A stretch of DNA of 64,000 nt from Acidobacteriota bacterium. GTDB lineage: Bacteria > Acidobacteriota > Blastocatellia > UBA7656. The DNA lies in contig JBBPIG010000003.1 in NCBI GenBank assembly GCA_038040445.1, positions 186,001 through 250,000 on the forward strand, given 5' to 3'. Positions 1 to 64,000 of this stretch are shown here, piece after piece. The notes beneath the pieces are model-generated. The model ran no database searches, was not told the DNA's origin, and saw nothing but the letters and a program-made list of their open reading frames with translations. A program made the translations under genes and the position numbers. Positions within the stretch are counted from its first letter, which is position 1, and each line of letters opens with the position of its first letter.

Positions 1-1011
1 GTAGACCTCGTTCTCGGACGGGCACGCGATCTCGTGAATCCATCCGAACTGCTTAGGCTGCTTCCCCGACTTACCCACGACGCCGAGGACTTTGCCCTCC
101 AGCGTGAGCTTATACAATCTGCCAGGATATGCGTCTGACGAGTACAGTACCTGATTAGGCCCGGGCGTTATGCAGATCGCCCAGGGCGCACCGTTCTGCG
201 CCGCCGCCCCTTCCGGTGAAGGCATGTTGCCCTGTGCCGGACGTGTCGCCGGATCGAACGGCACATCGATCGTCATCGCGCGAATGAATGTTCCGTTGGG
301 ATCGAACACCTGAATGCGCCGGTTCCCGCGATCCGCGACGTAGATGTTCCCCTTGGCGTCCGAAGCGATGCTGTGCGGCGTGTTGAATTCGCCCGGCTTG
401 TTTCCGCGATCGCCCCATTGCTTCACCCAGGCGCCGTTTTTGTCGAACTTGGCTACCCGAGAGTTGATGTACCCGTCGCTGATAAAGATGTTGCCCTCGG
501 TGTCCCAGGTGACGTCGGTCGGCTGCCGGAACTGACCGTCCACCGCGGGCCGCGGCGGAGTGACGCGCGTCCACGGCACGGCTTCATCGGATGCTTCCTT
601 CTTGCGCCCGAAGACCATCACCACTCGGCCCGCCGGGTTGAACTTGACGATCATGTCCGAGCCCTTATCCACAGCCCAGATGTTGTCGTCTTTGTCGATC
701 CGCACGGTGTGCGCGTATGACCACGCGTAGAGGTTCTTGCCGACTTCCCGGATGAATTTCCCGTTCGGCGCGAACTCTAACAACTGAGCTGCCGTCGCTC
801 CATAAGCCGGGCCCGTCGTAGTGCCGCGTGAGAAGACGAACACGTGGCCTTTCGAGTTGACCGCGACGCCGGACACCTCCCCGAAGTGCAGATCCGGCGG
901 CAGCTTGAGGAAGTCGACGTTCGAATCGACCTTGATTTCAGGCACGGGTGTTTGAGCAAACACTGCGGTTGGTGTCAGCACGAGGAAAAGGACGAATAGC
1001 CAGCGTCTCAC
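1..1011 (-). CDS. NHL-repeat secreted beta-propeller protein (3' end beyond window)
   Basis: The reading frame is open from a GTG at 1011 to the window edge, about 337 codons, and the C-terminus is missing. The GTG is chosen because AGGAGG lies 5-6 bases upstream. The first 20 residues form a signal peptide (RRWLFVLFLVLTPTAVFAQ), so the product is exported. The remainder carries NHL-type propeller repeats such as NGKFIREVG, KGNIYVADRGNRRIQVFDPNG and GEFNTPHSIA. This arrangement resembles the non-catalytic relatives of peptidyl-alpha-hydroxyglycine alpha-amidating lyase. It lies 25 bp downstream of a second NHL gene on the same strand, so the two are probably co-transcribed paralogs. Substrate and partner cannot be read from the sequence. 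Confidence 0.85.
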   Translation of the reverse strand, partial: MRRWLFVLFLVLTPTAVFAQTPVPEIKVDSNVDFLKLPPDLHFGEVSGVAVNSKGHVFVFSRGTTTGPAYGATAAQLLEFAPNGKFIREVGKNLYAWSYAHTVRIDKDDNIWAVDKGSDMIVKFNPAGRVVMVFGRKKEASDEAVPWTRVTPPRPAVDGQFRQPTDVTWDTEGNIFISDGYINSRVAKFDKNGAWVKQWGDRGNKPGEFNTPHSIASDAKGNIYVADRGNRRIQVFDPNGTFIRAMTIDVPFDPATRPAQGNMPSPEGAAAQNGAPWAICITPGPNQVLYSSDAYPGRLYKLTLEGKVLGVVGKSGKQPKQFGWIHEIACPSENEVY

Positions 1012-1036
1012 GGTGTCCTCCTGAGTGGGAAGAGCG

Positions 1037-2092
1037 TTACTTCTTGACGTATCTCTTCAACGCGCGCGGGCCCACTTCCGCGCCGTAGATGTTGCCTTTT
1101 GCATCCGTCGCGACGCCTTCGGCTGCACTCGTACCGGCTCCATCCGGGTTCGGCTCAGGGTCGGGAATGAACGCCGTCACTCTGCCGTCCTTGGCGCTCC
1201 CAATCCTGATGCCGCGCTTCCACCCAGCGTGTCGGTTTTTGTTCGACTCCGAGTCGGCGGCATATAGGATGTCATTGCGGATATAAATCCCGCTCAGCCT
1301 GCTGAATTGCTTCCACTCATCGAGGAACTTTCCATCCTGATCGAAGATCTGAATGCGGTTGTTATTTCGATCAGCAACAAAGAGCCGGCCACGTGAATCC
1401 ATTGCAAGACTGTGAGGAGTGTCGAACTCGCCGGGCGCGGTTCCTTTCTTGCCCCAAGTCTTGATGAACTTTCCGTTCTTGTCGAACTTCACGATGCGCG
1501 CGTTCGTGTTTCCGCCGTGCCCGTCCGCAACGAAAATGTCGCCTTTGGGAGCGGTGATAACATCGGAGGGCTGATTGAAAGTGTCCGGAGCGTCCCCGGC
1601 AATTCCGAGTTTTCCAAGCGTCAGCAAGACCTTGCCCTCTGGACTGAACTTGACGACGATGTGCCCCTTGCCCGCTGCCGCTTGCTGGTTGGCAGCGCCC
1701 GGCGGAATGCCGTCGGTCACCCATACGTTTCCCTGTTTGTCGACGTGGATGCCGTGGGGGAAGACGAACATTCCCACGCCGAAGCTCTTCACAAGTTTGC
1801 CCGTCTCGTCGAACTTGAGAACCACCGGCAGGTTCGACCCGGCGCAGCTGTTCGCGCCACATCTCTCGGCGACCCATACCGACTTGCCGTCGGGGTCGAT
1901 CTCTACGGCGCTCGTCGCTCCCCACGTCCTGCCTTCGGGCATCTTCGCCCAGCCTTCGATGGTTTGATACGGATTGGGCAGGTCATTGACGGGTTGCGCG
2001 TTGCTCTGGGTATATGCACTCCCGGCGGACATTGCGAGCGATGCGACGATGACTACTGCAAGTGTGAATCTCACTCGACCTGAATGCGACAT
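1037..2092 (-). CDS. NHL-repeat secreted beta-propeller protein
   Basis: This 351-residue protein has a signal peptide (about residues 1-28) followed by NHL propeller blades, for example QGNVWVTDG, KGDIFVADGHGG and RGRLFVADRNNNRIQIFDQ. The start is supported by GGGAGGAA about 8 bases upstream of the ATG. Two cysteines near residues 79-84 (RCGANSC) sit where the plus-strand NHL paralogs in this window carry an adjacent Cys pair. The family is close to the NHL domain of peptidyl-alpha-hydroxyglycine alpha-amidating lyase, but enzymatic activity is not established for bacterial members of this kind. It is the first gene of a likely two-gene operon with the partial NHL gene downstream. Confidence 0.88.
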   Translation of the reverse strand: MSHSGRVRFTLAVVIVASLAMSAGSAYTQSNAQPVNDLPNPYQTIEGWAKMPEGRTWGATSAVEIDPDGKSVWVAERCGANSCAGSNLPVVLKFDETGKLVKSFGVGMFVFPHGIHVDKQGNVWVTDGIPPGAANQQAAAGKGHIVVKFSPEGKVLLTLGKLGIAGDAPDTFNQPSDVITAPKGDIFVADGHGGNTNARIVKFDKNGKFIKTWGKKGTAPGEFDTPHSLAMDSRGRLFVADRNNNRIQIFDQDGKFLDEWKQFSRLSGIYIRNDILYAADSESNKNRHAGWKRGIRIGSAKDGRVTAFIPDPEPNPDGAGTSAAEGVATDAKGNIYGAEVGPRALKRYVKK

Positions 2093-2140
2093 GGCAGTTC
2101 CTCCCTAAGAGAACACATGGTTTTCTAGATTCTAATCTTC

Positions 2141-2245
2141 ATTTTCCATTTGTCATTTTCTATTTTTCATTGGCTATTGCTCGAATCTTGTGCGGCCGCG
2201 ATGAAATGACAAATCAAAAATGGAAAATGATAAATGATTAATGAC
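2141..2245. repeat. AT-rich imperfect inverted repeat, family A copy 1
   Basis: This intergenic element has one arm built from words such as ATTTTCCATTTGTCATTTTC and a second arm with the complementary words (AAAAATGGAAAATGATAAATG), around a GC-rich centre (TGCGGCCGCG). Near-identical words recur at 7331-7446, 8685-8792 and 31572-31628. It lies between the 5' end of the NHL operon and the 3' end of the HupE-like gene. Its function is unknown; the transcript could fold into a long hairpin. Confidence 0.7.
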
Positions 2246-2265
2246 TCCCTCTTCCCCACTTCGGA

Positions 2266-3675
2266 TTAGTGCGACTTCGGTTTGGCGGTGGACTGTATCA
2301 CCAACTCGGGGTCGTTTGCCATATCCGAACCTTCGGGCTCGCCGATCCTGGGTTCAGCGATCCGGGCCTTCCGGCGCTTGAGTAGTCCGATTAGCCATAT
2401 GAAGCCCGCAAAAATCAGAATCACTATCAGCCACCGCATGGCGGTAGCAAGCAGAGCTGCGTTCATAGCCGGCCACGCGAACTGCCTCAACCGCTCGCCA
2501 CGCTCGATCATCCAATGCCAGCCAGTGTGGGCTACGAGCGCCGACAGGATGATCGTCCCGATGCGTTCAGCGACAACGAATCGGAACAGAAGCTCTAGTG
2601 CCGGGATCAGTAGCGCGAGCACCAGAAGTTGTCCGAGCTCGACGCCGACGTTGAACGACAGCAACGAAGTCAGCAGGTGAGATCCCGAGAACTGTAGCAT
2701 CTGCCTCAGCGCGAACGAGAAGCCGAACCCGTGAACCAGACCAAACCCGAGAGCGATCATCCACCGGCGCTGCACCTTGCTCCCGACGATGTTCTCAAGC
2801 GCCATATAGATGATTGAAACGGCGATCAGCGTTTCGATGAGCGGCGGAAACCACAGCGCGTCCGGCCCGAGGTTGTAGGCGGACGCGATCAGCGTAATCG
2901 AGTGGGCCACGGTGAACGCGGTGATGACCATGAGGAGCGGACGGAAGCGCCGGAATGGAATCACAAGGCAAAACAGGAACAGAAGATGGTCGGTTCCGTC
3001 GAGGATGTGCAAGAACCCTGCTTCGACGAATCGCAGCGCGGCCTGATGCCACCGCGGATCAAGCCTGACCAGGCCCGGATCGCCCTCGAACTCGAACGCG
3101 CGGACGGCGCCACCCGGCGGCAGAAACCTGAGGACCGTAACTACGCGAATACCCAACCCCGCGAGCGCCGGGCGAATTGAAAAGTTTGCTCGATCGGATT
3201 GAATCGGGTACTCGAACAACACGTCGAGCAGCCCCTGGTTCCAGTAGAGTTCCGTTTCGATGGGCAGGCGCGGGCTCGTTACGTGTGCCAGTGCCTCGTC
3301 GTAGGATTCGAAGAACCTCTCGGACTCAAGCGACACACGCGCGGCGACAATGCGCGGATCACCAAGACGGGTATCGCCTTCGTGCAACTCGACGTTGTCA
3401 GATATCCACAGCGTAGCCGCGTCGCGAAGCGAGGCGTCGGCTTGCGCGAGGTCGAGATAACCGGGCTCGCGTGTAGGAAAAGCGATATCGCGACAAGCCC
3501 GGAGCGGCACACGAACCAGCAGGCTGAGCCGCTGCCCTTCGGGCTTGAGAAACGCGTGAACAGTTACGTCATTCGGGATGTCGTGAGCCGAAGTGCGATA
3601 TGAAAGGGCGACGGTCATCGCCGCCACAAGCAGGGCGATCACGGGGAGTCTAATGATTCTGCGACCGCTGCTCAT
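2266..3675 (-). CDS. HupE/UreJ-family membrane protein
   Basis: A 469-residue protein with an N-terminal signal peptide, a periplasmic domain of about 180 residues and a C-terminal domain with several membrane segments. The membrane part begins around residue 215 with FLHILDGTDHLLFLFCLV, a signature of the HupE/UreJ_2 family, followed by AFTVAHSITLI and HGFGFSFAL. Family members are associated with metal, often nickel, handling beside hydrogenases and ureases, but many, like this one, stand alone. No hydrogenase or urease gene is in the window, so the substrate is unknown. The start has AGGAGAT upstream at a somewhat long spacing. The tail after the last membrane helix is basic, then acidic. 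Confidence 0.85.
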   Translation of the reverse strand: MSSGRRIIRLPVIALLVAAMTVALSYRTSAHDIPNDVTVHAFLKPEGQRLSLLVRVPLRACRDIAFPTREPGYLDLAQADASLRDAATLWISDNVELHEGDTRLGDPRIVAARVSLESERFFESYDEALAHVTSPRLPIETELYWNQGLLDVLFEYPIQSDRANFSIRPALAGLGIRVVTVLRFLPPGGAVRAFEFEGDPGLVRLDPRWHQAALRFVEAGFLHILDGTDHLLFLFCLVIPFRRFRPLLMVITAFTVAHSITLIASAYNLGPDALWFPPLIETLIAVSIIYMALENIVGSKVQRRWMIALGFGLVHGFGFSFALRQMLQFSGSHLLTSLLSFNVGVELGQLLVLALLIPALELLFRFVVAERIGTIILSALVAHTGWHWMIERGERLRQFAWPAMNAALLATAMRWLIVILIFAGFIWLIGLLKRRKARIAEPRIGEPEGSDMANDPELVIQSTAKPKSH

Positions 3676-3887
3676 CGCGATCTCATCTCCTGGCGATTTG
3701 ACGGAGCTTCAAAGCCGATTTGGAAACTCTGGGTATCGCCGAGAAGCGCTCACCCGCGTCTTTCGATGAAGGCGCCAATCACGCGGCGCGTTGTGCGTCT
3801 TTTCGCCAGCGCATACTAATTGGAAGCGCGGCGCGTGACAAGCTAAGCGGAAGAATGTTAATTATCACGGCTGTTGTGACTTGCTTC

Positions 3888-4358
3888 CTAATCCAAAACG
3901 CTCACGACGATTCGCACCGAGCCGGCATTGTCATCAAAGGAACCGGGCTTCTCGTTGATGCTGAGATACAGACGGCCTTCTCCCGGACGGTCTTCATACG
4001 TATTGCCGACAAAGAACGGCTCGCCGTTAGTCCGCCCGACCAACGCTCCAAGGGGAGCATTCGTAACCAACAGTTTTGGTATTACATCTCGAAAGTCCTT
4101 GCCCTCCGGTATGAACCCTTCGCCATCACAGAAGTGTGACTCCGCGCCATCGTCGCTCCATGTTCCCGACTCATACTTGATCTGGATGGTTTTGTTCGTT
4201 ACATCCAGACCGGTGTCAACCCACATTGTTCGCGCCGGGATGTCCAGCACGACCTTCTGGTGTGACCGCGACTGACTGCAAGACGATAATGCCGCGACAC
4301 CAACCAAACCCAATGCAAACATCAACATCAAAACACGCAGCCCCTTTTGCGAAGTCAT
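3888..4358 (-). CDS. Lipoprotein with PA-IL (LecA)-like lectin domain
   Basis: The ATG at 4358 is preferred over upstream in-frame starts because AGGAGG lies 6 bases before it and it opens a signal peptide ending in a lipobox (VAALSSC). The mature part, about 125 residues, resembles PA-IL, the galactose-binding lectin of Pseudomonas. It has a strand with VDTGLDV, the stretch GALVGRTNG, and a C-terminal loop NEKPGSFDDNAGSV. This aligns with the PA-IL calcium and sugar loop NDVPGTYGNNSGSF, with Asp to Glu, Thr to Ser and the first Asn to Asp changes. A surface-anchored, calcium-dependent carbohydrate-binding role is inferred; sugar specificity is unknown. It is transcribed divergently from the PQQ-like gene that starts at 4514. 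Confidence 0.75.
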   Translation of the reverse strand: MTSQKGLRVLMLMFALGLVGVAALSSCSQSRSHQKVVLDIPARTMWVDTGLDVTNKTIQIKYESGTWSDDGAESHFCDGEGFIPEGKDFRDVIPKLLVTNAPLGALVGRTNGEPFFVGNTYEDRPGEGRLYLSINEKPGSFDDNAGSVRIVVSVLD

Positions 4359-4410
4359 CCGAAACCTCCTGTGCGGGCGATTATAACTCAGCCGCAGCTT
4401 GCTGTTGTGC

Positions 4411-4434
4411 GACAAACTGAAGTTTGTCGGACAA
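4411..4434. repeat. CGACAAACT-type palindrome, family B copy 1
   Basis: The sequence CGACAAACTGAAGTTTGTCG is a perfect 20-base palindrome followed by GACA. It lies in the divergent intergenic region upstream of the lectin lipoprotein. The same word reappears, as one arm of a longer hairpin, at 12781-12805. Either an operator or a member of a dispersed repeat family would fit; the second copy favours a dispersed repeat. Confidence 0.6.
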
Positions 4435-4513
4435 TCATCCTTGCGCTCTTTCCGGGAATCTGGCAAAAGCAGGGAGGCCGATCATCCTTCACGCTGTTGA
4501 ATGAGGAGACTCT

Positions 4514-5887
4514 ATGCATGCACTAAGCGCGGCGGTGGTGGTACTGCTGTTGTCTGGCTTGCTGTCCGGCGTTCCGGTGACGCAGAAGACCAGTAAGCCC
4601 TCGCCGCATCCACCAAGCTGGCTTGGTTGGGGCGGAGCGCGGCACAACTTCACAAGCGATACCAAAGGGCTCGCTAACACCTGGCCACCCGAGGGTCCAA
4701 AGCGGCTTTGGCGCCGGCCGCTTGGCGAAGGCCACTCGAGCATCATTGGTGAAGGGGGTGAAGGGGGTGAAGGGGGTGAAGGGGGCGAAGGCGGGCGGCT
4801 GTACACGATGTACCGGCCAACAACCGGTATCCGAAACACCTGGAAATCCGAGGAGGTCGTGATCGCTCTCGATGCCGCGTCGGGAAAAACAATCTGGGAG
4901 TACCGGTACCCAGCGTCGCTGGACACCATGAACTTCAGCCGGGGCGCCGGTCCACACTCGACGCCTCTGATCGCCGGCAATCGGTTGTTTGCCGCTTCGA
5001 CCGACAAGCAGTTCTTCGCGCTCGACAAGCTCACCGGCAAGCTTCTGTGGTCGCATAACTTCGTCAAGGAGTACAACGCGCTGCCGAACCAGATGCGCTG
5101 GGCCGTAAAACCGGGATATTCCACGAGCCCGATAGCCTACAAGGACATGGTCATAGCTGCGGTTGGCGCCCGCGAGCACGGCGTAATGGCGTTTCGTCAG
5201 GACGACGGCCGAATCGTCTGGCGGGCCGGTAACTTCTCCGACATAGTCCCGGCCTCGCCGCTGATCATCACGCTCGAAGGGGAAGAACAGCTCGTCATCA
5301 CTTCCGGTGACGGCGTGCATGCTTACGATCCGAACACCGGGAAGCCGATTTGGGAATATCTCTTTCCGACCAGAAGCGGCGTCAACATCAGCAGCCCGGT
5401 TTGGTGCCCCGACGATCGGCTCCTGTTTGTTTCGTGCGCATACGACGGGGGCTCCAGGGTCATCCAACTCGCAAGGTCGGCCGGCCGCACGGAGGCGAAG
5501 GAGCTCTGGTTCAGCAACAAAATGCGCGTGCACTTCGGAAACGTGCTGCGGATCGGCGACTTCTTCTTTGGAAGCAGCGGTGATTTCGGGCCTTCGTTTC
5601 TGACGGCCATCAATGCCCGCACCGGGCAAGTCGCGTGGCAGGATCGGAGCTTTGCGAAGGTCAGTTTTGTCGCCGCCGATGGAAAGGTGATCCTGCTGGA
5701 TGAGGACGGGAATCTTGGGCTGGTAACGATGTCGGCAGAGGGTCTGAAGATTCTCGCGAGAGCACCAGTGGCCACCGCGACATCGTGGACCGTGCCGACA
5801 CTCATTGGCACAACTCTCTACTTGCGCGACCGAGTCAACATCGCGGCACTCGAGGTCGGAGATTCACTGAACAATCCGCCTCGTTAG
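4514..5887 (+). CDS. PQQ-like (BamB-type) beta-propeller protein, secreted
   Basis: This 457-residue protein has a signal peptide (about residues 1-20) and repeated PQQ-type propeller motifs such as VIALDAASGKTIWEYRYP, FFALDKLTGKLLWSHNFV and VHAYDPNTGKPIWEYLFP. A GAGGAG sits just upstream of the ATG. The motifs are structural blades found in BamB-like proteins and in quinoprotein dehydrogenases. The protein is too short for a classic dehydrogenase and shows no heme site. A Gly-Glu-Gly tract at residues 79-93, encoded by a 9-bp tandem repeat, interrupts the first blade region. Its physiological role is not readable from the sequence. Confidence 0.82.
   Translation: MHALSAAVVVLLLSGLLSGVPVTQKTSKPSPHPPSWLGWGGARHNFTSDTKGLANTWPPEGPKRLWRRPLGEGHSSIIGEGGEGGEGGEGGEGGRLYTMYRPTTGIRNTWKSEEVVIALDAASGKTIWEYRYPASLDTMNFSRGAGPHSTPLIAGNRLFAASTDKQFFALDKLTGKLLWSHNFVKEYNALPNQMRWAVKPGYSTSPIAYKDMVIAAVGAREHGVMAFRQDDGRIVWRAGNFSDIVPASPLIITLEGEEQLVITSGDGVHAYDPNTGKPIWEYLFPTRSGVNISSPVWCPDDRLLFVSCAYDGGSRVIQLARSAGRTEAKELWFSNKMRVHFGNVLRIGDFFFGSSGDFGPSFLTAINARTGQVAWQDRSFAKVSFVAADGKVILLDEDGNLGLVTMSAEGLKILARAPVATATSWTVPTLIGTTLYLRDRVNIAALEVGDSLNNPPR
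4751..4786 (+). repeat. In-frame 9-bp tandem repeat (GAAGGGGGT)n
   Basis: Four consecutive copies of GAAGGGGGT or GAAGGGGGC, with a degenerate fifth, lie inside the PQQ-like gene and encode Glu-Gly-Gly units. Because the unit is a multiple of three, copy-number change would lengthen or shorten a surface loop without breaking the frame. Confidence 0.9.
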
Positions 5888-5960
5888 CAGGGTGCGCGTC
5901 AAAGTCTTGCGGATACCTTGCGCATACCCATGACACACCACCATCTGGCCTCAGACAAAC

Positions 5961-5989
5961 TTGAGTCGAACCCGGAACGAAGGTATACT
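5961..5989 (+). promoter_or_regulatory. Sigma70-like promoter for the NHL gene at 6107
   Basis: TTGAGT at 5961-5966 and TATACT at 5984-5989 are separated by exactly 17 bases, close to the consensus vegetative promoter. The predicted start would leave a 5' untranslated region of about 110 bases before the NHL gene. No other strong promoter-like pair was seen in the interval 5888-6106. Confidence 0.5.
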
Positions 5990-6106
5990 GGCGCGCACCG
6001 AAGGTCTCCGGCAAAATCCTGAGCGCTGGTTCTCAGGATCAGTGGAACGCGAGAACTCGGCGCCGCCCGTCACGACGCAGCTTGCATCCGAAAAAGCGAG
6101 GAAGAG

Positions 6107-7321
6107 ATGAACAGTATGAAGCGAAGGCATGGGCTTTATGTTGGTGTGATCTTTGCCGCGCTCCTCGTCGGGCTCGAAGCCGGTCAGTTCGTGATCCAGG
6201 AAACGGTGGCCGCTCAAGAAAAACGCGCCCAGGCGCCAGGGTTCGTGGTGGACCCGCTCTGGCCCAAGCCGCTGCCTAACCACTGGGTCCTCGGTTCGGT
6301 TACCGGAGTTGCGGTTGATTCTCAGGATCATATCTGGATCACGCATCGAGGTGCGGATTCACTCGGCAACAACGAAAAGGGCGCGATACTAAACCCACCT
6401 ACCGGATGCTGCGTCCCTGCTCCGCAAGTTCTCGAATTCGATCAGGCTGGGAAACTCATCAGTCATTGGGGCGGCCCGGCTCAGGGGTTCGACTGGCCGC
6501 AGTCCACTGGCGGGATCACCGTCGATCATAAGGGGAACGTTTGGATCGCAGCGGCCGGCCAGCCTGAGGGCGCGGCGAGACCTGCCGGGGCTGCGGGCGC
6601 GAGACCTGCGGCGCCCAAACCTCAAGACGCTCACGTACTCAAGTTCTCGCGAACGGGCAAATTCCTGTTGCAGATCGGACACGCAGGCAAAGTCGAAGGC
6701 AGCGACAGCACGACCGGGCTGAACCGGCCTGCTGGCCTCCGCGTCGATGCCGCAACGAATGAAGTCTATGTCGCCGATGGAATCGGCAATCACCGCGTCG
6801 CGGTGTTTGACGCCGACACCGGCGCCTATAAACGGCACTGGGGCGCTTATGGCGAGAAGCCGGAAGACGGCAGTCTCGGCCCGTACGATCCGAATGCACC
6901 CCCGGCGAAACAGTTTCGCACCGTGAGCTGCGCCGCGATATCGAAGGACGGCCTGGTGTACGTCTGCGACCGCCAGAATGACCGGATCCAGGTGTTTCAA
7001 AAGGACGGCAAGTTCGTCAAGGAAGCGTTCGTATCTAAGAGCACTCTCGGGGACGGGTCGGTGTGGGACATCGCGTTTTCCAGCGATCCGCAACAACGGT
7101 TCGTCTACGTCGCCGATGGTCACGACAAGAAAGTGTTTGTGCTGCGCCGCGATACGCTTGATGTTGTGACGAGCTTCGGCGACGGAGGGCGCCAGCCGGG
7201 CCAGTTCTATGGCGTCGGCTGCATCGCCGTGGATTCGAAGGGCAACGTCTACACCGGCGAGACCTACGAAGGGAAGCGCGTGCAGAAGTTTGTTTACAAG
7301 GGCATGGCTGCGAGTCGGTAG
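6107..7321 (+). CDS. NHL-repeat protein, membrane-anchored or secreted
   Basis: A 404-residue protein with a hydrophobic N-terminus (residues 8-25) and a following NHL propeller: HWVLGSVTGVAVDSQDHIWI, KGNVWIAAAG, NEVYVADGIGNHRVAVFDAD and RQNDRIQVFQKDGKFVKE. An adjacent cysteine pair (TGCCVPAP) precedes the first VLEFDQAGK repeat. A small Ala/Pro/Gly-rich insertion lies near residues 150-167. The ATG follows GAGGAAGAG. It is a close tandem paralog of the gene at 7478, and the two differ mainly in this insertion and in their tails. The likely fold matches PAL-type NHL propellers; no substrate is suggested by the context. Confidence 0.87.
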   Translation: MNSMKRRHGLYVGVIFAALLVGLEAGQFVIQETVAAQEKRAQAPGFVVDPLWPKPLPNHWVLGSVTGVAVDSQDHIWITHRGADSLGNNEKGAILNPPTGCCVPAPQVLEFDQAGKLISHWGGPAQGFDWPQSTGGITVDHKGNVWIAAAGQPEGAARPAGAAGARPAAPKPQDAHVLKFSRTGKFLLQIGHAGKVEGSDSTTGLNRPAGLRVDAATNEVYVADGIGNHRVAVFDADTGAYKRHWGAYGEKPEDGSLGPYDPNAPPAKQFRTVSCAAISKDGLVYVCDRQNDRIQVFQKDGKFVKEAFVSKSTLGDGSVWDIAFSSDPQQRFVYVADGHDKKVFVLRRDTLDVVTSFGDGGRQPGQFYGVGCIAVDSKGNVYTGETYEGKRVQKFVYKGMAASR

Positions 7322-7330
7322 ATCAAGAGA

Positions 7331-7446
7331 TTTTTTATTTGTGATTGGTCATTTGCAATTTGTCATTTAATACCGCGAGAGATTGACTACGGCATTTCCG
7401 CAATGACAAATGACAACTAGAAAATAGAAAATGGAAAATAGGAAAA
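7331..7446. repeat. AT-rich imperfect inverted repeat, family A copy 2
   Basis: The left arm holds GGTCATTTGCAATTTGTCAT and the right arm AATGACAAATGAC followed by AGAAAATAGAAAATGGAAAA, with a GC-richer centre. It fills most of the gap between the two plus-strand NHL paralogs and matches the elements at 2141, 8685 and 31572 in wording and arm layout. Confidence 0.7.
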
Positions 7447-7477
7447 GGCTTTCCTTTGGTAAAGAGGAGAGAAATCG

Positions 7478-8665
7478 ATGAGAGATTCGAAACGTAATTT
7501 CTATATCGGGGCGATCTTGGTGGTGCTTCTGGTCGCGCTGTTCATCGGTCAGAGCCTGCTGGACAAAACGACAGTCGCTGAAGGGTCCGTGGTGATGGCG
7601 CCCAGGTTCGAAGTAGACCCGCTCTGGCCGAAGCCTCTGCCCAACCACTGGTACATCGGTATGTCGATCGGCATAGCGGTCGACGCCCAGGACCACGTGT
7701 GGATCGTTCATCGGCCCGACACTGTCTCCGCCAACGAAGCCGCCGCGGACCAGAAGACCGGCGCGTGCTGCTCCAAGGCGCCGCCCGTTCTCGAGTTCGA
7801 TCGGGCCGGCAATTTGATAGGGCACTGGGGTGGCGCGGGACAGGGTTACGAATGGCCGGAGTCGAATCACGGAATCACCATCGACCACAAGGGGAATGTC
7901 TGGATCGGCGGCAACGGCACTAACGACGCTCACATCCTGAAGTTCACGCAGGACGGCAAGTTCCTGGCGCAGTACGGTCACGCAGGCAAAACCGCCGGCA
8001 GCAACAACACCGAGAACTTCGGGAGAGTTGCCAAGATCTTTGTCGATCCCAAGGCCAACGAAGCCTACATCTCCGATGGCTACCTCAACAAACGCGTGGC
8101 GGTGATCGATGCGGACACCGGAAAGTTCAAGCGCTATTGGGGCGCGTACGGCAACAAACCTGACGATAAGAACCTCGGCCGCTTCGATCCGGACGCGCCG
8201 CCTGCTCAGCAGTTCCGCAATCCGGTGCATTGTGCCGAGCTCTCTAACGATGGGTTCTTATACGTGTGCGACCGCCCGAACAACCGGATTCAGGTGTTCA
8301 AGCCGGACGGGACGTTCGTGAAGGAACAGTTCATCGCGAAGAGGTCGCTGGCTGACGGGTCGGTGTGGGACATAGCGTTCTCGAAGGATCCTCAGCAGAA
8401 ATACATCTACGTCGCCGATGGCCGCAACCAGAAGGTGTACATCGTCCAGCGCGATACCCTTGAAGTCTTGACGAGCTTCGGCGACGGCGGTCGCCAGCCC
8501 GGCCAGTTCTACGGAGTACACAGCATCGCAACCGATTCGAAGGGGAACATCTACACCACAGAAACCTACGAGGGAAGGCGCTTGCAGAAGTTCGTTTACA
8601 AGGGGCTAGCGCCGGTGACGAAGATGGACCAGGGAACGGTGTGGCCGGGGGGAGGCGCAAAGTAG
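7478..8665 (+). CDS. NHL-repeat protein, tandem paralog
   Basis: A 395-residue paralog of the preceding gene. It has an N-terminal hydrophobic anchor (YIGAILVVLLVALFIGQSLL), a vicinal Cys-Cys pair (TGACCSKAP) and NHL blades including KGNVWIGGNGTNDAHILKFT, NEAYISDGYLNKRVAVIDAD and RPNNRIQVFKPDGTFVKE. AGAGGAGAG precedes the ATG. The shared adjacent cysteines suggest a conserved disulfide or metal site in this subgroup, which is inference. The final 20 residues extend beyond the paralog with a Gly-rich tail. Confidence 0.87.
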   Translation: MRDSKRNFYIGAILVVLLVALFIGQSLLDKTTVAEGSVVMAPRFEVDPLWPKPLPNHWYIGMSIGIAVDAQDHVWIVHRPDTVSANEAAADQKTGACCSKAPPVLEFDRAGNLIGHWGGAGQGYEWPESNHGITIDHKGNVWIGGNGTNDAHILKFTQDGKFLAQYGHAGKTAGSNNTENFGRVAKIFVDPKANEAYISDGYLNKRVAVIDADTGKFKRYWGAYGNKPDDKNLGRFDPDAPPAQQFRNPVHCAELSNDGFLYVCDRPNNRIQVFKPDGTFVKEQFIAKRSLADGSVWDIAFSKDPQQKYIYVADGRNQKVYIVQRDTLEVLTSFGDGGRQPGQFYGVHSIATDSKGNIYTTETYEGRRLQKFVYKGLAPVTKMDQGTVWPGGGAK

Positions 8666-8684
8666 TCAGGAGGGGAAACCACAT

Positions 8685-8792
8685 TTGATTTTCCATTTTC
8701 CATTTGTCATTTGCCATTTTCTCGACCGCGCTCCGATAGACGCTGCGAGGGAACGATAAAAATGACGAATAGAAAATCGAAAATGGCAAATT
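8685..8792. repeat. AT-rich imperfect inverted repeat, family A copy 3
   Basis: The left arm TTTTCCATTTTCCATTTGTC and the right arm AATAGAAAATCGAAAATGGC flank a GC-rich centre, as in the copies at 2141 and 7331. It sits between the second NHL paralog and the aminotransferase gene. Confidence 0.7.
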
Positions 8793-8828
8793 GATGGTTC
8801 TTGCCGGTTTCAACCAAAGGAGGCGCAC

Positions 8829-10031
8829 ATGATTCAGAATTCAGCGACACGCCGGACATTCATCGGCACTATGGCAACCGCCCTGGGTCTTGCCGGGTTG
8901 GCTCCTTCGCTCGATTTGTTCGCGCAAGGGAGACAGGCTCGACAGGGTGAGCCGGGAGAAGAACATCCCGAAGAAAACTACGACGAAATGGCGAAGCTCG
9001 CCAGCAACGAGAATTGCTGGGGACCTTCTGACGAAGTAGTGAAAGCCATGAAGGATGCGTTCAAGTACGCCAACCGTTATCAGTATCCCGACGGCGGCAT
9101 CGTTGAGGCCATCGCCAAGCACCACGGACTGAAAAAGGAGAACGTGATACTCGGCGCAGGATCGGGCGAAATCCTCAAGATCATCGGCGAAGCCTTCACG
9201 CTCGATCACAAGAGGGTTGTCGGCGTAGACCCGAGCTACGATTCGGTGTATCGCTTCGTAACCAACATCAAGGCCGATACGATCAAAGTTCCGCTGCTGA
9301 AGGACTACCGGATGGACGTGCCGGGCGTGATTCGCGCGACGAAGATGAACTATCGCGACGTCGGCTTTGTGTACATCTGCAACCCGAACAACCCGACCGG
9401 CAACATCATTCCCAAACATGAAATCAAGCTGCTGCTCGACAGCATTCCCGGCGATGTTCCGGTGCTGATCGACGAAGCCTACCATCATTTCGTAGCGACT
9501 TCGGACTACGCGACGTCGGTGCCTTACGTTCTGGAAGGGCGTCCGGTGATCGTTACCCGCACGTTCTCGAAGATCGCCGCGCTCGCCGGGATGCGTCTCG
9601 GTTACGGGCTCGCGCCGAAAGAGCTGATCGAAAGAATGCGCACGTTCGGCGGAGGCAGCATCAGCGCCGTGGTGAAGTACGGCGGCGTTGCCGCGCTAAA
9701 GGACACGGCTTACGAGAAGAAGATCAAGCACATGACGATCGAGCTTCGCGAGAAGACGATCAAGGATCTGCGCGGTTGGGGCTACGAGGTGATCCCGTCG
9801 GAGACGAACTTCTTTATGATCGACGTGGGGAAGGATGTCACCGCGGTCGCCGAAGACTTCAAGAAGCGCAAGGTGCTCGTTGGACGAAAGTTTCCGCCGA
9901 TGAACAACTGGCTGCGCGTGTCGGTGGGGACCGATCCCGAGATGGCCAGGTTCATGACGGCGTTCAAGGAGTTGTTCCCGGCGGGCGGAATCAAGAAGGC
10001 TAAGAAAGAAGCGAAGGAAGCAGGCGCGTGA
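8829..10031 (+). CDS. Class I/II aminotransferase (HisC-like) with Tat-type signal
   Basis: A 400-residue PLP enzyme of fold type I, most like histidinol-phosphate aminotransferases. It shows the substrate/PLP loop ICNPNNPTGN, IDEAYHHF, and the Schiff-base lysine in TFSKIAALAGMRLGYG (Lys248). The N-terminus is a twin-arginine signal (TRRTFIGTMATALGLAGLAP), so export of the folded holoenzyme is predicted, which is unusual for a biosynthetic aminotransferase. AAAGGAGG lies upstream of the ATG. The C-terminus is Lys/Ala-rich. No other histidine biosynthesis gene is in the window, so the amino donor and acceptor are unknown and a catabolic or periplasmic role is possible. Confidence 0.88.
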   Translation: MIQNSATRRTFIGTMATALGLAGLAPSLDLFAQGRQARQGEPGEEHPEENYDEMAKLASNENCWGPSDEVVKAMKDAFKYANRYQYPDGGIVEAIAKHHGLKKENVILGAGSGEILKIIGEAFTLDHKRVVGVDPSYDSVYRFVTNIKADTIKVPLLKDYRMDVPGVIRATKMNYRDVGFVYICNPNNPTGNIIPKHEIKLLLDSIPGDVPVLIDEAYHHFVATSDYATSVPYVLEGRPVIVTRTFSKIAALAGMRLGYGLAPKELIERMRTFGGGSISAVVKYGGVAALKDTAYEKKIKHMTIELREKTIKDLRGWGYEVIPSETNFFMIDVGKDVTAVAEDFKKRKVLVGRKFPPMNNWLRVSVGTDPEMARFMTAFKELFPAGGIKKAKKEAKEAGA

Positions 10032-10049
10032 CCATGTTCATTGCAATGC

Positions 10050-10334
10050 TCAGTTGGCACTGCGGACCTTTTTGAGAGCCTTGCGCGCTTTCGACTTCAT
10101 GAGGGATAACACATGACCTACGCGCTCGTAGTTATCCAGCTCGATGTGCTCTTCAAGAGTCAGGGTGCCCGCGCGGGCCTTCGTGGCTAATTCGTTCATA
10201 CGGTCAATGTCCGGCTGCGGGAACGTTAGGGTTAGGATGTAACGAGCCAAGTCTGTAGAAAGCACGCTGGTCGGATCGAAAAGGCGTCCCCACAGGGCTG
10301 CCTCGCTTGAGTTGATAATGGACGCTTCTTGCAT
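10050..10334 (-). CDS. Conserved hypothetical protein, about 94 residues
   Basis: The ATG at 10334 has GGAG six bases upstream and is preferred to a start 29 codons earlier. The product is a small helical protein with SSEAALWGRLFDPTSVLST, an LTFPQPDIDRMNELATKAR helix, LTLEEHIELDNYERVGHVL, and a basic C-terminal tail (KSKARKALKKVR). I recognise the general pattern from unnamed small proteins of environmental bacteria, but not a function. It is convergent with the aminotransferase gene, with an 18-bp gap. Confidence 0.65.
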   Translation of the reverse strand: MQEASIINSSEAALWGRLFDPTSVLSTDLARYILTLTFPQPDIDRMNELATKARAGTLTLEEHIELDNYERVGHVLSLMKSKARKALKKVRSAN

Positions 10335-10521
10335 CTTGAACTCCGGTTGGTGATGTTTAGCCGACGCCAATTGTACGGCTTTTCGGCTCACGAGGTGAAG
10401 AGATGCGCGGTTGATTCGCAATTGTTTTTGTTGATGCGCTAGTCACTCGAGGCTCTGGCCTGTTGACAGTTTGGCTGAACCGGTTAATGCCGCTGCTGTC
10501 CTAACAAAACGGAGGTGGACG

Positions 10522-12726
10522 ATGTCACGAAGAGTATGTCGATCTGTTGCAGTGTTGCTGTTTGTTCTTGGACTAGTCTGGGCGCCGATGGGAGTGCTTG
10601 GCCAGTCTGCGGCCAAGAGCAGCATAAAGGCGCCTTCAACCAGGAAAGGGACTCCGGTCAAGTCAGCCGCGAACGGGACGGCAGTCCGTTCAACCAAGAA
10701 CGGCGAATGGCCGCACTACACTGGTGATCTTACTGGCGCCAGGTATTCGCCGCTTGATCAGATCAACGCCGACAACTTCAACAAGCTCGAAGTCGCGTGG
10801 CGCTTCAAGACCGACAATCTGGGCACGCGGCCCGAGTACAAGCTCGAAGGCACGCCGCTCATGGTCAACGGCATGCTTTACGCGACAGCCGGTACGCGAA
10901 GGGCGGTCGTCGCGCTCAAGGCGGACACCGGCGAGCTCGTTTGGGTGCACTCCGAGTTCGAAGGGAAGCGCCCCATCCACGCGCCCCGGCAGTTGTCGGG
11001 CCGCGGGCTGTCTTACTGGAGCGACGGTAAGGGTGACGAGCGCATCATCTACGTGACTACCGGCTATCGACTCGTCTCGCTGGATGCCAGGACGGGCGCC
11101 CGAATATCCAGCTTTGGCAAAGATGGCGTCGTCGACCTGAAGGCAGGTGTAGTGCACGGCAGCGGTCAGCAGATCGACTTGGAGACCGGCGACATCGGCC
11201 TGCACTCGACGCCAGCCGTGGTAAAGGACGTCGTCATCGTCGGCGCCGCTCACAAGGAGAGCATGACGGTTAAGACTCACAACAACGCCAAGGGGCTGGT
11301 GCGAGCATTCGACGTGCGAACGGGCAAGGTGCTCTGGACGTTCAACACAATCCCCAGGCCTGGTGAGTTTGGCAACGACACGTGGCACGACAACTCGTGG
11401 GCGACGAACGGCAACACCGGCGTCTGGACCCAGATCAGTGTCGATGAGGAACTGGGGCTTGTGTACCTGCCCGTCGAGTCGCCGACGTCGGACTTCTACG
11501 GCGGGCACCGGCCGGGCAACAACCTGTTTGGTGAGAGCCTGGTTTGCGTCGATCTCAAGACCGGTAAAAGGAAATGGCACTTCCAGATAGTGCATCACCC
11601 GATTTGGGACTACGACCTTTCGTCGGCGCCGCTTCTTGCCGACATCAACGTAAACGGCCAAACGATCAAGGCCGTCGCGTTGCCGAGCAAGGAGGCTTTC
11701 CTTTACGTCTTCGACCGCGTGACCGGTAAGCCTGTCTGGCCAATCGAGGAAAGGCCGGTACCGGAGGGCGATGTTCCGGGTGAGTGGTATTCGCCGACTC
11801 AGCCGTTCCCGACCAGGCCGCCGGCCTACGCTCGACAGGCCGTGACTCAAGACGACTTGATCGACTTCACGCCAGAGCTGAAGGCGCAGGCGATTAAGAA
11901 TCTCGAGCAGTTCAAAAACGGCCCGATGTTCAATCCCCCGGTGGTCAGCAAGGTCGGGGGCCCGCTGGCGGGGCTTACTATCGGAACGCTCAATGGAGGA
12001 ACGAACTGGCCGGGCGCGGGATACGATCCAGAAACACACACCGCATATTTGCCGGCGTCAAATGCCGCTGTTGCCCCACTCGGACTCGTCGAGCCTCCGG
12101 CATCGTTCCCGTCGGACCTTAAGTACGTGTCGGGTAGGGCTGGTCAGCCTTTCCGGATCGCCGAGGGACCCGGTTTCGGCAGCGCCGCTGATTTCCCGCA
12201 GGAGCCCAGACGCCGCCCTGCTCCGGCAGCCCCAGCAGCGACGCCAGCCGCGCCTGCCGCAACGCCTCCGGCGGGAGGTGGCGGAGGCGGCTTACAGGTT
12301 CAGGGTCTGTCAATTGTGAAACCGCCTTATGGGATACTCTCGGCCATCAATCTGGACCGAGGTGAGCTCGTATGGCAGGTCCCGCACGGCGACACGCCCG
12401 ATGTGGTCCGCAATCACGCGTTGCTAAAGGGAATGAATATCCCCAAGACCGGTCAGAGCGGAGCGGTCGGGTTAGTGGTCACCAAGACGCTGGTTATCAT
12501 GGGTGACCCTCAGGTCACCACAACGCCGGACCATCCCCGGGGCGCGATGCTCCGCGCTTATGACAAGGCGACCGGCAAGCAGGTTGGCGCGGTTTACCTC
12601 CCGGCGCAGCAGAGCGGATCGCCTATGACCTACAGGGTGAACGGCAAACAGTACATCGTCGTCGCCGTTAGCGGCGGTGCTTATTCGGGCGAGTACATCG
12701 CGTTCGCGCTGCCGGCTACCGAGTGA
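10522..12726 (+). CDS. PQQ-dependent dehydrogenase (quinoprotein glucose/alcohol type)
   Basis: The ATG at 10522 is chosen because CGGAGG precedes it and a signal peptide follows directly (VCRSVAVLLFVLGLVWAP). The 734-residue product has the eight-bladed quinoprotein layout: EWPHYTGDLTGARYSPLDQI, LSGRGLSYW, WVHSEFEGKRPIH, HHPIWDYDLSSAPLL and the C-terminal MTYRVNGKQYIVVAVSGG. These features match the soluble domain of membrane glucose dehydrogenase and related enzymes that oxidise sugars or alcohols in the periplasm with PQQ. An Ala/Pro/Gly low-complexity linker lies near residues 560-595. No heme motif is present, so electrons probably leave through the cytochrome c encoded next door. Confidence 0.9.
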   Translation: MSRRVCRSVAVLLFVLGLVWAPMGVLGQSAAKSSIKAPSTRKGTPVKSAANGTAVRSTKNGEWPHYTGDLTGARYSPLDQINADNFNKLEVAWRFKTDNLGTRPEYKLEGTPLMVNGMLYATAGTRRAVVALKADTGELVWVHSEFEGKRPIHAPRQLSGRGLSYWSDGKGDERIIYVTTGYRLVSLDARTGARISSFGKDGVVDLKAGVVHGSGQQIDLETGDIGLHSTPAVVKDVVIVGAAHKESMTVKTHNNAKGLVRAFDVRTGKVLWTFNTIPRPGEFGNDTWHDNSWATNGNTGVWTQISVDEELGLVYLPVESPTSDFYGGHRPGNNLFGESLVCVDLKTGKRKWHFQIVHHPIWDYDLSSAPLLADINVNGQTIKAVALPSKEAFLYVFDRVTGKPVWPIEERPVPEGDVPGEWYSPTQPFPTRPPAYARQAVTQDDLIDFTPELKAQAIKNLEQFKNGPMFNPPVVSKVGGPLAGLTIGTLNGGTNWPGAGYDPETHTAYLPASNAAVAPLGLVEPPASFPSDLKYVSGRAGQPFRIAEGPGFGSAADFPQEPRRRPAPAAPAATPAAPAATPPAGGGGGGLQVQGLSIVKPPYGILSAINLDRGELVWQVPHGDTPDVVRNHALLKGMNIPKTGQSGAVGLVVTKTLVIMGDPQVTTTPDHPRGAMLRAYDKATGKQVGAVYLPAQQSGSPMTYRVNGKQYIVVAVSGGAYSGEYIAFALPATE

Positions 12727-12734
12727 CCGACACA

Positions 12735-12805
12735 TGTCCGACAGACTTTAGTTTATCGAGCGCTTATTGAGAGAAGCCATCGACAAACTGGAAGTTTGTC
12801 GGACA
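12735..12805. repeat. TGTCCGACAAACTT hairpin, family B copy 2
   Basis: The left arm TGTCCGACAGACTTTAGTTT (12735 onward) pairs imperfectly with the right arm CGACAAACTGGAAGTTTGTC (12781 onward) around a 22-base centre. The right arm alone is also a palindrome and matches the copy at 4411. It occupies the gap between the dehydrogenase and the cytochrome gene and could attenuate or stabilise their shared transcript. Confidence 0.65.
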
Positions 12806-12818
12806 CCTTGCAAAACAG

Positions 12819-13292
12819 ATGAAGATCAAGATCAAGGTCAAAATCGCGGTTCTTGTAATCACCTCGCTGGCTGCGATTGCAGCACTAAACCTCCAGCTTA
12901 GCGCGCAACAACCGGACAAGGGGTCGCGTTCGGTGTGGGACGGCGTGTTCACAAAAGAGCAAGCGACCCGCGGCGAAGCGCTCTACGCTCAACACTGTTC
13001 GTCCTGCCACGGGCCTGATCTGGCGGGCAACGATGAAGCGGCCCCGCTCACCGGCTCGGCTTTTCTCGCGAACTGGGATGGGCTGAGTGTAGGTGACTTG
13101 ACGGAGAGAGTTCGCGTCACGATGCCGCCAAACAATCTGGGCAAGCTGAGCCGGCAGCAGATCACCGATATCCTGAGCTACATGCTAAGTTTCAACAGCT
13201 TTCCGGCCGGCAAGACAGAACTCGATCCAAAGGCCGAGTTGCTCAAGCAGATTCGAATCGAAGCAACAAAGCCTAAGGCAAACTCCAACTGA
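12819..13292 (+). CDS. c-type cytochrome, probable electron acceptor of the PQQ dehydrogenase
   Basis: A 157-residue protein with an N-terminal signal peptide (about residues 1-29) and one class I cytochrome c domain. The heme-attachment motif is CSSCH at residues 60-64 and the likely axial methionine is Met102 in TMPPNN. RGEALYAQHCSSCHGPDLAG is typical of single-heme periplasmic cytochromes that pair with quinoproteins. It starts 92 bp after the PQQ dehydrogenase on the same strand, so functional pairing is likely. The Lys/Asn-rich C-terminus follows the last heme-domain helix. Confidence 0.9.
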   Translation: MKIKIKVKIAVLVITSLAAIAALNLQLSAQQPDKGSRSVWDGVFTKEQATRGEALYAQHCSSCHGPDLAGNDEAAPLTGSAFLANWDGLSVGDLTERVRVTMPPNNLGKLSRQQITDILSYMLSFNSFPAGKTELDPKAELLKQIRIEATKPKANSN

Positions 13293-13297
13293 GTTTG

Positions 13298-13416
13298 TAG
13301 TACGGCCTTCAGGCGGGGTTCAGAGTTCAAGCTTCAGCTTGCGTGATTCGATCGGGTAAGGCCCTGGAAGCGAGTTGAAGCTTGAACTCTGAACCCCAGC
13401 TAAAGCCCGTACTACT
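13298..13416. repeat. Long-arm hairpin, family C (GTAGTACGG/AAGCTTCAG) copy 1
   Basis: Two arms of about 42 bases (13298-13339 and 13375-13416) are imperfect reverse complements around a 35-base loop. They contain GTAGTACGGCCTTCAGGCGG and TTCAGAGTTCAAGCTTCAGC. The first word recurs in the element at 32292 and the second in that at 47661, so this copy joins both sub-families. It lies just past the cytochrome gene and could act as a transcript end or a mobile hairpin. Confidence 0.75.
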
Positions 13417-13550
13417 AACGTCAATGACGTGAGACCTGTAAAGAGGATGGAGAGAGAAGATCCGAACAGGCCACACCGGTACGAGAGATTGATTGATCGC
13501 CTCCGGCACAGCCGGCGGCTGCGCCCGTCGATTCATAGGAGGTAAGCGAT

Positions 13551-14666
13551 ATGTTAAACGAGGTGGCTTCGGTAACTCTGGTCGTAGACGAGATCCGATC
13601 GAATCAAACGAGACAATCTCGCCGGCCCCTGCGGTGGGTTGTCCGGTGGGTCGTCGCGTGCCTCTTTTTGTCTTCAGTAGCGCTGCTGGCCGCGCCGGCC
13701 CAGGCACAGGAGAGAGCCGCAGCTCAAGCGCCTCCGACTCCCAAGGACGTCAAGCCGGGGAGCATCACGCTCGATGACGTGCCGTACCCACACACGGTCG
13801 CGTACCTGCCGATGACGATGTACGGGCAAGACGTGCGGATGGCTTACATGGACGTTGCACCCGAAGGTCAGCCGAACGGACGGACTGTGGTCCTTTTCCA
13901 CGGGATGAATTTCTTCGGCGAGTACTGGACCGGGACGATTGGCGTCCTCCGCAAGCAGGGCTTCCGCGTAGTCGTGCCCGACCAGATCGGCTTCGGGCGG
14001 TCCTCGAAGCCCATCATCCCCTATAACTTTCATGACATGGCGTTGAACACCCGCAAGCTGCTTCAGCATCTTGGCATTTCAAAGGCGGCGATTGTAGGGC
14101 ACTCGATGGGCGGGATGTTGACAGCGCGATTCGCTGCGTCGTATCCGGACATGACTGAGCGTGCTGTGATCTACAACCCGATCGGATTGACGGACCCGCG
14201 TTGGGATCGGCCGTGGCGAAGCACGGAGGAGGCGTACAAGCAAACGCTGGGCTTGACCTATCAGCAGGCGTACCAGGGCATCGCCCGCTACTTCGTGACA
14301 GGATGGAAGCCGGAGTATGAAAAATACGTGCGCATTCATTACGCGTGGACGCTCAGCGGCGACTGGCCGAGATTCGCGATGGTTCGAACGCTGGTCCAGC
14401 AGATGGTGTACGTGGACCCCGTCGTTTACGATTGGGCTCATATCAAAGTGAAGACTCTCGTGCTGGGCGGCGACAAAGACGGCGCGAATTTTCCCGAACG
14501 AGCGAAGCACATTGCCGACACGATTCCTGGCGGCGAGCTTGTGTTGATTCCGAACATCGGCCACGTCCCGCACTTCGAGGCCCCGGATTTGTTTTACAAG
14601 GCTCTACTGAAGTTTCTGAACTCCGAGTCGCCGATGCCCGCGCAGAAACCCGGAGCCAACCGCTAG
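13551..14666 (+). CDS. Alpha/beta hydrolase, secreted
   Basis: A 371-residue serine hydrolase. AGGAGG lies 8 bases before the ATG. An N-terminal extension precedes a hydrophobic export signal (about residues 30-52, ending AAPAQAQE). The hydrolase fold shows the oxyanion segment LFHGMNFFGEYW, the nucleophile elbow GHSMGG, an acid strand VLGGDKDGANFPERA and the catalytic histidine in NIGHVPHFE. The sequence is closest in style to epoxide-hydrolase or haloalkane-dehalogenase-like and carboxylesterase members; the substrate cannot be chosen among these. No operon partner is evident. Confidence 0.88.
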   Translation: MLNEVASVTLVVDEIRSNQTRQSRRPLRWVVRWVVACLFLSSVALLAAPAQAQERAAAQAPPTPKDVKPGSITLDDVPYPHTVAYLPMTMYGQDVRMAYMDVAPEGQPNGRTVVLFHGMNFFGEYWTGTIGVLRKQGFRVVVPDQIGFGRSSKPIIPYNFHDMALNTRKLLQHLGISKAAIVGHSMGGMLTARFAASYPDMTERAVIYNPIGLTDPRWDRPWRSTEEAYKQTLGLTYQQAYQGIARYFVTGWKPEYEKYVRIHYAWTLSGDWPRFAMVRTLVQQMVYVDPVVYDWAHIKVKTLVLGGDKDGANFPERAKHIADTIPGGELVLIPNIGHVPHFEAPDLFYKALLKFLNSESPMPAQKPGANR

Positions 14667-14725
14667 GTCGGGCTTTGGGTTTCGCTAGTGACGTATAACC
14701 GGCACGCCGACAGTGAAGATTTGAT

Positions 14726-14838
14726 ATCCGCGCAAATCTGTCGGATCAGTGTCATCGGTGGTCTATGCTGTACCACGAAAGCGATTCCTCCCAACGCATA
14801 GACCACCGATGAAACGGATTCGACGGATTTGCACGGAT
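14726..14838. repeat. Long-arm hairpin, family D (ATCGGTGGTCTATG)
   Basis: The arm with CATCGGTGGTCTATGC is reverse-complementary to GCATAGACCACCGATG, and the outer parts (GCAAATCTGTCGGAT and CGACGGATTTGC) also pair imperfectly. Each arm is about 43 bases, with a loop of about 25. It is the main content of the 245-bp gap between the hydrolase gene and the gene at 14912. No second copy was noticed in this window. Confidence 0.7.
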
Positions 14839-14911
14839 TTCTTGCCTATTTGATGGCTAGCGAAATGCCCGGTACAAGTCACCAGATTCAGCCTTAGATT
14901 CAGACTTACGT

Positions 14912-15319
14912 ATGGCAAACAAGATAAAGCGAGACCAAGCTTGGGTAGAGGCGAAGCGCCGATGCCAGCTCAATCAAGATGACATCAGGAAAGCCAAGGA
15001 ACTCGGGCTGAATCCGCGCAAGCTGATCAAGAACATACCCAGCAAGAGTCAGCAGTGGAAGGCTCCAGTCAAGTACTGGGTTCGGGACCTCTACGAGAAG
15101 CAGCAGAGGAAGATCGGCGCCCGCAAACCTTCAAAGGTACACAACCCTTCGCCTGCGCCGTCGGAGTCAGCATCGCGGTTATCGGAAGCAATCCCAACTG
15201 AGCCTGATTTCCTATTCGATGACGATTCAATCCCGGCTGATCTTGACTTCCTGTTCGATGATGAATCAATTCCGGTTGATGCTGACTTCCTGGCCGACGA
15301 CGATTCAATCCCCTTCTGA
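14912..15319 (+). CDS. Hypothetical protein with C-terminal acidic 13-residue repeats
   Basis: A 135-residue protein with two parts. Residues 1-75 form a basic, helical, apparently conserved domain (WVEAKRRCQLNQDDIRKAKE, LGLNPRKLIKNIPSKSQQWK, VKYWVRDLYEK). Residues 95-135 consist of three near-identical 13-residue units of the type PADLDFLFDDESI, encoded by a 39-bp tandem repeat at 15194-15310. The tail is strongly acidic and probably disordered. I recognise the N-terminal pattern from uncharacterised environmental proteins but no function is known; a nucleic-acid or protein adaptor role would be speculation. Confidence 0.7.
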   Translation: MANKIKRDQAWVEAKRRCQLNQDDIRKAKELGLNPRKLIKNIPSKSQQWKAPVKYWVRDLYEKQQRKIGARKPSKVHNPSPAPSESASRLSEAIPTEPDFLFDDDSIPADLDFLFDDESIPVDADFLADDDSIPF

Positions 15320-15400
15320 GTGACCGAGCATCTCGGCTCCTCATCGACTTGGCACAAAGCTATTCGGGCAGCGAAGGGCAGGAGTGACTAGAGGGCAGAA

Positions 15401-15510
15401 ATGACGCAAGCCGGCAAAACGTTTCGCATCTTTGTGAGTTCCACCTTCAGCAATCCGAAGGATGAACGCAAAGCGCTTCAGCGGCATGGCTTCGCGAAGC
15501 TGCGGCAAGC
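15401..15510 (+). pseudogene. Truncated DUF4062 gene remnant
   Basis: The first 36 codons after the ATG at 15401 read like the start of a DUF4062 domain (FRIFVSSTFSNPKDERKALQ followed by RHGFAKLR). This domain is normally the N-terminus of large STAND/NACHT or WD40 proteins. The similarity stops at about 15510 and the frame drifts into unrelated residues before ending at 15640, overlapping the VOC gene. Only the 5' stub of a much larger gene remains. Confidence 0.6.
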
Positions 15511-15585
15511 CGCGGCGGTTCTCGTCGAACCTTTGGGTAGTCTGGGTACCAGCTACTCTTCAACATTATGTTTGCGGAGGTGTGT

Positions 15586-15993
15586 ATGTCTTCAAATCAA
15601 ACCGGGCAACTGCTCCGCCACGCGCCGTACTTTCCTGTAGCAAACGTGGAGGAATCGATGGCCTTCTATGAACAGGTATTAGGCTTTCGATGTGAATACT
15701 CGGCGGGAGCTCCTCTCCAGTTTGCCATTTGCAGTCGCGATGGCTTCGCCATCATGCTGCGCAGAGTGGCAGACCCTGAACTCATTGTGCCAATCGAAAA
15801 ACAGGGAGGGACATGGGACGCGTTCTTCTGGGTCAGCGATTCAGAGGCTTTGCACACGGAGCTTAAGGCGGAAGGCGCGGACATCGTCTACGGTCCTCTT
15901 ATTCAAGAATCGTATCGGATGAAGGAATTCGCTATTCGCGATCGGGATGGTCACGTGCTCGGCTTTGGTGAGGCGGTGGATAGCGAAGCCTAA
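15586..15993 (+). CDS. VOC (glyoxalase/bleomycin-resistance-like) family protein
   Basis: The ATG at 15586 is preferred to the one 18 bases earlier because GGAGG ends six bases before it. The product, 135 residues, has the duplicated beta-alpha-beta-beta-beta halves of the vicinal oxygen chelate fold: APYFPVANVEESMAFYEQVL with GFRCEY, and WVSDSEALHTELKAEGADIV with FAIRDRDGHVLGFGEAVD. The C-terminal DGHVLGFGE carries the usual metal-ligand glutamate. Members act in antibiotic binding, glyoxal detoxification or dioxygenation; none can be assigned here. Confidence 0.85.
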   Translation: MSSNQTGQLLRHAPYFPVANVEESMAFYEQVLGFRCEYSAGAPLQFAICSRDGFAIMLRRVADPELIVPIEKQGGTWDAFFWVSDSEALHTELKAEGADIVYGPLIQESYRMKEFAIRDRDGHVLGFGEAVDSEA

Positions 15994-16080
15994 GTCACTA
16001 CAAAAAAGTAATGGCTTTTTGAAACCGAAACCGTTATCTTCATCCCCAAAAATCCAGTTCAGTCCGAAAGGAGAAAGAAG

Positions 16081-16449
16081 ATGGCTTGTTCAATGGACAT
16101 GTTTACCGTAATTGCGAAGAAAGCACCAAACGGGAAGATCCCGGATGGAATGAAGGTGACCGCTCTTGCCGGACCAAACACCCTCCAAGCTGCGCCGGCT
16201 TGCCCGGCGCTCGGCGTCGGCGCCTTCACGCTTTGGCCACTGAGTTACATCGATAACCGCGTCAGCTTCGGCATGGTCATGTATGACCCGAAGGGGACGG
16301 TTGTGAATACCGTGGAAAAGAAGGGCGCGCGCTATGTCTACAAGATCACGCCCAATAAGACCGGCAACGCAGTTGCGTTTTCGGGACAGTCGGACCAGTC
16401 AGTGACGATGTCTCTGGACGAGATTTGTCAAATGCTGTTTGCCAAGTGA
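16081..16449 (+). CDS. Hypothetical protein
   Basis: A 122-residue protein of unknown family. GGAGAAAG precedes the ATG at good spacing and codon use is like the neighbours, so the gene is likely real. It has no signal peptide. Notable stretches are MFTVIAKKAPNGKIPDGMKV, PACPALGVGAFTLWPLSYID and NRVSFGMVMYDPKGTVVNTV. The alternating hydrophobic pattern suggests a small beta-rich domain. The next gene downstream on the same strand is the DUF2277 protein. Confidence 0.6.
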   Translation: MACSMDMFTVIAKKAPNGKIPDGMKVTALAGPNTLQAAPACPALGVGAFTLWPLSYIDNRVSFGMVMYDPKGTVVNTVEKKGARYVYKITPNKTGNAVAFSGQSDQSVTMSLDEICQMLFAK

Positions 16450-16581
16450 CCCATCAGTGAGCAGGCGGCCCCTGTTCGACTGGCGCCGCCTGCCCGCAAC
16501 GCCCGAGACAGTCTGGTCGCTGCCTCTCAGATTCGGTGCGCGCCGCTGGCAAGCTGCGTTAGGTGGCGAGGAAGATTCACT

Positions 16582-16872
16582 ATGTGTCGAAATATCAAGA
16601 CTCTGCACAACTTCAAACCGCCTGCTACTGACGAAGAGATCCGCGCGTCTTCCCTCCAATTCGTCCGAAAGTTGAGCGGCTTCACAAGACCCTCCAAAGC
16701 AAACGAACTCGCTTTCACGCGCGCCGCGGAACAGGTCGAGAAAGCTGCACGTAACCTGCTCGACTCTCTGATTACGAACGCTCCGCCTCGCGATCGCGAA
16801 GTAGAAGCTTCAAAGGCCCGCACCAGGGCGGCAGTTCGATATCGCTCCTCCGATGCGAAGCTCACCAGCTAA
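16582..16872 (+). CDS. DUF2277 family protein
   Basis: A 96-residue protein that matches the DUF2277 family along its full length, starting with the diagnostic MCRNIKTLHNFKPPATDEEI and continuing SLQFVRKLSGFTRPSKANE and SLITNAPPRDREVEASKAR. The family is small, cytosolic, helical and of unknown function. Length is as usual for the family, with a slightly longer basic C-terminus. Confidence 0.9.
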   Translation: MCRNIKTLHNFKPPATDEEIRASSLQFVRKLSGFTRPSKANELAFTRAAEQVEKAARNLLDSLITNAPPRDREVEASKARTRAAVRYRSSDAKLTS

Positions 16873-16945
16873 CCCTGAAATCGCTAGAGCCTAAGGCAGC
16901 CGGCGCCGACGCCGATTGAGTGTACCCTCTGGGTTTGACAATCAT

Positions 16946-17824
16946 ATGAACCGAAGAGAATTCATCCAGCAAGCCCTTGTCTTAAGCACTGCAACCACCA
17001 TTCTTCGTTCTAACGATGCTCTAGCCAAAGGCGTCAAATGGCCAATCGGGTGTTTCAACCGCCCGTGGACAAAATGGCCTTTCGATCAAACGCTCAAAGA
17101 GATCAAAGCGGCAGGCTTCAAAACGATGGGCCTGCTCACCCGCACAAAAGAAGAGCCGTTCATTGGCGTAGACGCGACCGCGGAATACCTCGAAGGACTG
17201 AAGAAGCGAATTGGGGCGAGTGGGCTCACCTCAAACATGGGTGCGTTGCGATCGCGTCACGACATACCGCTCGAAGATTCCATCCGCGAAGTCCGCAAGC
17301 AGATTGATAACGCCCGCTTCCTCTCGCTCAAGTACGTGTTGTCGTTCGGCGCGGACAAGCCCGAAGAGTTTGCGCATTACGCAAAAGTCATGAGCGACGC
17401 GGCAGCCTACGCTCAAGACAAAACCATTCGGCTGGCGATGAAGCCGCACGGCGGCATCAGCGGGGCGTCAGATGAAATACTGAGGGTCATCAGGGAAGTC
17501 AATCACCGCAACTTCTCAATCTGGTATGACGCCGGGAACATCATCTACTACACCGGCAAAGACCCGGTAGCTGAGATCGACCCGCTTGCGCAACACATCA
17601 CCGGCTTCTGCGCGAAGGACTGCGGCGAGCTCAAGGGGGATGTGATGATCCAGTTCGGCGCAGGCAAAGTTGACTTTGCTGCCGTCTTCAAGAAGCTGAA
17701 GTCCGCGGGCTTCAACGGGCCGGTGATGGTGGAATGCAGTAAGGTGGGCAGGACCGCGGAGGAGACCACAGGCTACGCCGCTGCCAACCGCGAGTTCCTT
17801 GAAAGAATTCTGACGACGACGTAA
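16946..17824 (+). CDS. Sugar phosphate isomerase/epimerase (xylose isomerase-like TIM barrel), Tat-type leader
   Basis: The ATG at 16946 opens a twin-arginine-type leader (MNRREFIQQALVLSTATTIL), preferred over a TTG 30 bases upstream. The 292-residue product is an AP-endonuclease-2/xylose-isomerase-like TIM barrel: TLKEIKAAGFKTMGLL, IRLAMKPHGG, NFSIWYDAGNIIYYTGKDPV, HITGFCAKDC and NGPVMVECSKVG. These are the metal-binding strands of sugar isomerases and epimerases (His, Asp, Glu ligands). Exported members of this family are common in Acidobacteriota and Planctomycetes; the substrate is unknown. Confidence 0.85.
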   Translation: MNRREFIQQALVLSTATTILRSNDALAKGVKWPIGCFNRPWTKWPFDQTLKEIKAAGFKTMGLLTRTKEEPFIGVDATAEYLEGLKKRIGASGLTSNMGALRSRHDIPLEDSIREVRKQIDNARFLSLKYVLSFGADKPEEFAHYAKVMSDAAAYAQDKTIRLAMKPHGGISGASDEILRVIREVNHRNFSIWYDAGNIIYYTGKDPVAEIDPLAQHITGFCAKDCGELKGDVMIQFGAGKVDFAAVFKKLKSAGFNGPVMVECSKVGRTAEETTGYAAANREFLERILTTT

Positions 17825-17865
17825 ATCAGACGCGCACCGAAAGCCGTCTTCGCGTTTGGCAGCTC

Positions 17866-18588
17866 GTGTGTAAAACTGAAATTGTGAACAAACACCTGGT
17901 TCTGGGTTCGCGAATCGACGCGATGCTCGATCGGCTCTACGCCCAAAGCGCTAGCCAAAACGAAGCGCTTGGATCTTATTTCTCCGCCCGCGCCGCGGAG
18001 CCCTCCTTCGATTGGAGCTCGTTCGACGCGCTAGCGAATCAGTTCCTTAGCGACAAGCTCGTCGCGCTTGATCGCGATAAGGCTGAGTTCTGCTATCACA
18101 TTTGCCGTGCCCTGCGCGCCAGGCGTGTCGTCGAAGCGGGAACCTCGTTCGGGGTTTCGACTCTGTTTCTCGCAGCCGCAGTGAGAGACAATACCCGCGA
18201 CAATCTGCGCGCGGATCCCGGAGAAGGCATCGTGATCGGCACGGAATATGAACCGGAGAAAGCCAAGGCAGCCCGCGCCAATTTCGCCGAAGCCGGCTTG
18301 TCCGATCTCATCGATTTGCGCGAAGGCGATTTGCGCGAGACGCTAGTGGGCGTCGGCTCGCCGATTGATTTCATGCTGGTCGACATCTGGACGCCGATGG
18401 CTCGGCCGGCGCTTGAACTAGTCGCGCCGTTCTTGCGGGAGGGCGCTGTCGTCATTTGCGACAACACTTCCCAATTCCCCGACGCGTATCGCGACTATTT
18501 TGAGTTCATCAACGATCCGGTGAACCGCCTGCGCACGATGACGTTGCCCTTCGAGGGCGGCCTGGAGTTCACGGTTCGCGGCGATTGA
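17866..18588 (+). CDS. SAM-dependent O-methyltransferase (class I)
   Basis: A 240-residue Rossmann-fold methyltransferase related to the catechol/caffeoyl-CoA O-methyltransferase family. Motif I is RVVEAGTSFGVSTLFLA, the acidic motif II region is VIGTEYEPEKAKAARANF, and IDFMLVDIW is the catalytic strand with the metal-coordinating aspartate. The start is a GTG; a second in-frame GTG 18 bases later is possible and neither has a strong ribosome binding site. The gene follows the isomerase gene by 41 bp, so co-transcription is plausible. The substrate is unknown. Confidence 0.82.
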   Translation: MCKTEIVNKHLVLGSRIDAMLDRLYAQSASQNEALGSYFSARAAEPSFDWSSFDALANQFLSDKLVALDRDKAEFCYHICRALRARRVVEAGTSFGVSTLFLAAAVRDNTRDNLRADPGEGIVIGTEYEPEKAKAARANFAEAGLSDLIDLREGDLRETLVGVGSPIDFMLVDIWTPMARPALELVAPFLREGAVVICDNTSQFPDAYRDYFEFINDPVNRLRTMTLPFEGGLEFTVRGD

Positions 18589-18665
18589 CTCATTGATCTG
18601 GTGATGAACCGGAGTTGACCATGCAACGGTCGTATGCTCAAATCCCTCGTCGTAAGGTGAATCTT

Positions 18666-20054
18666 ATGAATGAAAAGCTCCGAGGCAACTCAATGGAATT
18701 ATCACGACGTTCATTTCTGGCGAGTTCGTTAATGGCTCTGCCCGCTGTAACGTTCGCTTCCAATTCCAAATCCGAACAGAACTGGCCGGGGTTTCGTGGC
18801 GCGGGCGCGCAGGGCATAGCGGACGGCTATCCAACGCGGGCTGCGTGGAATGCAGATGCGACCGCCGGCAAGATTTCCGGCGTATTATGGCGCGCTGAGA
18901 TTCCAGGCCTGGCACATTCCAGCCCGATCATCTGGGGCGGCCGGATTTACGTCGGCACTGCCGTTCGAATCTCAGGCAAAGCGCCGCTGCGCATCGGCTA
19001 CTACGGCGATGTCAAACCCGCGCAGGACAACGATGAACAGAACTGGATGATCCTCTGCTTTGATAAGAAATCCGGAAAGAAACGTTGGGAACGAATCGTT
19101 CGGACCAGCAAGCCCGCGACGGAGAGACACGAGAAATCAACGCACGCGAATACCACGCTCATAACGGACGGTCAAAGGTTGGTGGCTTTCTTCGGCTCAG
19201 AAGGGCTGTATTGCTTCGATCTCGACGGCAAGGTGCTTTGGACCAAAGACCTGGGCGTCATCAACAACAGTTGGCACGGCATTGGGTGGGGTTATAGCAG
19301 CTCGCCGGCGTTATACCGGGATCGCATTGTTCTGCTTTGCGATGATCCTAAGAACCCGTTCGTGGCGGCGTTCCATCTCTCCAATGGGAAAGAGTTGTGG
19401 AGAACATCACGCAAAGGCGCTTCTGAAGGGAGCTGGGGATCGCCATTGATTTTCAATGATGGCGCACGGACGCAGGTTGTCACCAACGGATGGCCGTACG
19501 TTGTTTCCTACGATCTTGAGACCGGCAAGGAACTCTGGCGGTTGCGTGGGGGCGGCGATATTCCAATTCCTACTCCGTTCGTCGCGGACGGACTGATTGT
19601 CGTGTCCAATGCGCACGGTGGGAAAGCGCCATTGTTTGCGATTCGCCCCTCGGCGCAGGGCGACATTTCGCTAGCGGAAGGCGCCACCAGCAATGATTCG
19701 ATTGTTTGGAGCGTTCCGAATGGCGGCTCCTACATTTCCACGCCTGTTGTATACGGCGGTTATATTTACCTCGCCAATCACAACGGCGTGCTGCGCTGCT
19801 TTGATTTCAAGAGTGGCAGCAAGATGTACGAGGAGCGGCTGGGCCCGGATTCTTCCTGCTCGGCCTCATTGGTCGCGGCCGATGGCAAGATCTATTGCCC
19901 GGATGAACAGGGTGTCGTTCACGTCGTCAAAGCCGGGCCTGTACTGGAGGTGCTGGCGAGGAATGATCTGGGCGAGCCATGTCTGGCAACGCCCGCGATT
20001 TCGCAGGGTGTGCTTTACTTTCGAACTTCGGGGAGTCTCATTGCGATAGGGTAG
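18666..20054 (+). CDS. PQQ-like beta-propeller protein with Tat signal
   Basis: A 462-residue protein with a twin-arginine leader (ELSRRSFLASSLMALPAVTF) and PQQ-type propeller blades such as ILCFDKKSGKKRWERIVRTS, GLYCFDLDGKVLWTKDLGVI and VVSYDLETGKELWRLRGGGD. The ATG at 18666 has AAGGTGA six bases upstream; an ATG at 18693 is a shorter alternative that still keeps the leader. This protein type is common beside Planctomycetes and Acidobacteria oxidoreductases. Whether it binds PQQ is not shown. It follows the methyltransferase by 77 bp on the same strand. Confidence 0.83.
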   Translation: MNEKLRGNSMELSRRSFLASSLMALPAVTFASNSKSEQNWPGFRGAGAQGIADGYPTRAAWNADATAGKISGVLWRAEIPGLAHSSPIIWGGRIYVGTAVRISGKAPLRIGYYGDVKPAQDNDEQNWMILCFDKKSGKKRWERIVRTSKPATERHEKSTHANTTLITDGQRLVAFFGSEGLYCFDLDGKVLWTKDLGVINNSWHGIGWGYSSSPALYRDRIVLLCDDPKNPFVAAFHLSNGKELWRTSRKGASEGSWGSPLIFNDGARTQVVTNGWPYVVSYDLETGKELWRLRGGGDIPIPTPFVADGLIVVSNAHGGKAPLFAIRPSAQGDISLAEGATSNDSIVWSVPNGGSYISTPVVYGGYIYLANHNGVLRCFDFKSGSKMYEERLGPDSSCSASLVAADGKIYCPDEQGVVHVVKAGPVLEVLARNDLGEPCLATPAISQGVLYFRTSGSLIAIG

Positions 20055-20164
20055 AACGGCGTTACCATCGATACGCCTAACGAAGAGCGCCGCTTGGGCG
20101 TTGTGTCTTTTGGTACTTTAACTCATGAACATTTCGCTAGGCGGCGGACGTTGAATGTTATCCC

Positions 20165-20755
20165 ATGCGGCCCGTTAATCTTGTTCTCGCAGCTCTCGCC
20201 CACAACGGCCTTCTCCTGAAGCAGGACAAGGCACTCCCAAACGTGGTCGGCATCCTCACGGGTGAGTCTCTTCGGACCTCGTGGTGGAGTCATCCTAAGG
20301 CTCACCTCATCTTCGCCGTCTTGTCGGAACTCGCCGAGCACCCGGACGTCCTGGTCACGAAGCTCCTTTACCGTAAAGACACTTTCGTCCACAAGTCCCT
20401 GTGGCCCGCGGTATTCACTGTGGGTAAAGCCCGCGAGCAGTGGCAAGTACAGGGGCTTTCGGGCGACGCGAAGAGTCTTCTCGAGCGTCTCGACAAGGGA
20501 GACGGTGTCGTCCGTGCAGTCGGGGCGCCCGTCAAAGAACTTGAAGCGCGTCTCCTTGTCACGACGCAGGAGGTCCATACGGCGTCGGGTCGTCACGAAA
20601 TGGCGCTTGAGTCCTGGCGCTCATGGTCACGGCGAATGGAGTGCACTGCTATGCGGTCCGTTCCTCGTGCCCGGAAGGTTCTTGAGGAGGCGGCCGTGAA
20701 ACTAGGGGCTCCTCTCAAGTCACTTCCCTGGACTGCTAAGATCAGCGCAGCCTGA
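20165..20755 (+). CDS. Conserved hypothetical protein, about 196 residues
   Basis: The plus-strand reading was chosen over an overlapping minus-strand frame because its sequence has the texture of a conserved soluble protein: YRKDTFVHKSLWPAVFTVGK, LSGDAKSLLERLDKGDGVVR, and the segment KELEARLLVTTQEVHTASGR. I have seen this last pattern in unnamed bacterial proteins, but cannot attach a function. It has no signal peptide or membrane segment and no clear ribosome binding site. The C-terminus is basic. Confidence 0.6.
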   Translation: MRPVNLVLAALAHNGLLLKQDKALPNVVGILTGESLRTSWWSHPKAHLIFAVLSELAEHPDVLVTKLLYRKDTFVHKSLWPAVFTVGKAREQWQVQGLSGDAKSLLERLDKGDGVVRAVGAPVKELEARLLVTTQEVHTASGRHEMALESWRSWSRRMECTAMRSVPRARKVLEEAAVKLGAPLKSLPWTAKISAA

Positions 20756-20799
20756 CCCAAGTGTAAAGCGGACTCTCGCTTCCATTCGCTAGGCAGCCT

Positions 20800-21564
20800 A
20801 TGGCAGATATCCCTAATCGAGTATCCGCTCTGCTCCAAGAACTCGCCGCTCAGCTCCCGGTCCTCCTTGGCGGGAACCTCGTCGGCTTCTACGTCTACGG
20901 CTCACTCACCCAGCGGGCGTTTAACCCCAAACGCAGCGACATCGACTGCATTGTAGTTACGCAACGGGACCTGAGCGACGCGCAGTTCAGGAGACTCGAC
21001 GGGTGGCTGGCCCGATCCGCTGAGTTGAATCCGTGGACGGCGCGCTTGCAAATCCTGTTTCTGATCAAGAATGAAATCCTCACCCTGAATTCCAAAGCAT
21101 GCCTGTATCAATTCGGCCGCCTCAAGCGCAGCGGCTCGGATGGCAACCCGATTATCTGGATGAATGTTCTGAAGAGCGGAGTGGTCCTCTACGGTCCACG
21201 ACCTGAATTGTTCGTTCCGGAGATAACTCCCGAGATTCTATTCCATGCATTGAAACGCGAAGTCGGGTACTTGCGAGAGGAGATAGGCGAGAAGCCCGAG
21301 AGCGAATGGAGGAACGTTCCATCGTATCGTGCTTATGCGGTCCTGACGCTATGCAGGATTCTGTATTCGTTCAGGAAGGGCACGATTGTCTCGAAGCCAC
21401 GCGCTGCCAGGTGGGCGATCAAACACCTGCCGGAAGAATGGCGCGAGATCATCCTTCAAGCGCTGGAGGCCGATAATGCCAAGCGATTGGCGGACATCTC
21501 CCTTTTTCGTATCGAGCAGTTTATTGATTTTGTTGATGCCCAACTCGGAAGCGAATTTTGGTAA
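20800..21564 (+). CDS. Aminoglycoside (3'')-adenylyltransferase-like nucleotidyltransferase (DUF4111)
   Basis: A 254-residue protein with the nucleotidyltransferase signature FYVYGSLTQRAFNPKRSDID (Gly34-Ser35, Asp47, Asp49) followed by a helical DUF4111-type domain (YRAYAVLTLCRILYSFRKGT). This is the two-domain plan of AadA and related streptomycin/spectinomycin adenylyltransferases. Environmental members may modify other substrates, so resistance is only a possibility. No integron or transposon features flank it and codon use is like the neighbours. A 6-bp GC hairpin at 21643 follows the gene. Confidence 0.8.
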   Translation: MADIPNRVSALLQELAAQLPVLLGGNLVGFYVYGSLTQRAFNPKRSDIDCIVVTQRDLSDAQFRRLDGWLARSAELNPWTARLQILFLIKNEILTLNSKACLYQFGRLKRSGSDGNPIIWMNVLKSGVVLYGPRPELFVPEITPEILFHALKREVGYLREEIGEKPESEWRNVPSYRAYAVLTLCRILYSFRKGTIVSKPRAARWAIKHLPEEWREIILQALEADNAKRLADISLFRIEQFIDFVDAQLGSEFW

Positions 21565-21642
21565 TAGCTGCAGTGCCGCACTTTCAGGGCTTCGTCGTTT
21601 CGCACGATACAACCCTCGCGCGCCGCCCCAGGCTATTCAATT

Positions 21643-21658
21643 GCGCGCCTTCGGCGCG
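21643..21658 (+). terminator. Weak terminator-like hairpin after the AadA-like gene
   Basis: CGCGCC and GGCGCG (21644-21649 and 21653-21658) form a 6-bp GC stem with a three-base loop. There is no long T-run afterwards, so this is only a weak candidate for an intrinsic terminator. Confidence 0.3.
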
Positions 21659-21764
21659 TTCTAGCACAGTTTTTCAAGTTCGCGCTACAATCACTCACCG
21701 GCCATGCAATAACGGCGCAAGCTTATGAAACTCAGATGGCCCGGAATCTCTTGGAGGAAACTAT

Positions 21765-23780
21765 ATGAAGCGTGATCGAATAATCGTTGTTGTCTTCGTC
21801 GCGTGTTGTTTCTTGGGGATTGGCACAGCCTTCTCTCAAACCTCAAGCTCCGATCAAAAGAAATCCGATCAAACGAAGGAAGAAGGACCCCAAACTCAAA
21901 CGGCCGATCAGAAGAAACAGTATCCCGCTCTGCCTAGCGAAACGCCGGACAAAATCGTACCCACCAACGACGGCTTCGATCACATCAGGCGAGATGTGAT
22001 GATCCCCATGCGCGACGGCGTAAAGCTGCACACCGTCGTCCTCGTGCCGAAGGACGCCAATCGCGCGCCGATACTTCTGACGCGCACGCCCTACAACGCC
22101 ACGGAACTCACGAGCCACGCCCAGAGCGCTCACCTCGGCTCGATTCTCTTCGGCTACGATAATGCCACCGATGTGATCGTCGAGGGCGGCTACATCCGGG
22201 TGGTTCAGGACATACGTGGCAAGTACGGGTCGGAGGGCGACTATGTGATGAATCGCCCTCTGCAGGGTCCGCAAAATCCGACGCCGGTCGATCACGCCAC
22301 CGATACCTACGACACCATCGAGTGGCTGGTCAAAAATACGCCTGAGAGCAACGGCAGGGTCGGCATCTTGGGCATCTCCTACGACGGATTCCTGCCCTTG
22401 ATGGCGCTAGTCAATCCACACCCTGCGCTCAAGGTTTCCGTGCCGATGAACCCCATGGTTGATGGGTGGATCGGCGATGACTGGTTTCACAACGGTGCGT
22501 TCCGACAGGCCGGAATGAGCTACATCTACGACCAGCAGGCGACCCGTGCGAATGTGATCAAGTGGTGGACGAGTCATTTCGATGACTATGACATGTTCAT
22601 GCAGGCCGGCTCGGCAGGCGAGCTTGGCCGCCGGCGCGGGCTCGAACAAGTCGGCTTCTGGCGAAAGATTCTCGAGCATCCGAGCTACGATGCATACTGG
22701 CGCGACCAGGCGGTGGACAAGATCCTCGCAGCCCAACCGCTGAAAGTGCCGGTGATGCTGGTGCACAGCCTCTGGGACCAGGAGGACATCTACGGCGACA
22801 TGGCCGTCTACAAAGCGATCAAGCCAAAGGACACTAACAATGACAAGGTATTCCTGGTGATGGGCCCTTGGCACCACGGCCAGCAGATCAAGGACGGCAG
22901 CTCGCTCGGTGCGATCAAATTCGACAGCGACACGGCGCTCTATTTTCGTCGAGAGATTCTGCGGCCGTTCCTGGATAGGTATCTAAAAGACGGCGCGGAC
23001 AAAGCCAACGGGGCGGACATCGCGCCCGTCGTGACTTTTGAAACCGGAACGAACACGTGGCGGCGCTTGCCTGCCTGGCCCGCCGGCTGCGCGAGCGGGT
23101 GCACTGTTCGAGCGACTCCTCTGTATTTCAACGCCGGGCTCAAACTGAGTTTCAATGCGCCCCCATCGGGAGGCGCGGTTTACGAAGAGTACGTTTCTGA
23201 TCCCGCCAAGCCCGTCCCCTACCGAGCACGTCCCATCGACAATACGTCATGGTCGCGGTGGCTTGTGGATGATCAGCGTGAGGCTTCGGGCCGGCCGGAT
23301 GTCGTCGCATTCGTCTCCGATGTATTGACAGCGCCTGTGAAGATCAGCGGAGAGCCGATTGTGAATCTGCTAGCCTCCACCAGCGGCACGGATTCCGACT
23401 GGGTGGTCAAGGTGATCGATCTCTATCCCGACGAGGTGGCCGGTCAGCCGAACATGGGAGGGTATCAGTTGATGGTCTCAGCCGATATTTTCCGAGGCCG
23501 CTATCGCGAGAGTTTCGAGACGGCCAAGCCCATCGCGTCGAATCAACCGCTGCTATACCGGTTCGCACTGCCGACGGCGAACCATGTCTTTCTGAAGGGC
23601 CACCGTATGATGGTGCAGATCCAGTCGAGCTGGTTCCCTCTGTACGATCGCAATCCGCAGACCTTCGTGCCGAACATCTTTTGGGCGAAACCCGGGGATT
23701 ACAAGAAGGCGGTGCAGCGGGTTTACCACGCTCCTGGCCAGGCGAGTTTCATTGAACTGCCGCTGGTGACGACGCCTTAG
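21765..23780 (+). CDS. CocE/NonD (S15) family hydrolase, secreted
   Basis: A 671-residue protein with a signal peptide (about residues 1-25), a charged Gln/Lys/Asp-rich linker and the S15/CocE fold. It carries VMIPMRDGVKLHTVVLVPKD, VVQDIRGKYGSEGDY and the nucleophile elbow GILGISYDGF. The likely acid and histidine regions are HSLWDQEDIYGD and MGPWHHGQ. The C-terminal 200 residues form the jelly-roll domain typical of X-Pro dipeptidyl-peptidases, glutaryl-7-ACA acylases and cocaine-esterase relatives. GGAGGAAACT precedes the ATG. It is an exported alpha-acylamino or alpha-ester hydrolase of unknown substrate. Confidence 0.9.
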   Translation: MKRDRIIVVVFVACCFLGIGTAFSQTSSSDQKKSDQTKEEGPQTQTADQKKQYPALPSETPDKIVPTNDGFDHIRRDVMIPMRDGVKLHTVVLVPKDANRAPILLTRTPYNATELTSHAQSAHLGSILFGYDNATDVIVEGGYIRVVQDIRGKYGSEGDYVMNRPLQGPQNPTPVDHATDTYDTIEWLVKNTPESNGRVGILGISYDGFLPLMALVNPHPALKVSVPMNPMVDGWIGDDWFHNGAFRQAGMSYIYDQQATRANVIKWWTSHFDDYDMFMQAGSAGELGRRRGLEQVGFWRKILEHPSYDAYWRDQAVDKILAAQPLKVPVMLVHSLWDQEDIYGDMAVYKAIKPKDTNNDKVFLVMGPWHHGQQIKDGSSLGAIKFDSDTALYFRREILRPFLDRYLKDGADKANGADIAPVVTFETGTNTWRRLPAWPAGCASGCTVRATPLYFNAGLKLSFNAPPSGGAVYEEYVSDPAKPVPYRARPIDNTSWSRWLVDDQREASGRPDVVAFVSDVLTAPVKISGEPIVNLLASTSGTDSDWVVKVIDLYPDEVAGQPNMGGYQLMVSADIFRGRYRESFETAKPIASNQPLLYRFALPTANHVFLKGHRMMVQIQSSWFPLYDRNPQTFVPNIFWAKPGDYKKAVQRVYHAPGQASFIELPLVTTP

Positions 23781-23860
23781 TCGGTCAACAGAGCAGCCTC
23801 TGTTGCGGTTGATACAACCACGTAGTGGCGGGATGGTTACCGTAACCGGCACGAGAGAAT

Positions 23861-24181
23861 CCCCCAACCGGAAGGTTGGGGTCCTTTCACGTCGGCCTAC
23901 TGGAAACGGGCAAGGGGCTTCCTGCAATCCCCCAACCGGAAGGTTGGGGATTTTTCACTCCCGCCTACAAGCATGGCAGCCGGCCTGTCTCTCGCAATCC
24001 CCCAACCGGAAGGTTGGGGATCTTTCACTCCTGCCTACAGCACGGCAGCCGGCCTGTCTCCCGCAATCCCCCAACCGGAAGGTTGGGGTACCCCCAACCG
24101 GAAGGTTGGGGTGCTTTCACTCTCGCCTACAAGCACGGCAGCCGGCGCGTCTCCCGCAATCCCCCAACTTCCAGGTTGGGG
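23861..24181. repeat. REP array upstream of the transposase (six copies)
   Basis: Six copies of the palindrome CCCCCAACCGGAAGGTTGGG plus G start at 23861, 23929, 23999, 24068, 24091 and 24161; the last has TTCC in the loop. Between most of them is a semi-conserved spacer with words such as TCTTTCACTCC, GCCTACA and GGCAGCCGG. The palindromes could fold as GC-rich stem-loops. This is the classic layout of REP sequences next to a REP-associated tyrosine transposase. Apparent open frames through 23803-24270 only translate these repeats. Confidence 0.9.
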
Positions 24182-24270
24182 ATCTTTCACTCCTGCCTTC
24201 TGGAAAGACTGCGGGGTCGTCACTCCCGCCTACACTTGCTTCGCATACTTCACGCAGCTATCTTTGCTCG

Positions 24271-25100
24271 GTGTTGCTGGAACCGTTCACAGAACTCCAA
24301 TGGGCTTACCAACTCCACTACTACATCTGCTTTCGCACGCGCTGGCGCCGCGAGGAGTTCGGCGAAGCCAACCGGCAGGCCTCGCTCTCCCGCCTGTTGG
24401 CGGAGGTCTGCGGCAACCACGACTATCATCTCTTACAACACAAGGTCTACCCGGAGCACCTCCGTTGCCTTCTCAGCCTCAAGCCGGATCAGTCGATCTC
24501 GGTTGTAATTAACAAGCTCAAGTCAAACGTCTCGCGCGAATTCTGTTCGGAATTCGATCTTGAGCCGCCGTTGTGGCTACCGGTTACCTGGCTCGCAGCG
24601 TCGGACGCGTGCGCATTCAGGCGGTGAAGCAATACTTGGCTCATCAGGGGGAGCATCACGGCTATAGCGGACGGGTGAGTCCGCCCGTCTTTCGTTATCG
24701 CAGCGATCAGCCGGCTGCGCTCCGGGCCGCGCATGCGGTGTTTGATCTGAGCTACCACCTGGTCTTCGCTACGCGCTATCGCCGCAGCGTTTTTGGGTCG
24801 ACGCTTGGGGGTGAGCTGGTGGACTACTGGCTGAAGGTCGCAGGCAAACGAGGCTTTGCCTTGGATGAGGCAAGCGTGCTTCCGGATCACGTGCATCTAC
24901 TGGTCAGGCTTGCGCCAAAGACGAGCATAGAAGAATGCGCGCTTTCGTTGATGAACAACAGCCAACACTGGATGGAAAAACACCACAAAAGAGCGCTAAT
25001 GCACGCCGAGATCGATAGTGTATGGCAATCATCGGCTTATGCCGGGACATGCGGCAAAGTGACTACGGCGATGGTGAAGGCGTTTCTCGGCAGTGGGTGA
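24271..25100 (+). pseudogene. Two-domain REP-associated tyrosine transposase (Y1/IS200-like), frameshifted
   Basis: Two Y1 transposase-like domains lie in tandem. The first (from a GTG at 24271) contains YQLHYYICFRTRWRREEF, and CLLSLKPDQSISVVINKLKS. Its frame runs into a stop at 24627, but the next frame continues the same domain (ATGYLARSVGRVRIQAVKQY). The two frames rejoin if one G is restored near 24575. The second domain has YHLVFATRYRRSVFG and the HUH-type motif PDHVHLLVRLAPKTS; the first domain has EHLRCLL in the corresponding place. Such enzymes cut and move REP hairpins, which flank it here on both sides. The enzyme is probably inactive unless the frameshift is a sequencing error. Confidence 0.8.
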
Positions 25101-25130
25101 AGAATCTCAGAGCAGGCTAGAGTGAAAGAT

Positions 25131-25218
25131 CCCCAACCTCCCGGTTGGGGGATTGCGGGAGGCGCGTCGGGTGTCTGCTTGTAGGCTGGAGTGAATGATC
25201 CCAACCTCCCGGTTGGGG
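25131..25218. repeat. REP copies downstream of the transposase, inverted relative to the upstream array
   Basis: Two palindromes, CCCCAACCTCCCGGTTGGGG at 25131-25151 and CCCAACCTCCCGGTTGGGG at 25200-25218, have a loop different from that of the upstream array (CTCCCG instead of CGGAAG). Their flanking words (GATTGCGGGAGG, GCTTGTAGGC) are the reverse complement of the upstream spacers, so the orientation is inverted. Confidence 0.85.
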
Positions 25219-25264
25219 TTTTCATACAATCTCCCGCGGTCGCGTGTGCGATGCGCGAAAGGCT

Positions 25265-25581
25265 GACGAGCGCACGCCGGCTTGCTCACCAAGTGGGCCG
25301 AGGCGTTCCTGAAAACGCCTGCAGAGAATCCCGATGGATACGCGCGGACCTCGCTGGTCAAGCGCGCCGGCGAGTTGCACGGGCGGCTATTGCTCGTGCA
25401 TGGCACATACGATGACAACGTGCACCCGCAGAACACTCAAGCGTTTATCGACGCGCTCATCAAGGCGGGGAAGCTGTTCGATTTGATGATCTACCCGATG
25501 CGCAAGCATGACATCGGTGACCGCGACGCCACTATCCACCTGTACCGCACTATGCTGGAGTTCTGGAAGAGAAACCTTTGA
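25265..25581 (+). pseudogene. C-terminal fragment of an S9 (prolyl oligopeptidase-type) peptidase
   Basis: About 100 codons encode the C-terminal end of an S9 catalytic domain: KWAEAFLKTPAENPDGYART, the acid strand LLLVHGTYDDNVHPQN and a histidine-bearing end, IYPMRKHDIGDRD. The catalytic serine region and the propeller are absent, and a stop precedes the fragment in frame. It begins shortly after the last REP palindrome, so loss of the N-terminal part may be linked to REP/transposase activity. The main frame of the remnant is otherwise intact. Confidence 0.7.
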
Positions 25582-25820
25582 CGCACTAACGCACGCGGCC
25601 GAGCGCGCGAAGCGAGTACTACACAGGAGTCGCAAGACGCCAATTGGTCGTTACCGCGCTGATTGTCAATTTGATTACCAATTTGATTTGGAGTAGCATA
25701 GAAGCGCTCTTCCCGCATCGCTTTTTTTTCAATTCGTCATCCGCGGGTCCGAAGGTTGAATCGGTTGAGCAATAACTTGGCGACTTATTCCGATGGCAGC
25801 CGATAAAGCCAAGGTACGTT

Positions 25821-26966
25821 GTGAAAGATACATTCACTCCAAATTCCCAGTTACTAGATCAATTACTCTTAGGCGATGCCTCGGAGGAGGAGTATTGGGA
25901 GGAACTCAAAATAGCCGCCGCATTAGTTGGGGACTTTGCGACGCGATTTCCTCCCGGGCACGGCCTCAATGAGGCAACTAAGTTGATAGTGGATCTGCTC
26001 AACAATTTCATGCCGGACAACTTTGGCACGTTAGACCCTGTTCATCGGCTGTGGATCGTGGCACAAATCTCTCAGGTATTTTATTGGTCTCATCCCGAGT
26101 GGATTTTACCGTTAGGGTTCGACCAGATGCGGTTTAACCCTGAGAAACTGCATGACTCGATGGTATCAGATGATACGCGCGGGATAATTGACGACAACGT
26201 GAATGAAGGTGCATTACAAGGAAGACTTACGGCCAAAGAGAAATCTGTTCTAAGTGATGTATATACCCTGCTTTTGTTAGCTCCGCAATTTAGAACCCCA
26301 AATGGCTCTTGGCATCATTGTGAATTTGTATTGGACAGAATTCTCCCCCCTGAACAAGAACCTATACAAGAGGAGCAGTACGAAACAGAAGAATGGCTAT
26401 CGCGATTTCGAAAGGGGTGGGTTTCAGAAATAGCAAAGCAAACAGGCCGTGAAAACATGGCAATCTATATGCCCGCGCTACGTACTCCAATCTCCAATTA
26501 CCCTGATATTCAACTGCAAAATACCATTCAGGGTATTCTGACTTCTATCGCTAACGAACAGCTTTCTCTCCCAGAGTTACATTGGAGAACGCTCGAAGAG
26601 CTTGTCGCGGAACTTCTTTACGATTCTGGCCTTGAGGTCGAAATAACCAAGCGATCCTGGGATGGAGGTCGGGATATTATCGCTAAAGGGGAGCTCTTCC
26701 CCGGTGAGCCAAGTGTTCTAGCCATAGAAGCGAAACACATGCCAGTAGTCCCCATATCAGAATTAAGGGCGGCACTTTGGGCAAACAGGGAATTCCCCGC
26801 TCTACTCTTCGTTACATCGGGCAGGTTCAGCGCGGGTGTTTATCGCGAAAAACGGGATCACAATAACGTCCTTCGTTTATACTTGAAGGATGGTGTGGCT
26901 CTCGACCAGTGGATTCGCATGTACGCCAGGCGCCACCGCTTGTTGATTAACACAACTGAGGGGTGA
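25821..26966 (+). CDS. Mrr-type restriction endonuclease-like protein
   Basis: A 381-residue protein with a GTG start and an AAGGT upstream. The N-terminal 250 residues are helical and of unknown family. The C-terminal part is a PD-(D/E)XK nuclease of the Mrr type: WRTLEELVAELLYDSGLEVE, WDGGRDIIAKGE with Asp285, and AIEAKH with Glu303-x-Lys305. Mrr-like enzymes cleave modified DNA or work with other defence proteins. Base composition is visibly more AT-rich than on either side, and the gene lies beside REP elements and a peptidase fragment, so horizontal acquisition is likely. No methyltransferase gene is adjacent. Confidence 0.8.
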   Translation: MKDTFTPNSQLLDQLLLGDASEEEYWEELKIAAALVGDFATRFPPGHGLNEATKLIVDLLNNFMPDNFGTLDPVHRLWIVAQISQVFYWSHPEWILPLGFDQMRFNPEKLHDSMVSDDTRGIIDDNVNEGALQGRLTAKEKSVLSDVYTLLLLAPQFRTPNGSWHHCEFVLDRILPPEQEPIQEEQYETEEWLSRFRKGWVSEIAKQTGRENMAIYMPALRTPISNYPDIQLQNTIQGILTSIANEQLSLPELHWRTLEELVAELLYDSGLEVEITKRSWDGGRDIIAKGELFPGEPSVLAIEAKHMPVVPISELRAALWANREFPALLFVTSGRFSAGVYREKRDHNNVLRLYLKDGVALDQWIRMYARRHRLLINTTEG

Positions 26967-27052
26967 TTCTTGAGGCTATCACCTTTAGTATCGGTATCAA
27001 CGTGCCGCCTGGTATGCGGGTCCTCCTGTGGCGCTCAGCGCGCTCGCGGCCC

Positions 27053-28531
27053 TCAACGGGCGCGCGGGGCAAGCACGTAAGCTGACACCGGGCTCTCGTG
27101 GCCTTCCTTATCAACTGACTTTACCCCGAACACAAGCTGGTCGATCGAAGTGTTCTTCAACGTGAACTCTTTTACATTGCCCGCCCAGATCTCCCGCTCC
27201 CAATCCGGCGCCGTCGTAGATCGCACAACAACGATGAAGCCTGCAAGATCGGGTTCGGCGTCGGAATGATCCCATCTCAGCACCGCGTCGTATCCCCCGC
27301 CTCGGCTCAGGCCTGGGCCAGCCGGACGAGCGCGAGGCGTTGCGGCTTCATCGGGGTCGGCCGCGGCGGCTGAGGTCGGAGGTGTAGCAGTAGGTGCTAA
27401 GGCCGGAGGCGTAGCCGTAGCTGCCGGGGACGTGGCTACCGTCCCTGTTGTCGCCGAAGCCGCCGGTGCCGGCCGAGACACCACCGGAGATCGCGGCGCG
27501 AGCGCCATAGCTGCCGCCGTCGCCGCGTTGATTCGCGTCACCTTCGCGGCATATGTCGGCGATGTGTTGGCAAACGTGTCGGTGAGTGAGTGCTGGTTCG
27601 CAAAGTGTTCGTTCGGCGTGGTGAAACGCACTCCAGCAAAGCCTTCCTGGTTGAAAGCCGTGTGATCGCCACCTCGACCGAAGCGATCGTAGCGAAAGAT
27701 CAAATCAACGGTCATCTCGGGAAGGTAGCGCTCGCCGATTCGCTTGGCGAACCGCGCGATCTGCCGAGAAGGCGAATCGTTCGGGTCTTCTGAAAACACC
27801 AGCACGCGGCGGTTGTCGATCACCCCGTTGCCACTCACCTCGCTGCCGATGATGTCGTTGTTCAAGACCGCTTGAATAGTCTGGGAGCTCGCCTTGAGCC
27901 GCTTAGCCATCGCTCTCGCACCGAGGAGGCCTTGCTCCTCGCCCGCGAAAGCGACGAAGACCAGAGTTGCATCGAATTCGTATTGGCTCATCACGCGCGC
28001 GCATTCCATCGCGCAAGCCGTGCCGCTGCCGTCGTCGGTCACGCCAGGAGCAATCATCTCGACCGCCTTGGTCTGATCGTTTCGCAGCTCCGGCGGCACT
28101 CTCAGGTTCAACGAGTCGTAGTGCCCGGTGATCATGATCCAGCGGCCCGACGCCTGTTGCGTCTTGCCCGGCAATACCGCGACGACGTTTCTCAGCTCAA
28201 TCTCTTTCCAGACTCGCCCGGCTTTCGGGATCGTGTGCGTGTCGAAGCTTACTTGCAATCGCGGGCTGTAGCTCTTGAATTGCTCGAAGATCCACTGCCG
28301 GGCCGCGCCGATTCCACGATTGGGCTGGGTCGGATCCGAGAAGGTGTTGCGCGTTTCGAAGCTTTCGAGCTTCTTCTCGATCTCGGCGATCCGGTCTGCG
28401 GAAATCTCCGAGACGATCCTTTGAATTTTCGGGTCTAGGCGCTGCGAAGGCTGGGCCTCTTCCTGAAAGGCCTGCGCTAAAAATGGGACGGCCAACAGAA
28501 GAATGATCGCGACGATAAATGTCCGCCTCAT
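27053..28531 (-). CDS. M28 family zinc aminopeptidase with C-terminal Fn3-like domain, secreted
   Basis: The ATG at 28531 has GGAGGATC upstream and opens a signal peptide (RRTFIVAIILLLAVPFLAQA). The 492-residue enzyme has the zinc ligands of the M28 family: ITGHYDSLNL, VTDDGSGTA, FAGEEQGLLGA, NNDIIGSE and the final histidine in NEHFANQHSLTDT. The catalytic domain is followed by an Ala/Pro/Thr-rich linker (about residues 360-410) and a small beta domain (YDAVLRWDHSDAEPDLAGFI) that resembles fibronectin type III. It probably removes N-terminal amino acids from peptides outside the cytoplasm. Confidence 0.9.
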   Translation of the reverse strand: MRRTFIVAIILLLAVPFLAQAFQEEAQPSQRLDPKIQRIVSEISADRIAEIEKKLESFETRNTFSDPTQPNRGIGAARQWIFEQFKSYSPRLQVSFDTHTIPKAGRVWKEIELRNVVAVLPGKTQQASGRWIMITGHYDSLNLRVPPELRNDQTKAVEMIAPGVTDDGSGTACAMECARVMSQYEFDATLVFVAFAGEEQGLLGARAMAKRLKASSQTIQAVLNNDIIGSEVSGNGVIDNRRVLVFSEDPNDSPSRQIARFAKRIGERYLPEMTVDLIFRYDRFGRGGDHTAFNQEGFAGVRFTTPNEHFANQHSLTDTFANTSPTYAAKVTRINAATAAAMALAPRSPVVSRPAPAASATTGTVATSPAATATPPALAPTATPPTSAAAADPDEAATPRARPAGPGLSRGGGYDAVLRWDHSDAEPDLAGFIVVVRSTTAPDWEREIWAGNVKEFTLKNTSIDQLVFGVKSVDKEGHESPVSAYVLAPRAR

Positions 28532-28552
28532 TGCTTTGATCCTCCGATGGTG

Positions 28553-28626
28553 TTCTTTGCGGTCTTTGCGACTCGGCGGCTTTGCGCGAACCGAACTTAA
28601 CGCAAAGGCGCAAAGACGCAAAGACG
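28553..28626. repeat. CTTTGCG inverted repeat, family E
   Basis: TCTTTGCGGTCTTTGCGACT on the left and CGCAAAGGCGCAAAGACGCA on the right form an imperfect hairpin made of iterated CTTTGCG/CGCAAAG words. A lone arm of the same kind (CGCAAGGACGCAAAGACTCG) occurs near 30411. It lies in the 109-bp gap upstream of the M28 gene. Confidence 0.6.
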
Positions 28627-28640
28627 GAAAGCTCCGGGGA

Positions 28641-30197
28641 CTACGAACTGCCTTTACGTATCACGACGCCAGGCAGTCGTCCAGTGGTCTTGCCGTTTTC
28701 AAACACCGGCTCGCCGTTCACAAACACTCGCTCGATGCCTTCCGACAAAAGCTGCGGCTCTTTGAAGGTGGAACGATCGATGACTCGCTTGGGATCGAAG
28801 ATGACCAGATCGGCCTTCATCCCCTGGCGAATCAGTCCGCGATCGTACAAGCCTAAGCGCGATGCCGGGGCCGAGGTCATCTTGCGCACCGCGTCTTCAA
28901 GCGTGAGCCACACCCGCTCGCGCACGAAGCGCCCCAGCACTCGCGGGAAGGTGCCGGAGCCTCGTGGATGCCGCCCGCCCGCCTGACCGTCGCTTGCGAC
29001 CATCACCCAGGGCTGGCGGTAGAAAATCTTAATATCCGAGTCTTTCATCGAGCGGCATACGACGCCGGCGCCGCCGTCTTTGACTATTTGAATGTAGGCG
29101 TCAACCGACGATACCTTGCGCTCGCGCGAAATTTCTTCAAGCGTTTTTCCTTCATACTCGCGATGTGCGGGGCAGCTTGTGACCAACACATTCCCGGCGC
29201 CGCCGACGTCGTCCAGACCTTTCTTTACCGCGACAGGGTCCTCGTGACGCCGGCTCGGTACTAGCACGGTGATGGTTGATTGCCACGCATCGTAAGGATA
29301 GCAGTCCGCCGTGATATCAACCCCGCTGTGCCGCGCCGCGTAGATCAGTTCGACGGCCTGCGCTGCTTGCCCCCACACGCCGACCGTTCCAAGCTTGATA
29401 TGAGAAATCTGAACCGGAATGTGCGCTTCGCGGCCGATGCGAATGGCTTCCTTGAACGCGGTCATTACGTCGTCGGCTTCATCGCGCACGTGGCTCATGT
29501 AGATTCCGCCGTACCGCACGGCCACTCGAGCCAGCTCGATCACCTCTTCGGTAGTGCTCGGATGGCCGACGTCATACTCGAGCCCGGTTGAAAGCCCGAC
29601 CGCGCCTTCGCGCATGCCTTGCTCGACGAGCTTGGCCATATCAGCGATCTCTTTTTCGGTAGCCGCGCGGTTATAGTCCTTGCCCATCACGCGCTGGCGA
29701 ACGGTTGCGTGGCCGACAAACGCGATCACGTTTACAGCGGAGGGTGCAGACTCGCGCCTGGCCAGAAAATCGGCGATGGGCCACGGTGAGCTGCCGTCGG
29801 GCCCTACAGCGAGAGTGGTGATACCTTGCGAGACCTGGCTCACGAGGGTGGGCTCGGATGAGAGCGCGTTTTCAGAGTGGTTGTGAACGTCGATGAATCC
29901 GGGGGCGATTACCATTCCGGGCGCGTGGATAACTTCTTCGTCTGATCTGGTGACAAACCTGCCAACCGTTGCGATTCGGTTTCCAACGATTCGCACGTTG
30001 GCGGGAAACGCCTTGCGGCCACTGCCGTCGACGACGAGGGCTCCAACGATCACGCGTGATTTGACTGGTGGAAGGACTAGCGCGGCGCTGCTCGGATATA
30101 AGGCTGGAAAGCAAGCCAACAATACAATACGCGCGGCGAGGCGAGCAGAGCGTTCGACGATGCGCGGCTTCGCCTTCGACGCCAGATCACAAGTCAC
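28641..30197 (-). CDS. N-acyl-D-amino-acid deacylase (D-aminoacylase) family amidohydrolase
   Basis: A 518-residue protein of the urease/D-aminoacylase superfamily. It starts at a GTG with GGAGA upstream; a basic, then hydrophobic N-terminus (IVLLACFPALYPSSAAL) suggests export. The amidohydrolase barrel begins with VIVGALVVDGSGRKAFPANV and the metal motif MVIAPGFIDVHNHSE. Other active-site segments are GLSTGLEYDVGHPSTTEEV, YMSHVRDEADD, QISHIKLG and MVASDGQAGGRHPRGSGTFP. Family members remove N-acyl groups from D-amino acids or act on D-amino-acid peptides. It is codirectional with the M28 peptidase gene, 109 bp upstream of it. Confidence 0.88.
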   Translation of the reverse strand: MTCDLASKAKPRIVERSARLAARIVLLACFPALYPSSAALVLPPVKSRVIVGALVVDGSGRKAFPANVRIVGNRIATVGRFVTRSDEEVIHAPGMVIAPGFIDVHNHSENALSSEPTLVSQVSQGITTLAVGPDGSSPWPIADFLARRESAPSAVNVIAFVGHATVRQRVMGKDYNRAATEKEIADMAKLVEQGMREGAVGLSTGLEYDVGHPSTTEEVIELARVAVRYGGIYMSHVRDEADDVMTAFKEAIRIGREAHIPVQISHIKLGTVGVWGQAAQAVELIYAARHSGVDITADCYPYDAWQSTITVLVPSRRHEDPVAVKKGLDDVGGAGNVLVTSCPAHREYEGKTLEEISRERKVSSVDAYIQIVKDGGAGVVCRSMKDSDIKIFYRQPWVMVASDGQAGGRHPRGSGTFPRVLGRFVRERVWLTLEDAVRKMTSAPASRLGLYDRGLIRQGMKADLVIFDPKRVIDRSTFKEPQLLSEGIERVFVNGEPVFENGKTTGRLPGVVIRKGSS

Positions 30198-30533
30198 GTT
30201 GAGTCTCCGTTTCTTGCGGTAGTTTGAATTTGCGAATTTCAGATTCTCAGATTCTCAGATTTCAGAGAGATGGCATTTGAAATCCCGAGAACTCGCGACG
30301 GAGCCTATACAAAGCGATGGGGCCCAGTCAAGAAAGTACCGAGTTAAAGGAGCTTCCGCTCGGTCTTTGTCCAATTCGTAAGGTCATTAACTGATCGACA
30401 ACTCTTTCGCGCAAGGACGCAAAGACTCGCAAAGAGCGCTAAGGTTAGTCGGGCGGTTTTGGCAGCAATCCCCCTCGTGGTAGGCTACTGACTCGTCCAC
30501 TTCTGAACGTTCACCAATCAACTCGGAGTAACC
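30198..30533. other. Divergent intergenic region, no gene seen
   Basis: This 336-bp stretch separates the divergent D-aminoacylase and amidohydrolase genes. It contains a short tandem of AGATTCTC words (about 30241-30268) and one CGCAAAG-type repeat arm near 30411-30440. No open frame with a ribosome binding site was found. Confidence 0.5.
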
Positions 30534-31517
30534 ATGAAACTCGACCTGCACACGCACTATTACCCCGAAATCTTTTTTCAGATGCTTCGAGATATTCCTT
30601 CTGAGTTCTCGTTCGCCAAGGACCCGACCGGGCGAACAATCATCACCCATCGAGGCGCTCGATTCTTCGGAGTCACCCCGCCTATGAGCGACCCCGCTAA
30701 ACGAATTGAAGACATGGACCGGGTCGGCATAGACGTGGAAGTCATTTCGCTGTCTACCCCAAACATCTTCTTCGCCGACAAGAGCCGCCAACCTGAGGTA
30801 GCCAGAATCCTCAACGACGCTTACGCGGAACTCATCGCAGAACACCCCGATCGATTCAAGGGATTTGCCTCGATTCCCATGGATGCCCCGGATCACGCGC
30901 TCGAGGAGCTTCACCGCGCGATCGATCAGTTGAAGCTGAACGGCGTCGTGCTTCTCAGCAACATCAAAGGACGCGCGCTGACTTCTCCCAGCTACCGGCC
31001 GTTCTTCGAGGAAGCGAATCGGATGAACCTGTGCATTTTCTTGCACCCTATGCTTCCGGCGAACCCGGAGTTGTACACCGAATACGTGCTGGGGCCTCTG
31101 GTCGGCTTCCCGCTCGACACTACGCTTGCAGTGGCCCGCATGTGTTTTGATGGAATGCTTCGCGAGCTGCCGAACATACGTTGGATCGTCGGTCATCTCG
31201 GAGGCGCGATACCTTTTTTGATGGAGCGACTCGACAGCGGCTACCGCGACTTTGCCGAATGCCGAGTGAAGATCGATCAACTGCCGAGCACGTATCTCAA
31301 GAGACTCTATTACGACACGGTGACGTTCAGCTCATACAACTTGCGAATGGTGCGTGACATGGTTGGCGTGAATCATATGGTTATGGGCAGCGACTATCCG
31401 CACCTGCTGGGCTCTATCGAACGTTCGGTCAGCTCGATTCAAGACCTGGCGATTCCAGAATACGAGAAGGAGAAGATTTTCAGCGGGACGGCTCTGTCGA
31501 TTCTGAATAATGTGTAG
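30534..31517 (+). CDS. Amidohydrolase 2 family protein (ACMSD-like)
   Basis: A 327-residue TIM-barrel metal enzyme of the amidohydrolase-related group that includes 2-amino-3-carboxymuconate-6-semialdehyde decarboxylase. It shows the N-terminal metal motif KLDLHTHYYP, the central LFLHPMLP-like segment (MNLCIFLHPMLPANPELYTE), WIVGHLGGAIPFLMERLD and the terminal acid strand MVMGSDYPHLLG. CGGAGTAACC precedes the ATG. No signal peptide is seen, so it is cytosolic. Decarboxylation or hydrolysis of a small carboxylate is likely, but the substrate cannot be specified. Confidence 0.87.
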   Translation: MKLDLHTHYYPEIFFQMLRDIPSEFSFAKDPTGRTIITHRGARFFGVTPPMSDPAKRIEDMDRVGIDVEVISLSTPNIFFADKSRQPEVARILNDAYAELIAEHPDRFKGFASIPMDAPDHALEELHRAIDQLKLNGVVLLSNIKGRALTSPSYRPFFEEANRMNLCIFLHPMLPANPELYTEYVLGPLVGFPLDTTLAVARMCFDGMLRELPNIRWIVGHLGGAIPFLMERLDSGYRDFAECRVKIDQLPSTYLKRLYYDTVTFSSYNLRMVRDMVGVNHMVMGSDYPHLLGSIERSVSSIQDLAIPEYEKEKIFSGTALSILNNV

Positions 31518-31571
31518 AACGGACTTGAACGACTGTCGTGCGGCTGAGTGCAATCGCCCCGACGCAGAAGG

Positions 31572-31628
31572 ACATTGAAAAATTGAAAATGGAAGATTGA
31601 ATGCAATTTGGACTTTTCAATTTTCAAC
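31572..31628. repeat. AT-rich inverted repeat, family A copy 4 (short)
   Basis: ATTGAAAAATTGAAAATGGA on the left and TTTTCAATTTTCAACGTTG on the right are complementary arms around a short centre. It uses the same vocabulary as the elements at 2141, 7331 and 8685 but is half the length. It lies between the amidohydrolase gene and coaE. Confidence 0.6.
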
Positions 31629-31657
31629 GTTGTTCAGTCCCCTGAAGATAGTGTTTT

Positions 31658-32299
31658 ATGCTCAAAGTTGGACTCACAGGCAGCATTGCCGTCGGCAAGA
31701 CCCACGTGGTTTCGGTGCTGGCCGAGCTTGGCTGCGTGACGTTTGACGCCGACAAAGTAGCTCACTCGGTTATGGACCCTGGCCGTCCAGCTTACGAAGA
31801 CATCGCGCTCGAGTTCGGAGAAGGCATTCTTGCTCCGGGCGGCTCGATCGATCGCCAAAAGCTAGGGGCGGTAGTGTTCGCGGACGAAGCGCGCCGGCTA
31901 CGGCTAAATGAAATAGTTCACCCGCGGGTGATCGAAGAACAGAACCGGTTGCTGCAAGAAGCCGAAGCGAAAAACCCGGAGGGCATCGCCATTATCGACG
32001 CAGCGCTGATGATCGAGTCGGGCGGCTACAAGCGCTTCGACAAGCTGATCGTCATCCACTGCGCCCGCGAGACCCAGATCGAGCGTTTGATGCAGCGAAA
32101 TCAGATCACTCGCGAGGACGCCGAGCGCAGGGTCGCTGCGCAGATGTCGTCGGAGGAAAAGCTGCGCTACGCCGACTACACGATAGACAGCTCCGGAACA
32201 TTTGAGAACACTCGACAACGCGTTGTCGAAGTCTACGAGGAGCTGCTGCGCGTTCAACGGTCGCCGCGGACTCCGGAGACTCAGTTTGAAAGTTCGTAG
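31658..32299 (+). CDS. coaE: Dephospho-CoA kinase
   Basis: A 213-residue P-loop kinase that catalyses the last step of coenzyme A synthesis, phosphorylating the 3' hydroxyl of dephospho-CoA with ATP in the cytosol. The Walker A motif is GSIAVGKT (residues 8-15), followed by FDADKVAHSVMDPGRPAYED and the CoaE-typical LNEIVHPRVIEEQ. The lid/base region has RNQITREDAERRVAAQMS. Length is normal for the family. Its stop codon lies inside the inverted repeat that begins at 32292, so the repeat supplies the final codon and stop. Confidence 0.95.
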   Translation: MLKVGLTGSIAVGKTHVVSVLAELGCVTFDADKVAHSVMDPGRPAYEDIALEFGEGILAPGGSIDRQKLGAVVFADEARRLRLNEIVHPRVIEEQNRLLQEAEAKNPEGIAIIDAALMIESGGYKRFDKLIVIHCARETQIERLMQRNQITREDAERRVAAQMSSEEKLRYADYTIDSSGTFENTRQRVVEVYEELLRVQRSPRTPETQFESS

Positions 32300-32384
32300 T
32301 ACGGCCTTTAGGCGGAAGTCTGTAGCACAATGACCGGACTTGTGACCTAGGTACAAACTTCCGCCTAAAGGCCGTACTACGAAC
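32292..32384. repeat. Long-arm hairpin, family C (GTAGTACGG) copy 2
   Basis: Two 33-base arms (32292-32324 and 32352-32384) are nearly perfect reverse complements, containing GTTCGTAGTACGGCCTTTAG and its complement CTAAAGGCCGTACTACGAAC. GTAGTACGGCCTTTAGGCGG also occurs, with one or two changes, at 13298. The element starts within the last codons of coaE and could form the 3' end of its mRNA. Confidence 0.8.
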
Positions 32385-32407
32385 TCTTTCATAGGAGACG
32401 CTTTGCT

Positions 32408-33349
32408 ATGTCCAAAATACCTGCCCGTTTCATTGGCGCCGTGATCGCGGCCCTTCTTTCCGGCCACTCGAACCTCGCGTTTCAACAACCTCAGCTGGTC
32501 ACGCCCTTGGCCCGCTTGCAAGCGAACATCGAACGGATCACGCGCTCGGTGAATGCGAAGTGGGGAATCTATATCAAGTGCATCGAGACCGGCGAAGAGA
32601 TCGCAATCAACGCCGACGAAACGATGGATACGATGAGCGTCATCAAGATCCCGTTGATGGCCGAAGTCTTCCGTCAGATTGAAGCCGGGAAGTTCGCGCT
32701 AACCGACCGGATGACGCTCAAAGAAACAGAGAAGCGCCCGGGTACCGGTGTCATACGCTCGCTCGATGCCGGCGCCAGCCTGACCATCAAGGATTTGATC
32801 ACGTTGATGATCATCGTCAGTGATAACACGGCTACGGATATGCTGTTTGAAAAAGTGGGCGGCGTCGAGCCCGTGAACAAGCTTATGCAGAGCTACGGGC
32901 TGAACACAATCAAAGCCACCGGTCCGACAGACGTCTGGTTCAAGGCCATCGCCGCTGAGCCGGACAGGTGGAAGTTTCACACAGAAGGCAAGACGCCATT
33001 CGGGCTGTCGTCTTCTCGCGACATGGGCAAGCTGCTCGAGAAGATCTACAAGGGCGAGGCCGTGAGCAAGCAGGCAAGTGAGCAGATGCTTCAAATCATG
33101 CGCGGTCAAGTTTACAGCTCTCGCCTGCCAAAGTATGTGGCAGGGTTTCGCGTGCCTCACAAGACGGGAGACTTCATGCCTTACATCGGCAACGACGTCG
33201 GGATGCTGGAAAGCCCTAATCGGCACATTGTGATCTCGGTGTTCACGGCTCGTCACAACGGCATTGGACCAAATATGGAAGACGCGATCGGGCGAATCGC
33301 AGAACAGGTTGCGAACTTCTTCTCTTACCGAGAGAGCGCAACCAAATAG
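32408..33349 (+). CDS. Class A beta-lactamase-like serine hydrolase, secreted
   Basis: A 313-residue protein with a signal peptide (about residues 1-25). It has the order of motifs of serine beta-lactamases and related enzymes: SVIK (Ser77, Lys80) in TMSVIKIPLMAEVFRQIEAG, SDN (138-140) in IIVSDNTATDMLFEKVGG, and KTG (252-254) in PHKTGDFMPYIG. The omega-loop ExxLN motif that carries the deacylating glutamate of class A enzymes is not obvious; AAEPDRW near 182-188 is the nearest candidate. Beta-lactam hydrolysis is therefore possible but unproven, and a peptidoglycan-related hydrolase role is an alternative. AGGAGACGCTTTGCT precedes the ATG. Confidence 0.85.
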   Translation: MSKIPARFIGAVIAALLSGHSNLAFQQPQLVTPLARLQANIERITRSVNAKWGIYIKCIETGEEIAINADETMDTMSVIKIPLMAEVFRQIEAGKFALTDRMTLKETEKRPGTGVIRSLDAGASLTIKDLITLMIIVSDNTATDMLFEKVGGVEPVNKLMQSYGLNTIKATGPTDVWFKAIAAEPDRWKFHTEGKTPFGLSSSRDMGKLLEKIYKGEAVSKQASEQMLQIMRGQVYSSRLPKYVAGFRVPHKTGDFMPYIGNDVGMLESPNRHIVISVFTARHNGIGPNMEDAIGRIAEQVANFFSYRESATK

Positions 33350-33406
33350 CGGCGGCTATGTAACTCCCAGCGGCGTGCACTCATTTCCTCGCTCGCTTTA
33401 GAAGTA

Positions 33407-33592
33407 CTACGATTTGAGGATTCGATACTCCCAGATTGCAGTTCGTGGGTCTGGAGCCGATTGCTGTGGAATTGCAGATCCATTTTGATCCTCATTGGCC
33501 TGCGCCGAGAATGATCTGCCAGCTTGCAAGCTGCTTACGAGCGTCGCAAGCAGAGCCAGAATCGCAAGTGACCCCAGGCGTGTCTTCGTCAT
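33407..33592 (-). CDS. Small secreted hypothetical protein
   Basis: A 61-residue product starting at an ATG with GGGAGA upstream (a TTG two codons earlier is also possible). The first 25-30 residues form a signal peptide (RLGSLAILALLATLVSSLQA). The short mature part is polar, with NGSAIPQQSAPDP and a terminal AIWEYRILKS. No family is recognised. It is a plausible secreted peptide but too short for strong support from composition. Confidence 0.5.
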   Translation of the reverse strand: MTKTRLGSLAILALLATLVSSLQAGRSFSAQANEDQNGSAIPQQSAPDPRTAIWEYRILKS

Positions 33593-33631
33593 AATCAAAT
33601 CTCCCTGGAGAGTCGACGGGAGAACTCCATT

Positions 33632-34162
33632 TCAGTGGGAAGCCGGCTTGCAGTGGAGAGGCTTCTTGCAGCCGGTTCCTGATTCTACCAATTCCTGAAA
33701 TTTCTTCCTCGCTTTGGTGTGCAGATCATCCCACTCCAGCATCCACCACCAGGGCGTGCTGTCTTGACGTGCTATGAAGTTGGAAACCTGGTCCCAAGTT
33801 TGGAATCCAAGCCGCTCGACGAAGTATCGCGGCAAAAGCAGCGGCAAGAAGCCAACCTGCATCCAGTCGAGAAGGCCATTGCTGTCAGGCGAGAGAAAAT
33901 CGCCGGTGTCGCCAAAGACGATTGGATGACATCGGTGCTCCTCCAGGAAACGACGAACCGATGGGAGCACTTCGCTGTAGAGCCACTGTGCGCCATCTGT
34001 TTTGCCCGGAGTCCAGTACTCTCTTGCTGAAAGCACCGCCTCCACCGAGGCGAGCTTGCCTCGTTTCACGATGCCCGGCTCTTCCAGCCACCAGGAGGCC
34101 CATCGGTACCCGGCGTCAACGTAGGTCTTGCAGTCTGTGCAGGCGAAGTAAAGATTGTTCAT
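33632..34162 (-). CDS. Conserved hypothetical protein rich in Trp, about 176 residues
   Basis: A soluble protein that opens NNLYFACTDCKTYVDAGYRW, with a CxxC pair at residues 8-11, and continues with LLPRYFVERLGFQTWDQVSN and STPWWWMLEWDDLHTKARKK. The tryptophan clusters and conserved-looking middle suggest a real globular domain. I do not recognise a named family. A second Cys pair near the C-terminus (GCKKPLHC) might complete a metal site. The gene lies 39 bp upstream of the small secreted protein gene on the same strand. Confidence 0.65.
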   Translation of the reverse strand: MNNLYFACTDCKTYVDAGYRWASWWLEEPGIVKRGKLASVEAVLSAREYWTPGKTDGAQWLYSEVLPSVRRFLEEHRCHPIVFGDTGDFLSPDSNGLLDWMQVGFLPLLLPRYFVERLGFQTWDQVSNFIARQDSTPWWWMLEWDDLHTKARKKFQELVESGTGCKKPLHCKPASH

Positions 34163-34345
34163 TCCGACACCCCGCTGGAACGGCTTTTCTTTTGCGAGCC
34201 ATGACGCCCTGAGCTAGAATGGGCGCGGCCGAGACCGTTGAATCTGATTCGCCACTTCGATCGAGGCAGACGATACTGTCGAAGCGGCTGGTAAGTCCTC
34301 AGAACGGGCTCAATTCTTTCTCAAAGATGTTTCTCAAAGCCGTCT

Positions 34346-36271
34346 ATGGGCGAGCATTCGCAATACTTCTATGAGTTTGGCCGCTTCCGAATCAGGACCG
34401 GCGACCGGGTTCTGCTCCGCGACCAGGAGATCGTCCCGCTCACGCCAAAGGTCTTCGACATACTGCTCGCGCTCGTTGAAAGCAGCGGCCAGGTGATTTC
34501 AAAGGACGGCCTCATGAAGAAGGTGTGGCCTGATAGCTTCGTGGAGGAAGGAAATCTCACCCAGAACATATCGCTTTTGAGGAAGGCCCTGGGCGAAGGC
34601 CAAAACGGGCATCAATACATCGAAACGGTCGCGCGGCGAGGCTACAGATTTGTTTCGCCTGTCCGCCAGTCACGGGACAGCGAATTTGATTCTCGCGACA
34701 TGGCAAGCGCGGGTATGGCAGTTGTCGAAGCTGAAGCGGTGGTGACCTCTGAAACCGGGACTGCCAGCGTGTCCCGTAACGCGGCCGTTCAGAATGTGAT
34801 CGGCAGCCTAAAGCGTCACCGTGCGCTTGCGCTGGTGTCCCTGCTGGCGCTGGCCGCGGCCGCGGCCGGAATCGTCTACTCCACGCGAGGCGGCAAGGCG
34901 GTCGACGGCGCCAGCAGCATAATAGAATCAATAGCGGTTCTACCCTTCGTCAACGAAGCTGCCGATACCGATGCTGAATACTTCAGCGACGAAATCACTG
35001 AGAGTCTCATAAACAATCTCTCGCAACTGCCCAAGCTGCGAGTCGTGCCGCGCAGTGTTGTGCTCAATTACCGGGGCCGTGAAACTGATCCTCGAAAGAT
35101 CGCCCGTGAGCTGAACGTTCGCGCGGTGCTCACCGGCAGAGTCCATCGGCGCGGAGACACGTTAAGCATCCAGGTGGACTTGATTGACGTTGCGAATGTG
35201 TCGCAGATGTGGGGCCAGCATTATGACCGCAGGGTGTCAGACATCCTTCTCGTGCAGGAAGACATTTCGCGGGACATCTTCGAAAATCTCCGACTCAAGC
35301 TCAGCGTCGAAGAGCAGAAACAACTGGAGGCATTCAGCCTTTATTTGAAAGGCCGCAATTATTGGAACAAGCGAACTGAAGACGGTCTGCTGCAAGGCAT
35401 TGAATACTTCCGAAAAGCGATCGAGGTCGACCAGAATTATGCGCCTGCCTATGCGGGGCTCGCGGACTGCTACAACATGCTGGTGGTGTACGGGATCAAC
35501 CAGCCTAAAGAAGCATTCCCTAAAGCAAAAGAAGCAGCGACAAGAGCATTGAGTATCGATGGCACGCTTGCAGAGGCTCGCACTTCGCTTGCTTTCATCA
35601 AACACCGCTGGGACTGGGCGGGTGCGGATGCCGAAGCAGAGTTCCAGCTTGCGATCAAGTCCAAACCTACTTACGCGCCGGCTCATCAATGGTACAGCTC
35701 GTACCTGGTCGCGATGGGGCGTTTTGATGAAGCGATCGCTGAGGCCAGGCGGGCGGAGGAACTCGAGCCGCTCTCATTCATCAGCAACTCGCATCTGGGT
35801 TGGATTCTTTATCTCGCGGGCCGCTACGACGAGGCAATCGGGCATTGCAAGAGATTGCTCGATGTTGATCCGAATTTTTTCCCGGCGCGGCGATACCTTG
35901 GACTGGCTTACGAGCAAAAGGGTATGAACGCGCAAGCTATCGCTCAGTTTGAGCAAGGCGTGAAGTTGTCCGGCAGTCCGCTGATGATCTCGCTGCTGGG
36001 ACACGCTTATGCCGTGTCAGGCAGAAAGCCGGAAGCGCGGCGGATATTGGCGGAGTTGGATCAGCAGAAGCAACGTTACGTTTCCCCATACACCATTGCG
36101 GCCATCTATGCGGGACTTGGCGAGAAGGATAAGGCGTTCAAATGGCTGGAGAAAGCATTTGACGATAGGGACATCTGGTTGATGAATCTCAAGGTTGACC
36201 CGGTGCTCAACAATCTTCGGTTAGATAAAAGATTCACGGATCTTCTACAGCGCATGGGGCTTGCGGGATAG
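34346..36271 (+). CDS. Winged-helix DNA-binding / TolB-like / TPR transmembrane regulator
   Basis: A 641-residue protein with an OmpR/PhoB-type winged helix at residues 1-105 (LLRDQEIVPLTPKVFDILLA and the recognition part HQYIETVARRGYRFVSPV). One membrane helix follows at about 152-175 (ALALVSLLALAAAAAGIVYS). Next is a TolB/FlgO-like domain (SIAVLPFVNEAADTDAEYFS, ELNVRAVLTGRVHRRGDTLS) and at least five TPRs from about residue 330. It is a CadC/ToxR-like topology with cytosolic DNA binding and an extracytoplasmic sensor, a family expanded in Acidobacteriota. The target promoter is unknown; the adjacent membrane glycosyltransferase on the same strand is a candidate neighbour. Confidence 0.88.
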   Translation: MGEHSQYFYEFGRFRIRTGDRVLLRDQEIVPLTPKVFDILLALVESSGQVISKDGLMKKVWPDSFVEEGNLTQNISLLRKALGEGQNGHQYIETVARRGYRFVSPVRQSRDSEFDSRDMASAGMAVVEAEAVVTSETGTASVSRNAAVQNVIGSLKRHRALALVSLLALAAAAAGIVYSTRGGKAVDGASSIIESIAVLPFVNEAADTDAEYFSDEITESLINNLSQLPKLRVVPRSVVLNYRGRETDPRKIARELNVRAVLTGRVHRRGDTLSIQVDLIDVANVSQMWGQHYDRRVSDILLVQEDISRDIFENLRLKLSVEEQKQLEAFSLYLKGRNYWNKRTEDGLLQGIEYFRKAIEVDQNYAPAYAGLADCYNMLVVYGINQPKEAFPKAKEAATRALSIDGTLAEARTSLAFIKHRWDWAGADAEAEFQLAIKSKPTYAPAHQWYSSYLVAMGRFDEAIAEARRAEELEPLSFISNSHLGWILYLAGRYDEAIGHCKRLLDVDPNFFPARRYLGLAYEQKGMNAQAIAQFEQGVKLSGSPLMISLLGHAYAVSGRKPEARRILAELDQQKQRYVSPYTIAAIYAGLGEKDKAFKWLEKAFDDRDIWLMNLKVDPVLNNLRLDKRFTDLLQRMGLAG

Positions 36272-36391
36272 TCTTGCGGCGCAAACCCGCTATCCAGCAG
36301 CAGCGCGCTTTGAAATGAGCTTCGAAGACTGCCGTTGAAAAACCAGCCCCGCCGATCACGGTTAACGCTCGTTTGAGAAGACGCTGCTGCA

Positions 36392-38272
36392 ATGCGAGAA
36401 CTATTCTTTGCGCTCTCACACTATTTTGCCGTCGTTCTGCTTGCCTTTTGCGCGTACGTTTTCGGGCGTCGGCTGACGCTCGGTGTTCGCTACCACTCTC
36501 CTCTTGAACAGATGAGCTTTTCCATAGCGCTGGGCTTAGGAGTGCTTGCGTATGTGGTCTTCACTCTTGGCCTCTGCGGATTATTGAATCCCGCGATGCT
36601 GATAAGTCTGCTCCTGATCGGTTTATTGATCTGCCGTCGCGTCTGGTGGGGCTGGCTCAGCCGGTTGCGCGACGTTCAGAGTGGCGTCGATAGAACGAAC
36701 AAACGGCAAGCGCTTTCTGTTGCCCTTGTCCTTTTTATCCTGCTTATCCTGTTTCTGCCACTTGTGATCCTTCCGCTCTACCCGCCGACGGCCTGGGACG
36801 CTACTATGTATCACCTCGCTTACGCAAAAATTTACGTTCAAAACCATCAGCTTGTGCTTACGCCCTACTTGCGTTTTCCGGTCTCTCCTCAAAACAACGA
36901 GATGCTATTCACGCTCGCGCTGCTGGTGCAGGACGACGTCTTGGCGCAGCTAGTTGAATTCTTGATGATGGCGGTGCTAGTCGCGGCGATGATTGCTTTC
37001 GGTTGGCGTTTCTTTTCGCGGCGCGCCGGATTGTGGGCGGGGGCAATACTGCTCCAGAGCCCTCTCGTGATGTGGTTGGGAACGGTCGCCTATGTTGAAC
37101 TGGGGTTGATGCTGTTCGTGATGATGACAGTTTATGCTCTATGGAATTTTCTTGAGTCACGGCAGCAGCATTGGTTGATTCTGGCAGGAGCTTTCTGCGG
37201 GCTTGCCATGGGCACGAAATACACGGGGTTGTTTTTCCTGCTTGTTCTGACGGTGGTCGCTTTGTTTGCTGGCTGGAAGCGGCGCAATCTTCGGCAGTCA
37301 CTGCGGCCTCTTGTGCTGGCCATTGTGATATTTGCGCCCTGGGTTGTGCGCAATTTCTACTATACCAAGAACCCTTTATTTCCTTTCTTCTACGATGTGT
37401 TTGGCCGTGCCTTTGGGTACGAGCTGTGGGAGCCTGAAGATTTTCGAGAGATGCATCGAGCTATATATTCGCGGCTTGGCGTTGGAAAAGACATGAAGCC
37501 GCTGATTCTGCTTCCCTGGAATCTTCTGGCTCATTGGAGAAGCTTCGGCGCATTGATTTCTCCGCTCTGTTTGTTTGCGCCTCACCTGCTATTCATTTTC
37601 GGGATTGCCCGGAAGAGAACCAGAGGGCTACTGACTATCGGAGTCGGTTTCACGCTCTACTGGTTTTTTGCCGTCCAGGATCCCCGGCACCTCATGCCTG
37701 CCCTGCCGTTGCTCAGCCTGGCGACAGCGGCAAGCTTTGACTCTTTATTGCTGCGATGGCCGTCTTCTCAACGATGGACCAGCCATAAGCTCGCAACGAT
37801 TCTTGGAGCGCTATTGTTGTTTGCGCCGGGTTGGGGGTGGACGCTGCTGAGGCTACCCGCGCGGGGCCTGCTGCCCGTCTCGGCGCAGCAGCGAGACGCT
37901 TATTTGACCCGAGAGCTGCCCTCGTATCCCGCGTACAAATTGCTCAACTGTCTGAAGGGGCGCGATTATAGGCTCTATGCACTACGTGATGAGCGCATGG
38001 CGTACTTTGCCGATGGAGTGTTTATGGGCGACTATTTCGGGCCGGCAAAGTACACTCGCATCCTGGACCACATGGATGACAGCCAACGACTCTACGATGA
38101 ACTGAGAAGTCTGAAGGCTGACTACTTTCTAGTCAGAAACGATCTCGCAAGAGTTACCCTTCCACACGATGCGTTCTTTCAAAGCAGGTTTAAGCTCGTC
38201 TATGAGCAGGCCGGAATATTACTGTTCGAATTAACACCGGTGACTGCTAGATCGTTTCAATCAACCGAGTGA
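36392..38272 (+). CDS. Membrane glycosyltransferase, GT39/ArnT-like
   Basis: A 626-residue polytopic membrane protein with about ten or more hydrophobic helices. After the second group of helices comes an extracytoplasmic loop with [20 protein letters not shown], where the aspartate corresponds to the catalytic acid of the PMT/ArnT-type (GT-C) transferases that use polyprenyl-phosphate sugars. The C-terminal 120 residues form a soluble domain ([20 protein letters not shown]). It probably glycosylates a lipid or protein at the outer face of the inner membrane. The last codons and stop lie inside the direct repeat starting at 38251. No clear ribosome binding site was seen. Confidence 0.82.
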
Positions 38273-38348
38273 GCAGCGACGCGCGGCGGGGAATGTCGCT
38301 GATGATTATGTGCTCGTGCTCGGCGTGCGCGGCAGCCCAATCGACTCC
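38251..38348. repeat. 98-bp direct repeat, left copy (M20 peptidase 3'-end remnant)
   Basis: This 98-bp segment matches 42033-42130 with about five mismatches, in the same orientation, 3782 bp apart. On the minus strand it encodes the last residues of an M20 peptidase ([20 protein letters not shown] then RLIETI and a stop), as does the right copy within the intact gene. It bounds the inserted RiPP-like locus and overlaps the end of the glycosyltransferase gene. Confidence 0.9.
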
Positions 38349-38627
38349 TACCATCGTGACGGGCTACCGAAACGCTGCTGTGCCATTGCCAGGGATTACC
38401 ATCCCGCGCGAGTTTCAGGTAATCCAGACATTCGCTTGATTGCTTTTCGCTTGAATAAGGAAATGCTTTGCAGTAACATCGCACTCGTCTTCCTTGTCTA
38501 GTGGGGTGCTCTTTCGAGAGGTTTTGGTGCCAACTCACCTAGCGGCTTTGAAACCCCTCGGTTCATTTCGATTAGCGATCTACAACGGAGTTTGCAGCAA
38601 CTGGTTATCTCTGGGAGCTGAATCGCC
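38349..38627. other. Leader region of the RiPP-like locus, no gene seen
   Basis: Between the left direct repeat and the subtilase gene I see only short open frames without ribosome binding sites. The region presumably contains the locus promoter, but no convincing -35/-10 pair was found. Confidence 0.4.
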
Positions 38628-39515
38628 ATGCCTCCTTTGGATCTCGTCAAGCTTTCGGCTGTGATGGAATTGACCAGCGGCCGAGCTGAAACCACGGTTG
38701 CTTTGATTGATGGACCAGTGGCTATGGACCATCCTGATTTGGCGAGTGAAAACATCCGTGCGCTGCCTGGAAAACTCAACGCTGCGTGCGCTTTAGCTAA
38801 CAGCGCCGCCTGTATGCATGGAACATTCGTGGCGGGCATCCTGAGCGCGAAGAGGGGTGCCGCGGCCCCGGCAATCTGCCCAGGCTGCACCCTGCTAGTG
38901 CGACCCATTTTTGCAGAGATCCAATCAACAAACGGACCGATGCCCAGCGCGACTCCGGAAGAACTCGCAACAGCGATCATTGATTGCATCGAAGCGGGCG
39001 CTCGCGTCATCAACTTGAGCGCCGCCCTCGCGCAACCATCCTCTAAAGGTGGGCGCCGTCTAGATGAGGCTCTTGATCATGCAGCAAAGCGCGGCGTTAT
39101 CGTTGTTGCGGCAGCCGGGAATCAGGGAGCCGTCGGCAGTTCCGCGGTCACGCGCCATCCGTGGGTCATTCCGGTTGTTGCTTGTGACCTTCACGGTAGA
39201 CCGATCAGTTACTCGAACCTGGGGAGTTCCATCGGGAGACGGGGTCTGAGCGCGCCCGGTGACGGCATCATCAGCCTCGCAGCCGATGGTAAACAACGCA
39301 GTTTCGGAGGAACGAGCGCAGCGGCGCCATTTGTGACTGGCGCCATAGCATTGTTGTGGTCAGAGTTTCCAGGAGCGACCGCGGGGGAGGTGAAGATCGC
39401 CGTGACACGACCCTACGTATCGCGGCGCACCACCGTTGTCCCGCCTCTGCTGGATGCCTGGTCGGCATACCAAATCATCGCGACAACCCATTACGCTCGC
39501 AGGCGAGTGTCATGA
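38628..39515 (+). CDS. Subtilisin-like (S8) protease of the PatA/PatG type
   Basis: A 295-residue S8 protease without a signal peptide, so cytosolic. The catalytic triad is readable as Asp28 (TVALIDGPVAMDHPDLAS), His64 (MHGTFVAGILSA) and Ser230 (FGGTSAAAPFVTGA), with the oxyanion Asn165 (AAAGNQG). VALIDGPV, CPGCTLLVRPIF and GARVINLS closely resemble the protease domains of the cyanobactin maturation enzymes PatA and PatG, which cut leader peptides and macrocyclise cores. GGGAGC lies upstream. It is the first gene of the cluster, followed by a microprotein overlapping by ATGA, the PatG-C-like gene and three leader-sharing peptides. Leader removal is inferred. Confidence 0.88.
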   Translation: MPPLDLVKLSAVMELTSGRAETTVALIDGPVAMDHPDLASENIRALPGKLNAACALANSAACMHGTFVAGILSAKRGAAAPAICPGCTLLVRPIFAEIQSTNGPMPSATPEELATAIIDCIEAGARVINLSAALAQPSSKGGRRLDEALDHAAKRGVIVVAAAGNQGAVGSSAVTRHPWVIPVVACDLHGRPISYSNLGSSIGRRGLSAPGDGIISLAADGKQRSFGGTSAAAPFVTGAIALLWSEFPGATAGEVKIAVTRPYVSRRTTVVPPLLDAWSAYQIIATTHYARRRVS

Positions 39516-39727
39516 AAAAGATAGAGGAAAGGAGCGGCGGCGCAGCACCTAAGAATGAACGGCAGCCTCATCGAGTGCGCTTGCCGGGATTCATTACCGA
39601 TGGAGACATTGGCCTCGGCGATGTCATCGAGCGCGCTACTTATGCAGTTGGAATCAAGCCCTGTGGCGGCTGCGCGCGTCGTGCAGCCGCACTTAACCGC
39701 TGGATGGTTTTCTCCGGCAAGCGCTAG
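39512..39727 (+). CDS. CGGC microprotein translationally coupled to the S8 protease
   Basis: A 71-residue product whose ATG overlaps the protease stop codon in ATGA, indicating translational coupling. The N-terminal 20 residues are polar; the rest looks conserved: VRLPGFITDGDIGLGDVIER and VGIKPCGGCARRAAALNRWM. The CxxC in PCGGC may bind metal or form a disulfide. It shares the tetrapeptide LPGF with the leader of the second precursor peptide, so it may be either an accessory protein or another leader-bearing substrate. I recall similar short proteins in environmental genomes but know no function. Confidence 0.7.
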   Translation: MKKIEERSGGAAPKNERQPHRVRLPGFITDGDIGLGDVIERATYAVGIKPCGGCARRAAALNRWMVFSGKR

Positions 39728-39759
39728 AACCTGGTCTATCCCGAAAGGAGAAAAGGGTC

Positions 39760-40707
39760 ATGGAACAAACCGAATTGAATGAACAATCTACAAACCAACC
39801 GCATGGCGTGAACGGGGCACAAGCAAATGCGCTGCCGGCCAATGGTGTTACCCAAAGGGGGATCCAATCCCAAGTAAGTCCCGCGACCTGTGCTAGCTGC
39901 GGAGCCGCGGCGGATTCAAACGGCAATGGAGCGACCGCCCCTTCCTATGTCTTTGCCATTGGCAGAGTCGAGATGCGTTTTCCGACCCTCGCCGTGGAAA
40001 AGGAATTTGCGCAGGCCACCGGGCGCGCAAACACAAAGGGACTCACTGACCGCGCGGCAACCCAGGCTGTTCTTTCTGACCGCTCGAATCGCTACATTGT
40101 GCGTCAGCTGTGTTGGGTGTTTACGATCGAGGGTATGGAGACGTACATTCTTGTTCCCCGCGATCCTGCCGACTATGCCCAGTTGCTGGAAGCGGTGCGC
40201 TCTGACCCGAGCCCTCTCGACGTTGATCTTGTCGTCGGCATGCGAGGGCCAATCGCCCCGCCGGACATGTGCAATGGATTGATGGTGCCGATCGTCGCCT
40301 TCGACCAGATCTATTCCTTCGATCGCGACGCGCTCATCAAAGCGCTGCCGACGCCCAAGGGAGCAAAGGCCAAGGAGTATGCTACCGCGGCAGCAGAACT
40401 GCTTGACCGGATCATGCTTCTGGCGGATAACGCCGGGTCTACAGATGAGCATCGGGCGCTTAATTATCTGGTAGTCCGCTATCCGGCCGTCTACAACACG
40501 GTGGCCGATGCCTTTGGACGCGATTCGTCGTTGACTGCGGTTGATGTTCTGCCCTCGCCGCTGAGCGTCACACGCAAAGTTGTGGATGTGATCTTCTCAT
40601 TCACCAACCGCAACACCGATGTCGTCGAGAAGTTCTTCACGCGAGTCGACGTGACAGAGGAGTTTCCGTTCCTGGTCACCAAGATGTCGCCTTACTTTGA
40701 CCGTTGA
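39760..40707 (+). CDS. Free-standing PatG C-terminal-domain-like protein
   Basis: A 315-residue protein. Residues 1-60 are Asn/Gln/Gly-rich and probably disordered, with one CxxC (ATCASCGAA, Cys44 and Cys47). From about residue 62 it resembles the C-terminal domain of cyanobactin PatG proteases: SYVFAIGRVEMRFPTLAVEK, QLCWVFTIEGMETYILVPRD, GMRGPIAPPDMCNGLMVPIV, ALNYLVVRYPAVYNT and VDVTEEFPFLVTKMSPY. That domain is of unknown activity and is normally fused to the macrocyclase; here it is separate and follows a stand-alone protease. GAAAGGAGAA precedes the ATG. It probably assists recognition or processing of the leader peptides encoded downstream. Confidence 0.85.
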   Translation: MEQTELNEQSTNQPHGVNGAQANALPANGVTQRGIQSQVSPATCASCGAAADSNGNGATAPSYVFAIGRVEMRFPTLAVEKEFAQATGRANTKGLTDRAATQAVLSDRSNRYIVRQLCWVFTIEGMETYILVPRDPADYAQLLEAVRSDPSPLDVDLVVGMRGPIAPPDMCNGLMVPIVAFDQIYSFDRDALIKALPTPKGAKAKEYATAAAELLDRIMLLADNAGSTDEHRALNYLVVRYPAVYNTVADAFGRDSSLTAVDVLPSPLSVTRKVVDVIFSFTNRNTDVVEKFFTRVDVTEEFPFLVTKMSPYFDR

Positions 40708-40719
40708 GACTGATTCCAC

Positions 40720-40797
40720 GGAGAAGTGTTTTGTGCGCGTGATGCGACTGAGGAGTTCCCGTTCCTGGTGACCAAATTGTCGCCGTACCATAACTGA
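40720..40797 (+). repeat. Degenerate copy of the PatG-C-like gene 3' end (copy 1)
   Basis: From about 40720 to the TGA at 40795-40797 the DNA repeats the last 75-80 bases of the preceding gene. It translates as ATEEFPFLVTKLSPYHN then stop, against VTEEFPFLVTKMSPYFDR in the gene. A one-base deletion puts the upstream part out of frame. It directly precedes the first peptide gene. Confidence 0.85.
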
Positions 40798-40827
40798 TGA
40801 ACTTAACTAACCAAAAGGAGATGTGAG

Positions 40828-41148
40828 ATGAACACCAAGAATACTGTACCTGGATTTACCGCTGAAGCGTCGCTTTACAAGGCCCGCGCGGACTACCGCA
40901 TGAATGCCAGCAATCTCGTTGGGGTAGAAACGAATATCATTCCCCAACTAAGGATCGTGGCCGGCGCACCAGGCAAAAGCGGCGAACTCAAGAGTATCTG
41001 CGCACAGATAGGTGCCATAGTTAATGAGTTTTATCAAGATAGCGTTAACCCAAACAATAGTTCCAGCGAGCAACAGGAGGCGCGAGATGTAGCCCGCCAA
41101 ATGTATAATCGTAGCAGGGGCAGTTGCTCATTCGGCGTAATCCCATAG
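40828..41148 (+). CDS. PGFTAEASL-leader precursor peptide 1
   Basis: A 106-residue peptide with AAAGGAGATG upstream. The N-terminus reads NTKNTVPGFTAEASLYKARA, sharing VPGFTAEASLYK with the other two peptides of the locus. The remaining 80 residues are unrelated to theirs and mostly polar (SSSEQQEARDVARQMYN), with two cysteines (Cys58 and one in GSCSFGVIP near the end). The pattern of a conserved leader with a variable C-terminus, next to a PatA/PatG-like protease, is that of a RiPP precursor. The core and any modification are unknown. Confidence 0.75.
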   Translation: MNTKNTVPGFTAEASLYKARADYRMNASNLVGVETNIIPQLRIVAGAPGKSGELKSICAQIGAIVNEFYQDSVNPNNSSSEQQEARDVARQMYNRSRGSCSFGVIP

Positions 41149-41226
41149 AGGAATTCCAACCCACGAAGGCGGAACATGTATGTCTTACCACGTGGGAAGG
41201 AAACCAAGCCGGAGCAGTCTTATTGG

Positions 41227-41288
41227 GAAGTTCTCTGTGCGCGCCGATGTGACTCAGGGCTCGGTTCCTGATGACCAATTGTCGCCTG
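41227..41288 (+). repeat. Degenerate copy of the PatG-C-like gene 3' end (copy 2)
   Basis: GAAGTTCTCTGTGCGCGCCG, GATGTGACTCAGGG and GACCAATTGTCGCCT align in order with the last 60-65 bases of the PatG-C-like gene, with more mismatches and small deletions than the copy at 40720. It precedes the second peptide gene by about 40 bp. Confidence 0.7.
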
Positions 41289-41327
41289 AGGACAGACAAA
41301 CTCAAACAATGGAAGGAGAATAGTAAT

Positions 41328-41612
41328 ATGAATTTACCTGGATTTACTGCAGAAGCTTCGCTCAACAAGACAAGCAAGCACTACGGTATTGCCGCAACTC
41401 TCGAAGCTATGGAGTTAAGCACCACACTGTACCCGCAAGCGAGGCGAGCGACTGGCCCGTTTGGACCTTTCGGATTTCCCGGTCAAGATTGTGCGGGGGC
41501 ATGTTGGCACGTTTGCATGAGCTCGGGGTTAGGCAAGGGTTCGTTTTTTGACCACTGCATGAATAGCTGCCAGAGCTCATGTAGCGGATCTACACTTATC
41601 GCGCGGCTATGA
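41328..41612 (+). CDS. PGFTAEASL-leader precursor peptide 2 (six-cysteine core)
   Basis: A 94-residue peptide; the ATG at 41328 follows GGAAGGAGAA and is preferred over a start 57 bases earlier. The leader is MNLPGFTAEASLNKTSKHYG. After a Gly/Pro/Phe-rich stretch (TGPFGPFGFPG) the core has six cysteines in two identical triplets, CAGACWHVC and CMNSCQSSC, separated by 13 residues (CX3CX3C-X13-CX3CX3C). This would suit a disulfide-linked helical hairpin or thioether-type crosslinking. No modifying enzyme for cysteines is encoded in the visible cluster. Confidence 0.8.
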   Translation: MNLPGFTAEASLNKTSKHYGIAATLEAMELSTTLYPQARRATGPFGPFGFPGQDCAGACWHVCMSSGLGKGSFFDHCMNSCQSSCSGSTLIARL

Positions 41613-41688
41613 TCTGAGGCAACGGTGCCCAGTTGTGGCGGCAGGTATCTCAGGCGACCGTTGGATTATGGGACGGAGGGTTTTGAAA

Positions 41689-41900
41689 ATGAACATGCCA
41701 GGATTTACTGCGGAAGCGTCGCTCTACAAACGAGTAGTCACTACAATATGACAGAGGATTCGAGCAATCTGCGAAGCGGCGAAGGACTTATTCCGCAGGC
41801 ACCGATAATCCTCCGTAACTGTTTCTGTACACCTAACAAAAGATTTTGCTGCTGCCGCGACGCGAGCGGTTGGGTATGCGGCGCCAGTACATCCACTTAA
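41689..41900 (+). pseudogene. PGFTAEASL-leader precursor peptide 3, frameshifted
   Basis: The ATG at 41689 has GGAGGG upstream and starts MNMPGFTAEASLYK, then the frame stops at 41751. The +1 frame continues plausibly as TSSHYNMTEDSSNLRSGEGL and ends in a Cys-rich core (NCFCTPNKRFCCCRDASGWV) at the TAA at 41898-41900. TSSHYN matches TSKHYG of peptide 2 right after the leader, so one A is missing from the AAA run near 41728. It could be a real loss, a slippage site or a sequencing error. Confidence 0.75.
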
Positions 41901-42028
41901 GAGATAGCGTTGTGAAAAAAGCCGCCGTCTGGCTCCCACATCCCATCCCCTTATCCGTTCGTTACTGCGTTGCCGTCCATCATCGCTTTAAGCAGAGTAG
42001 CTAGTAGACGCGCTCAACTTCGGCGCAC

Positions 42029-43192
42029 TCAAATCGTTTCAATCAACCGAGTGAGCAGCGATGCGCGGCGGGGAATGTCGCTGATGATTATGTGCTCGTG
42101 CTCGGCGTGCGCGCCTGCCCCATCGACTCCGAGCCCATCCAGCACCGGCACGCCCAACGCTGCGATAAAGTTTCCGTCCGATCCGCCGCCGACCGAGCCC
42201 TCTTTCAGATCGTAGCCAATCTCGGAAGCCAACCGCCGGGCGTGTTCGAACAGCTCCGCTGTCTCAGGTGTCCGAACAAGCGGCGGACGATTTATCCCGC
42301 CGCGCACTTCGATGCGAGCGCCGTCGATCACCGGCTGGAGACGGGACATCGCTTCGGTTATGCGTTCACCCTCTGTGACGGTTTGAAATCGCATATCGAT
42401 GGAAGCGTGAGCCTCGGCTGCGATCACGTTTGAAAGGACGCCGCCGCGCGCCACGCCTACGTTGAGCGTCGTGCCCCGCTCGTAATCGTTCAGCTTGTTG
42501 ATAGCGAGGATTTGATGCGCGAGTTCTGTTATCGCGCTGATACCTGCCCGAGGATCGTTGCCCGCGTGAGCCGGCCTTCCGCGAATAATCAGTTCGAACT
42601 CGCCGACCCCTTTGCGTCCGGTCTTGATCGTCCCGCCCGGTATGGGCGGCTCCAGCACAAGCGCGGCGTGTGTGCGGCGCGCTTCTTCTTCAATCACGTC
42701 GCGCGAAAAATGACTACCGGTTTCTTCATCGCAAGTCATCAGCATAGTCACGCATCGTCTGGTGGCAATGCTCAACTCTTTGATTGCCCGCATCGCGAAA
42801 ACAGCAAGCATAACTCCGGATTTCATATCGAATATGCCCGGCCCGAATGCGCGGTCTTCTTCAACTCTGAAAGGCCGCGCGGCGAGCGTTCCGATGGGCC
42901 ACACGGTATCGAGATGTCCGACGATCAGAAGCTGCTTCTCGTTTGGCGATGCGTCAGGCGCGCAATCGAACCGCGCGCGGAGCGTGGAACCGTAGGCGGG
43001 ATCATTGAGCAACTCGACTGCCGCTCCCTTCGAAGCCAGACTTTCGCCGAGGTTCTCCGCTATCCGTCGCGTAGCGCTGGCTTCGCGAGACATTGATTCT
43101 TGTTCTACGAGCCAGCGGCTGAACTCGAGCATCTCCGAGCGATGGGCTTCGAAGTAAGACAGAACCGCTGGGCCGGGCCTGTTCGCTTTCAT
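42029..43192 (-). CDS. M20 family metallopeptidase (carboxypeptidase G2-like)
   Basis: A 387-residue zinc peptidase from the ATG at 43192; a TTG 57 bases earlier is a possible alternative and neither has a strong ribosome binding site. Metal and catalytic residues appear in VGHLDTVWPIGT (His, Asp), FGPGIFDMKSG (bridging Asp), TCDEETGSHF (Glu-Glu) and the final histidine in GAGAHAEHEH. A dimerisation domain with KGVGEFELIIRGRPAHAGND lies in the middle. It has no signal peptide. The 3' 98 bp are duplicated at 38251, so the gene marks the right border of the RiPP-like insertion. Confidence 0.9.
   Translation of the reverse strand: MKANRPGPAVLSYFEAHRSEMLEFSRWLVEQESMSREASATRRIAENLGESLASKGAAVELLNDPAYGSTLRARFDCAPDASPNEKQLLIVGHLDTVWPIGTLAARPFRVEEDRAFGPGIFDMKSGVMLAVFAMRAIKELSIATRRCVTMLMTCDEETGSHFSRDVIEEEARRTHAALVLEPPIPGGTIKTGRKGVGEFELIIRGRPAHAGNDPRAGISAITELAHQILAINKLNDYERGTTLNVGVARGGVLSNVIAAEAHASIDMRFQTVTEGERITEAMSRLQPVIDGARIEVRGGINRPPLVRTPETAELFEHARRLASEIGYDLKEGSVGGGSDGNFIAALGVPVLDGLGVDGAGAHAEHEHIIISDIPRRASLLTRLIETI
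42033..42130. repeat. 98-bp direct repeat, right copy (inside M20 3' end)
   Basis: This is the right-hand partner of the segment at 38251-38348, in the same orientation. It codes for the C-terminal residues of the intact M20 peptidase, so this copy is the likely source and the left copy the derived remnant. Confidence 0.9.
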
Positions 43193-43287
43193 CACACCAA
43201 GTTTTATCAGAGGGAAGCCGAGCACGCCAGCCGGCGAACCTCTCTCCAAGGGGTTGGTTAGCGGTTCACCGGCGTGACCCGTTTGTT

Positions 43288-43797
43288 CTACTTACGCTGG
43301 AGCAGGCGGTCGATTATCGAAGCGAGGTCGTTGATGAAGTCAGAATTCGGATTGAATCCGCCGCGCGGCTGCCCAAACGGATTACCCTGAGGGTCCAGAA
43401 CCACGATGGTAGGAAGCTGTGCGATTTTACCGCTGAAGCGCTTGAACGCAGCTTGATTCGTGTCGCGCAACACGCGGACCGAGCCTGAAGCGCCTGCCAT
43501 ACTCTTGAGCTGATCATTAGTCAGTTCGGTGGCCGGGTTGATGCTCACCCAGAAGAACTTTACTTCTTTGCCTTGGAATCGGTCGGCCAGCGCCTCGAGC
43601 GCCTTGAGTCCTTCGCGGCGCTGCGGATCCTGTACGCCGCTAAACAGGAGCACGGCAACGTTGCCGCGCATGCTCGAAAGAGTGACGGACTGTCCATCGG
43701 ATGTCGAAAAACCGAAGTCCTGCTGCGCGCTCGCCGTGACTGCCGCGCAAAATATGATGGCGATGGCAGCGGTTATTGCTCTCGATCGGGTAAACAT
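43288..43797 (-). CDS. Thioredoxin-fold secreted protein lacking the CxxC motif
   Basis: A 169-residue protein with a signal peptide (AITAAIAIIFCAAVTASA) and a TlpA/AhpC-like thioredoxin fold: GFSTSDGQSVTLSSMRGNVA, VLLFSGVQDPQRREGLKALE and QLPTIVVLDPQGNPFGQPRG with the cis-proline. At the active-site position it reads SGVQDPQ in place of WCxxC, and the mature protein has no cysteine. It may be a chaperone-like or binding member rather than an oxidoreductase. It starts 96 bp upstream of the M20 gene on the same strand. Confidence 0.8.
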   Translation of the reverse strand: MFTRSRAITAAIAIIFCAAVTASAQQDFGFSTSDGQSVTLSSMRGNVAVLLFSGVQDPQRREGLKALEALADRFQGKEVKFFWVSINPATELTNDQLKSMAGASGSVRVLRDTNQAAFKRFSGKIAQLPTIVVLDPQGNPFGQPRGGFNPNSDFINDLASIIDRLLQRK

Positions 43798-44092
43798 GGC
43801 TTTCTCCTAAGCTTGCTCCTATCTCTTCTCTTACCGATCTTGGATGCTGCGCGAGCCGGCAAAGTTTCACATCCCTCGCCGGTATTTCTGCTGCGCTTGT
43901 TTGAGTTTGAAGTCTAGCAGTTAGAACGAACCACCGGCAAACTGGCACTCGTTCGTAGCTGCTCAACGGAGATTTCAAACAGGCGATCGTAGGTTTACAA
44001 GACGCGTTCACTTGTTCGTATCTCGCTGGATGGCCTCAAAGCCCTTATAATCTGGCCCTGAAACCAGGTCCGGCAAGCGATGGGAGCTTAAC

Positions 44093-44674
44093 ATGATTTC
44101 AGCAGTGCTTCTGGCAGCGGGTGAGTCGCGGCGGATGGGGGAGTTCAAACAGTTGCTGGAGTTGCGCAATAAGAGCTTCGTCGAGCATTGCGTGGACAAC
44201 CTTCTGGCATCTCGCGTCGGCGAAGTGATCGTTGTGACCGGTCATCGCGAATCCGAAGTCCGGCGCGCGATCGGTGATCGTCGAGTGAAATTCGCGCACA
44301 ACCCCGAGTATCAGTCGGGAATGGCTTCGTCAATCATCCGCGGTGTCGAGGCGGTCTCTCTGACAGCGCGAGCTTTCGTGCTCGCGCTCGTTGACCAGCC
44401 CTGGATCGACGCCAGTGTGATCAACCGGATCATCGAAACCTACGAAAAGGCACAGACACTAATAGTGATTCCGGCATACGAAGGAAAAAACGGTCACCCG
44501 ATCCTTCTGGACATCAGCCTCAAAGAAGAGATTCTTAAAATGGATCCGGCGCGCGGTCTTCGCCAGGTGGTTGGCGCGCATCCGCGCGAGATCGCGCGCG
44601 TCGAAGCTTCTGACCGCGGGGTGCTGGAAGACTGCGACTTGCCCGAGGACTACGAGCGGATATTGAAACTATGA
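44093..44674 (+). CDS. MocA-like nucleotidyltransferase (molybdenum cofactor cytidylyltransferase family)
   Basis: A 193-residue protein with the nucleotide-binding signature VLLAAGESRRMG (residues 5-16), LVDQPWIDASVINRII and NGHPILLDISLKEEILKMDP, typical of the NTP_transf_3/MocA group. Members attach CMP or GMP to molybdopterin for xanthine-dehydrogenase-type enzymes, but related proteins act on other substrates. GGGAGC precedes the ATG and a TATAAT-like box lies at 44046-44051. No molybdoenzyme gene is in the window. Confidence 0.83.
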   Translation: MISAVLLAAGESRRMGEFKQLLELRNKSFVEHCVDNLLASRVGEVIVVTGHRESEVRRAIGDRRVKFAHNPEYQSGMASSIIRGVEAVSLTARAFVLALVDQPWIDASVINRIIETYEKAQTLIVIPAYEGKNGHPILLDISLKEEILKMDPARGLRQVVGAHPREIARVEASDRGVLEDCDLPEDYERILKL

Positions 44675-44804
44675 TGTGAGCATCAGGCGGGCGCTGGCTA
44701 CATATTGCTCAGCACTAAGTTCCCAGCGGGTACGGTGTGACCAAAAGCCAATGAGGCCCCCGCAGCGCGAAGGCCTCCTTTTTCTGCCCGAATTCAACCG
44801 ATCA

Positions 44805-45173
44805 TCAAACTGCTATTCTTTCTCGCGCTGCGCGAGATCCCGGCACCTCAAACGGGATTACTCGGCCGTGGCTTGACGCGACGTGAGCGTCTCTCACGCG
44901 ACCAGCCCTGAGCGTTGCGATGTTTACGCCGACGGCCGACGCCAACAAGTAACTACTGCCTCCGCAGTGTGCACAGTTGCCGGCCCGGTCCAGGTACGTC
45001 TTGATTGGCCGAGCGCCTTCCCCGGAACAGTTGCCGCAGATTATCTGAATTCCAATCGTCATCAACCCGGGGCGCGGCTGAACTAGCTGCGCCGGATCTG
45101 CGGTTCGGCCCTTCATCAGGACGAGGCTCGCGAATCCCAGTGCGATCGCGGTTGCCACCATTATTGTCAGCAT
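44805..45173 (-). CDS. Small membrane-anchored zinc-ribbon-like protein
   Basis: A 122-residue product with GGAGAG upstream of its ATG. Residues 1-20 form a membrane helix (LTIMVATAIALGFASLVLM). Then come two CxxC pairs, CGNC (46-49) and CAHC (67-70), in a zinc-ribbon-like arrangement (IQIICGNCSGEGARPIKTYL, DRAGNCAHCGGSSYLLAS). The basic C-terminus may be disordered. Function is unknown; a redox or DNA-independent zinc structural role is possible. Confidence 0.6.
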   Translation of the reverse strand: MLTIMVATAIALGFASLVLMKGRTADPAQLVQPRPGLMTIGIQIICGNCSGEGARPIKTYLDRAGNCAHCGGSSYLLASAVGVNIATLRAGRVRDAHVASSHGRVIPFEVPGSRAARERIAV

Positions 45174-45682
45174 AAGGTTCTCTCCTCACGACTCTTGTCT
45201 AAAACTATTCATTCAATAATCGCTTCTCACGGACCTCTCTTCGCTCATTCAACAGTACGAAGCAAAGACAGCCGTCGATTCAGACGAGATATAAGCAATG
45301 CCTGTGCCAACTTGAGTCGAAAGCCGCGTCGCGATTGTCCAGCGTCATTTTAATTTATCTGTGTGGATTCTAAGGAACTCGATGGCCTGAGGGGAGTGAG
45401 CTTGGGATAGAGTTGTACTCGAAGAGTACAAAGCTGCACAGATGTTCAAAGTGGCGCCTGACTAGCTGTCTTCCATACTGACATTCCTAGTTGAGCCAGG
45501 AGAATCATTATGCGCGACCCTCCCGCGTGAGGCGCGACGGTCATGGTCGCGCGCACTCACGGACCAGGTTAGCTCCGCGCGCGCCGGCAGACTTTGCCAA
45601 TGTGCGCCGAAGAAGACGACGTCACCCGCGTATTACTCCGCGCTTTACAGCTTCAACTGCATCCGTGTAGCCTGCATACGCA
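45174..45682. other. Intergenic region without a recognisable gene
   Basis: In this 509-bp stretch I found no frame with both a plausible start and coding-like sequence. It contains a 19-bp palindrome at 45413 and a GCGCGACC...GGTCGCGCGC inverted repeat near 45515-45555. It lies upstream of the SOS-associated peptidase gene and may hold its control region. Confidence 0.5.
45413..45431. promoter_or_regulatory. Palindrome TTGTACTC-GAA-GAGTACAA, possible operator
   Basis: Two perfect 8-base half-sites flank a 3-base spacer, about 250 bp upstream of the SRAP gene. The symmetry suits a dimeric repressor. Assigning it to LexA would be guesswork because the LexA box of this lineage is not known to me. 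Confidence 0.35.
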
Positions 45683-46372
45683 ATGTGCGGTCGATTCGTC
45701 AGGAAAAGATCCTCTTCATTGATGGCAAAGGATTTCAGCGTCGAAGAAATCACTGACGATCTCCAGCCCAGTTTCAACATAGCGCCGACGCAGAATGTCG
45801 CGGTCGTTTTGAGAGATGGAGCTATCCGGCTGGTCGCGATGCGTTGGGGGCTAGTGCCTTCATGGGCGACGGACCTGGCGATTGGCAGCAGGCTCATCAA
45901 CGCACGCGCGGAGACGTTGATGGAGAAATCAGCTTTCAAGGACGCGTTCAGGAGACGCCGATGTCTGGTCGTGGCGGATGGTTTCTATGAGTGGCAGAAG
46001 CGGGGCGGCGCGAAGACTCCGGTATTCATTCACCTCGAGCCGGAGCGCTCGTTCGGCTTCGCCGGCCTCTATGAAGTCTGGACGCCGCCTTTTGGGGAGC
46101 GGCTCGTTACGTGCACGATAATCACAGCAGAGCCGAACGATTTGGTGCGTCCGATCCACGATCGTATGCCGGTAATTTTGCCCAGCGGTGTCGAAGGTCT
46201 CTGGCTCGACCCCGAGGTGGAAGACCCCAGGCGGTTGCTCGATCTGCTGCAGCCCTATCCGGCCGATGAGATGGCCGCGCACACGGTTTCGAGTCTCGTA
46301 AACTCGGTCAAAAACGATTCGCCGGAATGTATTGAGCCGGCGCCAGACACGAGCGAGCCGCTGCTGTTTTGA
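45683..46372 (+). CDS. SOS response-associated peptidase (SRAP/YedK/HMCES family)
   Basis: A 229-residue protein beginning MCGRF, where Cys2 becomes the N-terminal residue that crosslinks to abasic sites in single-stranded DNA. The other conserved residues are visible: Asn73 in LINARAET, Glu103 in ADGFYEWQ, and His159 in IHDRMPVIL. This set defines the HMCES/YedK family, which protects abasic sites during replication. Length is normal. The gene stands alone, with a palindrome upstream that might mediate damage control. Confidence 0.95.
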   Translation: MCGRFVRKRSSSLMAKDFSVEEITDDLQPSFNIAPTQNVAVVLRDGAIRLVAMRWGLVPSWATDLAIGSRLINARAETLMEKSAFKDAFRRRRCLVVADGFYEWQKRGGAKTPVFIHLEPERSFGFAGLYEVWTPPFGERLVTCTIITAEPNDLVRPIHDRMPVILPSGVEGLWLDPEVEDPRRLLDLLQPYPADEMAAHTVSSLVNSVKNDSPECIEPAPDTSEPLLF

Positions 46373-46464
46373 GGCTAAGGCCTTGACCAAGTGAGATGAG
46401 CCGCAGGATGGCGGCTTCAACACCATCCTAAGAATCACCCAAGCATGTTCTACCGAAACCGCGG

Positions 46465-46914
46465 CTACATCCGCCAATCGGCGGGGAAGTGTTTGCTTTC
46501 ACCGGGTGGTATGATCACTGAGTCCCCGAATGAATCTCCGAAACGCTCGACCACCAATCCGTCCTCGCTCATAAGCTCGATCTCGTATTCTGATATTTCT
46601 GTCTCGCATTCGGAATGGTTGGTGAATCCGCAAAACACCCACAAACGCTGGCGGGGACCGAACTCAAACACGCCGCCTGAATCCCACTCTCGGGTCCAGA
46701 TGACCTGCCCATCAGAGTCCATCAAGACGAGGCTATACCCGGCTATTTTCAACGCGGGCGTCGTCTGGGATGTTCGCCGAGAGCTCTTGTCTCTGCGCCT
46801 CGGAAGGTTCATCGCGGACGCTATGCGACTCCTGATCCCGGCAATCAATGCGAGCACCGAGCCCCAACCGCGGAGCCATGTCGGGTGAGGAGTCAGTTGG
46901 TCAAGCCGCTGCAT
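46465..46914 (-). CDS. Hypothetical protein coupled to bactofilin
   Basis: A 149-residue protein whose ATG overlaps the stop codon of the bactofilin gene (TAATG), so translation is coupled. A basic N-terminal region of about 45 residues precedes a beta-rich domain (KIAGYSLVLMDSDGQVIWTR, EFGPRQRLWVFCGFTNHSEC, YEIELMSEDGLVVERFGDSF). No family is recognised. Coupling suggests that it works with the bactofilin polymer. An antisense frame over the same bases looks non-coding. Confidence 0.7.
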   Translation of the reverse strand: MQRLDQLTPHPTWLRGWGSVLALIAGIRSRIASAMNLPRRRDKSSRRTSQTTPALKIAGYSLVLMDSDGQVIWTREWDSGGVFEFGPRQRLWVFCGFTNHSECETEISEYEIELMSEDGLVVERFGDSFGDSVIIPPGESKHFPADWRM

Positions 46915-47333
46915 TAGGACGCACCCTTGCTCTTATGCAACTGGTCGTTCGCTTCGACGCTGATCTTCTCGGGCAATCGCGCCGCTTCTTTGCCCATCGT
47001 TACAGCGCCGCTCAAAATTGCGCCCTCTTCTACAAGCAGGACCGGAGTGCTTACGTCACCCTGGACGCGCGCGGTCTTGTAGATCTCAACTCTGGACCGG
47101 GCGTTGACGTTTCCGCGAACGGCGCCTCGAATCACACAAACGCCGACGTCGATATCAGCCTCGACCTCGCCGGTTTGCTCGATGACGAGAGTGCCGCTTT
47201 CCGAGGCCAGCTTGCCGTTGACTTTGCCGTCCACCTGCAGCGCGTCTGCAAAGGAGACGTCTCCAGACACTTCGACCCCTCGGCTTATCCTACCCTGGCC
47301 TGAGTCGTCAGCGTTACCTTTGAACCCTTTCAT
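46914..47333 (-). CDS. Bactofilin (polymer-forming cytoskeletal protein)
   Basis: A 139-residue protein of the bactofilin family, built of short beta-helix turns: RGVEVSGDVSFADALQVDGK, NGKLASESGTLVIEQTGEVE, VIRGAVRGNVNARSRVEIYK and ARVQGDVSTPVLLVEEGAIL. Bactofilins polymerise without nucleotides and organise cell shape, envelope or polar structures. GGGAGG precedes the ATG. It is the first gene of a two-gene unit with the coupled hypothetical protein downstream. Confidence 0.93.
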   Translation of the reverse strand: MKGFKGNADDSGQGRISRGVEVSGDVSFADALQVDGKVNGKLASESGTLVIEQTGEVEADIDVGVCVIRGAVRGNVNARSRVEIYKTARVQGDVSTPVLLVEEGAILSGAVTMGKEAARLPEKISVEANDQLHKSKGAS

Positions 47334-47660
47334 GTCATCCTCCCTGCTTGTGGTTTAGAGAAAGAACAATCCCGCCGAACCGTTCGTGGTGGGACGAGGC
47401 GGTGCCGTGCGATTTCTGAACTGTGTTGTTGTTCCGATTTCTAAGAACGAGATGAGGATCAGGGCCGAACCGTTTGCGTGTCTCGCAACGGACGAGATAA
47501 TAGCACAGCCCTGCGAAAAGTGAACATCTTTCTCTAGCCATTCGGTGGTTCTTGTTGGTTTAGCTCCCTAAATGTCCTGTCTATGGCAACGGGAACGCCA
47601 GTTTCTGACGCCACGGCTCCAGCGGAGCGACTTGGTCGTGGAAGGACATTCTTGGTAGTT
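47334..47660. other. Intergenic region, no gene seen
   Basis: About 330 bp between the bactofilin start and a family C hairpin. It presumably carries the bactofilin promoter on the minus strand. No protein-like frame with a ribosome binding site was found. Confidence 0.4.
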
Positions 47661-47760
47661 GGTCAGTTTGCGGTTCAGAGTACAAGCTTTAGCTTGCCTC
47701 TCAGGTTCATGCGGCCGAAAGAGCAAGCTGAAAGCTTGTACTCTGAACTCAAACTGACCC
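47661..47760. repeat. Long-arm hairpin, family C (AAGCTTTAGCTTG) copy 3
   Basis: The left arm (GGTCAGTTTGCGGTTCAGAG then TACAAGCTTTAGCTTGC) and the right arm (GCAAGCTGAAAGCTTGTACT then CTGAACTCAAACTGACC) pair over about 38 bases with a 22-base loop. TTCAGAGT(A/T)CAAGCTT is shared with the element at 13298. It lies upstream of the caspase-like gene. Confidence 0.75.
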
Positions 47761-47952
47761 ACCACCACATTCTTGATCGGATTGGTGAGGCTGTGCAATA
47801 CTCCCGAAGGTTGAACCGCGGGCGAGATCGCAGGCGCGAACAGACTTTTTCCCGCCGGATTTGTTTGAGAATTCGCGGCCGCAACTATCTCGCCAACTCT
47901 GCAAGATTTGAATGTCTCTCGAGGTCGGATATTTCTTTTACGGAGGCTGATC

Positions 47953-50205
47953 ATGCGTAATCGAATCGTTCTCATCGTTCTGAGCTTTTTTTTGTCTGGG
48001 CATTTAGTTTTTGCGAATGGACCGCAGAAACCCGGCAAACAGAAGCCGGCGCCGAAGACATCCACATCGCCTAAGGATGACAAGAAGGCCCCCTCGTCAA
48101 CGGATGCAAAACCGGCCCGGGCGCAGTCCGCCAAAAAGGCGCCCGTGGCCGTCAACCAGTGGGCTCTGCTGGTCGGAGTAAGCCAATATCCCGGGCAGAT
48201 TCAGAGCCTGGGGTTCCCGCGCGACGATGCTCGCGCCATCAAAGACTTGCTGGTTAGCGATGCCGGTTTTCCCGAAGACCACATCCGACTCTTGACCGAC
48301 GACGGCGCCGGAGACGCGAAGGCCACCAAGCAGAATATCCTGGCGGCCGTGGACTATTTTGCGCCGCGCGTGCAGCCGGGCCAGGAGGTGATCGTGTTCC
48401 TGGCTGGCCACGGCATCGCTCGCGGGCTGGGCATTCAGGCCAAGAGCTATTTCCTGCCGGTCGATGTCGATGCTCAGTCGAAGGAGTCGCTGGAGCGAAC
48501 AGCCGTAGACCTTGAAGAACTTGCCCGCAAGCTTAGCGAATTGAAGGCGTCGCAGTTTTCCATCTTCATAGACGCGTGCCGCGAAGATCCATTCCCGGGT
48601 CGTGGCATCAAGGGAAACACAATGACCGATGTGATGAGCCGCGGTCTGCGCATTACGCCGAGCGTTTCCCGCCCTGCAGATTCCCCGCAGCCAACCGCGA
48701 TTGTCTTCTACGCTTGCAAAGTCGGGGAACGCGCCTTCGAAGACCCTCAACTGAAACACGGTGTCTTCACCTATTTCATCCTGGAGGGAATCCGCCAGGT
48801 GGCGAACAGACCGGACGGCCGAGTTGAAGCAGGCTATCTGGCGAAGTTCCTTGAAGAGAACGTGAAAAAATGGAGCGCTGATTTCCAGAGCCGCTCGAAG
48901 TTTGCAGTCGAACAAACGCCTACGATGGTGGCGACCGAAATTCGCGGTTCGATGGTTATCGTGCGTCTGTCTCAGTCTGCCGCCAGTCCACCGTCGGCGC
49001 CAACGATTGGCACCGTAGTCCTTGCGACGTCTCCCAAAGATGCCAGCTTGAGTTTGAACGGTAAGGTCCTGGGCACCGCGCCGCTCGAAAAACAGCTTCA
49101 GCCGGGCGAATACACCGTGCGTGCCGAGTCGCAGGGCTTTCAACCAACCGAAACAAAAATCACCGTTGTACCCGGCTACCAGCAGGAGTTCACGATTACC
49201 TTGAAGCCCACGACCAGTAATGCGAGCTATGAAAAGGGAGTCCAGTTCGAAGCTCAAAATCTATGGCCCCAGGCCATCGGGTCCTACGAGCAAGCGGTTC
49301 GCGAAGATCCCACTTCGGTAGCCGCCTATGAGCGGCTGGCGACCGCATATATGGCGGCTGCGCGGTATCGCGATGCGGTCGATTTGCTCACCGGGGCTTC
49401 GGAAAAACTTCCTGACAATGCCGCGCTGATTGCGCGCCGCTCGCGCGCACTAAGCGAGTGGGCCGTTCGGGACGAAACCCAGGACGCCTCCACCAATTCG
49501 CGGCCGAGTAAGGCGATCAAACAGAAGGACGCTGCCAAAGAAGCGCTGCGATCGGCAGAGCTCGCCGCGAAGAAAGCGCCTGACCTTGCGGTTGTCAATC
49601 TCGCGCTCGGCTATGCGTACGGTCTCGAAGAGCGCGACCGGCCAAAAGCTATCTCGGCGTTTGTGCGCGCGACGACGATTGCGACCGAAGACCCGGAAGG
49701 CTACTACGGGGCCGGCTACACCTATCGCCTGATGAAGCAGTACCCGCAGGCGATACCGCAGTTGAAGAAGGCGCTCGAGCTGCGCCCCGACTACTACGAA
49801 GCGCATCGGGAGCTGGCTTATTGTTATCACGCGGCAGGCGAAACTGATCGCGCCATAAGTGAATACAACACAGCAAGCGGCTATCAAGGTGAGACCAACA
49901 ATTCCGGCGAGATGGCTGGCAATCACCTTGCCCTCTCAGCGTTGTACACCGAGAAGGGGCAACAGGTGGGCGGTCCTGAGGGCGACGCCATCGGCAAAGC
50001 TGGCAAGGGGCATGAAACCGAAGCGCGGGGATTCGACCCGACGCTAAAGGCAGCTCTGAAGATTCTCACTGCCAGCGGGGTCTCGTATCGGATGACGGCC
50101 TACTTGCCTTCCGAGGTGCGGGGATTGATAAACACAGGCGGCGTGACTGTACCCGGCGTACCGGGCGGGATAAAAATACCGTTTGGGAAGAAGAAGAAGC
50201 CTTGA
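47953..50205 (+). CDS. Secreted caspase-like (C14) protease with PEGA domain and TPRs
   Basis: The ATG at 47953 has CGGAGG upstream and opens a signal peptide (IVLIVLSFFLSGHLVFA). After a Lys/Pro/Ser-rich linker (residues 23-65), the 750-residue protein has a C14 caspase-like domain with the dyad His153 (FLAGHGIARG) and Cys209 (FIDACRED). Next is a PEGA domain at about 350-425 (VVLATSPKDASLSLNGKVLG), then TPR units to about residue 690. Caspase-like proteins of this type are expanded in Acidobacteriota and Cyanobacteria and may act in envelope signalling or stress. Export to the periplasm is predicted; substrates are unknown. Confidence 0.88.
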   Translation: MRNRIVLIVLSFFLSGHLVFANGPQKPGKQKPAPKTSTSPKDDKKAPSSTDAKPARAQSAKKAPVAVNQWALLVGVSQYPGQIQSLGFPRDDARAIKDLLVSDAGFPEDHIRLLTDDGAGDAKATKQNILAAVDYFAPRVQPGQEVIVFLAGHGIARGLGIQAKSYFLPVDVDAQSKESLERTAVDLEELARKLSELKASQFSIFIDACREDPFPGRGIKGNTMTDVMSRGLRITPSVSRPADSPQPTAIVFYACKVGERAFEDPQLKHGVFTYFILEGIRQVANRPDGRVEAGYLAKFLEENVKKWSADFQSRSKFAVEQTPTMVATEIRGSMVIVRLSQSAASPPSAPTIGTVVLATSPKDASLSLNGKVLGTAPLEKQLQPGEYTVRAESQGFQPTETKITVVPGYQQEFTITLKPTTSNASYEKGVQFEAQNLWPQAIGSYEQAVREDPTSVAAYERLATAYMAAARYRDAVDLLTGASEKLPDNAALIARRSRALSEWAVRDETQDASTNSRPSKAIKQKDAAKEALRSAELAAKKAPDLAVVNLALGYAYGLEERDRPKAISAFVRATTIATEDPEGYYGAGYTYRLMKQYPQAIPQLKKALELRPDYYEAHRELAYCYHAAGETDRAISEYNTASGYQGETNNSGEMAGNHLALSALYTEKGQQVGGPEGDAIGKAGKGHETEARGFDPTLKAALKILTASGVSYRMTAYLPSEVRGLINTGGVTVPGVPGGIKIPFGKKKKP

Positions 50206-50296
50206 GGGGGCCCTTGCAAGTTCGATAAGCCCGGAGCGGGCGTGTTGACCTCCGAGCATCAGGAGCGTAGGCATTCCAAGACGAGTGAAGTTGGGA

Positions 50297-52141
50297 TCAA
50301 GAACTCGCTGACGACCCATACGCAATCTTTCCGCCAACGATTGTGTACACCACCTTCGTATCAAGTATCTCGCGCGGGGACGCCTGCAGCAGGTTCTTTG
50401 TCAGCACCACCAGGTCAGCAACCTTGTGCACTTCGATCGAGCCTTTGATCTTCTCTTCGAAATTCGCGTACGCCGTGTTGTACGTGTAAGCCCGGATCGC
50501 GTCTTCCATCGATATCCGTTGCTCGGGGAACCAGCCACCGGCCGGCTCGCCGCTCAACGTCTGACGAGTCACCGCCGCATAAAGCCCCAGCATCGGATTG
50601 ATCGGATACTCAGAAGCAGATGTTCCCGGCCAATCGGTCCCGAAACACAACACCGCCCCGCTGTCCTTGATGCTCTTAAACGCGTAAGCGCCCTTGCAAC
50701 GCTCGCGGCCGATGCGCTCCTCCATCCAACGCATGTCGTCGCTCAGATGAAACGGCTGAACTTCTGCTATAACGCCAAGCTTGCCCAATCGCTTGAAGTC
50801 ATCGGGCGCGATAACCTGCGCGTGGACCAAACGAAAGCGCCGATCGCGAACGCCGTTCTGCCGGTTCAACTCTTCGAGGTAGTTGAGCAAGACGCTGTTT
50901 GCTTCATCGCCGATTGCGTGCACCGTTATCTGCAAGCCAAGGCGATCCGCGTCGAGCATGTACTGAAGAAACTTGCCTTCGACGAAGTTGCCCTTTTCAT
51001 CGACCATCAGCGGCCGCCACTTGCCGCGATTCGCCGGATCATTCGAGTATGGTTGGAAGAACCGCGCGGTGCTCGTTCCCATGATCCCGTCTATGTGACC
51101 CTTCACCGCGCCGAGCCGAATCCACTCATCGCCCGATCCGACCCGGGTTCCGCGATCGGACATTTCCTGCGCGCGATCGAGCCCCGGCCTGAAATGAACG
51201 CGCACAGTCAGCTCGCCTGCCTTGTGCAGCTCGCGATAGATGTCGAGTTGCTCGTCGTCGGACATGTCGCTAACGTTGGTCACTCCGTAACGGCGGATTT
51301 CGGCGAGCGCGTTCTTTGTTTGTTGGATGCGCCGCTCGTGCGAAAACTTCTTCGGAATCACGGAGGCGAAGAGACTCATCACGCCTCGCCCGCGCATATG
51401 TCCATTGAAGCGCCCGCCGGAATCCGTGATGAACTCGACGCCCTCGATCTTCGAGCCGGCGGGCTCAGTTCCTTGTCTCTTTGATTCCGCCATTGCGGCG
51501 CGAGCCGCAGCCGGAAGCTTCGGGTCAGCAGGATCGATTCCGACTGCGCGCATCGCGGGCGCGTTCGCGGCGAACTCTGAGTCGTCGAACTTTCGGATGA
51601 GCATCGGGTGGTCCTTGCTCATCACCTCAACGGCTCGCATGTCGGGTGAGAACGGCTCGCGGCGGCCGCTGCCTGCGCTTCCGGCAGCCCACTGATCGTA
51701 AGCGCCCCAATAGCCGCCCAGTATCCACTCACCCTTGGGCAAGCGCGCAACCACGTCTTTAACTCGCGCGGCGAACTCCTGTTGAGTCGTGACGCGCATG
51801 ATGTTGAACTCGAGGAACTGCGCCGCCGAAGCGAAGTGAACGTGGTTGTCGTTGAAGCCTGGAACAACGAACTGGCCCTTCAAGTCGATCACTCGAGTTT
51901 GCTTGCCCTTATACCTTTTCACGTCCTGGTTTGAACCAACGAAGACGAACTTGCCGCCGCGGATAGCTACGGCTTCGGTCATTGTGTTCGTAGGATCAAC
52001 GGTGTAGATGAGACCGTTGCGAAGAATCAAGTCCGCAGGGTCAGGCGACATCATCTCCTGGGCGGCAATCGTGAACGTAAGAGAAGGCGCACACGAAGCA
52101 AGCGCGAAAACCGTGACGGCGATCAAAATGCGTTTGAACAT
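50297..52141 (-). CDS. Exported amidohydrolase (YtcJ-like, amidohydrolase_3)
   Basis: The ATG at 52141 has GAGGAG upstream and starts a signal peptide with a lipobox-like FALASC, so it may be a lipoprotein. The 614-residue enzyme has ADLILRNGLIYTVDPTNTMT, the metal motif VVPGFNDNHVHF, ITVHAIGDEANSVLLNYLEE, FRLVHAQVIAPDDFKRLG and the late CFGTDWPGTSASEYPINPML. These are the features of the YtcJ/NfdA group, which hydrolyses amide or formamide bonds. It is longer than a cytosolic member because of the leader and spacer loops. The substrate is unknown. Confidence 0.88.
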   Translation of the reverse strand: MFKRILIAVTVFALASCAPSLTFTIAAQEMMSPDPADLILRNGLIYTVDPTNTMTEAVAIRGGKFVFVGSNQDVKRYKGKQTRVIDLKGQFVVPGFNDNHVHFASAAQFLEFNIMRVTTQQEFAARVKDVVARLPKGEWILGGYWGAYDQWAAGSAGSGRREPFSPDMRAVEVMSKDHPMLIRKFDDSEFAANAPAMRAVGIDPADPKLPAAARAAMAESKRQGTEPAGSKIEGVEFITDSGGRFNGHMRGRGVMSLFASVIPKKFSHERRIQQTKNALAEIRRYGVTNVSDMSDDEQLDIYRELHKAGELTVRVHFRPGLDRAQEMSDRGTRVGSGDEWIRLGAVKGHIDGIMGTSTARFFQPYSNDPANRGKWRPLMVDEKGNFVEGKFLQYMLDADRLGLQITVHAIGDEANSVLLNYLEELNRQNGVRDRRFRLVHAQVIAPDDFKRLGKLGVIAEVQPFHLSDDMRWMEERIGRERCKGAYAFKSIKDSGAVLCFGTDWPGTSASEYPINPMLGLYAAVTRQTLSGEPAGGWFPEQRISMEDAIRAYTYNTAYANFEEKIKGSIEVHKVADLVVLTKNLLQASPREILDTKVVYTIVGGKIAYGSSASS

Positions 52142-52204
52142 GGTTCTGCTCCTCTTGCTCAAAGCGCCGATTGACTGCCAAGCTCGGCTCAGGCTCGACG
52201 GCTC

Positions 52205-52302
52205 GAATCCCGAAAGGGATGACGGAGTAAAGCCACGGGTGAGTCCGCGAACCCGTGGTGGGCTTCCCAAGCGAGTCACCAACTCGCGAAGCGGGTGGCG
52301 AC
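52205..52302. repeat. Complex hairpin element (AGCCACGGGT/ACCCGTGGTGGGCT)
   Basis: AGCCACGGGT and ACCCGTGG pair as a compact stem, and GCGAGTCACCAACTCGCGAA is internally palindromic. The element begins with AATCCCGAAAGGGAT, another small palindrome. It occupies the gap upstream of the amidohydrolase gene. Confidence 0.55.
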
Positions 52303-52399
52303 ATTTTCTCTGACACACGGTTCACGGGCCGATCGTATGTGTCGATGGCCCACGACTGCGGTAATCTCCTCCCGCGCTGAAGCTCTCGCGCGGGTTGCC

Positions 52400-53989
52400 T
52401 CACTTGCCTTGATGTTCGTTCCACGCCTTCACGTAGCGCGCGGCTTTAGGATTCGTTTCGTTCCACTTCGGCGCTTCCGGGTTATTCGCGATCATGATGA
52501 GCGCCAGACCAACCATACGATCTACTTTTTCCATGTTGGCGTAATCGATCTTGTCCCAGTGATCGCCGGCTCCGTGATAGTCCGGGTAGACAAACGCGGT
52601 GCACAGCGTGTGAGCAGGCACGCCCTGGTCTGCCAGCGCCTGGTTGTCGCTACGGCCGAAGAAGGAGTCGCTGTTCTGTTCGTGTTTGTAGACCGTGATT
52701 CCAGTCAGTTTCCCGGCCGCCTGGAAAATCGTTCCCACCTCGGAGTAGTCGAAGCCGGTCAGCGTCGCATTCGCAACCTGCGGCCCTTCGCTGCTGTCAG
52801 TGCGGCCCACCTGTTCGAGGTTGATGTCGGCAATCGTCTTTGCGATCGGAAAAACCGGATGACGGCCGTAATAACGCGAACCCAGCAGTCCCTTCTCTTC
52901 GCCAAAGAATGTCATAAAGATGATGCTTCTCTTCGGACGCTGCTTCACAGTCGAGAGCGCCGTGGCCAGCTCGATCACAGAAACGGTCCCGCTGCCGTCG
53001 TCATTCGCGCCGTTGAAGATGTTGTCGCCCGCAAGCTCGAGGCGCGTGCCTATGTGATCGTAGTGCGCGGTAACCATGACATAGGTGTCTTTCAAGATCG
53101 GATCCGATCCGCGCAGCAACCCGATAACATTTCGCAAGCGCACTGGCCGCTCGACCGGCGCAGGCAACCGAAGCTGCAACTCCGCGGTTGCCGCCCCGGG
53201 TTTCAGCTCGTCGTAAAGCTTGATGACTTTGGGATCGTGAACCGTTATCACCGGCATGCTCGACTCTCGAAAGAACGCCCTCCTGTCTTCGGGATCTATC
53301 AAACGACCTTGTCCGGCTCCAGCGCCTATGGTGCTCAGGCGATCGATCGATATCACCAGCGCGGCTTTTAGCACGGTCATCTTCTTGAGGAATTCCTCTC
53401 GAGCCATGAACAACTCAAGCCTGCGGGGCCCTTCTGCACGACGAGGGTCGGGGATTTCAGTGATGACCACCTTGCCTTCAACCTGCTCGGGCGTGAGCGC
53501 CGCTGCAGCGGATGCGTCCGCGAAGTCGACCTTTAACACCGGGGCTGAAACATTCAGCTCTTTGGCGATGTTGAGGCTCACCTGGGTTTTGGCGACGCTT
53601 ATCGTCTCGGCGCCGGCCTTGAGCTTCAACTCAAAGGCGTCCATTGGCGTTTCCGAGAGCAGAAAGTTGGCAGCTTGAAAAAAGCCTTCGCCGCCGGCCG
53701 GCTCGAGACCCGCGCGTCGAAACTGCGCGGCGACGTATTCCGCGGCGATGTCGAGTCCGGGAGACGGAGTGTTCCGGCCCTGTAACGCATCCGAAGCGAT
53801 GAACGACAGATGCCCGCGCAGCGAGTCGGCAGAAACCCGATCAAGCGCAGCCCGAGTGTCCGGCGTTATGGTGTATTGCCGCGGCGCCTGCTGCGCGCTG
53901 AGACAGCAAACGCCGATGATCAGTAAAAGAACACTGCGGATGAAACGAGTCGAATAGAAAAGTGCCGCGTGTTTAACATCAAATGTCAT
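52400..53989 (-). CDS. M28 family zinc aminopeptidase with PA-type domain, secreted
   Basis: A 529-residue exported peptidase with a hydrophobic leader (RSVLLLIIGVCCLSAQQAP). A protease-associated insert (VEGKVVITEIPDPRRAEGPR) precedes the catalytic core. Zinc and catalytic residues appear in MVTAHYDHIGTR, GANDDGSGTVS, TFFGEEKGLLGSRYYG, INLEQVG and the final histidine near VYPDYHGAGDHWDKIDYANM. It probably removes N-terminal amino acids from peptides outside the cytoplasm. It is codirectional with the amidohydrolase gene downstream and shares only general fold with the M28 peptidase at 27053. Confidence 0.9.
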   Translation of the reverse strand: MTFDVKHAALFYSTRFIRSVLLLIIGVCCLSAQQAPRQYTITPDTRAALDRVSADSLRGHLSFIASDALQGRNTPSPGLDIAAEYVAAQFRRAGLEPAGGEGFFQAANFLLSETPMDAFELKLKAGAETISVAKTQVSLNIAKELNVSAPVLKVDFADASAAAALTPEQVEGKVVITEIPDPRRAEGPRRLELFMAREEFLKKMTVLKAALVISIDRLSTIGAGAGQGRLIDPEDRRAFFRESSMPVITVHDPKVIKLYDELKPGAATAELQLRLPAPVERPVRLRNVIGLLRGSDPILKDTYVMVTAHYDHIGTRLELAGDNIFNGANDDGSGTVSVIELATALSTVKQRPKRSIIFMTFFGEEKGLLGSRYYGRHPVFPIAKTIADINLEQVGRTDSSEGPQVANATLTGFDYSEVGTIFQAAGKLTGITVYKHEQNSDSFFGRSDNQALADQGVPAHTLCTAFVYPDYHGAGDHWDKIDYANMEKVDRMVGLALIMIANNPEAPKWNETNPKAARYVKAWNEHQGK

Positions 53990-54049
53990 CCGTCACCTCT
54001 TTGATCGTTGCGTTCCAGACTGTCCGGCGGGACGCGCGAGTCGAAACCT

Positions 54050-54859
54050 TTAGCTCACGAACCGGTCTGGGGCTTCGTCGAAGCCTGGTCTCACGAAACT
54101 GTTCGCGTTAGGAAAGGCCTGCTCAGTCCCGCGGCGCAGTTGCTCCAGATGAAGCATCATCGGAAGGATGCCGGCGGTCTTTTCAGGCAGAAGCTCGCGC
54201 AGCTTGCCCCACGCGCTGATGGAGCGCTCCATCCCGATCAATGCGACTTTGATGGAACCGTCCGAGTCTCTCTGCCTGACGCCTTCCGGTTCGTAGTCTT
54301 CTACGGGCTCGTCTCCCATGAGCCCCCGCATGATCTTCACCGCAATTTGAAACTGATACCAACGAATCACTTCTATCGCGTCTTGTATATTGGAAGCGCG
54401 ATCCTGAGCGTCAAAGTCGACGAGCGGCAGGTCGGTACGGGTCGGGTCGGCATCGCGCTCTTGCTCGGATGCGGGGTACTCGCGATCGAACCATTCACTA
54501 ACCAGCTTGACGTATTGCTTTGCCGATTGTGATAGCGGGTTGCTTTCGGACTTCGCCCGTTGTCGATTCTCTTCCTCCATCACAGACTCGGTGTCTATCG
54601 AGTCCAGATCGATGCCCTGTTCCGCCGCCATTTTAGCGATCATTTCGTGAGTCTGTTTGAATATCGCCCCCAGTTTTGTCCAGAACGCGTCGCTGTTTAT
54701 ATCGTGAGCGGCGGGATCATCGCGATCCTCTTCTTCCATTGCATAGAGCATGCAGCGGGAAGTAAACGGGCAACGCTCACACCAACGATCACAGTAGTTG
54801 TAGATGCCCTCGATGAACCGGGGATCGTCAGCAAGGTTGAGGATTTCTTTTGTCTTCAT
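54050..54859 (-). CDS. Hypothetical protein with N-terminal four-cysteine cluster
   Basis: A 269-residue soluble protein. The N-terminus has IYNYCDRWCERCPFTSRCML (Cys23, Cys27, Cys30, Cys36), which looks like a zinc or Fe-S site. The remainder is acidic and helical (DSIDTESVMEEENRQRAKSE, DAIEVIRWYQFQIAVKIMRG, SAWGKLRELLPEKTAGILPM). No family name is recognised. It lies 22 bp upstream of the end of the SDR gene on the same strand, suggesting co-transcription. Confidence 0.68.
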   Translation of the reverse strand: MKTKEILNLADDPRFIEGIYNYCDRWCERCPFTSRCMLYAMEEEDRDDPAAHDINSDAFWTKLGAIFKQTHEMIAKMAAEQGIDLDSIDTESVMEEENRQRAKSESNPLSQSAKQYVKLVSEWFDREYPASEQERDADPTRTDLPLVDFDAQDRASNIQDAIEVIRWYQFQIAVKIMRGLMGDEPVEDYEPEGVRQRDSDGSIKVALIGMERSISAWGKLRELLPEKTAGILPMMLHLEQLRRGTEQAFPNANSFVRPGFDEAPDRFVS

Positions 54860-54881
54860 GGATATGACTCCATATCCGCTA

Positions 54882-55691
54882 CTAACCGCGGTCGCGTCGA
54901 AGCGTCAAGCCGCCGTCAATCGTGATCACCTGACCGGTGATGTAGTTGTCGGGTTCGACCAGCAGCCTGATCACCCGAGCTACATCCTCGGGTCTGCCAA
55001 ACCGCGGGATGATCTTCTGATCGACGTAGAAGTCGTACTTCCCGGACTCGATAGACTTCAGAGCCATGCCGGCGCGGTTGACGCCCGGCGCGACTACGTT
55101 GACACGGACTCCGCCGGGTCCGCCCAACTGCTTGGCCATGATTCGAGCGGCTTGAATCAACGCAGTCTTGGGACCGGCATAGTTGATACTCGATTCAAAA
55201 GCGGCCACCGCCTGCATCGTCGAGAGCAGCACAATTGCGCCGTCGTTGCCGCGCTTCGCCATCCGGGCCGCGGCTTCTCGCGCAAGCAGGAGCGGCGCGA
55301 CGTAGTTCTTCTGCATAGAATCGTGCAAGTCGGCATCGGTCACATCCTCAAACTTCACCCGCGCCGGATCGCCGGTGAAACAGACCAGCCCGTACACGCC
55401 CTCACCGATTGCATCGGCCGTTTCAACGTAGCGCGCACGCACGGCCGGTTCCGAGATGTCGCCTTCCACCAGATGGACGGTGCTTTTGTATTTGGCCTCC
55501 ACAGCCTGTTTCAGGGCTTCAGCTCGGACGCGGTCAGTCCGGTAACCCGCGACGACGGTGGCTCCGTCGCGAGCCAGCAGCGCAACGGCCGCGCTGCCGA
55601 GCCCACCCGTCCCGCCGGCTACAAGGATTACGCGGCTGGCTAACGACCGCTCGTTGAAATCAAAATCGAATGGATCGTCCAAGTGTGACAA
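54882..55691 (-). CDS. Short-chain dehydrogenase/reductase (SDR)
   Basis: The start is set to the TTG at 55691 because GGAGGAGAA lies 8 bases upstream; longer in-frame starts lack this. The 269-residue protein has the NAD(P)-binding GGTGGLGSA, a YRTDR after strand beta-2, the catalytic serine in LLSTMQ and the YxxxK motif in NYAGPKTA, then RVNVVAPGVNRAGM and a C-terminal YITGQVITIDGG. This is the classical SDR plan; the substrate is unknown. The gene precedes the Cys-cluster hypothetical gene. Confidence 0.88.
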   Translation of the reverse strand: MSHLDDPFDFDFNERSLASRVILVAGGTGGLGSAAVALLARDGATVVAGYRTDRVRAEALKQAVEAKYKSTVHLVEGDISEPAVRARYVETADAIGEGVYGLVCFTGDPARVKFEDVTDADLHDSMQKNYVAPLLLAREAAARMAKRGNDGAIVLLSTMQAVAAFESSINYAGPKTALIQAARIMAKQLGGPGGVRVNVVAPGVNRAGMALKSIESGKYDFYVDQKIIPRFGRPEDVARVIRLLVEPDNYITGQVITIDGGLTLRRDRG

Positions 55692-55770
55692 GCTTGATTC
55701 TCCTCCACGGCCTACCGTTGTGGCGGAACACAAGTGTCTATCAAGCTCGCAGTCTAATCAAGCCGGCGGG

Positions 55771-56022
55771 TTAAGACTTGATGATTTCTATTGCTTTGTT
55801 GATGACTTCATCCGTTTTCGCTTGGGATAACTTTCCTGCACAATAAGCAATGATTCTAGAGTCGGCGGTAAACAGATGATTAGGACGTATGGCCGAATCA
55901 TGATCTATCCTGCCACTCACAAAATCAGCTCTTGAGAGAGGAATCGAATATCCGTCCGCGCGAGTTGGAGTTGTAATCTGGCAGAGAATCACGTCATCTC
56001 CGATTAGATCTGTAAGTACCCC
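55771..56022 (-). pseudogene. C-terminal remnant of a PemK/MazF-family toxin
   Basis: About 83 codons ending at the stop at 55771 read like the second half of a PemK/MazF mRNA interferase: LIGDDVILCQITTPTRADGY, SIPLSRADFVSGRIDHDS, and SRIIAYCAGKLSQAKTDEVI. The N-terminal strands and the start are missing, and no antitoxin gene is next to it. The frame continues open upstream only as antisense of the VWFA gene, so the toxin is broken. Confidence 0.7.
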
Positions 56023-56145
56023 ACTGCCGGCGCCCTGTTGTTGTCGTCCAATTGGTGGGTGTGCTGTTAAACTCTCTCGTGTACGAGAGCCTGCTTTGCA
56101 CGACTCGCCGGCGCACCGCCGACTCGAAGCCATCGGAGGTAACCC

Positions 56146-58204
56146 TTGAGAGAAAATAGAGTCTCGATCTTGCTGCTGGTTGTGTTGATCTCCTGCCAGG
56201 CACTCGCTTTGGGCGCGCAGGACAAAAAGAAACAAGACCAGGGCGCGATAAAGCTCACCACGGAGCTTGTACAGATCGATGTTCTTGTGTCTGACAAGAC
56301 CAATAAGCCGGTGGCCGGACTCAAGCTGGAAGACTTTGAGTTGTACGACAACAACAAGCCCCAGCACATAACCAACTTCTCCTACGAACAGAGCGACAAG
56401 AGACGGGTCGCAGATCAAACGACCGGGACCAGCTCGTTGCCGCGAGCTATCGCCGCCGGTGAGCTCAAACGAGTGATCGCCTTCGTCGTAGACACGCTTC
56501 ACATCAAGTTCGAGAACGTCAATCGGACACGGAGGATGCTGGAAGACTTTGTCGATAACAAGATGCAGCCCGGTGACCTGGTGTTGATACTGCCGACGGG
56601 AGGAGGCTCGGGCGTGTTTCAGCAATTCACATCCGACCGGCGCATACTGCATCGCGCGATAGACCGCCTCCGCCCTTCCTTTTTTTCGAACGGCTCCACT
56701 CCCTATCGAAGCTTCGCCCGCCTTTCGGGTACGCCTGGTGGCCAGATGGGCATGGGTGGACGCGCGGCTGGCGGGTCATCGATGTCTCGCGGGGGTGGAC
56801 CCTTTGGAGCGATGCCTGACCCGCTCGAAGAAGCCGACGTACGCGCGACTCTCAACGCGTTGGATGAAACCATCAAAGCGATGACAAAGCTTCCAGGCCG
56901 CAAGGTCAGCGTGTTCGTATCCGAGGGACTCAGGATCTTCACAACGCAGAGGACTGACTCCGTGAATAGGACAACCGGCCTCGCCGCGCGCGCAAACGTG
57001 GTCTTCTACACGATCGATCCCGCGGGGACTGGACCCTCTTGTAGCCAGTGCGGCAGACGAGTTCGACCCGGATGCTGACACGGCAACACGAGACGACTTC
57101 CACGAGTCTCAAGACAGCTTGAGGGCGATCGCGGCTGACACCGGGGGAAAGTTCTTTGGGAACAACAACGATATCAAGCAGGGGCTCGATCGAATGCTCG
57201 AGGAGAACTCCGCGTACTACATGCTGGGCTTCTATCCGGAGGCGAGCCGCTGGGACGGAAAGTTTCACAAGATCAAAGTTGTCGTTCGCAACCGGCCCGG
57301 CCTTACTGCGTCGTTCCGCAAGGGCTATGTTGCGAAGTCGCCGCAACCCGATTCTAAGGCGAAGCTGGATCCCAAAATTGCCGAGGCGATTGAAGCCATC
57401 TCGTCGCCGCTTGTGCGACGCGACCTTGACCTTCGCCTGACGCCGCTTTACACCGACAACGCCCAACGCGAGCCGGTTGTCAGTCTGTTGCTTCACATCG
57501 ATGCATCCAAGCTGAGCTTCACTCAATCCGAAGGCCGATTTCAGAACAAGCTCGATCAACTCGGCTTTGTGCTCGATGCTAACGGGAAGGTGGTTGATTC
57601 GTTCTCAAACACTCTGAAGTTGAACCTACAGGCGCGAACCTATGAGGCCGTTCTCAAAAGAGGACTGGTAGCCACACGGACTTTGAACGTGAAGCCCGGC
57701 GTCTATCAGATAAGACTCTTCGTACGCGAAGCGGACTCAGGACTCATTGGGACCGCGAACGACTATATCGAAATTCCGGATATGAAGGCCGACCGCTTAT
57801 CGACGAGCAGTCTTTTCGTTAGCGGCCAGGCCGTTGAAGAAGGAAAGGTCGTCAACACGGCAGGCGAGGGAGGCACGCCGTCGCAAAGACGCTTCGCTCG
57901 GGACGGTGAGTTTTCGTATTCGCTGGCGATCTACAATCCGAAGCTTGACCGCAAGACGACGCAGCCGCAGCTCGAGATGCGCGCGCGAATCTTGAAGGGT
58001 AGCCAGGTCGTGTACAACGGGGTGCCGCGGCCGGTCCTGGCGACGCAGGGGAGCACGCCGACTCGAGTCATCACTGGCGGCATTGTTAAACTCCTGAAGC
58101 TTCCACCCGACGATTACACTTTGGAGGTGACCGTTCGCGACAAGCTGAGAGGAAAAGATAGTCGCAGCGTCATCCGCCAGGAGATGGACTTCAGTGTGGA
58201 GTGA
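56146..58204 (+). pseudogene. VWFA-related acidobacterial protein, interrupted by one frameshift
   Basis: The start is a TTG with CGGAGG upstream, opening a signal peptide (VSILLLVVLISCQALALGAQ). The N-terminal half has the VWFA-related features IDVLVSDKTNKPVAGLKLED, FELYDNN, and VIAFVVDTLHI. Its frame ends at 57078. The adjacent frame continues with PLVASAADEFDPDADTATRD, SLRAIAADTGGKFFGNNND, YYMLGFYPEASRWDGKFHKI and a beta-rich C-terminus to 58204. Removing one base within GGGGACT at 57024-57028 restores a single protein of about 685 residues. The family is a hallmark of Acidobacteriota and is secreted; function is unknown. A sequencing error is possible. Confidence 0.8.
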
Positions 58205-58234
58205 TCAGTAGGCGACAGGGCGGTGAATTTCAGA

Positions 58235-59725
58235 CTAGATCGCATTGCGCGCAGGACGTCCACGCTTCCAGCGCAAATTCGAATACTCCCAGGCAAGCAA
58301 ACCGAGAGTCGGAACATAGATACAGGCACCCAACCAGAGCGGGATCTCGGGATAGACCAGCGGCGTGTACCACACCAGGTATAACAGCGTCGACGCGCAG
58401 GTCAGATACAACCAACCAATCCGCGGCGCGAGGCAAAGGAACGGGATTATCCAGACGTAGTACCAAGGATACCGCGGCGTGGTCACCAGCAGAAACAGCC
58501 CAATGAGCGTTGTTGCTCCAAGGGCGACATCGCAGGCATCAAGCTTTTTCTTGAGCGCCCACCATAGCGTTGCCGCGGCAAAAGCGATCGCAGCCACAAC
58601 CAGGAATCCAACGGTCGGCACGGGGATAAGCTCGCGCACCGCGGCAAGCAGAAAGTACCTCGAGCCGCTTTGGATGAACCCCTCTTCCTCTATATAGCCG
58701 CGCAGAAATCCAAACACATTGCTGCCGGCGCCGGCGTAAGGCAAATATGCAAGCACGACGGTCGCGGCAAAAGCGCCGAGCATCGTCAGTGAGCGCTTCT
58801 CGAAAAGAGCGGACAGCGTTAAACGCTCGCCCCTTGCGAGGCCAAGTGGAGCATCGCTCGGCGACTGATCTCTCTTTGCGCTAAGAAAGACCGGGAGCAG
58901 AAGAATCGGATAGAACTTGACCAACGTTGCGAGGGCGAGCGACACACCGGTCAGCGCGTGCTTTCCCGTCGACCACATCAGAAGCGCAAGTGCTAAGAAC
59001 GCGACGAAAACCGATTCGATGTGTCCGCTGTGTGAGCCCTCAAAGATCACCAGCGGGTGCCACGCAAAAATGATCGCGCGCGCGGGATCGAGACCGCTCC
59101 GCGCGAGTACCAGCATCAGCAGCAGCACCGTGATCAGATCGAACGACGCCATCGCAGCCTTGAACGCCGCCACGCTCATCGGCCGAATGCACGACACCGC
59201 GAAAAAAACAATTTGAGCCATCGGCGGATAAGCCGACAACCACTGCCTGTCTTCGCGGTTGAGGTTCGGAAAGATTTTGTCGTCTCGCAGGCTGCTCAGC
59301 TCGGGGGCTTCAGGAACGTAGCGGTACGGGTTAACTCCCGCCGCTTGCAAGTGGCCGTCCCAGATGTAGCGGTAGACGTCGGTGGACAGATACGGGCGTT
59401 GCGGCACCAGCACCGCACGAAACCCTGCGGCAAAAAAGATCACCAGACCGATGGTCGCCCATCTTGCGGCGGGCGACGAGCGTTTGCTCCAGCGCAGCAC
59501 AACGTAACAGGCCACGACGTAAAAGCCCAATTGGCCGACAAACAGACCGACATAAGCGGCGATCCATTGCGTGAAGCGGTGCAGATCGCGGCCCCAAAAA
59601 TAAAGTCCTGCGCTGGCGGTTCCCAGCACAAGGAGCGCGAGGGGAACGACAGCACTGAAGCGCGCAACAATCGGCTCGGGCGTTTGCTGTGGGCTCGGTA
59701 TGTCGGTTCTGGTTGTCTCAATCAT
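58235..59725 (-). CDS. Membrane glycosyltransferase, GT87/mannosyltransferase-like
   Basis: A polytopic membrane protein of about 496 residues from the ATG at 59725; a TTG at 59788 would add 21 residues and neither start has a clear ribosome binding site. It shows many hydrophobic helices and the loop YLSTDVYRYIWDGHLQAAGV with NPYRYVPEAP, whose acidic residues match the GT-C catalytic loop. Later segments include LATLVKFYPILLLPVFLSAK and TTPRYPWYYVWIIPFLCLAP. It probably transfers a sugar from a polyprenyl-phosphate donor on the outer face of the inner membrane. The acceptor is unknown. Confidence 0.82.
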   Translation of the reverse strand: MIETTRTDIPSPQQTPEPIVARFSAVVPLALLVLGTASAGLYFWGRDLHRFTQWIAAYVGLFVGQLGFYVVACYVVLRWSKRSSPAARWATIGLVIFFAAGFRAVLVPQRPYLSTDVYRYIWDGHLQAAGVNPYRYVPEAPELSSLRDDKIFPNLNREDRQWLSAYPPMAQIVFFAVSCIRPMSVAAFKAAMASFDLITVLLLMLVLARSGLDPARAIIFAWHPLVIFEGSHSGHIESVFVAFLALALLMWSTGKHALTGVSLALATLVKFYPILLLPVFLSAKRDQSPSDAPLGLARGERLTLSALFEKRSLTMLGAFAATVVLAYLPYAGAGSNVFGFLRGYIEEEGFIQSGSRYFLLAAVRELIPVPTVGFLVVAAIAFAAATLWWALKKKLDACDVALGATTLIGLFLLVTTPRYPWYYVWIIPFLCLAPRIGWLYLTCASTLLYLVWYTPLVYPEIPLWLGACIYVPTLGLLAWEYSNLRWKRGRPARNAI

Positions 59726-59858
59726 TCGATCGGCAGCCGCGCAGGATGAGGGCTCGACGTCTAGTCGCGCGCGTGTGAATGGGTTCAACTCTAGACGCCT
59801 CTCTAAGCCTTGCGGTCGAAGGACGGTTTAGCAGCGGTCATCTCTCTCCGATATCTTT

Positions 59859-60809
59859 TTAATGGCCTTCCACCCCAGGCTCCGCCTCGCCCTTTCGCAG
59901 GATTTGGTAAAGCCTGCCGCCCGGGATTTCCGGCTCATCCGGGGACACGATTTGAATGGTTACGTGCCCGATGTTGAACTCGGAACGCAACCGCTCTTGA
60001 AGCGCTTCGAGCGCCGCCCTGTGCGAGACGCCCGGTTCGATCGTCACGTGAGCCGAAAGCGCTTCCATCCCGGAGCTGATAGTCCACACGTGAAGGTCGT
60101 GCACATCGATTACTCCGGATACCTGCTGCATCGTCGCCGCAACCGCGCGGATGTTGATGTGCGACGGCGTTCCCTCCAACAGTATGTTTACCGACTCACG
60201 GATGAGCTGCCACGAGCTGTACATAATCAGCAAGCAAATCGCGATGCTGATCAACGGATCGGCCAGCGCCCATCCCCACTGCCAGATCACGACGCCCGCC
60301 ACGATAGCGCCGACCGAGCCGAGCGCGTCGCCCACCACGTGCAGAAAAGCGCCGCGCATGTTGAGGTTCTGTTCGGATGCCGAGTGTAAAATAAACGCGC
60401 TGACCGCGTTGACTACCAGTCCGCCGATCGCGATCAAGGTGACTTCGAAGCCTCGCACTTCTTCGGGTGATTTGATCCGGTGAAACGCCTCGTAGGCGAT
60501 CAGCAGGGATATGACCACCAGCGTCGAGCCGTTCGCAAGCGCCGCCAGTATTTCCATCCGGTAATAACCGTAGGTCTTTTTAGCGGTCGTGGGACGGGCC
60601 GAGAACCACAACGCAAGCAGCGCCAACACGAGCGACGCGACATCCGCCAGCATGTGCCCGGCGTCAGAAAGCAGAGCAAGCGAGTTGGTGAGGAACCCGC
60701 CGATTGCCTCCGCGAGCATATAGGCGAACGTCAGCACGAGCACCGCGGTAAGACGCCGCCGGTTGCTTCTGTGACTGTGAGCGTGTTCTTTCTTGTGTGC
60801 TTCGGACAT
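59859..60809 (-). CDS. Cation diffusion facilitator (CzcD-like)
   Basis: A 316-residue CDF transporter with a His-rich N-terminus (HKKEHAHSHRSNRRR) and six predicted membrane helices. Helix II carries LALLSDAGHMLADVASLVLA and helix V HVVGDALGSVGAIVAGVVIW, giving the HxxxD and HxxxD zinc-site pairs. A C-terminal cytosolic domain (SGVIDVHDLHVWTISSGMEA) has the metal-sensing fold. It exports Zn2+, possibly Co2+ or Cd2+, in exchange for protons across the inner membrane. It follows the FKBP gene on the same strand after a hairpin element. Confidence 0.92.
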   Translation of the reverse strand: MSEAHKKEHAHSHRSNRRRLTAVLVLTFAYMLAEAIGGFLTNSLALLSDAGHMLADVASLVLALLALWFSARPTTAKKTYGYYRMEILAALANGSTLVVISLLIAYEAFHRIKSPEEVRGFEVTLIAIGGLVVNAVSAFILHSASEQNLNMRGAFLHVVGDALGSVGAIVAGVVIWQWGWALADPLISIAICLLIMYSSWQLIRESVNILLEGTPSHINIRAVAATMQQVSGVIDVHDLHVWTISSGMEALSAHVTIEPGVSHRAALEALQERLRSEFNIGHVTIQIVSPDEPEIPGGRLYQILRKGEAEPGVEGH

Positions 60810-60831
60810 GCGGATTGCCGTGGCCGGCTGT

Positions 60832-60907
60832 CCCTGGGAGCGCAGGCGCCCCTGCGTGCCTGGCGTTGCGTGAGAAAAAGCAGGCAGGGATGCCTGCGCT
60901 CCCAGGG
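60832..60907. repeat. Hairpin, family F (GGAGCGCAGGC/GCCTGCGCTCC) copy 1
   Basis: CCCTGGGAGCGCAGGCGCCC on the left pairs with GGGATGCCTGCGCTCCCAGG on the right over 25 bases, with a loop of about 22. The same words recur at 61860-61946. It separates the FKBP gene from the CDF gene. Confidence 0.8.
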
Positions 60908-60916
60908 AAGTCTACG

Positions 60917-61756
60917 CTACTTCACGCCGAGCAACTCAACTTCAAAAATCAGCGTCGCATTCCGCGGAATCCCCGGTCTGCCGCTCGCGCCGTAGGCGAG
61001 GTCCGGCGGGATTATCAGCTTCCGTTTGCCGCCGATTTTCATCGTCATGACACCCTCATCCCAGCCTTTGATGACGCGACCCATGCCAATCGAAAAAGTT
61101 AAGGGCTGACCCCTATCAACAGAGCTATCAAACTTGGTTCCGTCCTCAAGTCTCCCGGTGTAATGAACGGTCACCATCTGGCCGGGCTTCGGACTCCCGC
61201 CTGTCCCGACAACCAGATCAACGTATTTCAGCCCCGAAGGGGTCGTAGTCGTAATTTCATCACCCACAGCCGCACTCCCTTTCCGTGGTATCCGAGTATC
61301 CTGCGACGCAACCACTCGCCACGCACCCAGTCGGCGAACGAACGTGTCGGTAAACCTGAAGTCGCCACTGGCATCCTTGCCGTAGACTGTGAACTTGCCA
61401 GTCCAGCGGCCCGCAACAACACCCGTGTCGCCATAGGCTCGAACCGTCACGTCATCGAGCTTATATGATTCAACCTTGATTGCCATCATCACAGTATCGA
61501 CATATTGCGTCTTGTCGGAGACCTGCCCATTATCGTCGGTGAAATTGAACTGGTCATCCAGAATTATGTGGAGGGCGATTAAGTCGCGGTTCTTAAAAGC
61601 CTCGGCCCAGTAAAGCTTCAGGTCTTTGAGCCGCTCGATGCTGGCCACGGTGGGTTTGTTCTGCCGGGCCTTTGCAGTTCGCTTCCCCTTCGTTTGCGGG
61701 ACTGCAACGGATGTCATCACCAGCATCAGCAATATGACCAGGCTTGCACGCTTCAT
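60917..61756 (-). CDS. FKBP-type peptidyl-prolyl isomerase with NTF2-like N-terminal domain, secreted
   Basis: The ATG at 61756 has GGGGAGAAG upstream and opens a signal peptide ([19 protein letters not shown]). The 279-residue protein has an NTF2/SnoaL-like domain at about 36-150 ([34 protein letters not shown]) and a C-terminal FKBP domain ([60 protein letters not shown]). It should accelerate proline isomerisation in the periplasm; the first domain may bind substrates or dimerise. The pairing of domains is unusual. Confidence 0.9.
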
Positions 61757-61859
61757 TCGCTTCTCCCCTCGCGGCGCCGTTGCCGGATCTTTGCGCGGCG
61801 CATCGGCGTTTGCACAGCGCAAGAGTTTATATTGCTCTATCAAGCAACGGCAAGTTGTG

Positions 61860-61946
61860 GCTTTGTGGCGCAGGCATCCCCGCGTGCATATTCTTCCGCG
61901 GTTTTCTGAGTCGGCGGGAGCAGGCAGGGATGCCTGCGCTCCCAGA
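61860..61946. repeat. Hairpin, family F copy 2
   Basis: GCGCAGGCATCCCCGCGTGC on the left and GCAGGGATGCCTGCGC on the right are complementary, with a longer loop than the copy at 60832. GGCAGGGATGCCTGCGCTCC is identical in the two copies. It fills the gap between the bshC stop and the FKBP start. Confidence 0.75.
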
Positions 61947-61948
61947 GA

Positions 61949-63661
61949 TCAACGAGCGTTGACAACTTGAGACGCGACTCCGCCGACGTATACCAACTTG
62001 TGATTAGAGAAGCCCAACTCGGCGGCGTTGTACAACTCCTCGATCAGGGCGGGTCCGTAGCGCGACAGGAAGTAGTAGACATTCAGCTCGCGCTCCTGGA
62101 GGTTCTTGTCCGGGCAAAGGGTAGTGTACGCGCGCTCGACCTGGCGGTATGCGGTCTGTTCGCGATGCGCGCTTGCGTGGATGAAGCGAGTTCGCAGGTG
62201 TTCCAACTGATAAGTAATCTTCTCGCGAGCTCGTTTTAGCGGGTCACTCAACGTAGCGTCAGTCTGCTGCAATGCTTCTCCGAGCTTGTCCAGTTGTTCG
62301 TTCACCAATCGCTCAGTTTCGGTGAATGCGCCGGCTGCGTTTCGATCGAGGCTCTGCTCGACGACCTTTGTAACCGCCGGGTGCAACCCATCGAAGAAGT
62401 CTCGAAGTTCCAGCCCGTACTTCTGCATCGTTTTTTGATGACGGCCTTCCACGATCGTAAGGCTCGCGCGCGGCAAAACACACGGCTCCTGGCGGCCGAG
62501 CGTCTCGTACACCGCGCGAAGCTGCGCGAAGTAGGCGATCTCCGCCGGACCCCCGATGTAAGCGGCAGCCGGCAGCAAGTAATCCTGAACCACCGGCCTC
62601 AGCGTTACGTTGGGGCTAAAGCAACTCGGACACCGAGCCGCCAGCTCAACAAGCTCTTCGGCGGCGAACGAGCGGTCCGAGCCTTTCACCGTGAAGCGCC
62701 CGTCCTGGTGCTGTGTGATTGCCTTGCGTCGTCCATCGTCCATTATGAACAGCGGAACCATGTCTTCGGATACTTTGATCTGCGCGTGATAACCCGCTTC
62801 CTCGAGCTCGCGGCTCCGCTCGACCAGAGCCCGGGCTATCTCGCTCGACTTCTGGATTGCGCGTTCATAAAGCGGAGCGGCGACCTGCTTCAATTCATCA
62901 TCGAGAGGGTCCAGCAACACGACGCCGTAATCGCGGAACAACCGCGCCATCAATCGCTCGAATGCCTCCGCGAATCCGACGCCTTTCTCATAGCTCTCGC
63001 GCAGGTCGCGCTCGAGCGCCGGCGTGAACTCCGAAGGCGCGAGCTGCGCGATGAGATCGTCAATCGTCTGGCTTATGTCTTCGCAAAGCACAACGCTGCC
63101 GACCGGCTCGTCGGGTTTATGACCGCTTGCCTCGTATTGAATCCGTTTCAAATGTCCTTCGCGGTCGACGACTCGGCAATGGTTCACTTCTTCGTAGTCG
63201 TGGTCTTCGCTCGCAACCCAGAAAACGGGTACGGCCTCAACGCCCTGATCGCGAAGGCAAGCGGCCAGTTTGATCACGGTGAGCGCCTTGTGGATGGTGT
63301 ACAGAGGGCCGGTGAACAGCCCTGCTTGCTGTCCGGTTACGATCGCGACCGAACCCGGATGCCGAAGCATCTCGATATGCTTGAACGTCAGCTCGGGGGA
63401 ACCGGCCCGGCGATTGATTCGCTCGAGCGCGTCGGGCACGCGCTTGCGATCGAACTCCTGCGCTCCGACGCGGCGGGAATGATCGGCGAGAGGCTCGACC
63501 GAACGGCCGTAGTTTGGATAAAACCGCGCGACCTTCTGATAGTCGTACAAGAAATCCGTGAACAGAGGAGTCATGCGCGGGATGTCGGTGAACCGCACCG
63601 CATCAGTAAGTTTATTGGCAGCAGCCTCGAGATTGTTACAGTCGGCAGTCATAGTTTTCAT
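61949..63661 (-). CDS. bshC: Bacillithiol biosynthesis cysteine-adding enzyme BshC
   Basis: A 570-residue protein that matches BshC along its length: HPGSVAIVTGQQAGLFTGPL, FWVASEDHDYEEVNHCRVVD, LRPVVQDYLLPAAAYIGGPA and a C-terminal coiled region. BshC is thought to join cysteine to glucosaminyl-malate, the last step of bacillithiol synthesis in the cytosol. The ATG at 63661 (or 63652) is preferred to a start inside the upstream repeat; a strong ribosome binding site is lacking. No bshA or bshB is in the window. Confidence 0.93.
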   Translation of the reverse strand: MKTMTADCNNLEAAANKLTDAVRFTDIPRMTPLFTDFLYDYQKVARFYPNYGRSVEPLADHSRRVGAQEFDRKRVPDALERINRRAGSPELTFKHIEMLRHPGSVAIVTGQQAGLFTGPLYTIHKALTVIKLAACLRDQGVEAVPVFWVASEDHDYEEVNHCRVVDREGHLKRIQYEASGHKPDEPVGSVVLCEDISQTIDDLIAQLAPSEFTPALERDLRESYEKGVGFAEAFERLMARLFRDYGVVLLDPLDDELKQVAAPLYERAIQKSSEIARALVERSRELEEAGYHAQIKVSEDMVPLFIMDDGRRKAITQHQDGRFTVKGSDRSFAAEELVELAARCPSCFSPNVTLRPVVQDYLLPAAAYIGGPAEIAYFAQLRAVYETLGRQEPCVLPRASLTIVEGRHQKTMQKYGLELRDFFDGLHPAVTKVVEQSLDRNAAGAFTETERLVNEQLDKLGEALQQTDATLSDPLKRAREKITYQLEHLRTRFIHASAHREQTAYRQVERAYTTLCPDKNLQERELNVYYFLSRYGPALIEELYNAAELGFSNHKLVYVGGVASQVVNAR

Positions 63662-63667
63662 TCTTGA

Positions 63668-63768
63668 AACGTGATGCGACGACGGATGACCGACGACCGA
63701 CGACCGACGACCGACGACCGTCTCCGGTCGTCCGTCATCGGTCATCTGTCGTCGCATCACGCATCACG
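63668..63768. repeat. Long hairpin with (CGACCGA)n arm upstream of bshC
   Basis: GTGATGCGACGACGGATGAC followed by five CGACGAC/CGACCGA units pairs with GGTCATCTGTCGTCGCATCA on the right. The repeat-rich arm can slide against the other. It lies in the bshC 5' region and could modulate its expression. Confidence 0.7.
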
Positions 63769-63777
63769 TTTCACGCG

Positions 63778-64000
63778 TCACTCAATTTCCGGGAAGAGCC
63801 CGGTCTCGCGAATCACCGCCTTGATCTGCTCTCTATGCGAGTTACTTACTGGATTGAGCGGGGCGCGCGGAAGCCCGCTGGCATACCCCAGCATATCCAT
63901 CGCAGCCTTTAATCCGGGCACACTCAAACCTGCCGTTACTATGTGCGACAGCGGCGCGAGGCGATGTTGAAGCTCGCGCGCTCGCGCGTGGTCGCCGGAA
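63778..64000 (-). CDS. DapA (dihydrodipicolinate synthase) family protein, C-terminal end only
   Basis: The last 73 codons of a gene that begins beyond the right edge. The sequence HIVTAGLSVPGLKAAMDMLG, YASGLPRAPLNPVSNSHREQ and KAVIRETGLFPEIE is the typical C-terminal helical part of the DapA/NanA aldolase family. The active-site lysine region is outside the window, so the exact reaction cannot be named. Confidence 0.8.
   Translation of the reverse strand, partial: SGDHARARELQHRLAPLSHIVTAGLSVPGLKAAMDMLGYASGLPRAPLNPVSNSHREQIKAVIRETGLFPEIE

Follow-up and report, generated by a model that had tools for sequence, protein, structure and literature searches.

Do cyanobactin-type proteins encoded beside leader-bearing peptide genes in an acidobacterium form a system for a peptide natural product and, if so, is that product a cyanobactin? 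The question is raised by the window, the whole stretch of 64,000 nucleotides that was analysed, in which the ORF list places an S8 subtilase, a CGGC microprotein, a PatG-like protein and leader peptides on the forward strand between positions 38628 and 41900 (Table 1).

Layout of the locus and its flanks

The direct observations of the first-pass annotation are all borne out, from the open reading frames and their order to the catalytic residues of the subtilase and the coupling of the CGGC gene, whose start shares an ATGA with the subtilase stop. Its identification of the following gene product as a free PatG C-terminal domain pair likewise held, PatG_D and PatG_C both scoring above the Pfam cut-off. 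Of the three leader-sharing peptides that it counted, two are intact and share the leader, and the third is frameshifted: its frame ends at 41751 after 20 amino acids and its body (TSSHYNMTED...CCCRDASGW...) resumes in another frame, up to 41900. An intact homologue of this peptide occurs in L034/L015, L034 being a Pyrinomonadaceae genome; at the frameshift the window is one base short relative to L034, beside a run of A near 41728, and a sequencing error is possible. Peptide 2 has a Cys-rich C-terminal part (CAGACWHVC...HCMNSCQSSC), and peptide 1, with two Cys only, is the least Cys-rich of the three. The string PGFTAEA occurs three times in the six frames of the window vs 0 times in 100 shuffles; in the source genome as a whole, the leader pattern is found three times, always in the window, and PatG_C once. 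Among the neighbours scanned within the window there are no patB/patC-like genes, heterocyclase or prenyltransferase.

Table 1. Positions of the cassette genes and flanking features in the window
Feature	Position	Strand	Basis
98-nt direct repeat D1, left copy, within broken M20 peptidase 3' fragment	38251..38348	.	96%
S8 subtilase, cytosolic, PatA-type, 295 aa	38628..39515	+	Pfam PF00082 2e-27
CGGC microprotein, 71 aa	39512..39727	+	alignment; invariant LPxFI...GLG...PCxGC..R...LNRW.VF
Free-standing PatG_D + PatG_C protein, 315 aa	39760..40707	+	PF18047 1.9e-27, PF18065 3.2e-32
PatG-like 3'-end remnant, 60 nt, DATEEFPFLVTKLSPYHN, directly 5' of peptide 1	40741..40800	+	direct repeat D3, 78%
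Precursor peptide 1, MNTKNTVPGFTAEASLYKARADYR...NIIPQ..., 106 aa	40828..41148	+	leader HMM 6.7e-11
Precursor peptide 2, MNLPGFTAEASLNKTSKHY...TLYPQ..., 94 aa	41328..41612	+	leader HMM 9.2e-12
Precursor peptide 3, frameshifted after MNMPGFTAEASLYK	41689..41900	+	ORF reading; intact homologue L034:527-739 (-)
Intact M20 peptidase gene	42029-43249	-	Peptidase_M20 1.1e-31
98-nt direct repeat D1, right copy, inside intact M20 gene	42033..42130	.	96%

The cassette is flanked on one side by a broken 3' copy of an M20 peptidase gene (38250-38408, corresponding to M20 residues 353-406 at 72%) and on the other by the intact gene; both contain the 98-nt repeat, the pattern expected of insertion by recombination. 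The M20 gene is present in genomes of the same family, on whose short loci the glycosyltransferase neighbour was not seen. At least four loci (the window, L034, L072 and L041) have pieces of the PatG-like 3' end ahead of peptide genes, which suggests that peptide genes multiply through duplication of the junction between the PatG-like and peptide genes.

Recurrence, hosts and probable horizontal spread

The system is not peculiar to one bacterium; it recurs in 16 further loci of distant hosts: Acidobacteriota, Pseudomonadota, a deltaproteobacterium, Brocadia, Cyanobacteria, rhizobial and Streptomyces plasmids, and a Methanoperedens bin. A scan of the genomes of 84,980 species for DNA encoding PGFTAEASLY, using the leader only, returned 10 genomes: three Nitrosospira/Nitrosovibrio, Brocadia, Calothrix, and gammaproteobacterial, deltaproteobacterial, Pyrinomonadaceae, cyanobacterial and Methanoperedens MAGs. 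PatG_C is present in 10/10. Searching with the PatG-like sequence added an acidobacterium from the window's phylum (L041), a cyanobacterium (L072), and plasmids of Mesorhizobium, Sinorhizobium mexicanum and Streptomyces NBC_01568, all with leader peptides, as well as a Streptomyces xanthophaeus plasmid that carries the CGGC gene, the PatG-like gene and a Cys-rich peptide with a degenerate leader, with no S8 alongside. Leader peptides lie directly downstream in 5/6 loci found by the PatG-like sequence alone; in L078, the remaining one, the peptide is Cys-rich and its PGF motif degenerate. Throughout the 17 loci the gene order is constant on one strand (S8, CGGC where present, free PatG-like, one to eight leader peptides), with a broken S8 frame in L032 and L033.

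The first-pass annotation would have been contradicted by leader peptides occurring mainly away from the protease and the PatG-like gene. Exact copies of the leader motif number 21 in 13 genomes, and 19 of them lie inside a PatG-like locus; the other two belong to orphan precursors, unlinked to the locus that their Nitrosospira genomes likewise carry. On these counts, and with PatG_C found in every scan genome, a widespread leader family independent of PatG was rejected. PatG_C itself was detected in 3/297 sampled genomes of the window's phylum, in 2/398 of that of Nitrosospira and in 27/292 sampled Cyanobacteria, mostly there in fused PatA/PatG proteins; the cassette is rare across the sampled phyla.

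Hosts are mixed in the trees of both the S8 and the PatG-like proteins: Mesorhizobium groups with Nitrosospira, and Brocadia is placed beside Sinorhizobium in the S8 tree and beside the deltaproteobacterium in the PatG-like tree. This mixing makes horizontal transfer of the cassette likely. Four loci are plasmid-borne. MAG assignments, above all that of Methanoperedens, could be binning errors. A phage origin was rejected, with no match in viral contigs (exact short patterns only) or in phage genomes.

Components of the cassette

The window S8 has the catalytic residues Asp28, His64, Asn165 and Ser230, positions kept in 14/14 free-standing S8 proteins. Its nearest solved structures are those of the PatA protease (4h6v, 3zxx and 3zxy; E ~3e-29), and an HMM built for the family gives 84-129 bits for the PatA type vs 50-58 bits for the PatG type. 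The Asp-His spacing is 34-36 residues in the free-standing S8 proteins and 34 in the PatA type; in the PatG type, 96 residues separate the Asp from an HGT motif, and SSHATH, about 14 residues before that motif, probably holds the catalytic His, for a spacing of ~80. In the tree, the window S8 and 13 other free-standing S8 proteins group together in a single clade that has full SH-aLRT support and is remote from all fused PatA/PatG proteins; against TIGR03895 the window S8 scores 99 bits, below the cut-off of 421. No second, PatG-type protease with an enlarged Asp-His segment is present, the locus having a single S8. Judged by its sequence, the subtilase is thus of PatA type and not of macrocyclase type, so that the proposed resemblance to PatA/PatG stands as a cyanobactin-type, PatA-like enzyme and is not supported for kinship with PatG.

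The PatG-like protein has a low-complexity N-terminus carrying CxxCG, matches the PatG-DUF structure 4uvq (8e-5) and shares 59-81% identity with homologues from other phyla. In 17/17 loci the DUF is free and not fused to a protease. About 20 positions are common to free and fused DUFs, and C118, C171, D182, Q183, H231 and others are invariant in the free form, even in the divergent protein of S. xanthophaeus, and take other residues in the fused one. The free-standing DUFs form a separate subfamily, homologous to the cyanobactin DUF. The AlphaFold model of this protein (pLDDT 52) was too poor for use.

The CGGC microprotein belongs to no Pfam, NCBIfam or PADLOC family. Among 119 genomes of the window's phylum it occurs only in the two that carry the system, and is thus a dedicated component within the sampled phylum. 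It is missing in 5/17 loci (L028, L033, L036, L037 and L072), where the gap between the S8 and PatG-like genes leaves little or no room for it, and is therefore not essential. Its AlphaFold model (pLDDT 61.5) has two helices, at residues 35-46 and 52-68, and was too poor for a fold search. Its sequence also includes (R)LPGF(I), which recalls the leader MPGFT; that the LPGF of the CGGC protein and the PGF of the leader serve a common docking function is conjectural.

The leader HMM retrieved 52 peptides; the statistics are for the 50 that run for 40 residues or more counted from the Pro. Positions 1-10 of these precursors are PGFTAEASLY, an invariance that for P and F is partly built in by the motif-based extraction; Tyr16 is present in 42/50, and a PQ/PA-like motif follows at about position 33. 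Cys content, a contrast unaffected by the extraction, is 0.6% in the first 28 residues vs 10.6% after them. Several cores are related between distant hosts, at 51% for Methanoperedens and Pyrinomonadaceae and 37% for Pyrinomonadaceae and Nitrosospira, and those of Brocadia and a cyanobacterium are homologous, with repeated CC-rich units that by eye seem granulin-like. Some precursors reach ~230-240 aa, larger than usual RiPPs. No Pfam or NCBIfam model matches the peptides tested, and most peptide genes lack annotation in the plasmid gene tables consulted, tables that are by construction incomplete. GFTAEASL is absent from the literature searched, in which a described equivalent of the system was likewise not found; the cassette looks like an undescribed peptide-product system.

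A proposed RiPP-like maturation cassette and its alternatives

The encoded precursor, conserved leader, variable core and adjacent maturation enzyme by which RiPPs are recognised are all found here. With cyanobactin systems (patellamide PatA/PatG) the cassette shares a PatA-type subtilase, the PatG_D/PatG_C DUF pair and short precursors with a conserved leader, whose TAEAS resembles the site G(L/V)E(A/P)S after which PatA cuts (PMC10885120). Unlike them, it has a free-standing DUF, a single protease of PatA type and no macrocyclase; no heterocyclase or prenyltransferase was seen, and the only conserved precursor element seen on inspection of the listed sequences is the N-terminal leader, without a follower flanking the core. 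It also differs in its added CGGC microprotein, a different leader, mostly Cys-rich cores and hosts far outside cyanobacteria. As the fused DUF, the macrocyclase and the follower were each looked for and not found, it is not a cyanobactin; by its anatomy it is a RiPP-like system, built from cyanobactin parts. The early view of the locus as a peptide system in which the PatG domains are split was largely right, its hint of macrocyclisation excepted. Other RiPP systems with an S8 leader protease (NisP/ElxP and class III AmyP) also have a subtilase adjoining leader-bearing precursors. They add a modifying enzyme of their own and, as a rule, a transporter, neither of which recurs here, and they have no PatG DUF. 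Comparison with the type VII secretion protease mycosin (131 bits, cut-off 279) and with QhpE (47.5 bits, cut-off 165) leaves the window S8 below both thresholds; unlike these proteases, it shows neither a signal nor a transmembrane part, and ESX or Qhp genes were not noticed in its vicinity.

We read the locus, with a probability of about 0.7, as a compact, horizontally spread RiPP-like maturation cassette for leader-bearing, mostly Cys-rich precursors. The precursor would be recognised in the cytosol through its leader, (M)PGFTAEASLY...Y...PQ, while the free PatG-type DUF, with or without the CGGC microprotein, would hold the precursor and/or the protease, and the PatA-type subtilase would cut the leader off by plain hydrolysis. 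Candidate cleavage sites are after TAEAS and, ~33 residues past the PGF Pro, near PQ/PA at the start of the Cys-rich part; the position of the conserved Tyr16 between these sites inclines us to the latter. The released peptides, exported by a housekeeping or unlinked transporter, would probably then form disulfides or bind metal. The part we propose for the DUF is that of a scaffold or recognition factor. The PatG DUF has a solved structure with a novel fold and no assigned activity (PMC4259220), and the free Prochloron PatG DUF showed no precursor binding by NMR (PMC4259220), which argues against a simple leader-binding role. No heterocyclase, radical SAM enzyme, transporter or exporter, disulfide enzyme or tailoring enzyme recurs among the loci, so that "natural product" is deduced from anatomy.

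Several other explanations have to be weighed against this maturation cassette. That the subtilase acts as a PatG-like macrocyclase, cutting the core and closing it head to tail with the DUF acting in trans, was hinted at by the first-pass annotation and draws on the cyanobactin-type sequences of both proteins; we hold it to be very improbable, for the Asp-His spacing and the HMM scores of the S8 are of PatA type, no conserved C-terminal follower was seen by inspection among the precursors listed, and cores of up to ~200 residues are implausible as macrocycles. The PatA type of the S8, the missing enlarged segment and the missing follower support leader removal and not macrocyclisation. A serious alternative, if still an unlikely one, is that the PatG-like protein itself modifies the precursors, for instance at Cys residues, and that the subtilase only trims the leader afterwards: the free form has strict invariants of its own, its cross-phylum identity, 59-62%, is high for a mere scaffold and the cores are Cys-rich, but a known catalytic fold is absent, as in the PatG DUF.

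The plasmid-borne, scattered distribution, the absence of an exporter and a match of 51 bits to a PADLOC subtilase model would also suit cytosolic Cys- or metal-binding or stress proteins under regulated proteolysis, or toxins or defence effectors activated by the subtilase. We find this distinctly unlikely, as the PADLOC match is generic to subtilases and PADLOC gave subtilase-domain matches only, no defence genes recur in the neighbourhoods by inspection, and peptide products are usually marked by just such a conserved leader with hypervariable C-termini in arrays, here of one to eight paralogues. Chance grouping or gene decay in the source genome, to which the frameshifted peptide 3 and the PatG-like remnants between genes might point, is ruled out for the system as a whole, which recurs at 16 further loci and whose S8, CGGC and PatG-like frames are intact; only peptide 3 looks damaged.

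Beyond the maturation cassette as such, we tentatively consider, at somewhat less than even odds, a new class of peptide products in which the free DUF is the core enzyme or chaperone and works with a PatA-type protease and the CGGC protein on Cys-rich, partly granulin-like precursors, the system having spread horizontally over bacteria and archaea and the fused PatA/PatG DUFs being its relatives. The ~50 precursors with their recurring core families constitute an untapped, unannotated peptide set. The DUF stands here alone, in a system of little beyond a protease and peptides, a minimal context for finding out its function. If the new-class reading is true, the system would reveal the hidden function of the DUFs of cyanobactin PatA/PatG.

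Probable insertion site and possible growth of the peptide array

The cassette is flanked on its left by a broken M20 peptidase fragment and on its right by an intact M20 gene; the two have in common a 98-nt repeat (96%), and together these features look like the footprint of an insertion. In at least four loci, partial copies of the 3' end of the PatG-like gene precede leader-peptide genes, which suggests that the peptide array expanded by duplication of the junction between this 3' end and the peptide gene.

Features in the window and at related loci (L-numbers, loci in other genomes)
Feature	Position	Remark
M20 peptidase 3' fragment	window 38250-38408	54 aa, 72%
Intact M20 peptidase gene	window 42029-43249	
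PatG-like 3'-end copy	window 40741-40800	
same	L034:2692-2823	
same	L072:6092-6436	
same	L041:8315-8377	
Orphan leader peptide, distant from maturation genes	L106:6047-6481	Nitrosospira Nsp14
same	L107:5220-5495	Nitrosospira Nsp11
Long precursor, repeated CC-rich units	L031:11176-11910	
same	L033:2276-2971	
same	L034:1347-1754	
Radical SAM/SPASM-like protein	L031:14334-16265	Brocadia, downstream of peptide array; best match NirJ2, below cut-off
Class A beta-lactamase-like protein	window 32408-33349	126.5 bits, below NCBIfam cut-off (200)
Fused subtilase-PatG_C	L040:5769-7700	643 aa; genome of the window's class
Fused S8-PatG_C	L074:8126-10111	661 aa; genome from the phylum of Nitrosospira
Two to three short PatG-DUF-like ORFs, tandem	L079:6584-8657	Photobacterium sp. 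GJ3 plasmid
Further divergent free PatG DUF	L073:8230-9207	

Unusual precursors and neighbouring genes

One of the two Nitrosospira orphan peptides carries a long Gly run. The repeat units of the three long precursors look granulin-like by eye, and these precursors have no match in Pfam. The Brocadia radical SAM/SPASM-like protein is probably unrelated to the cassette, since no such gene was seen at the other cassette loci.

PatG-DUF proteins elsewhere

The Photobacterium plasmid ORFs occur without S8 and without a PGFTAEASLY-type leader. The fused L040 protein, likewise devoid of leader peptides, is a cyanobactin-type PatA outside cyanobacteria.
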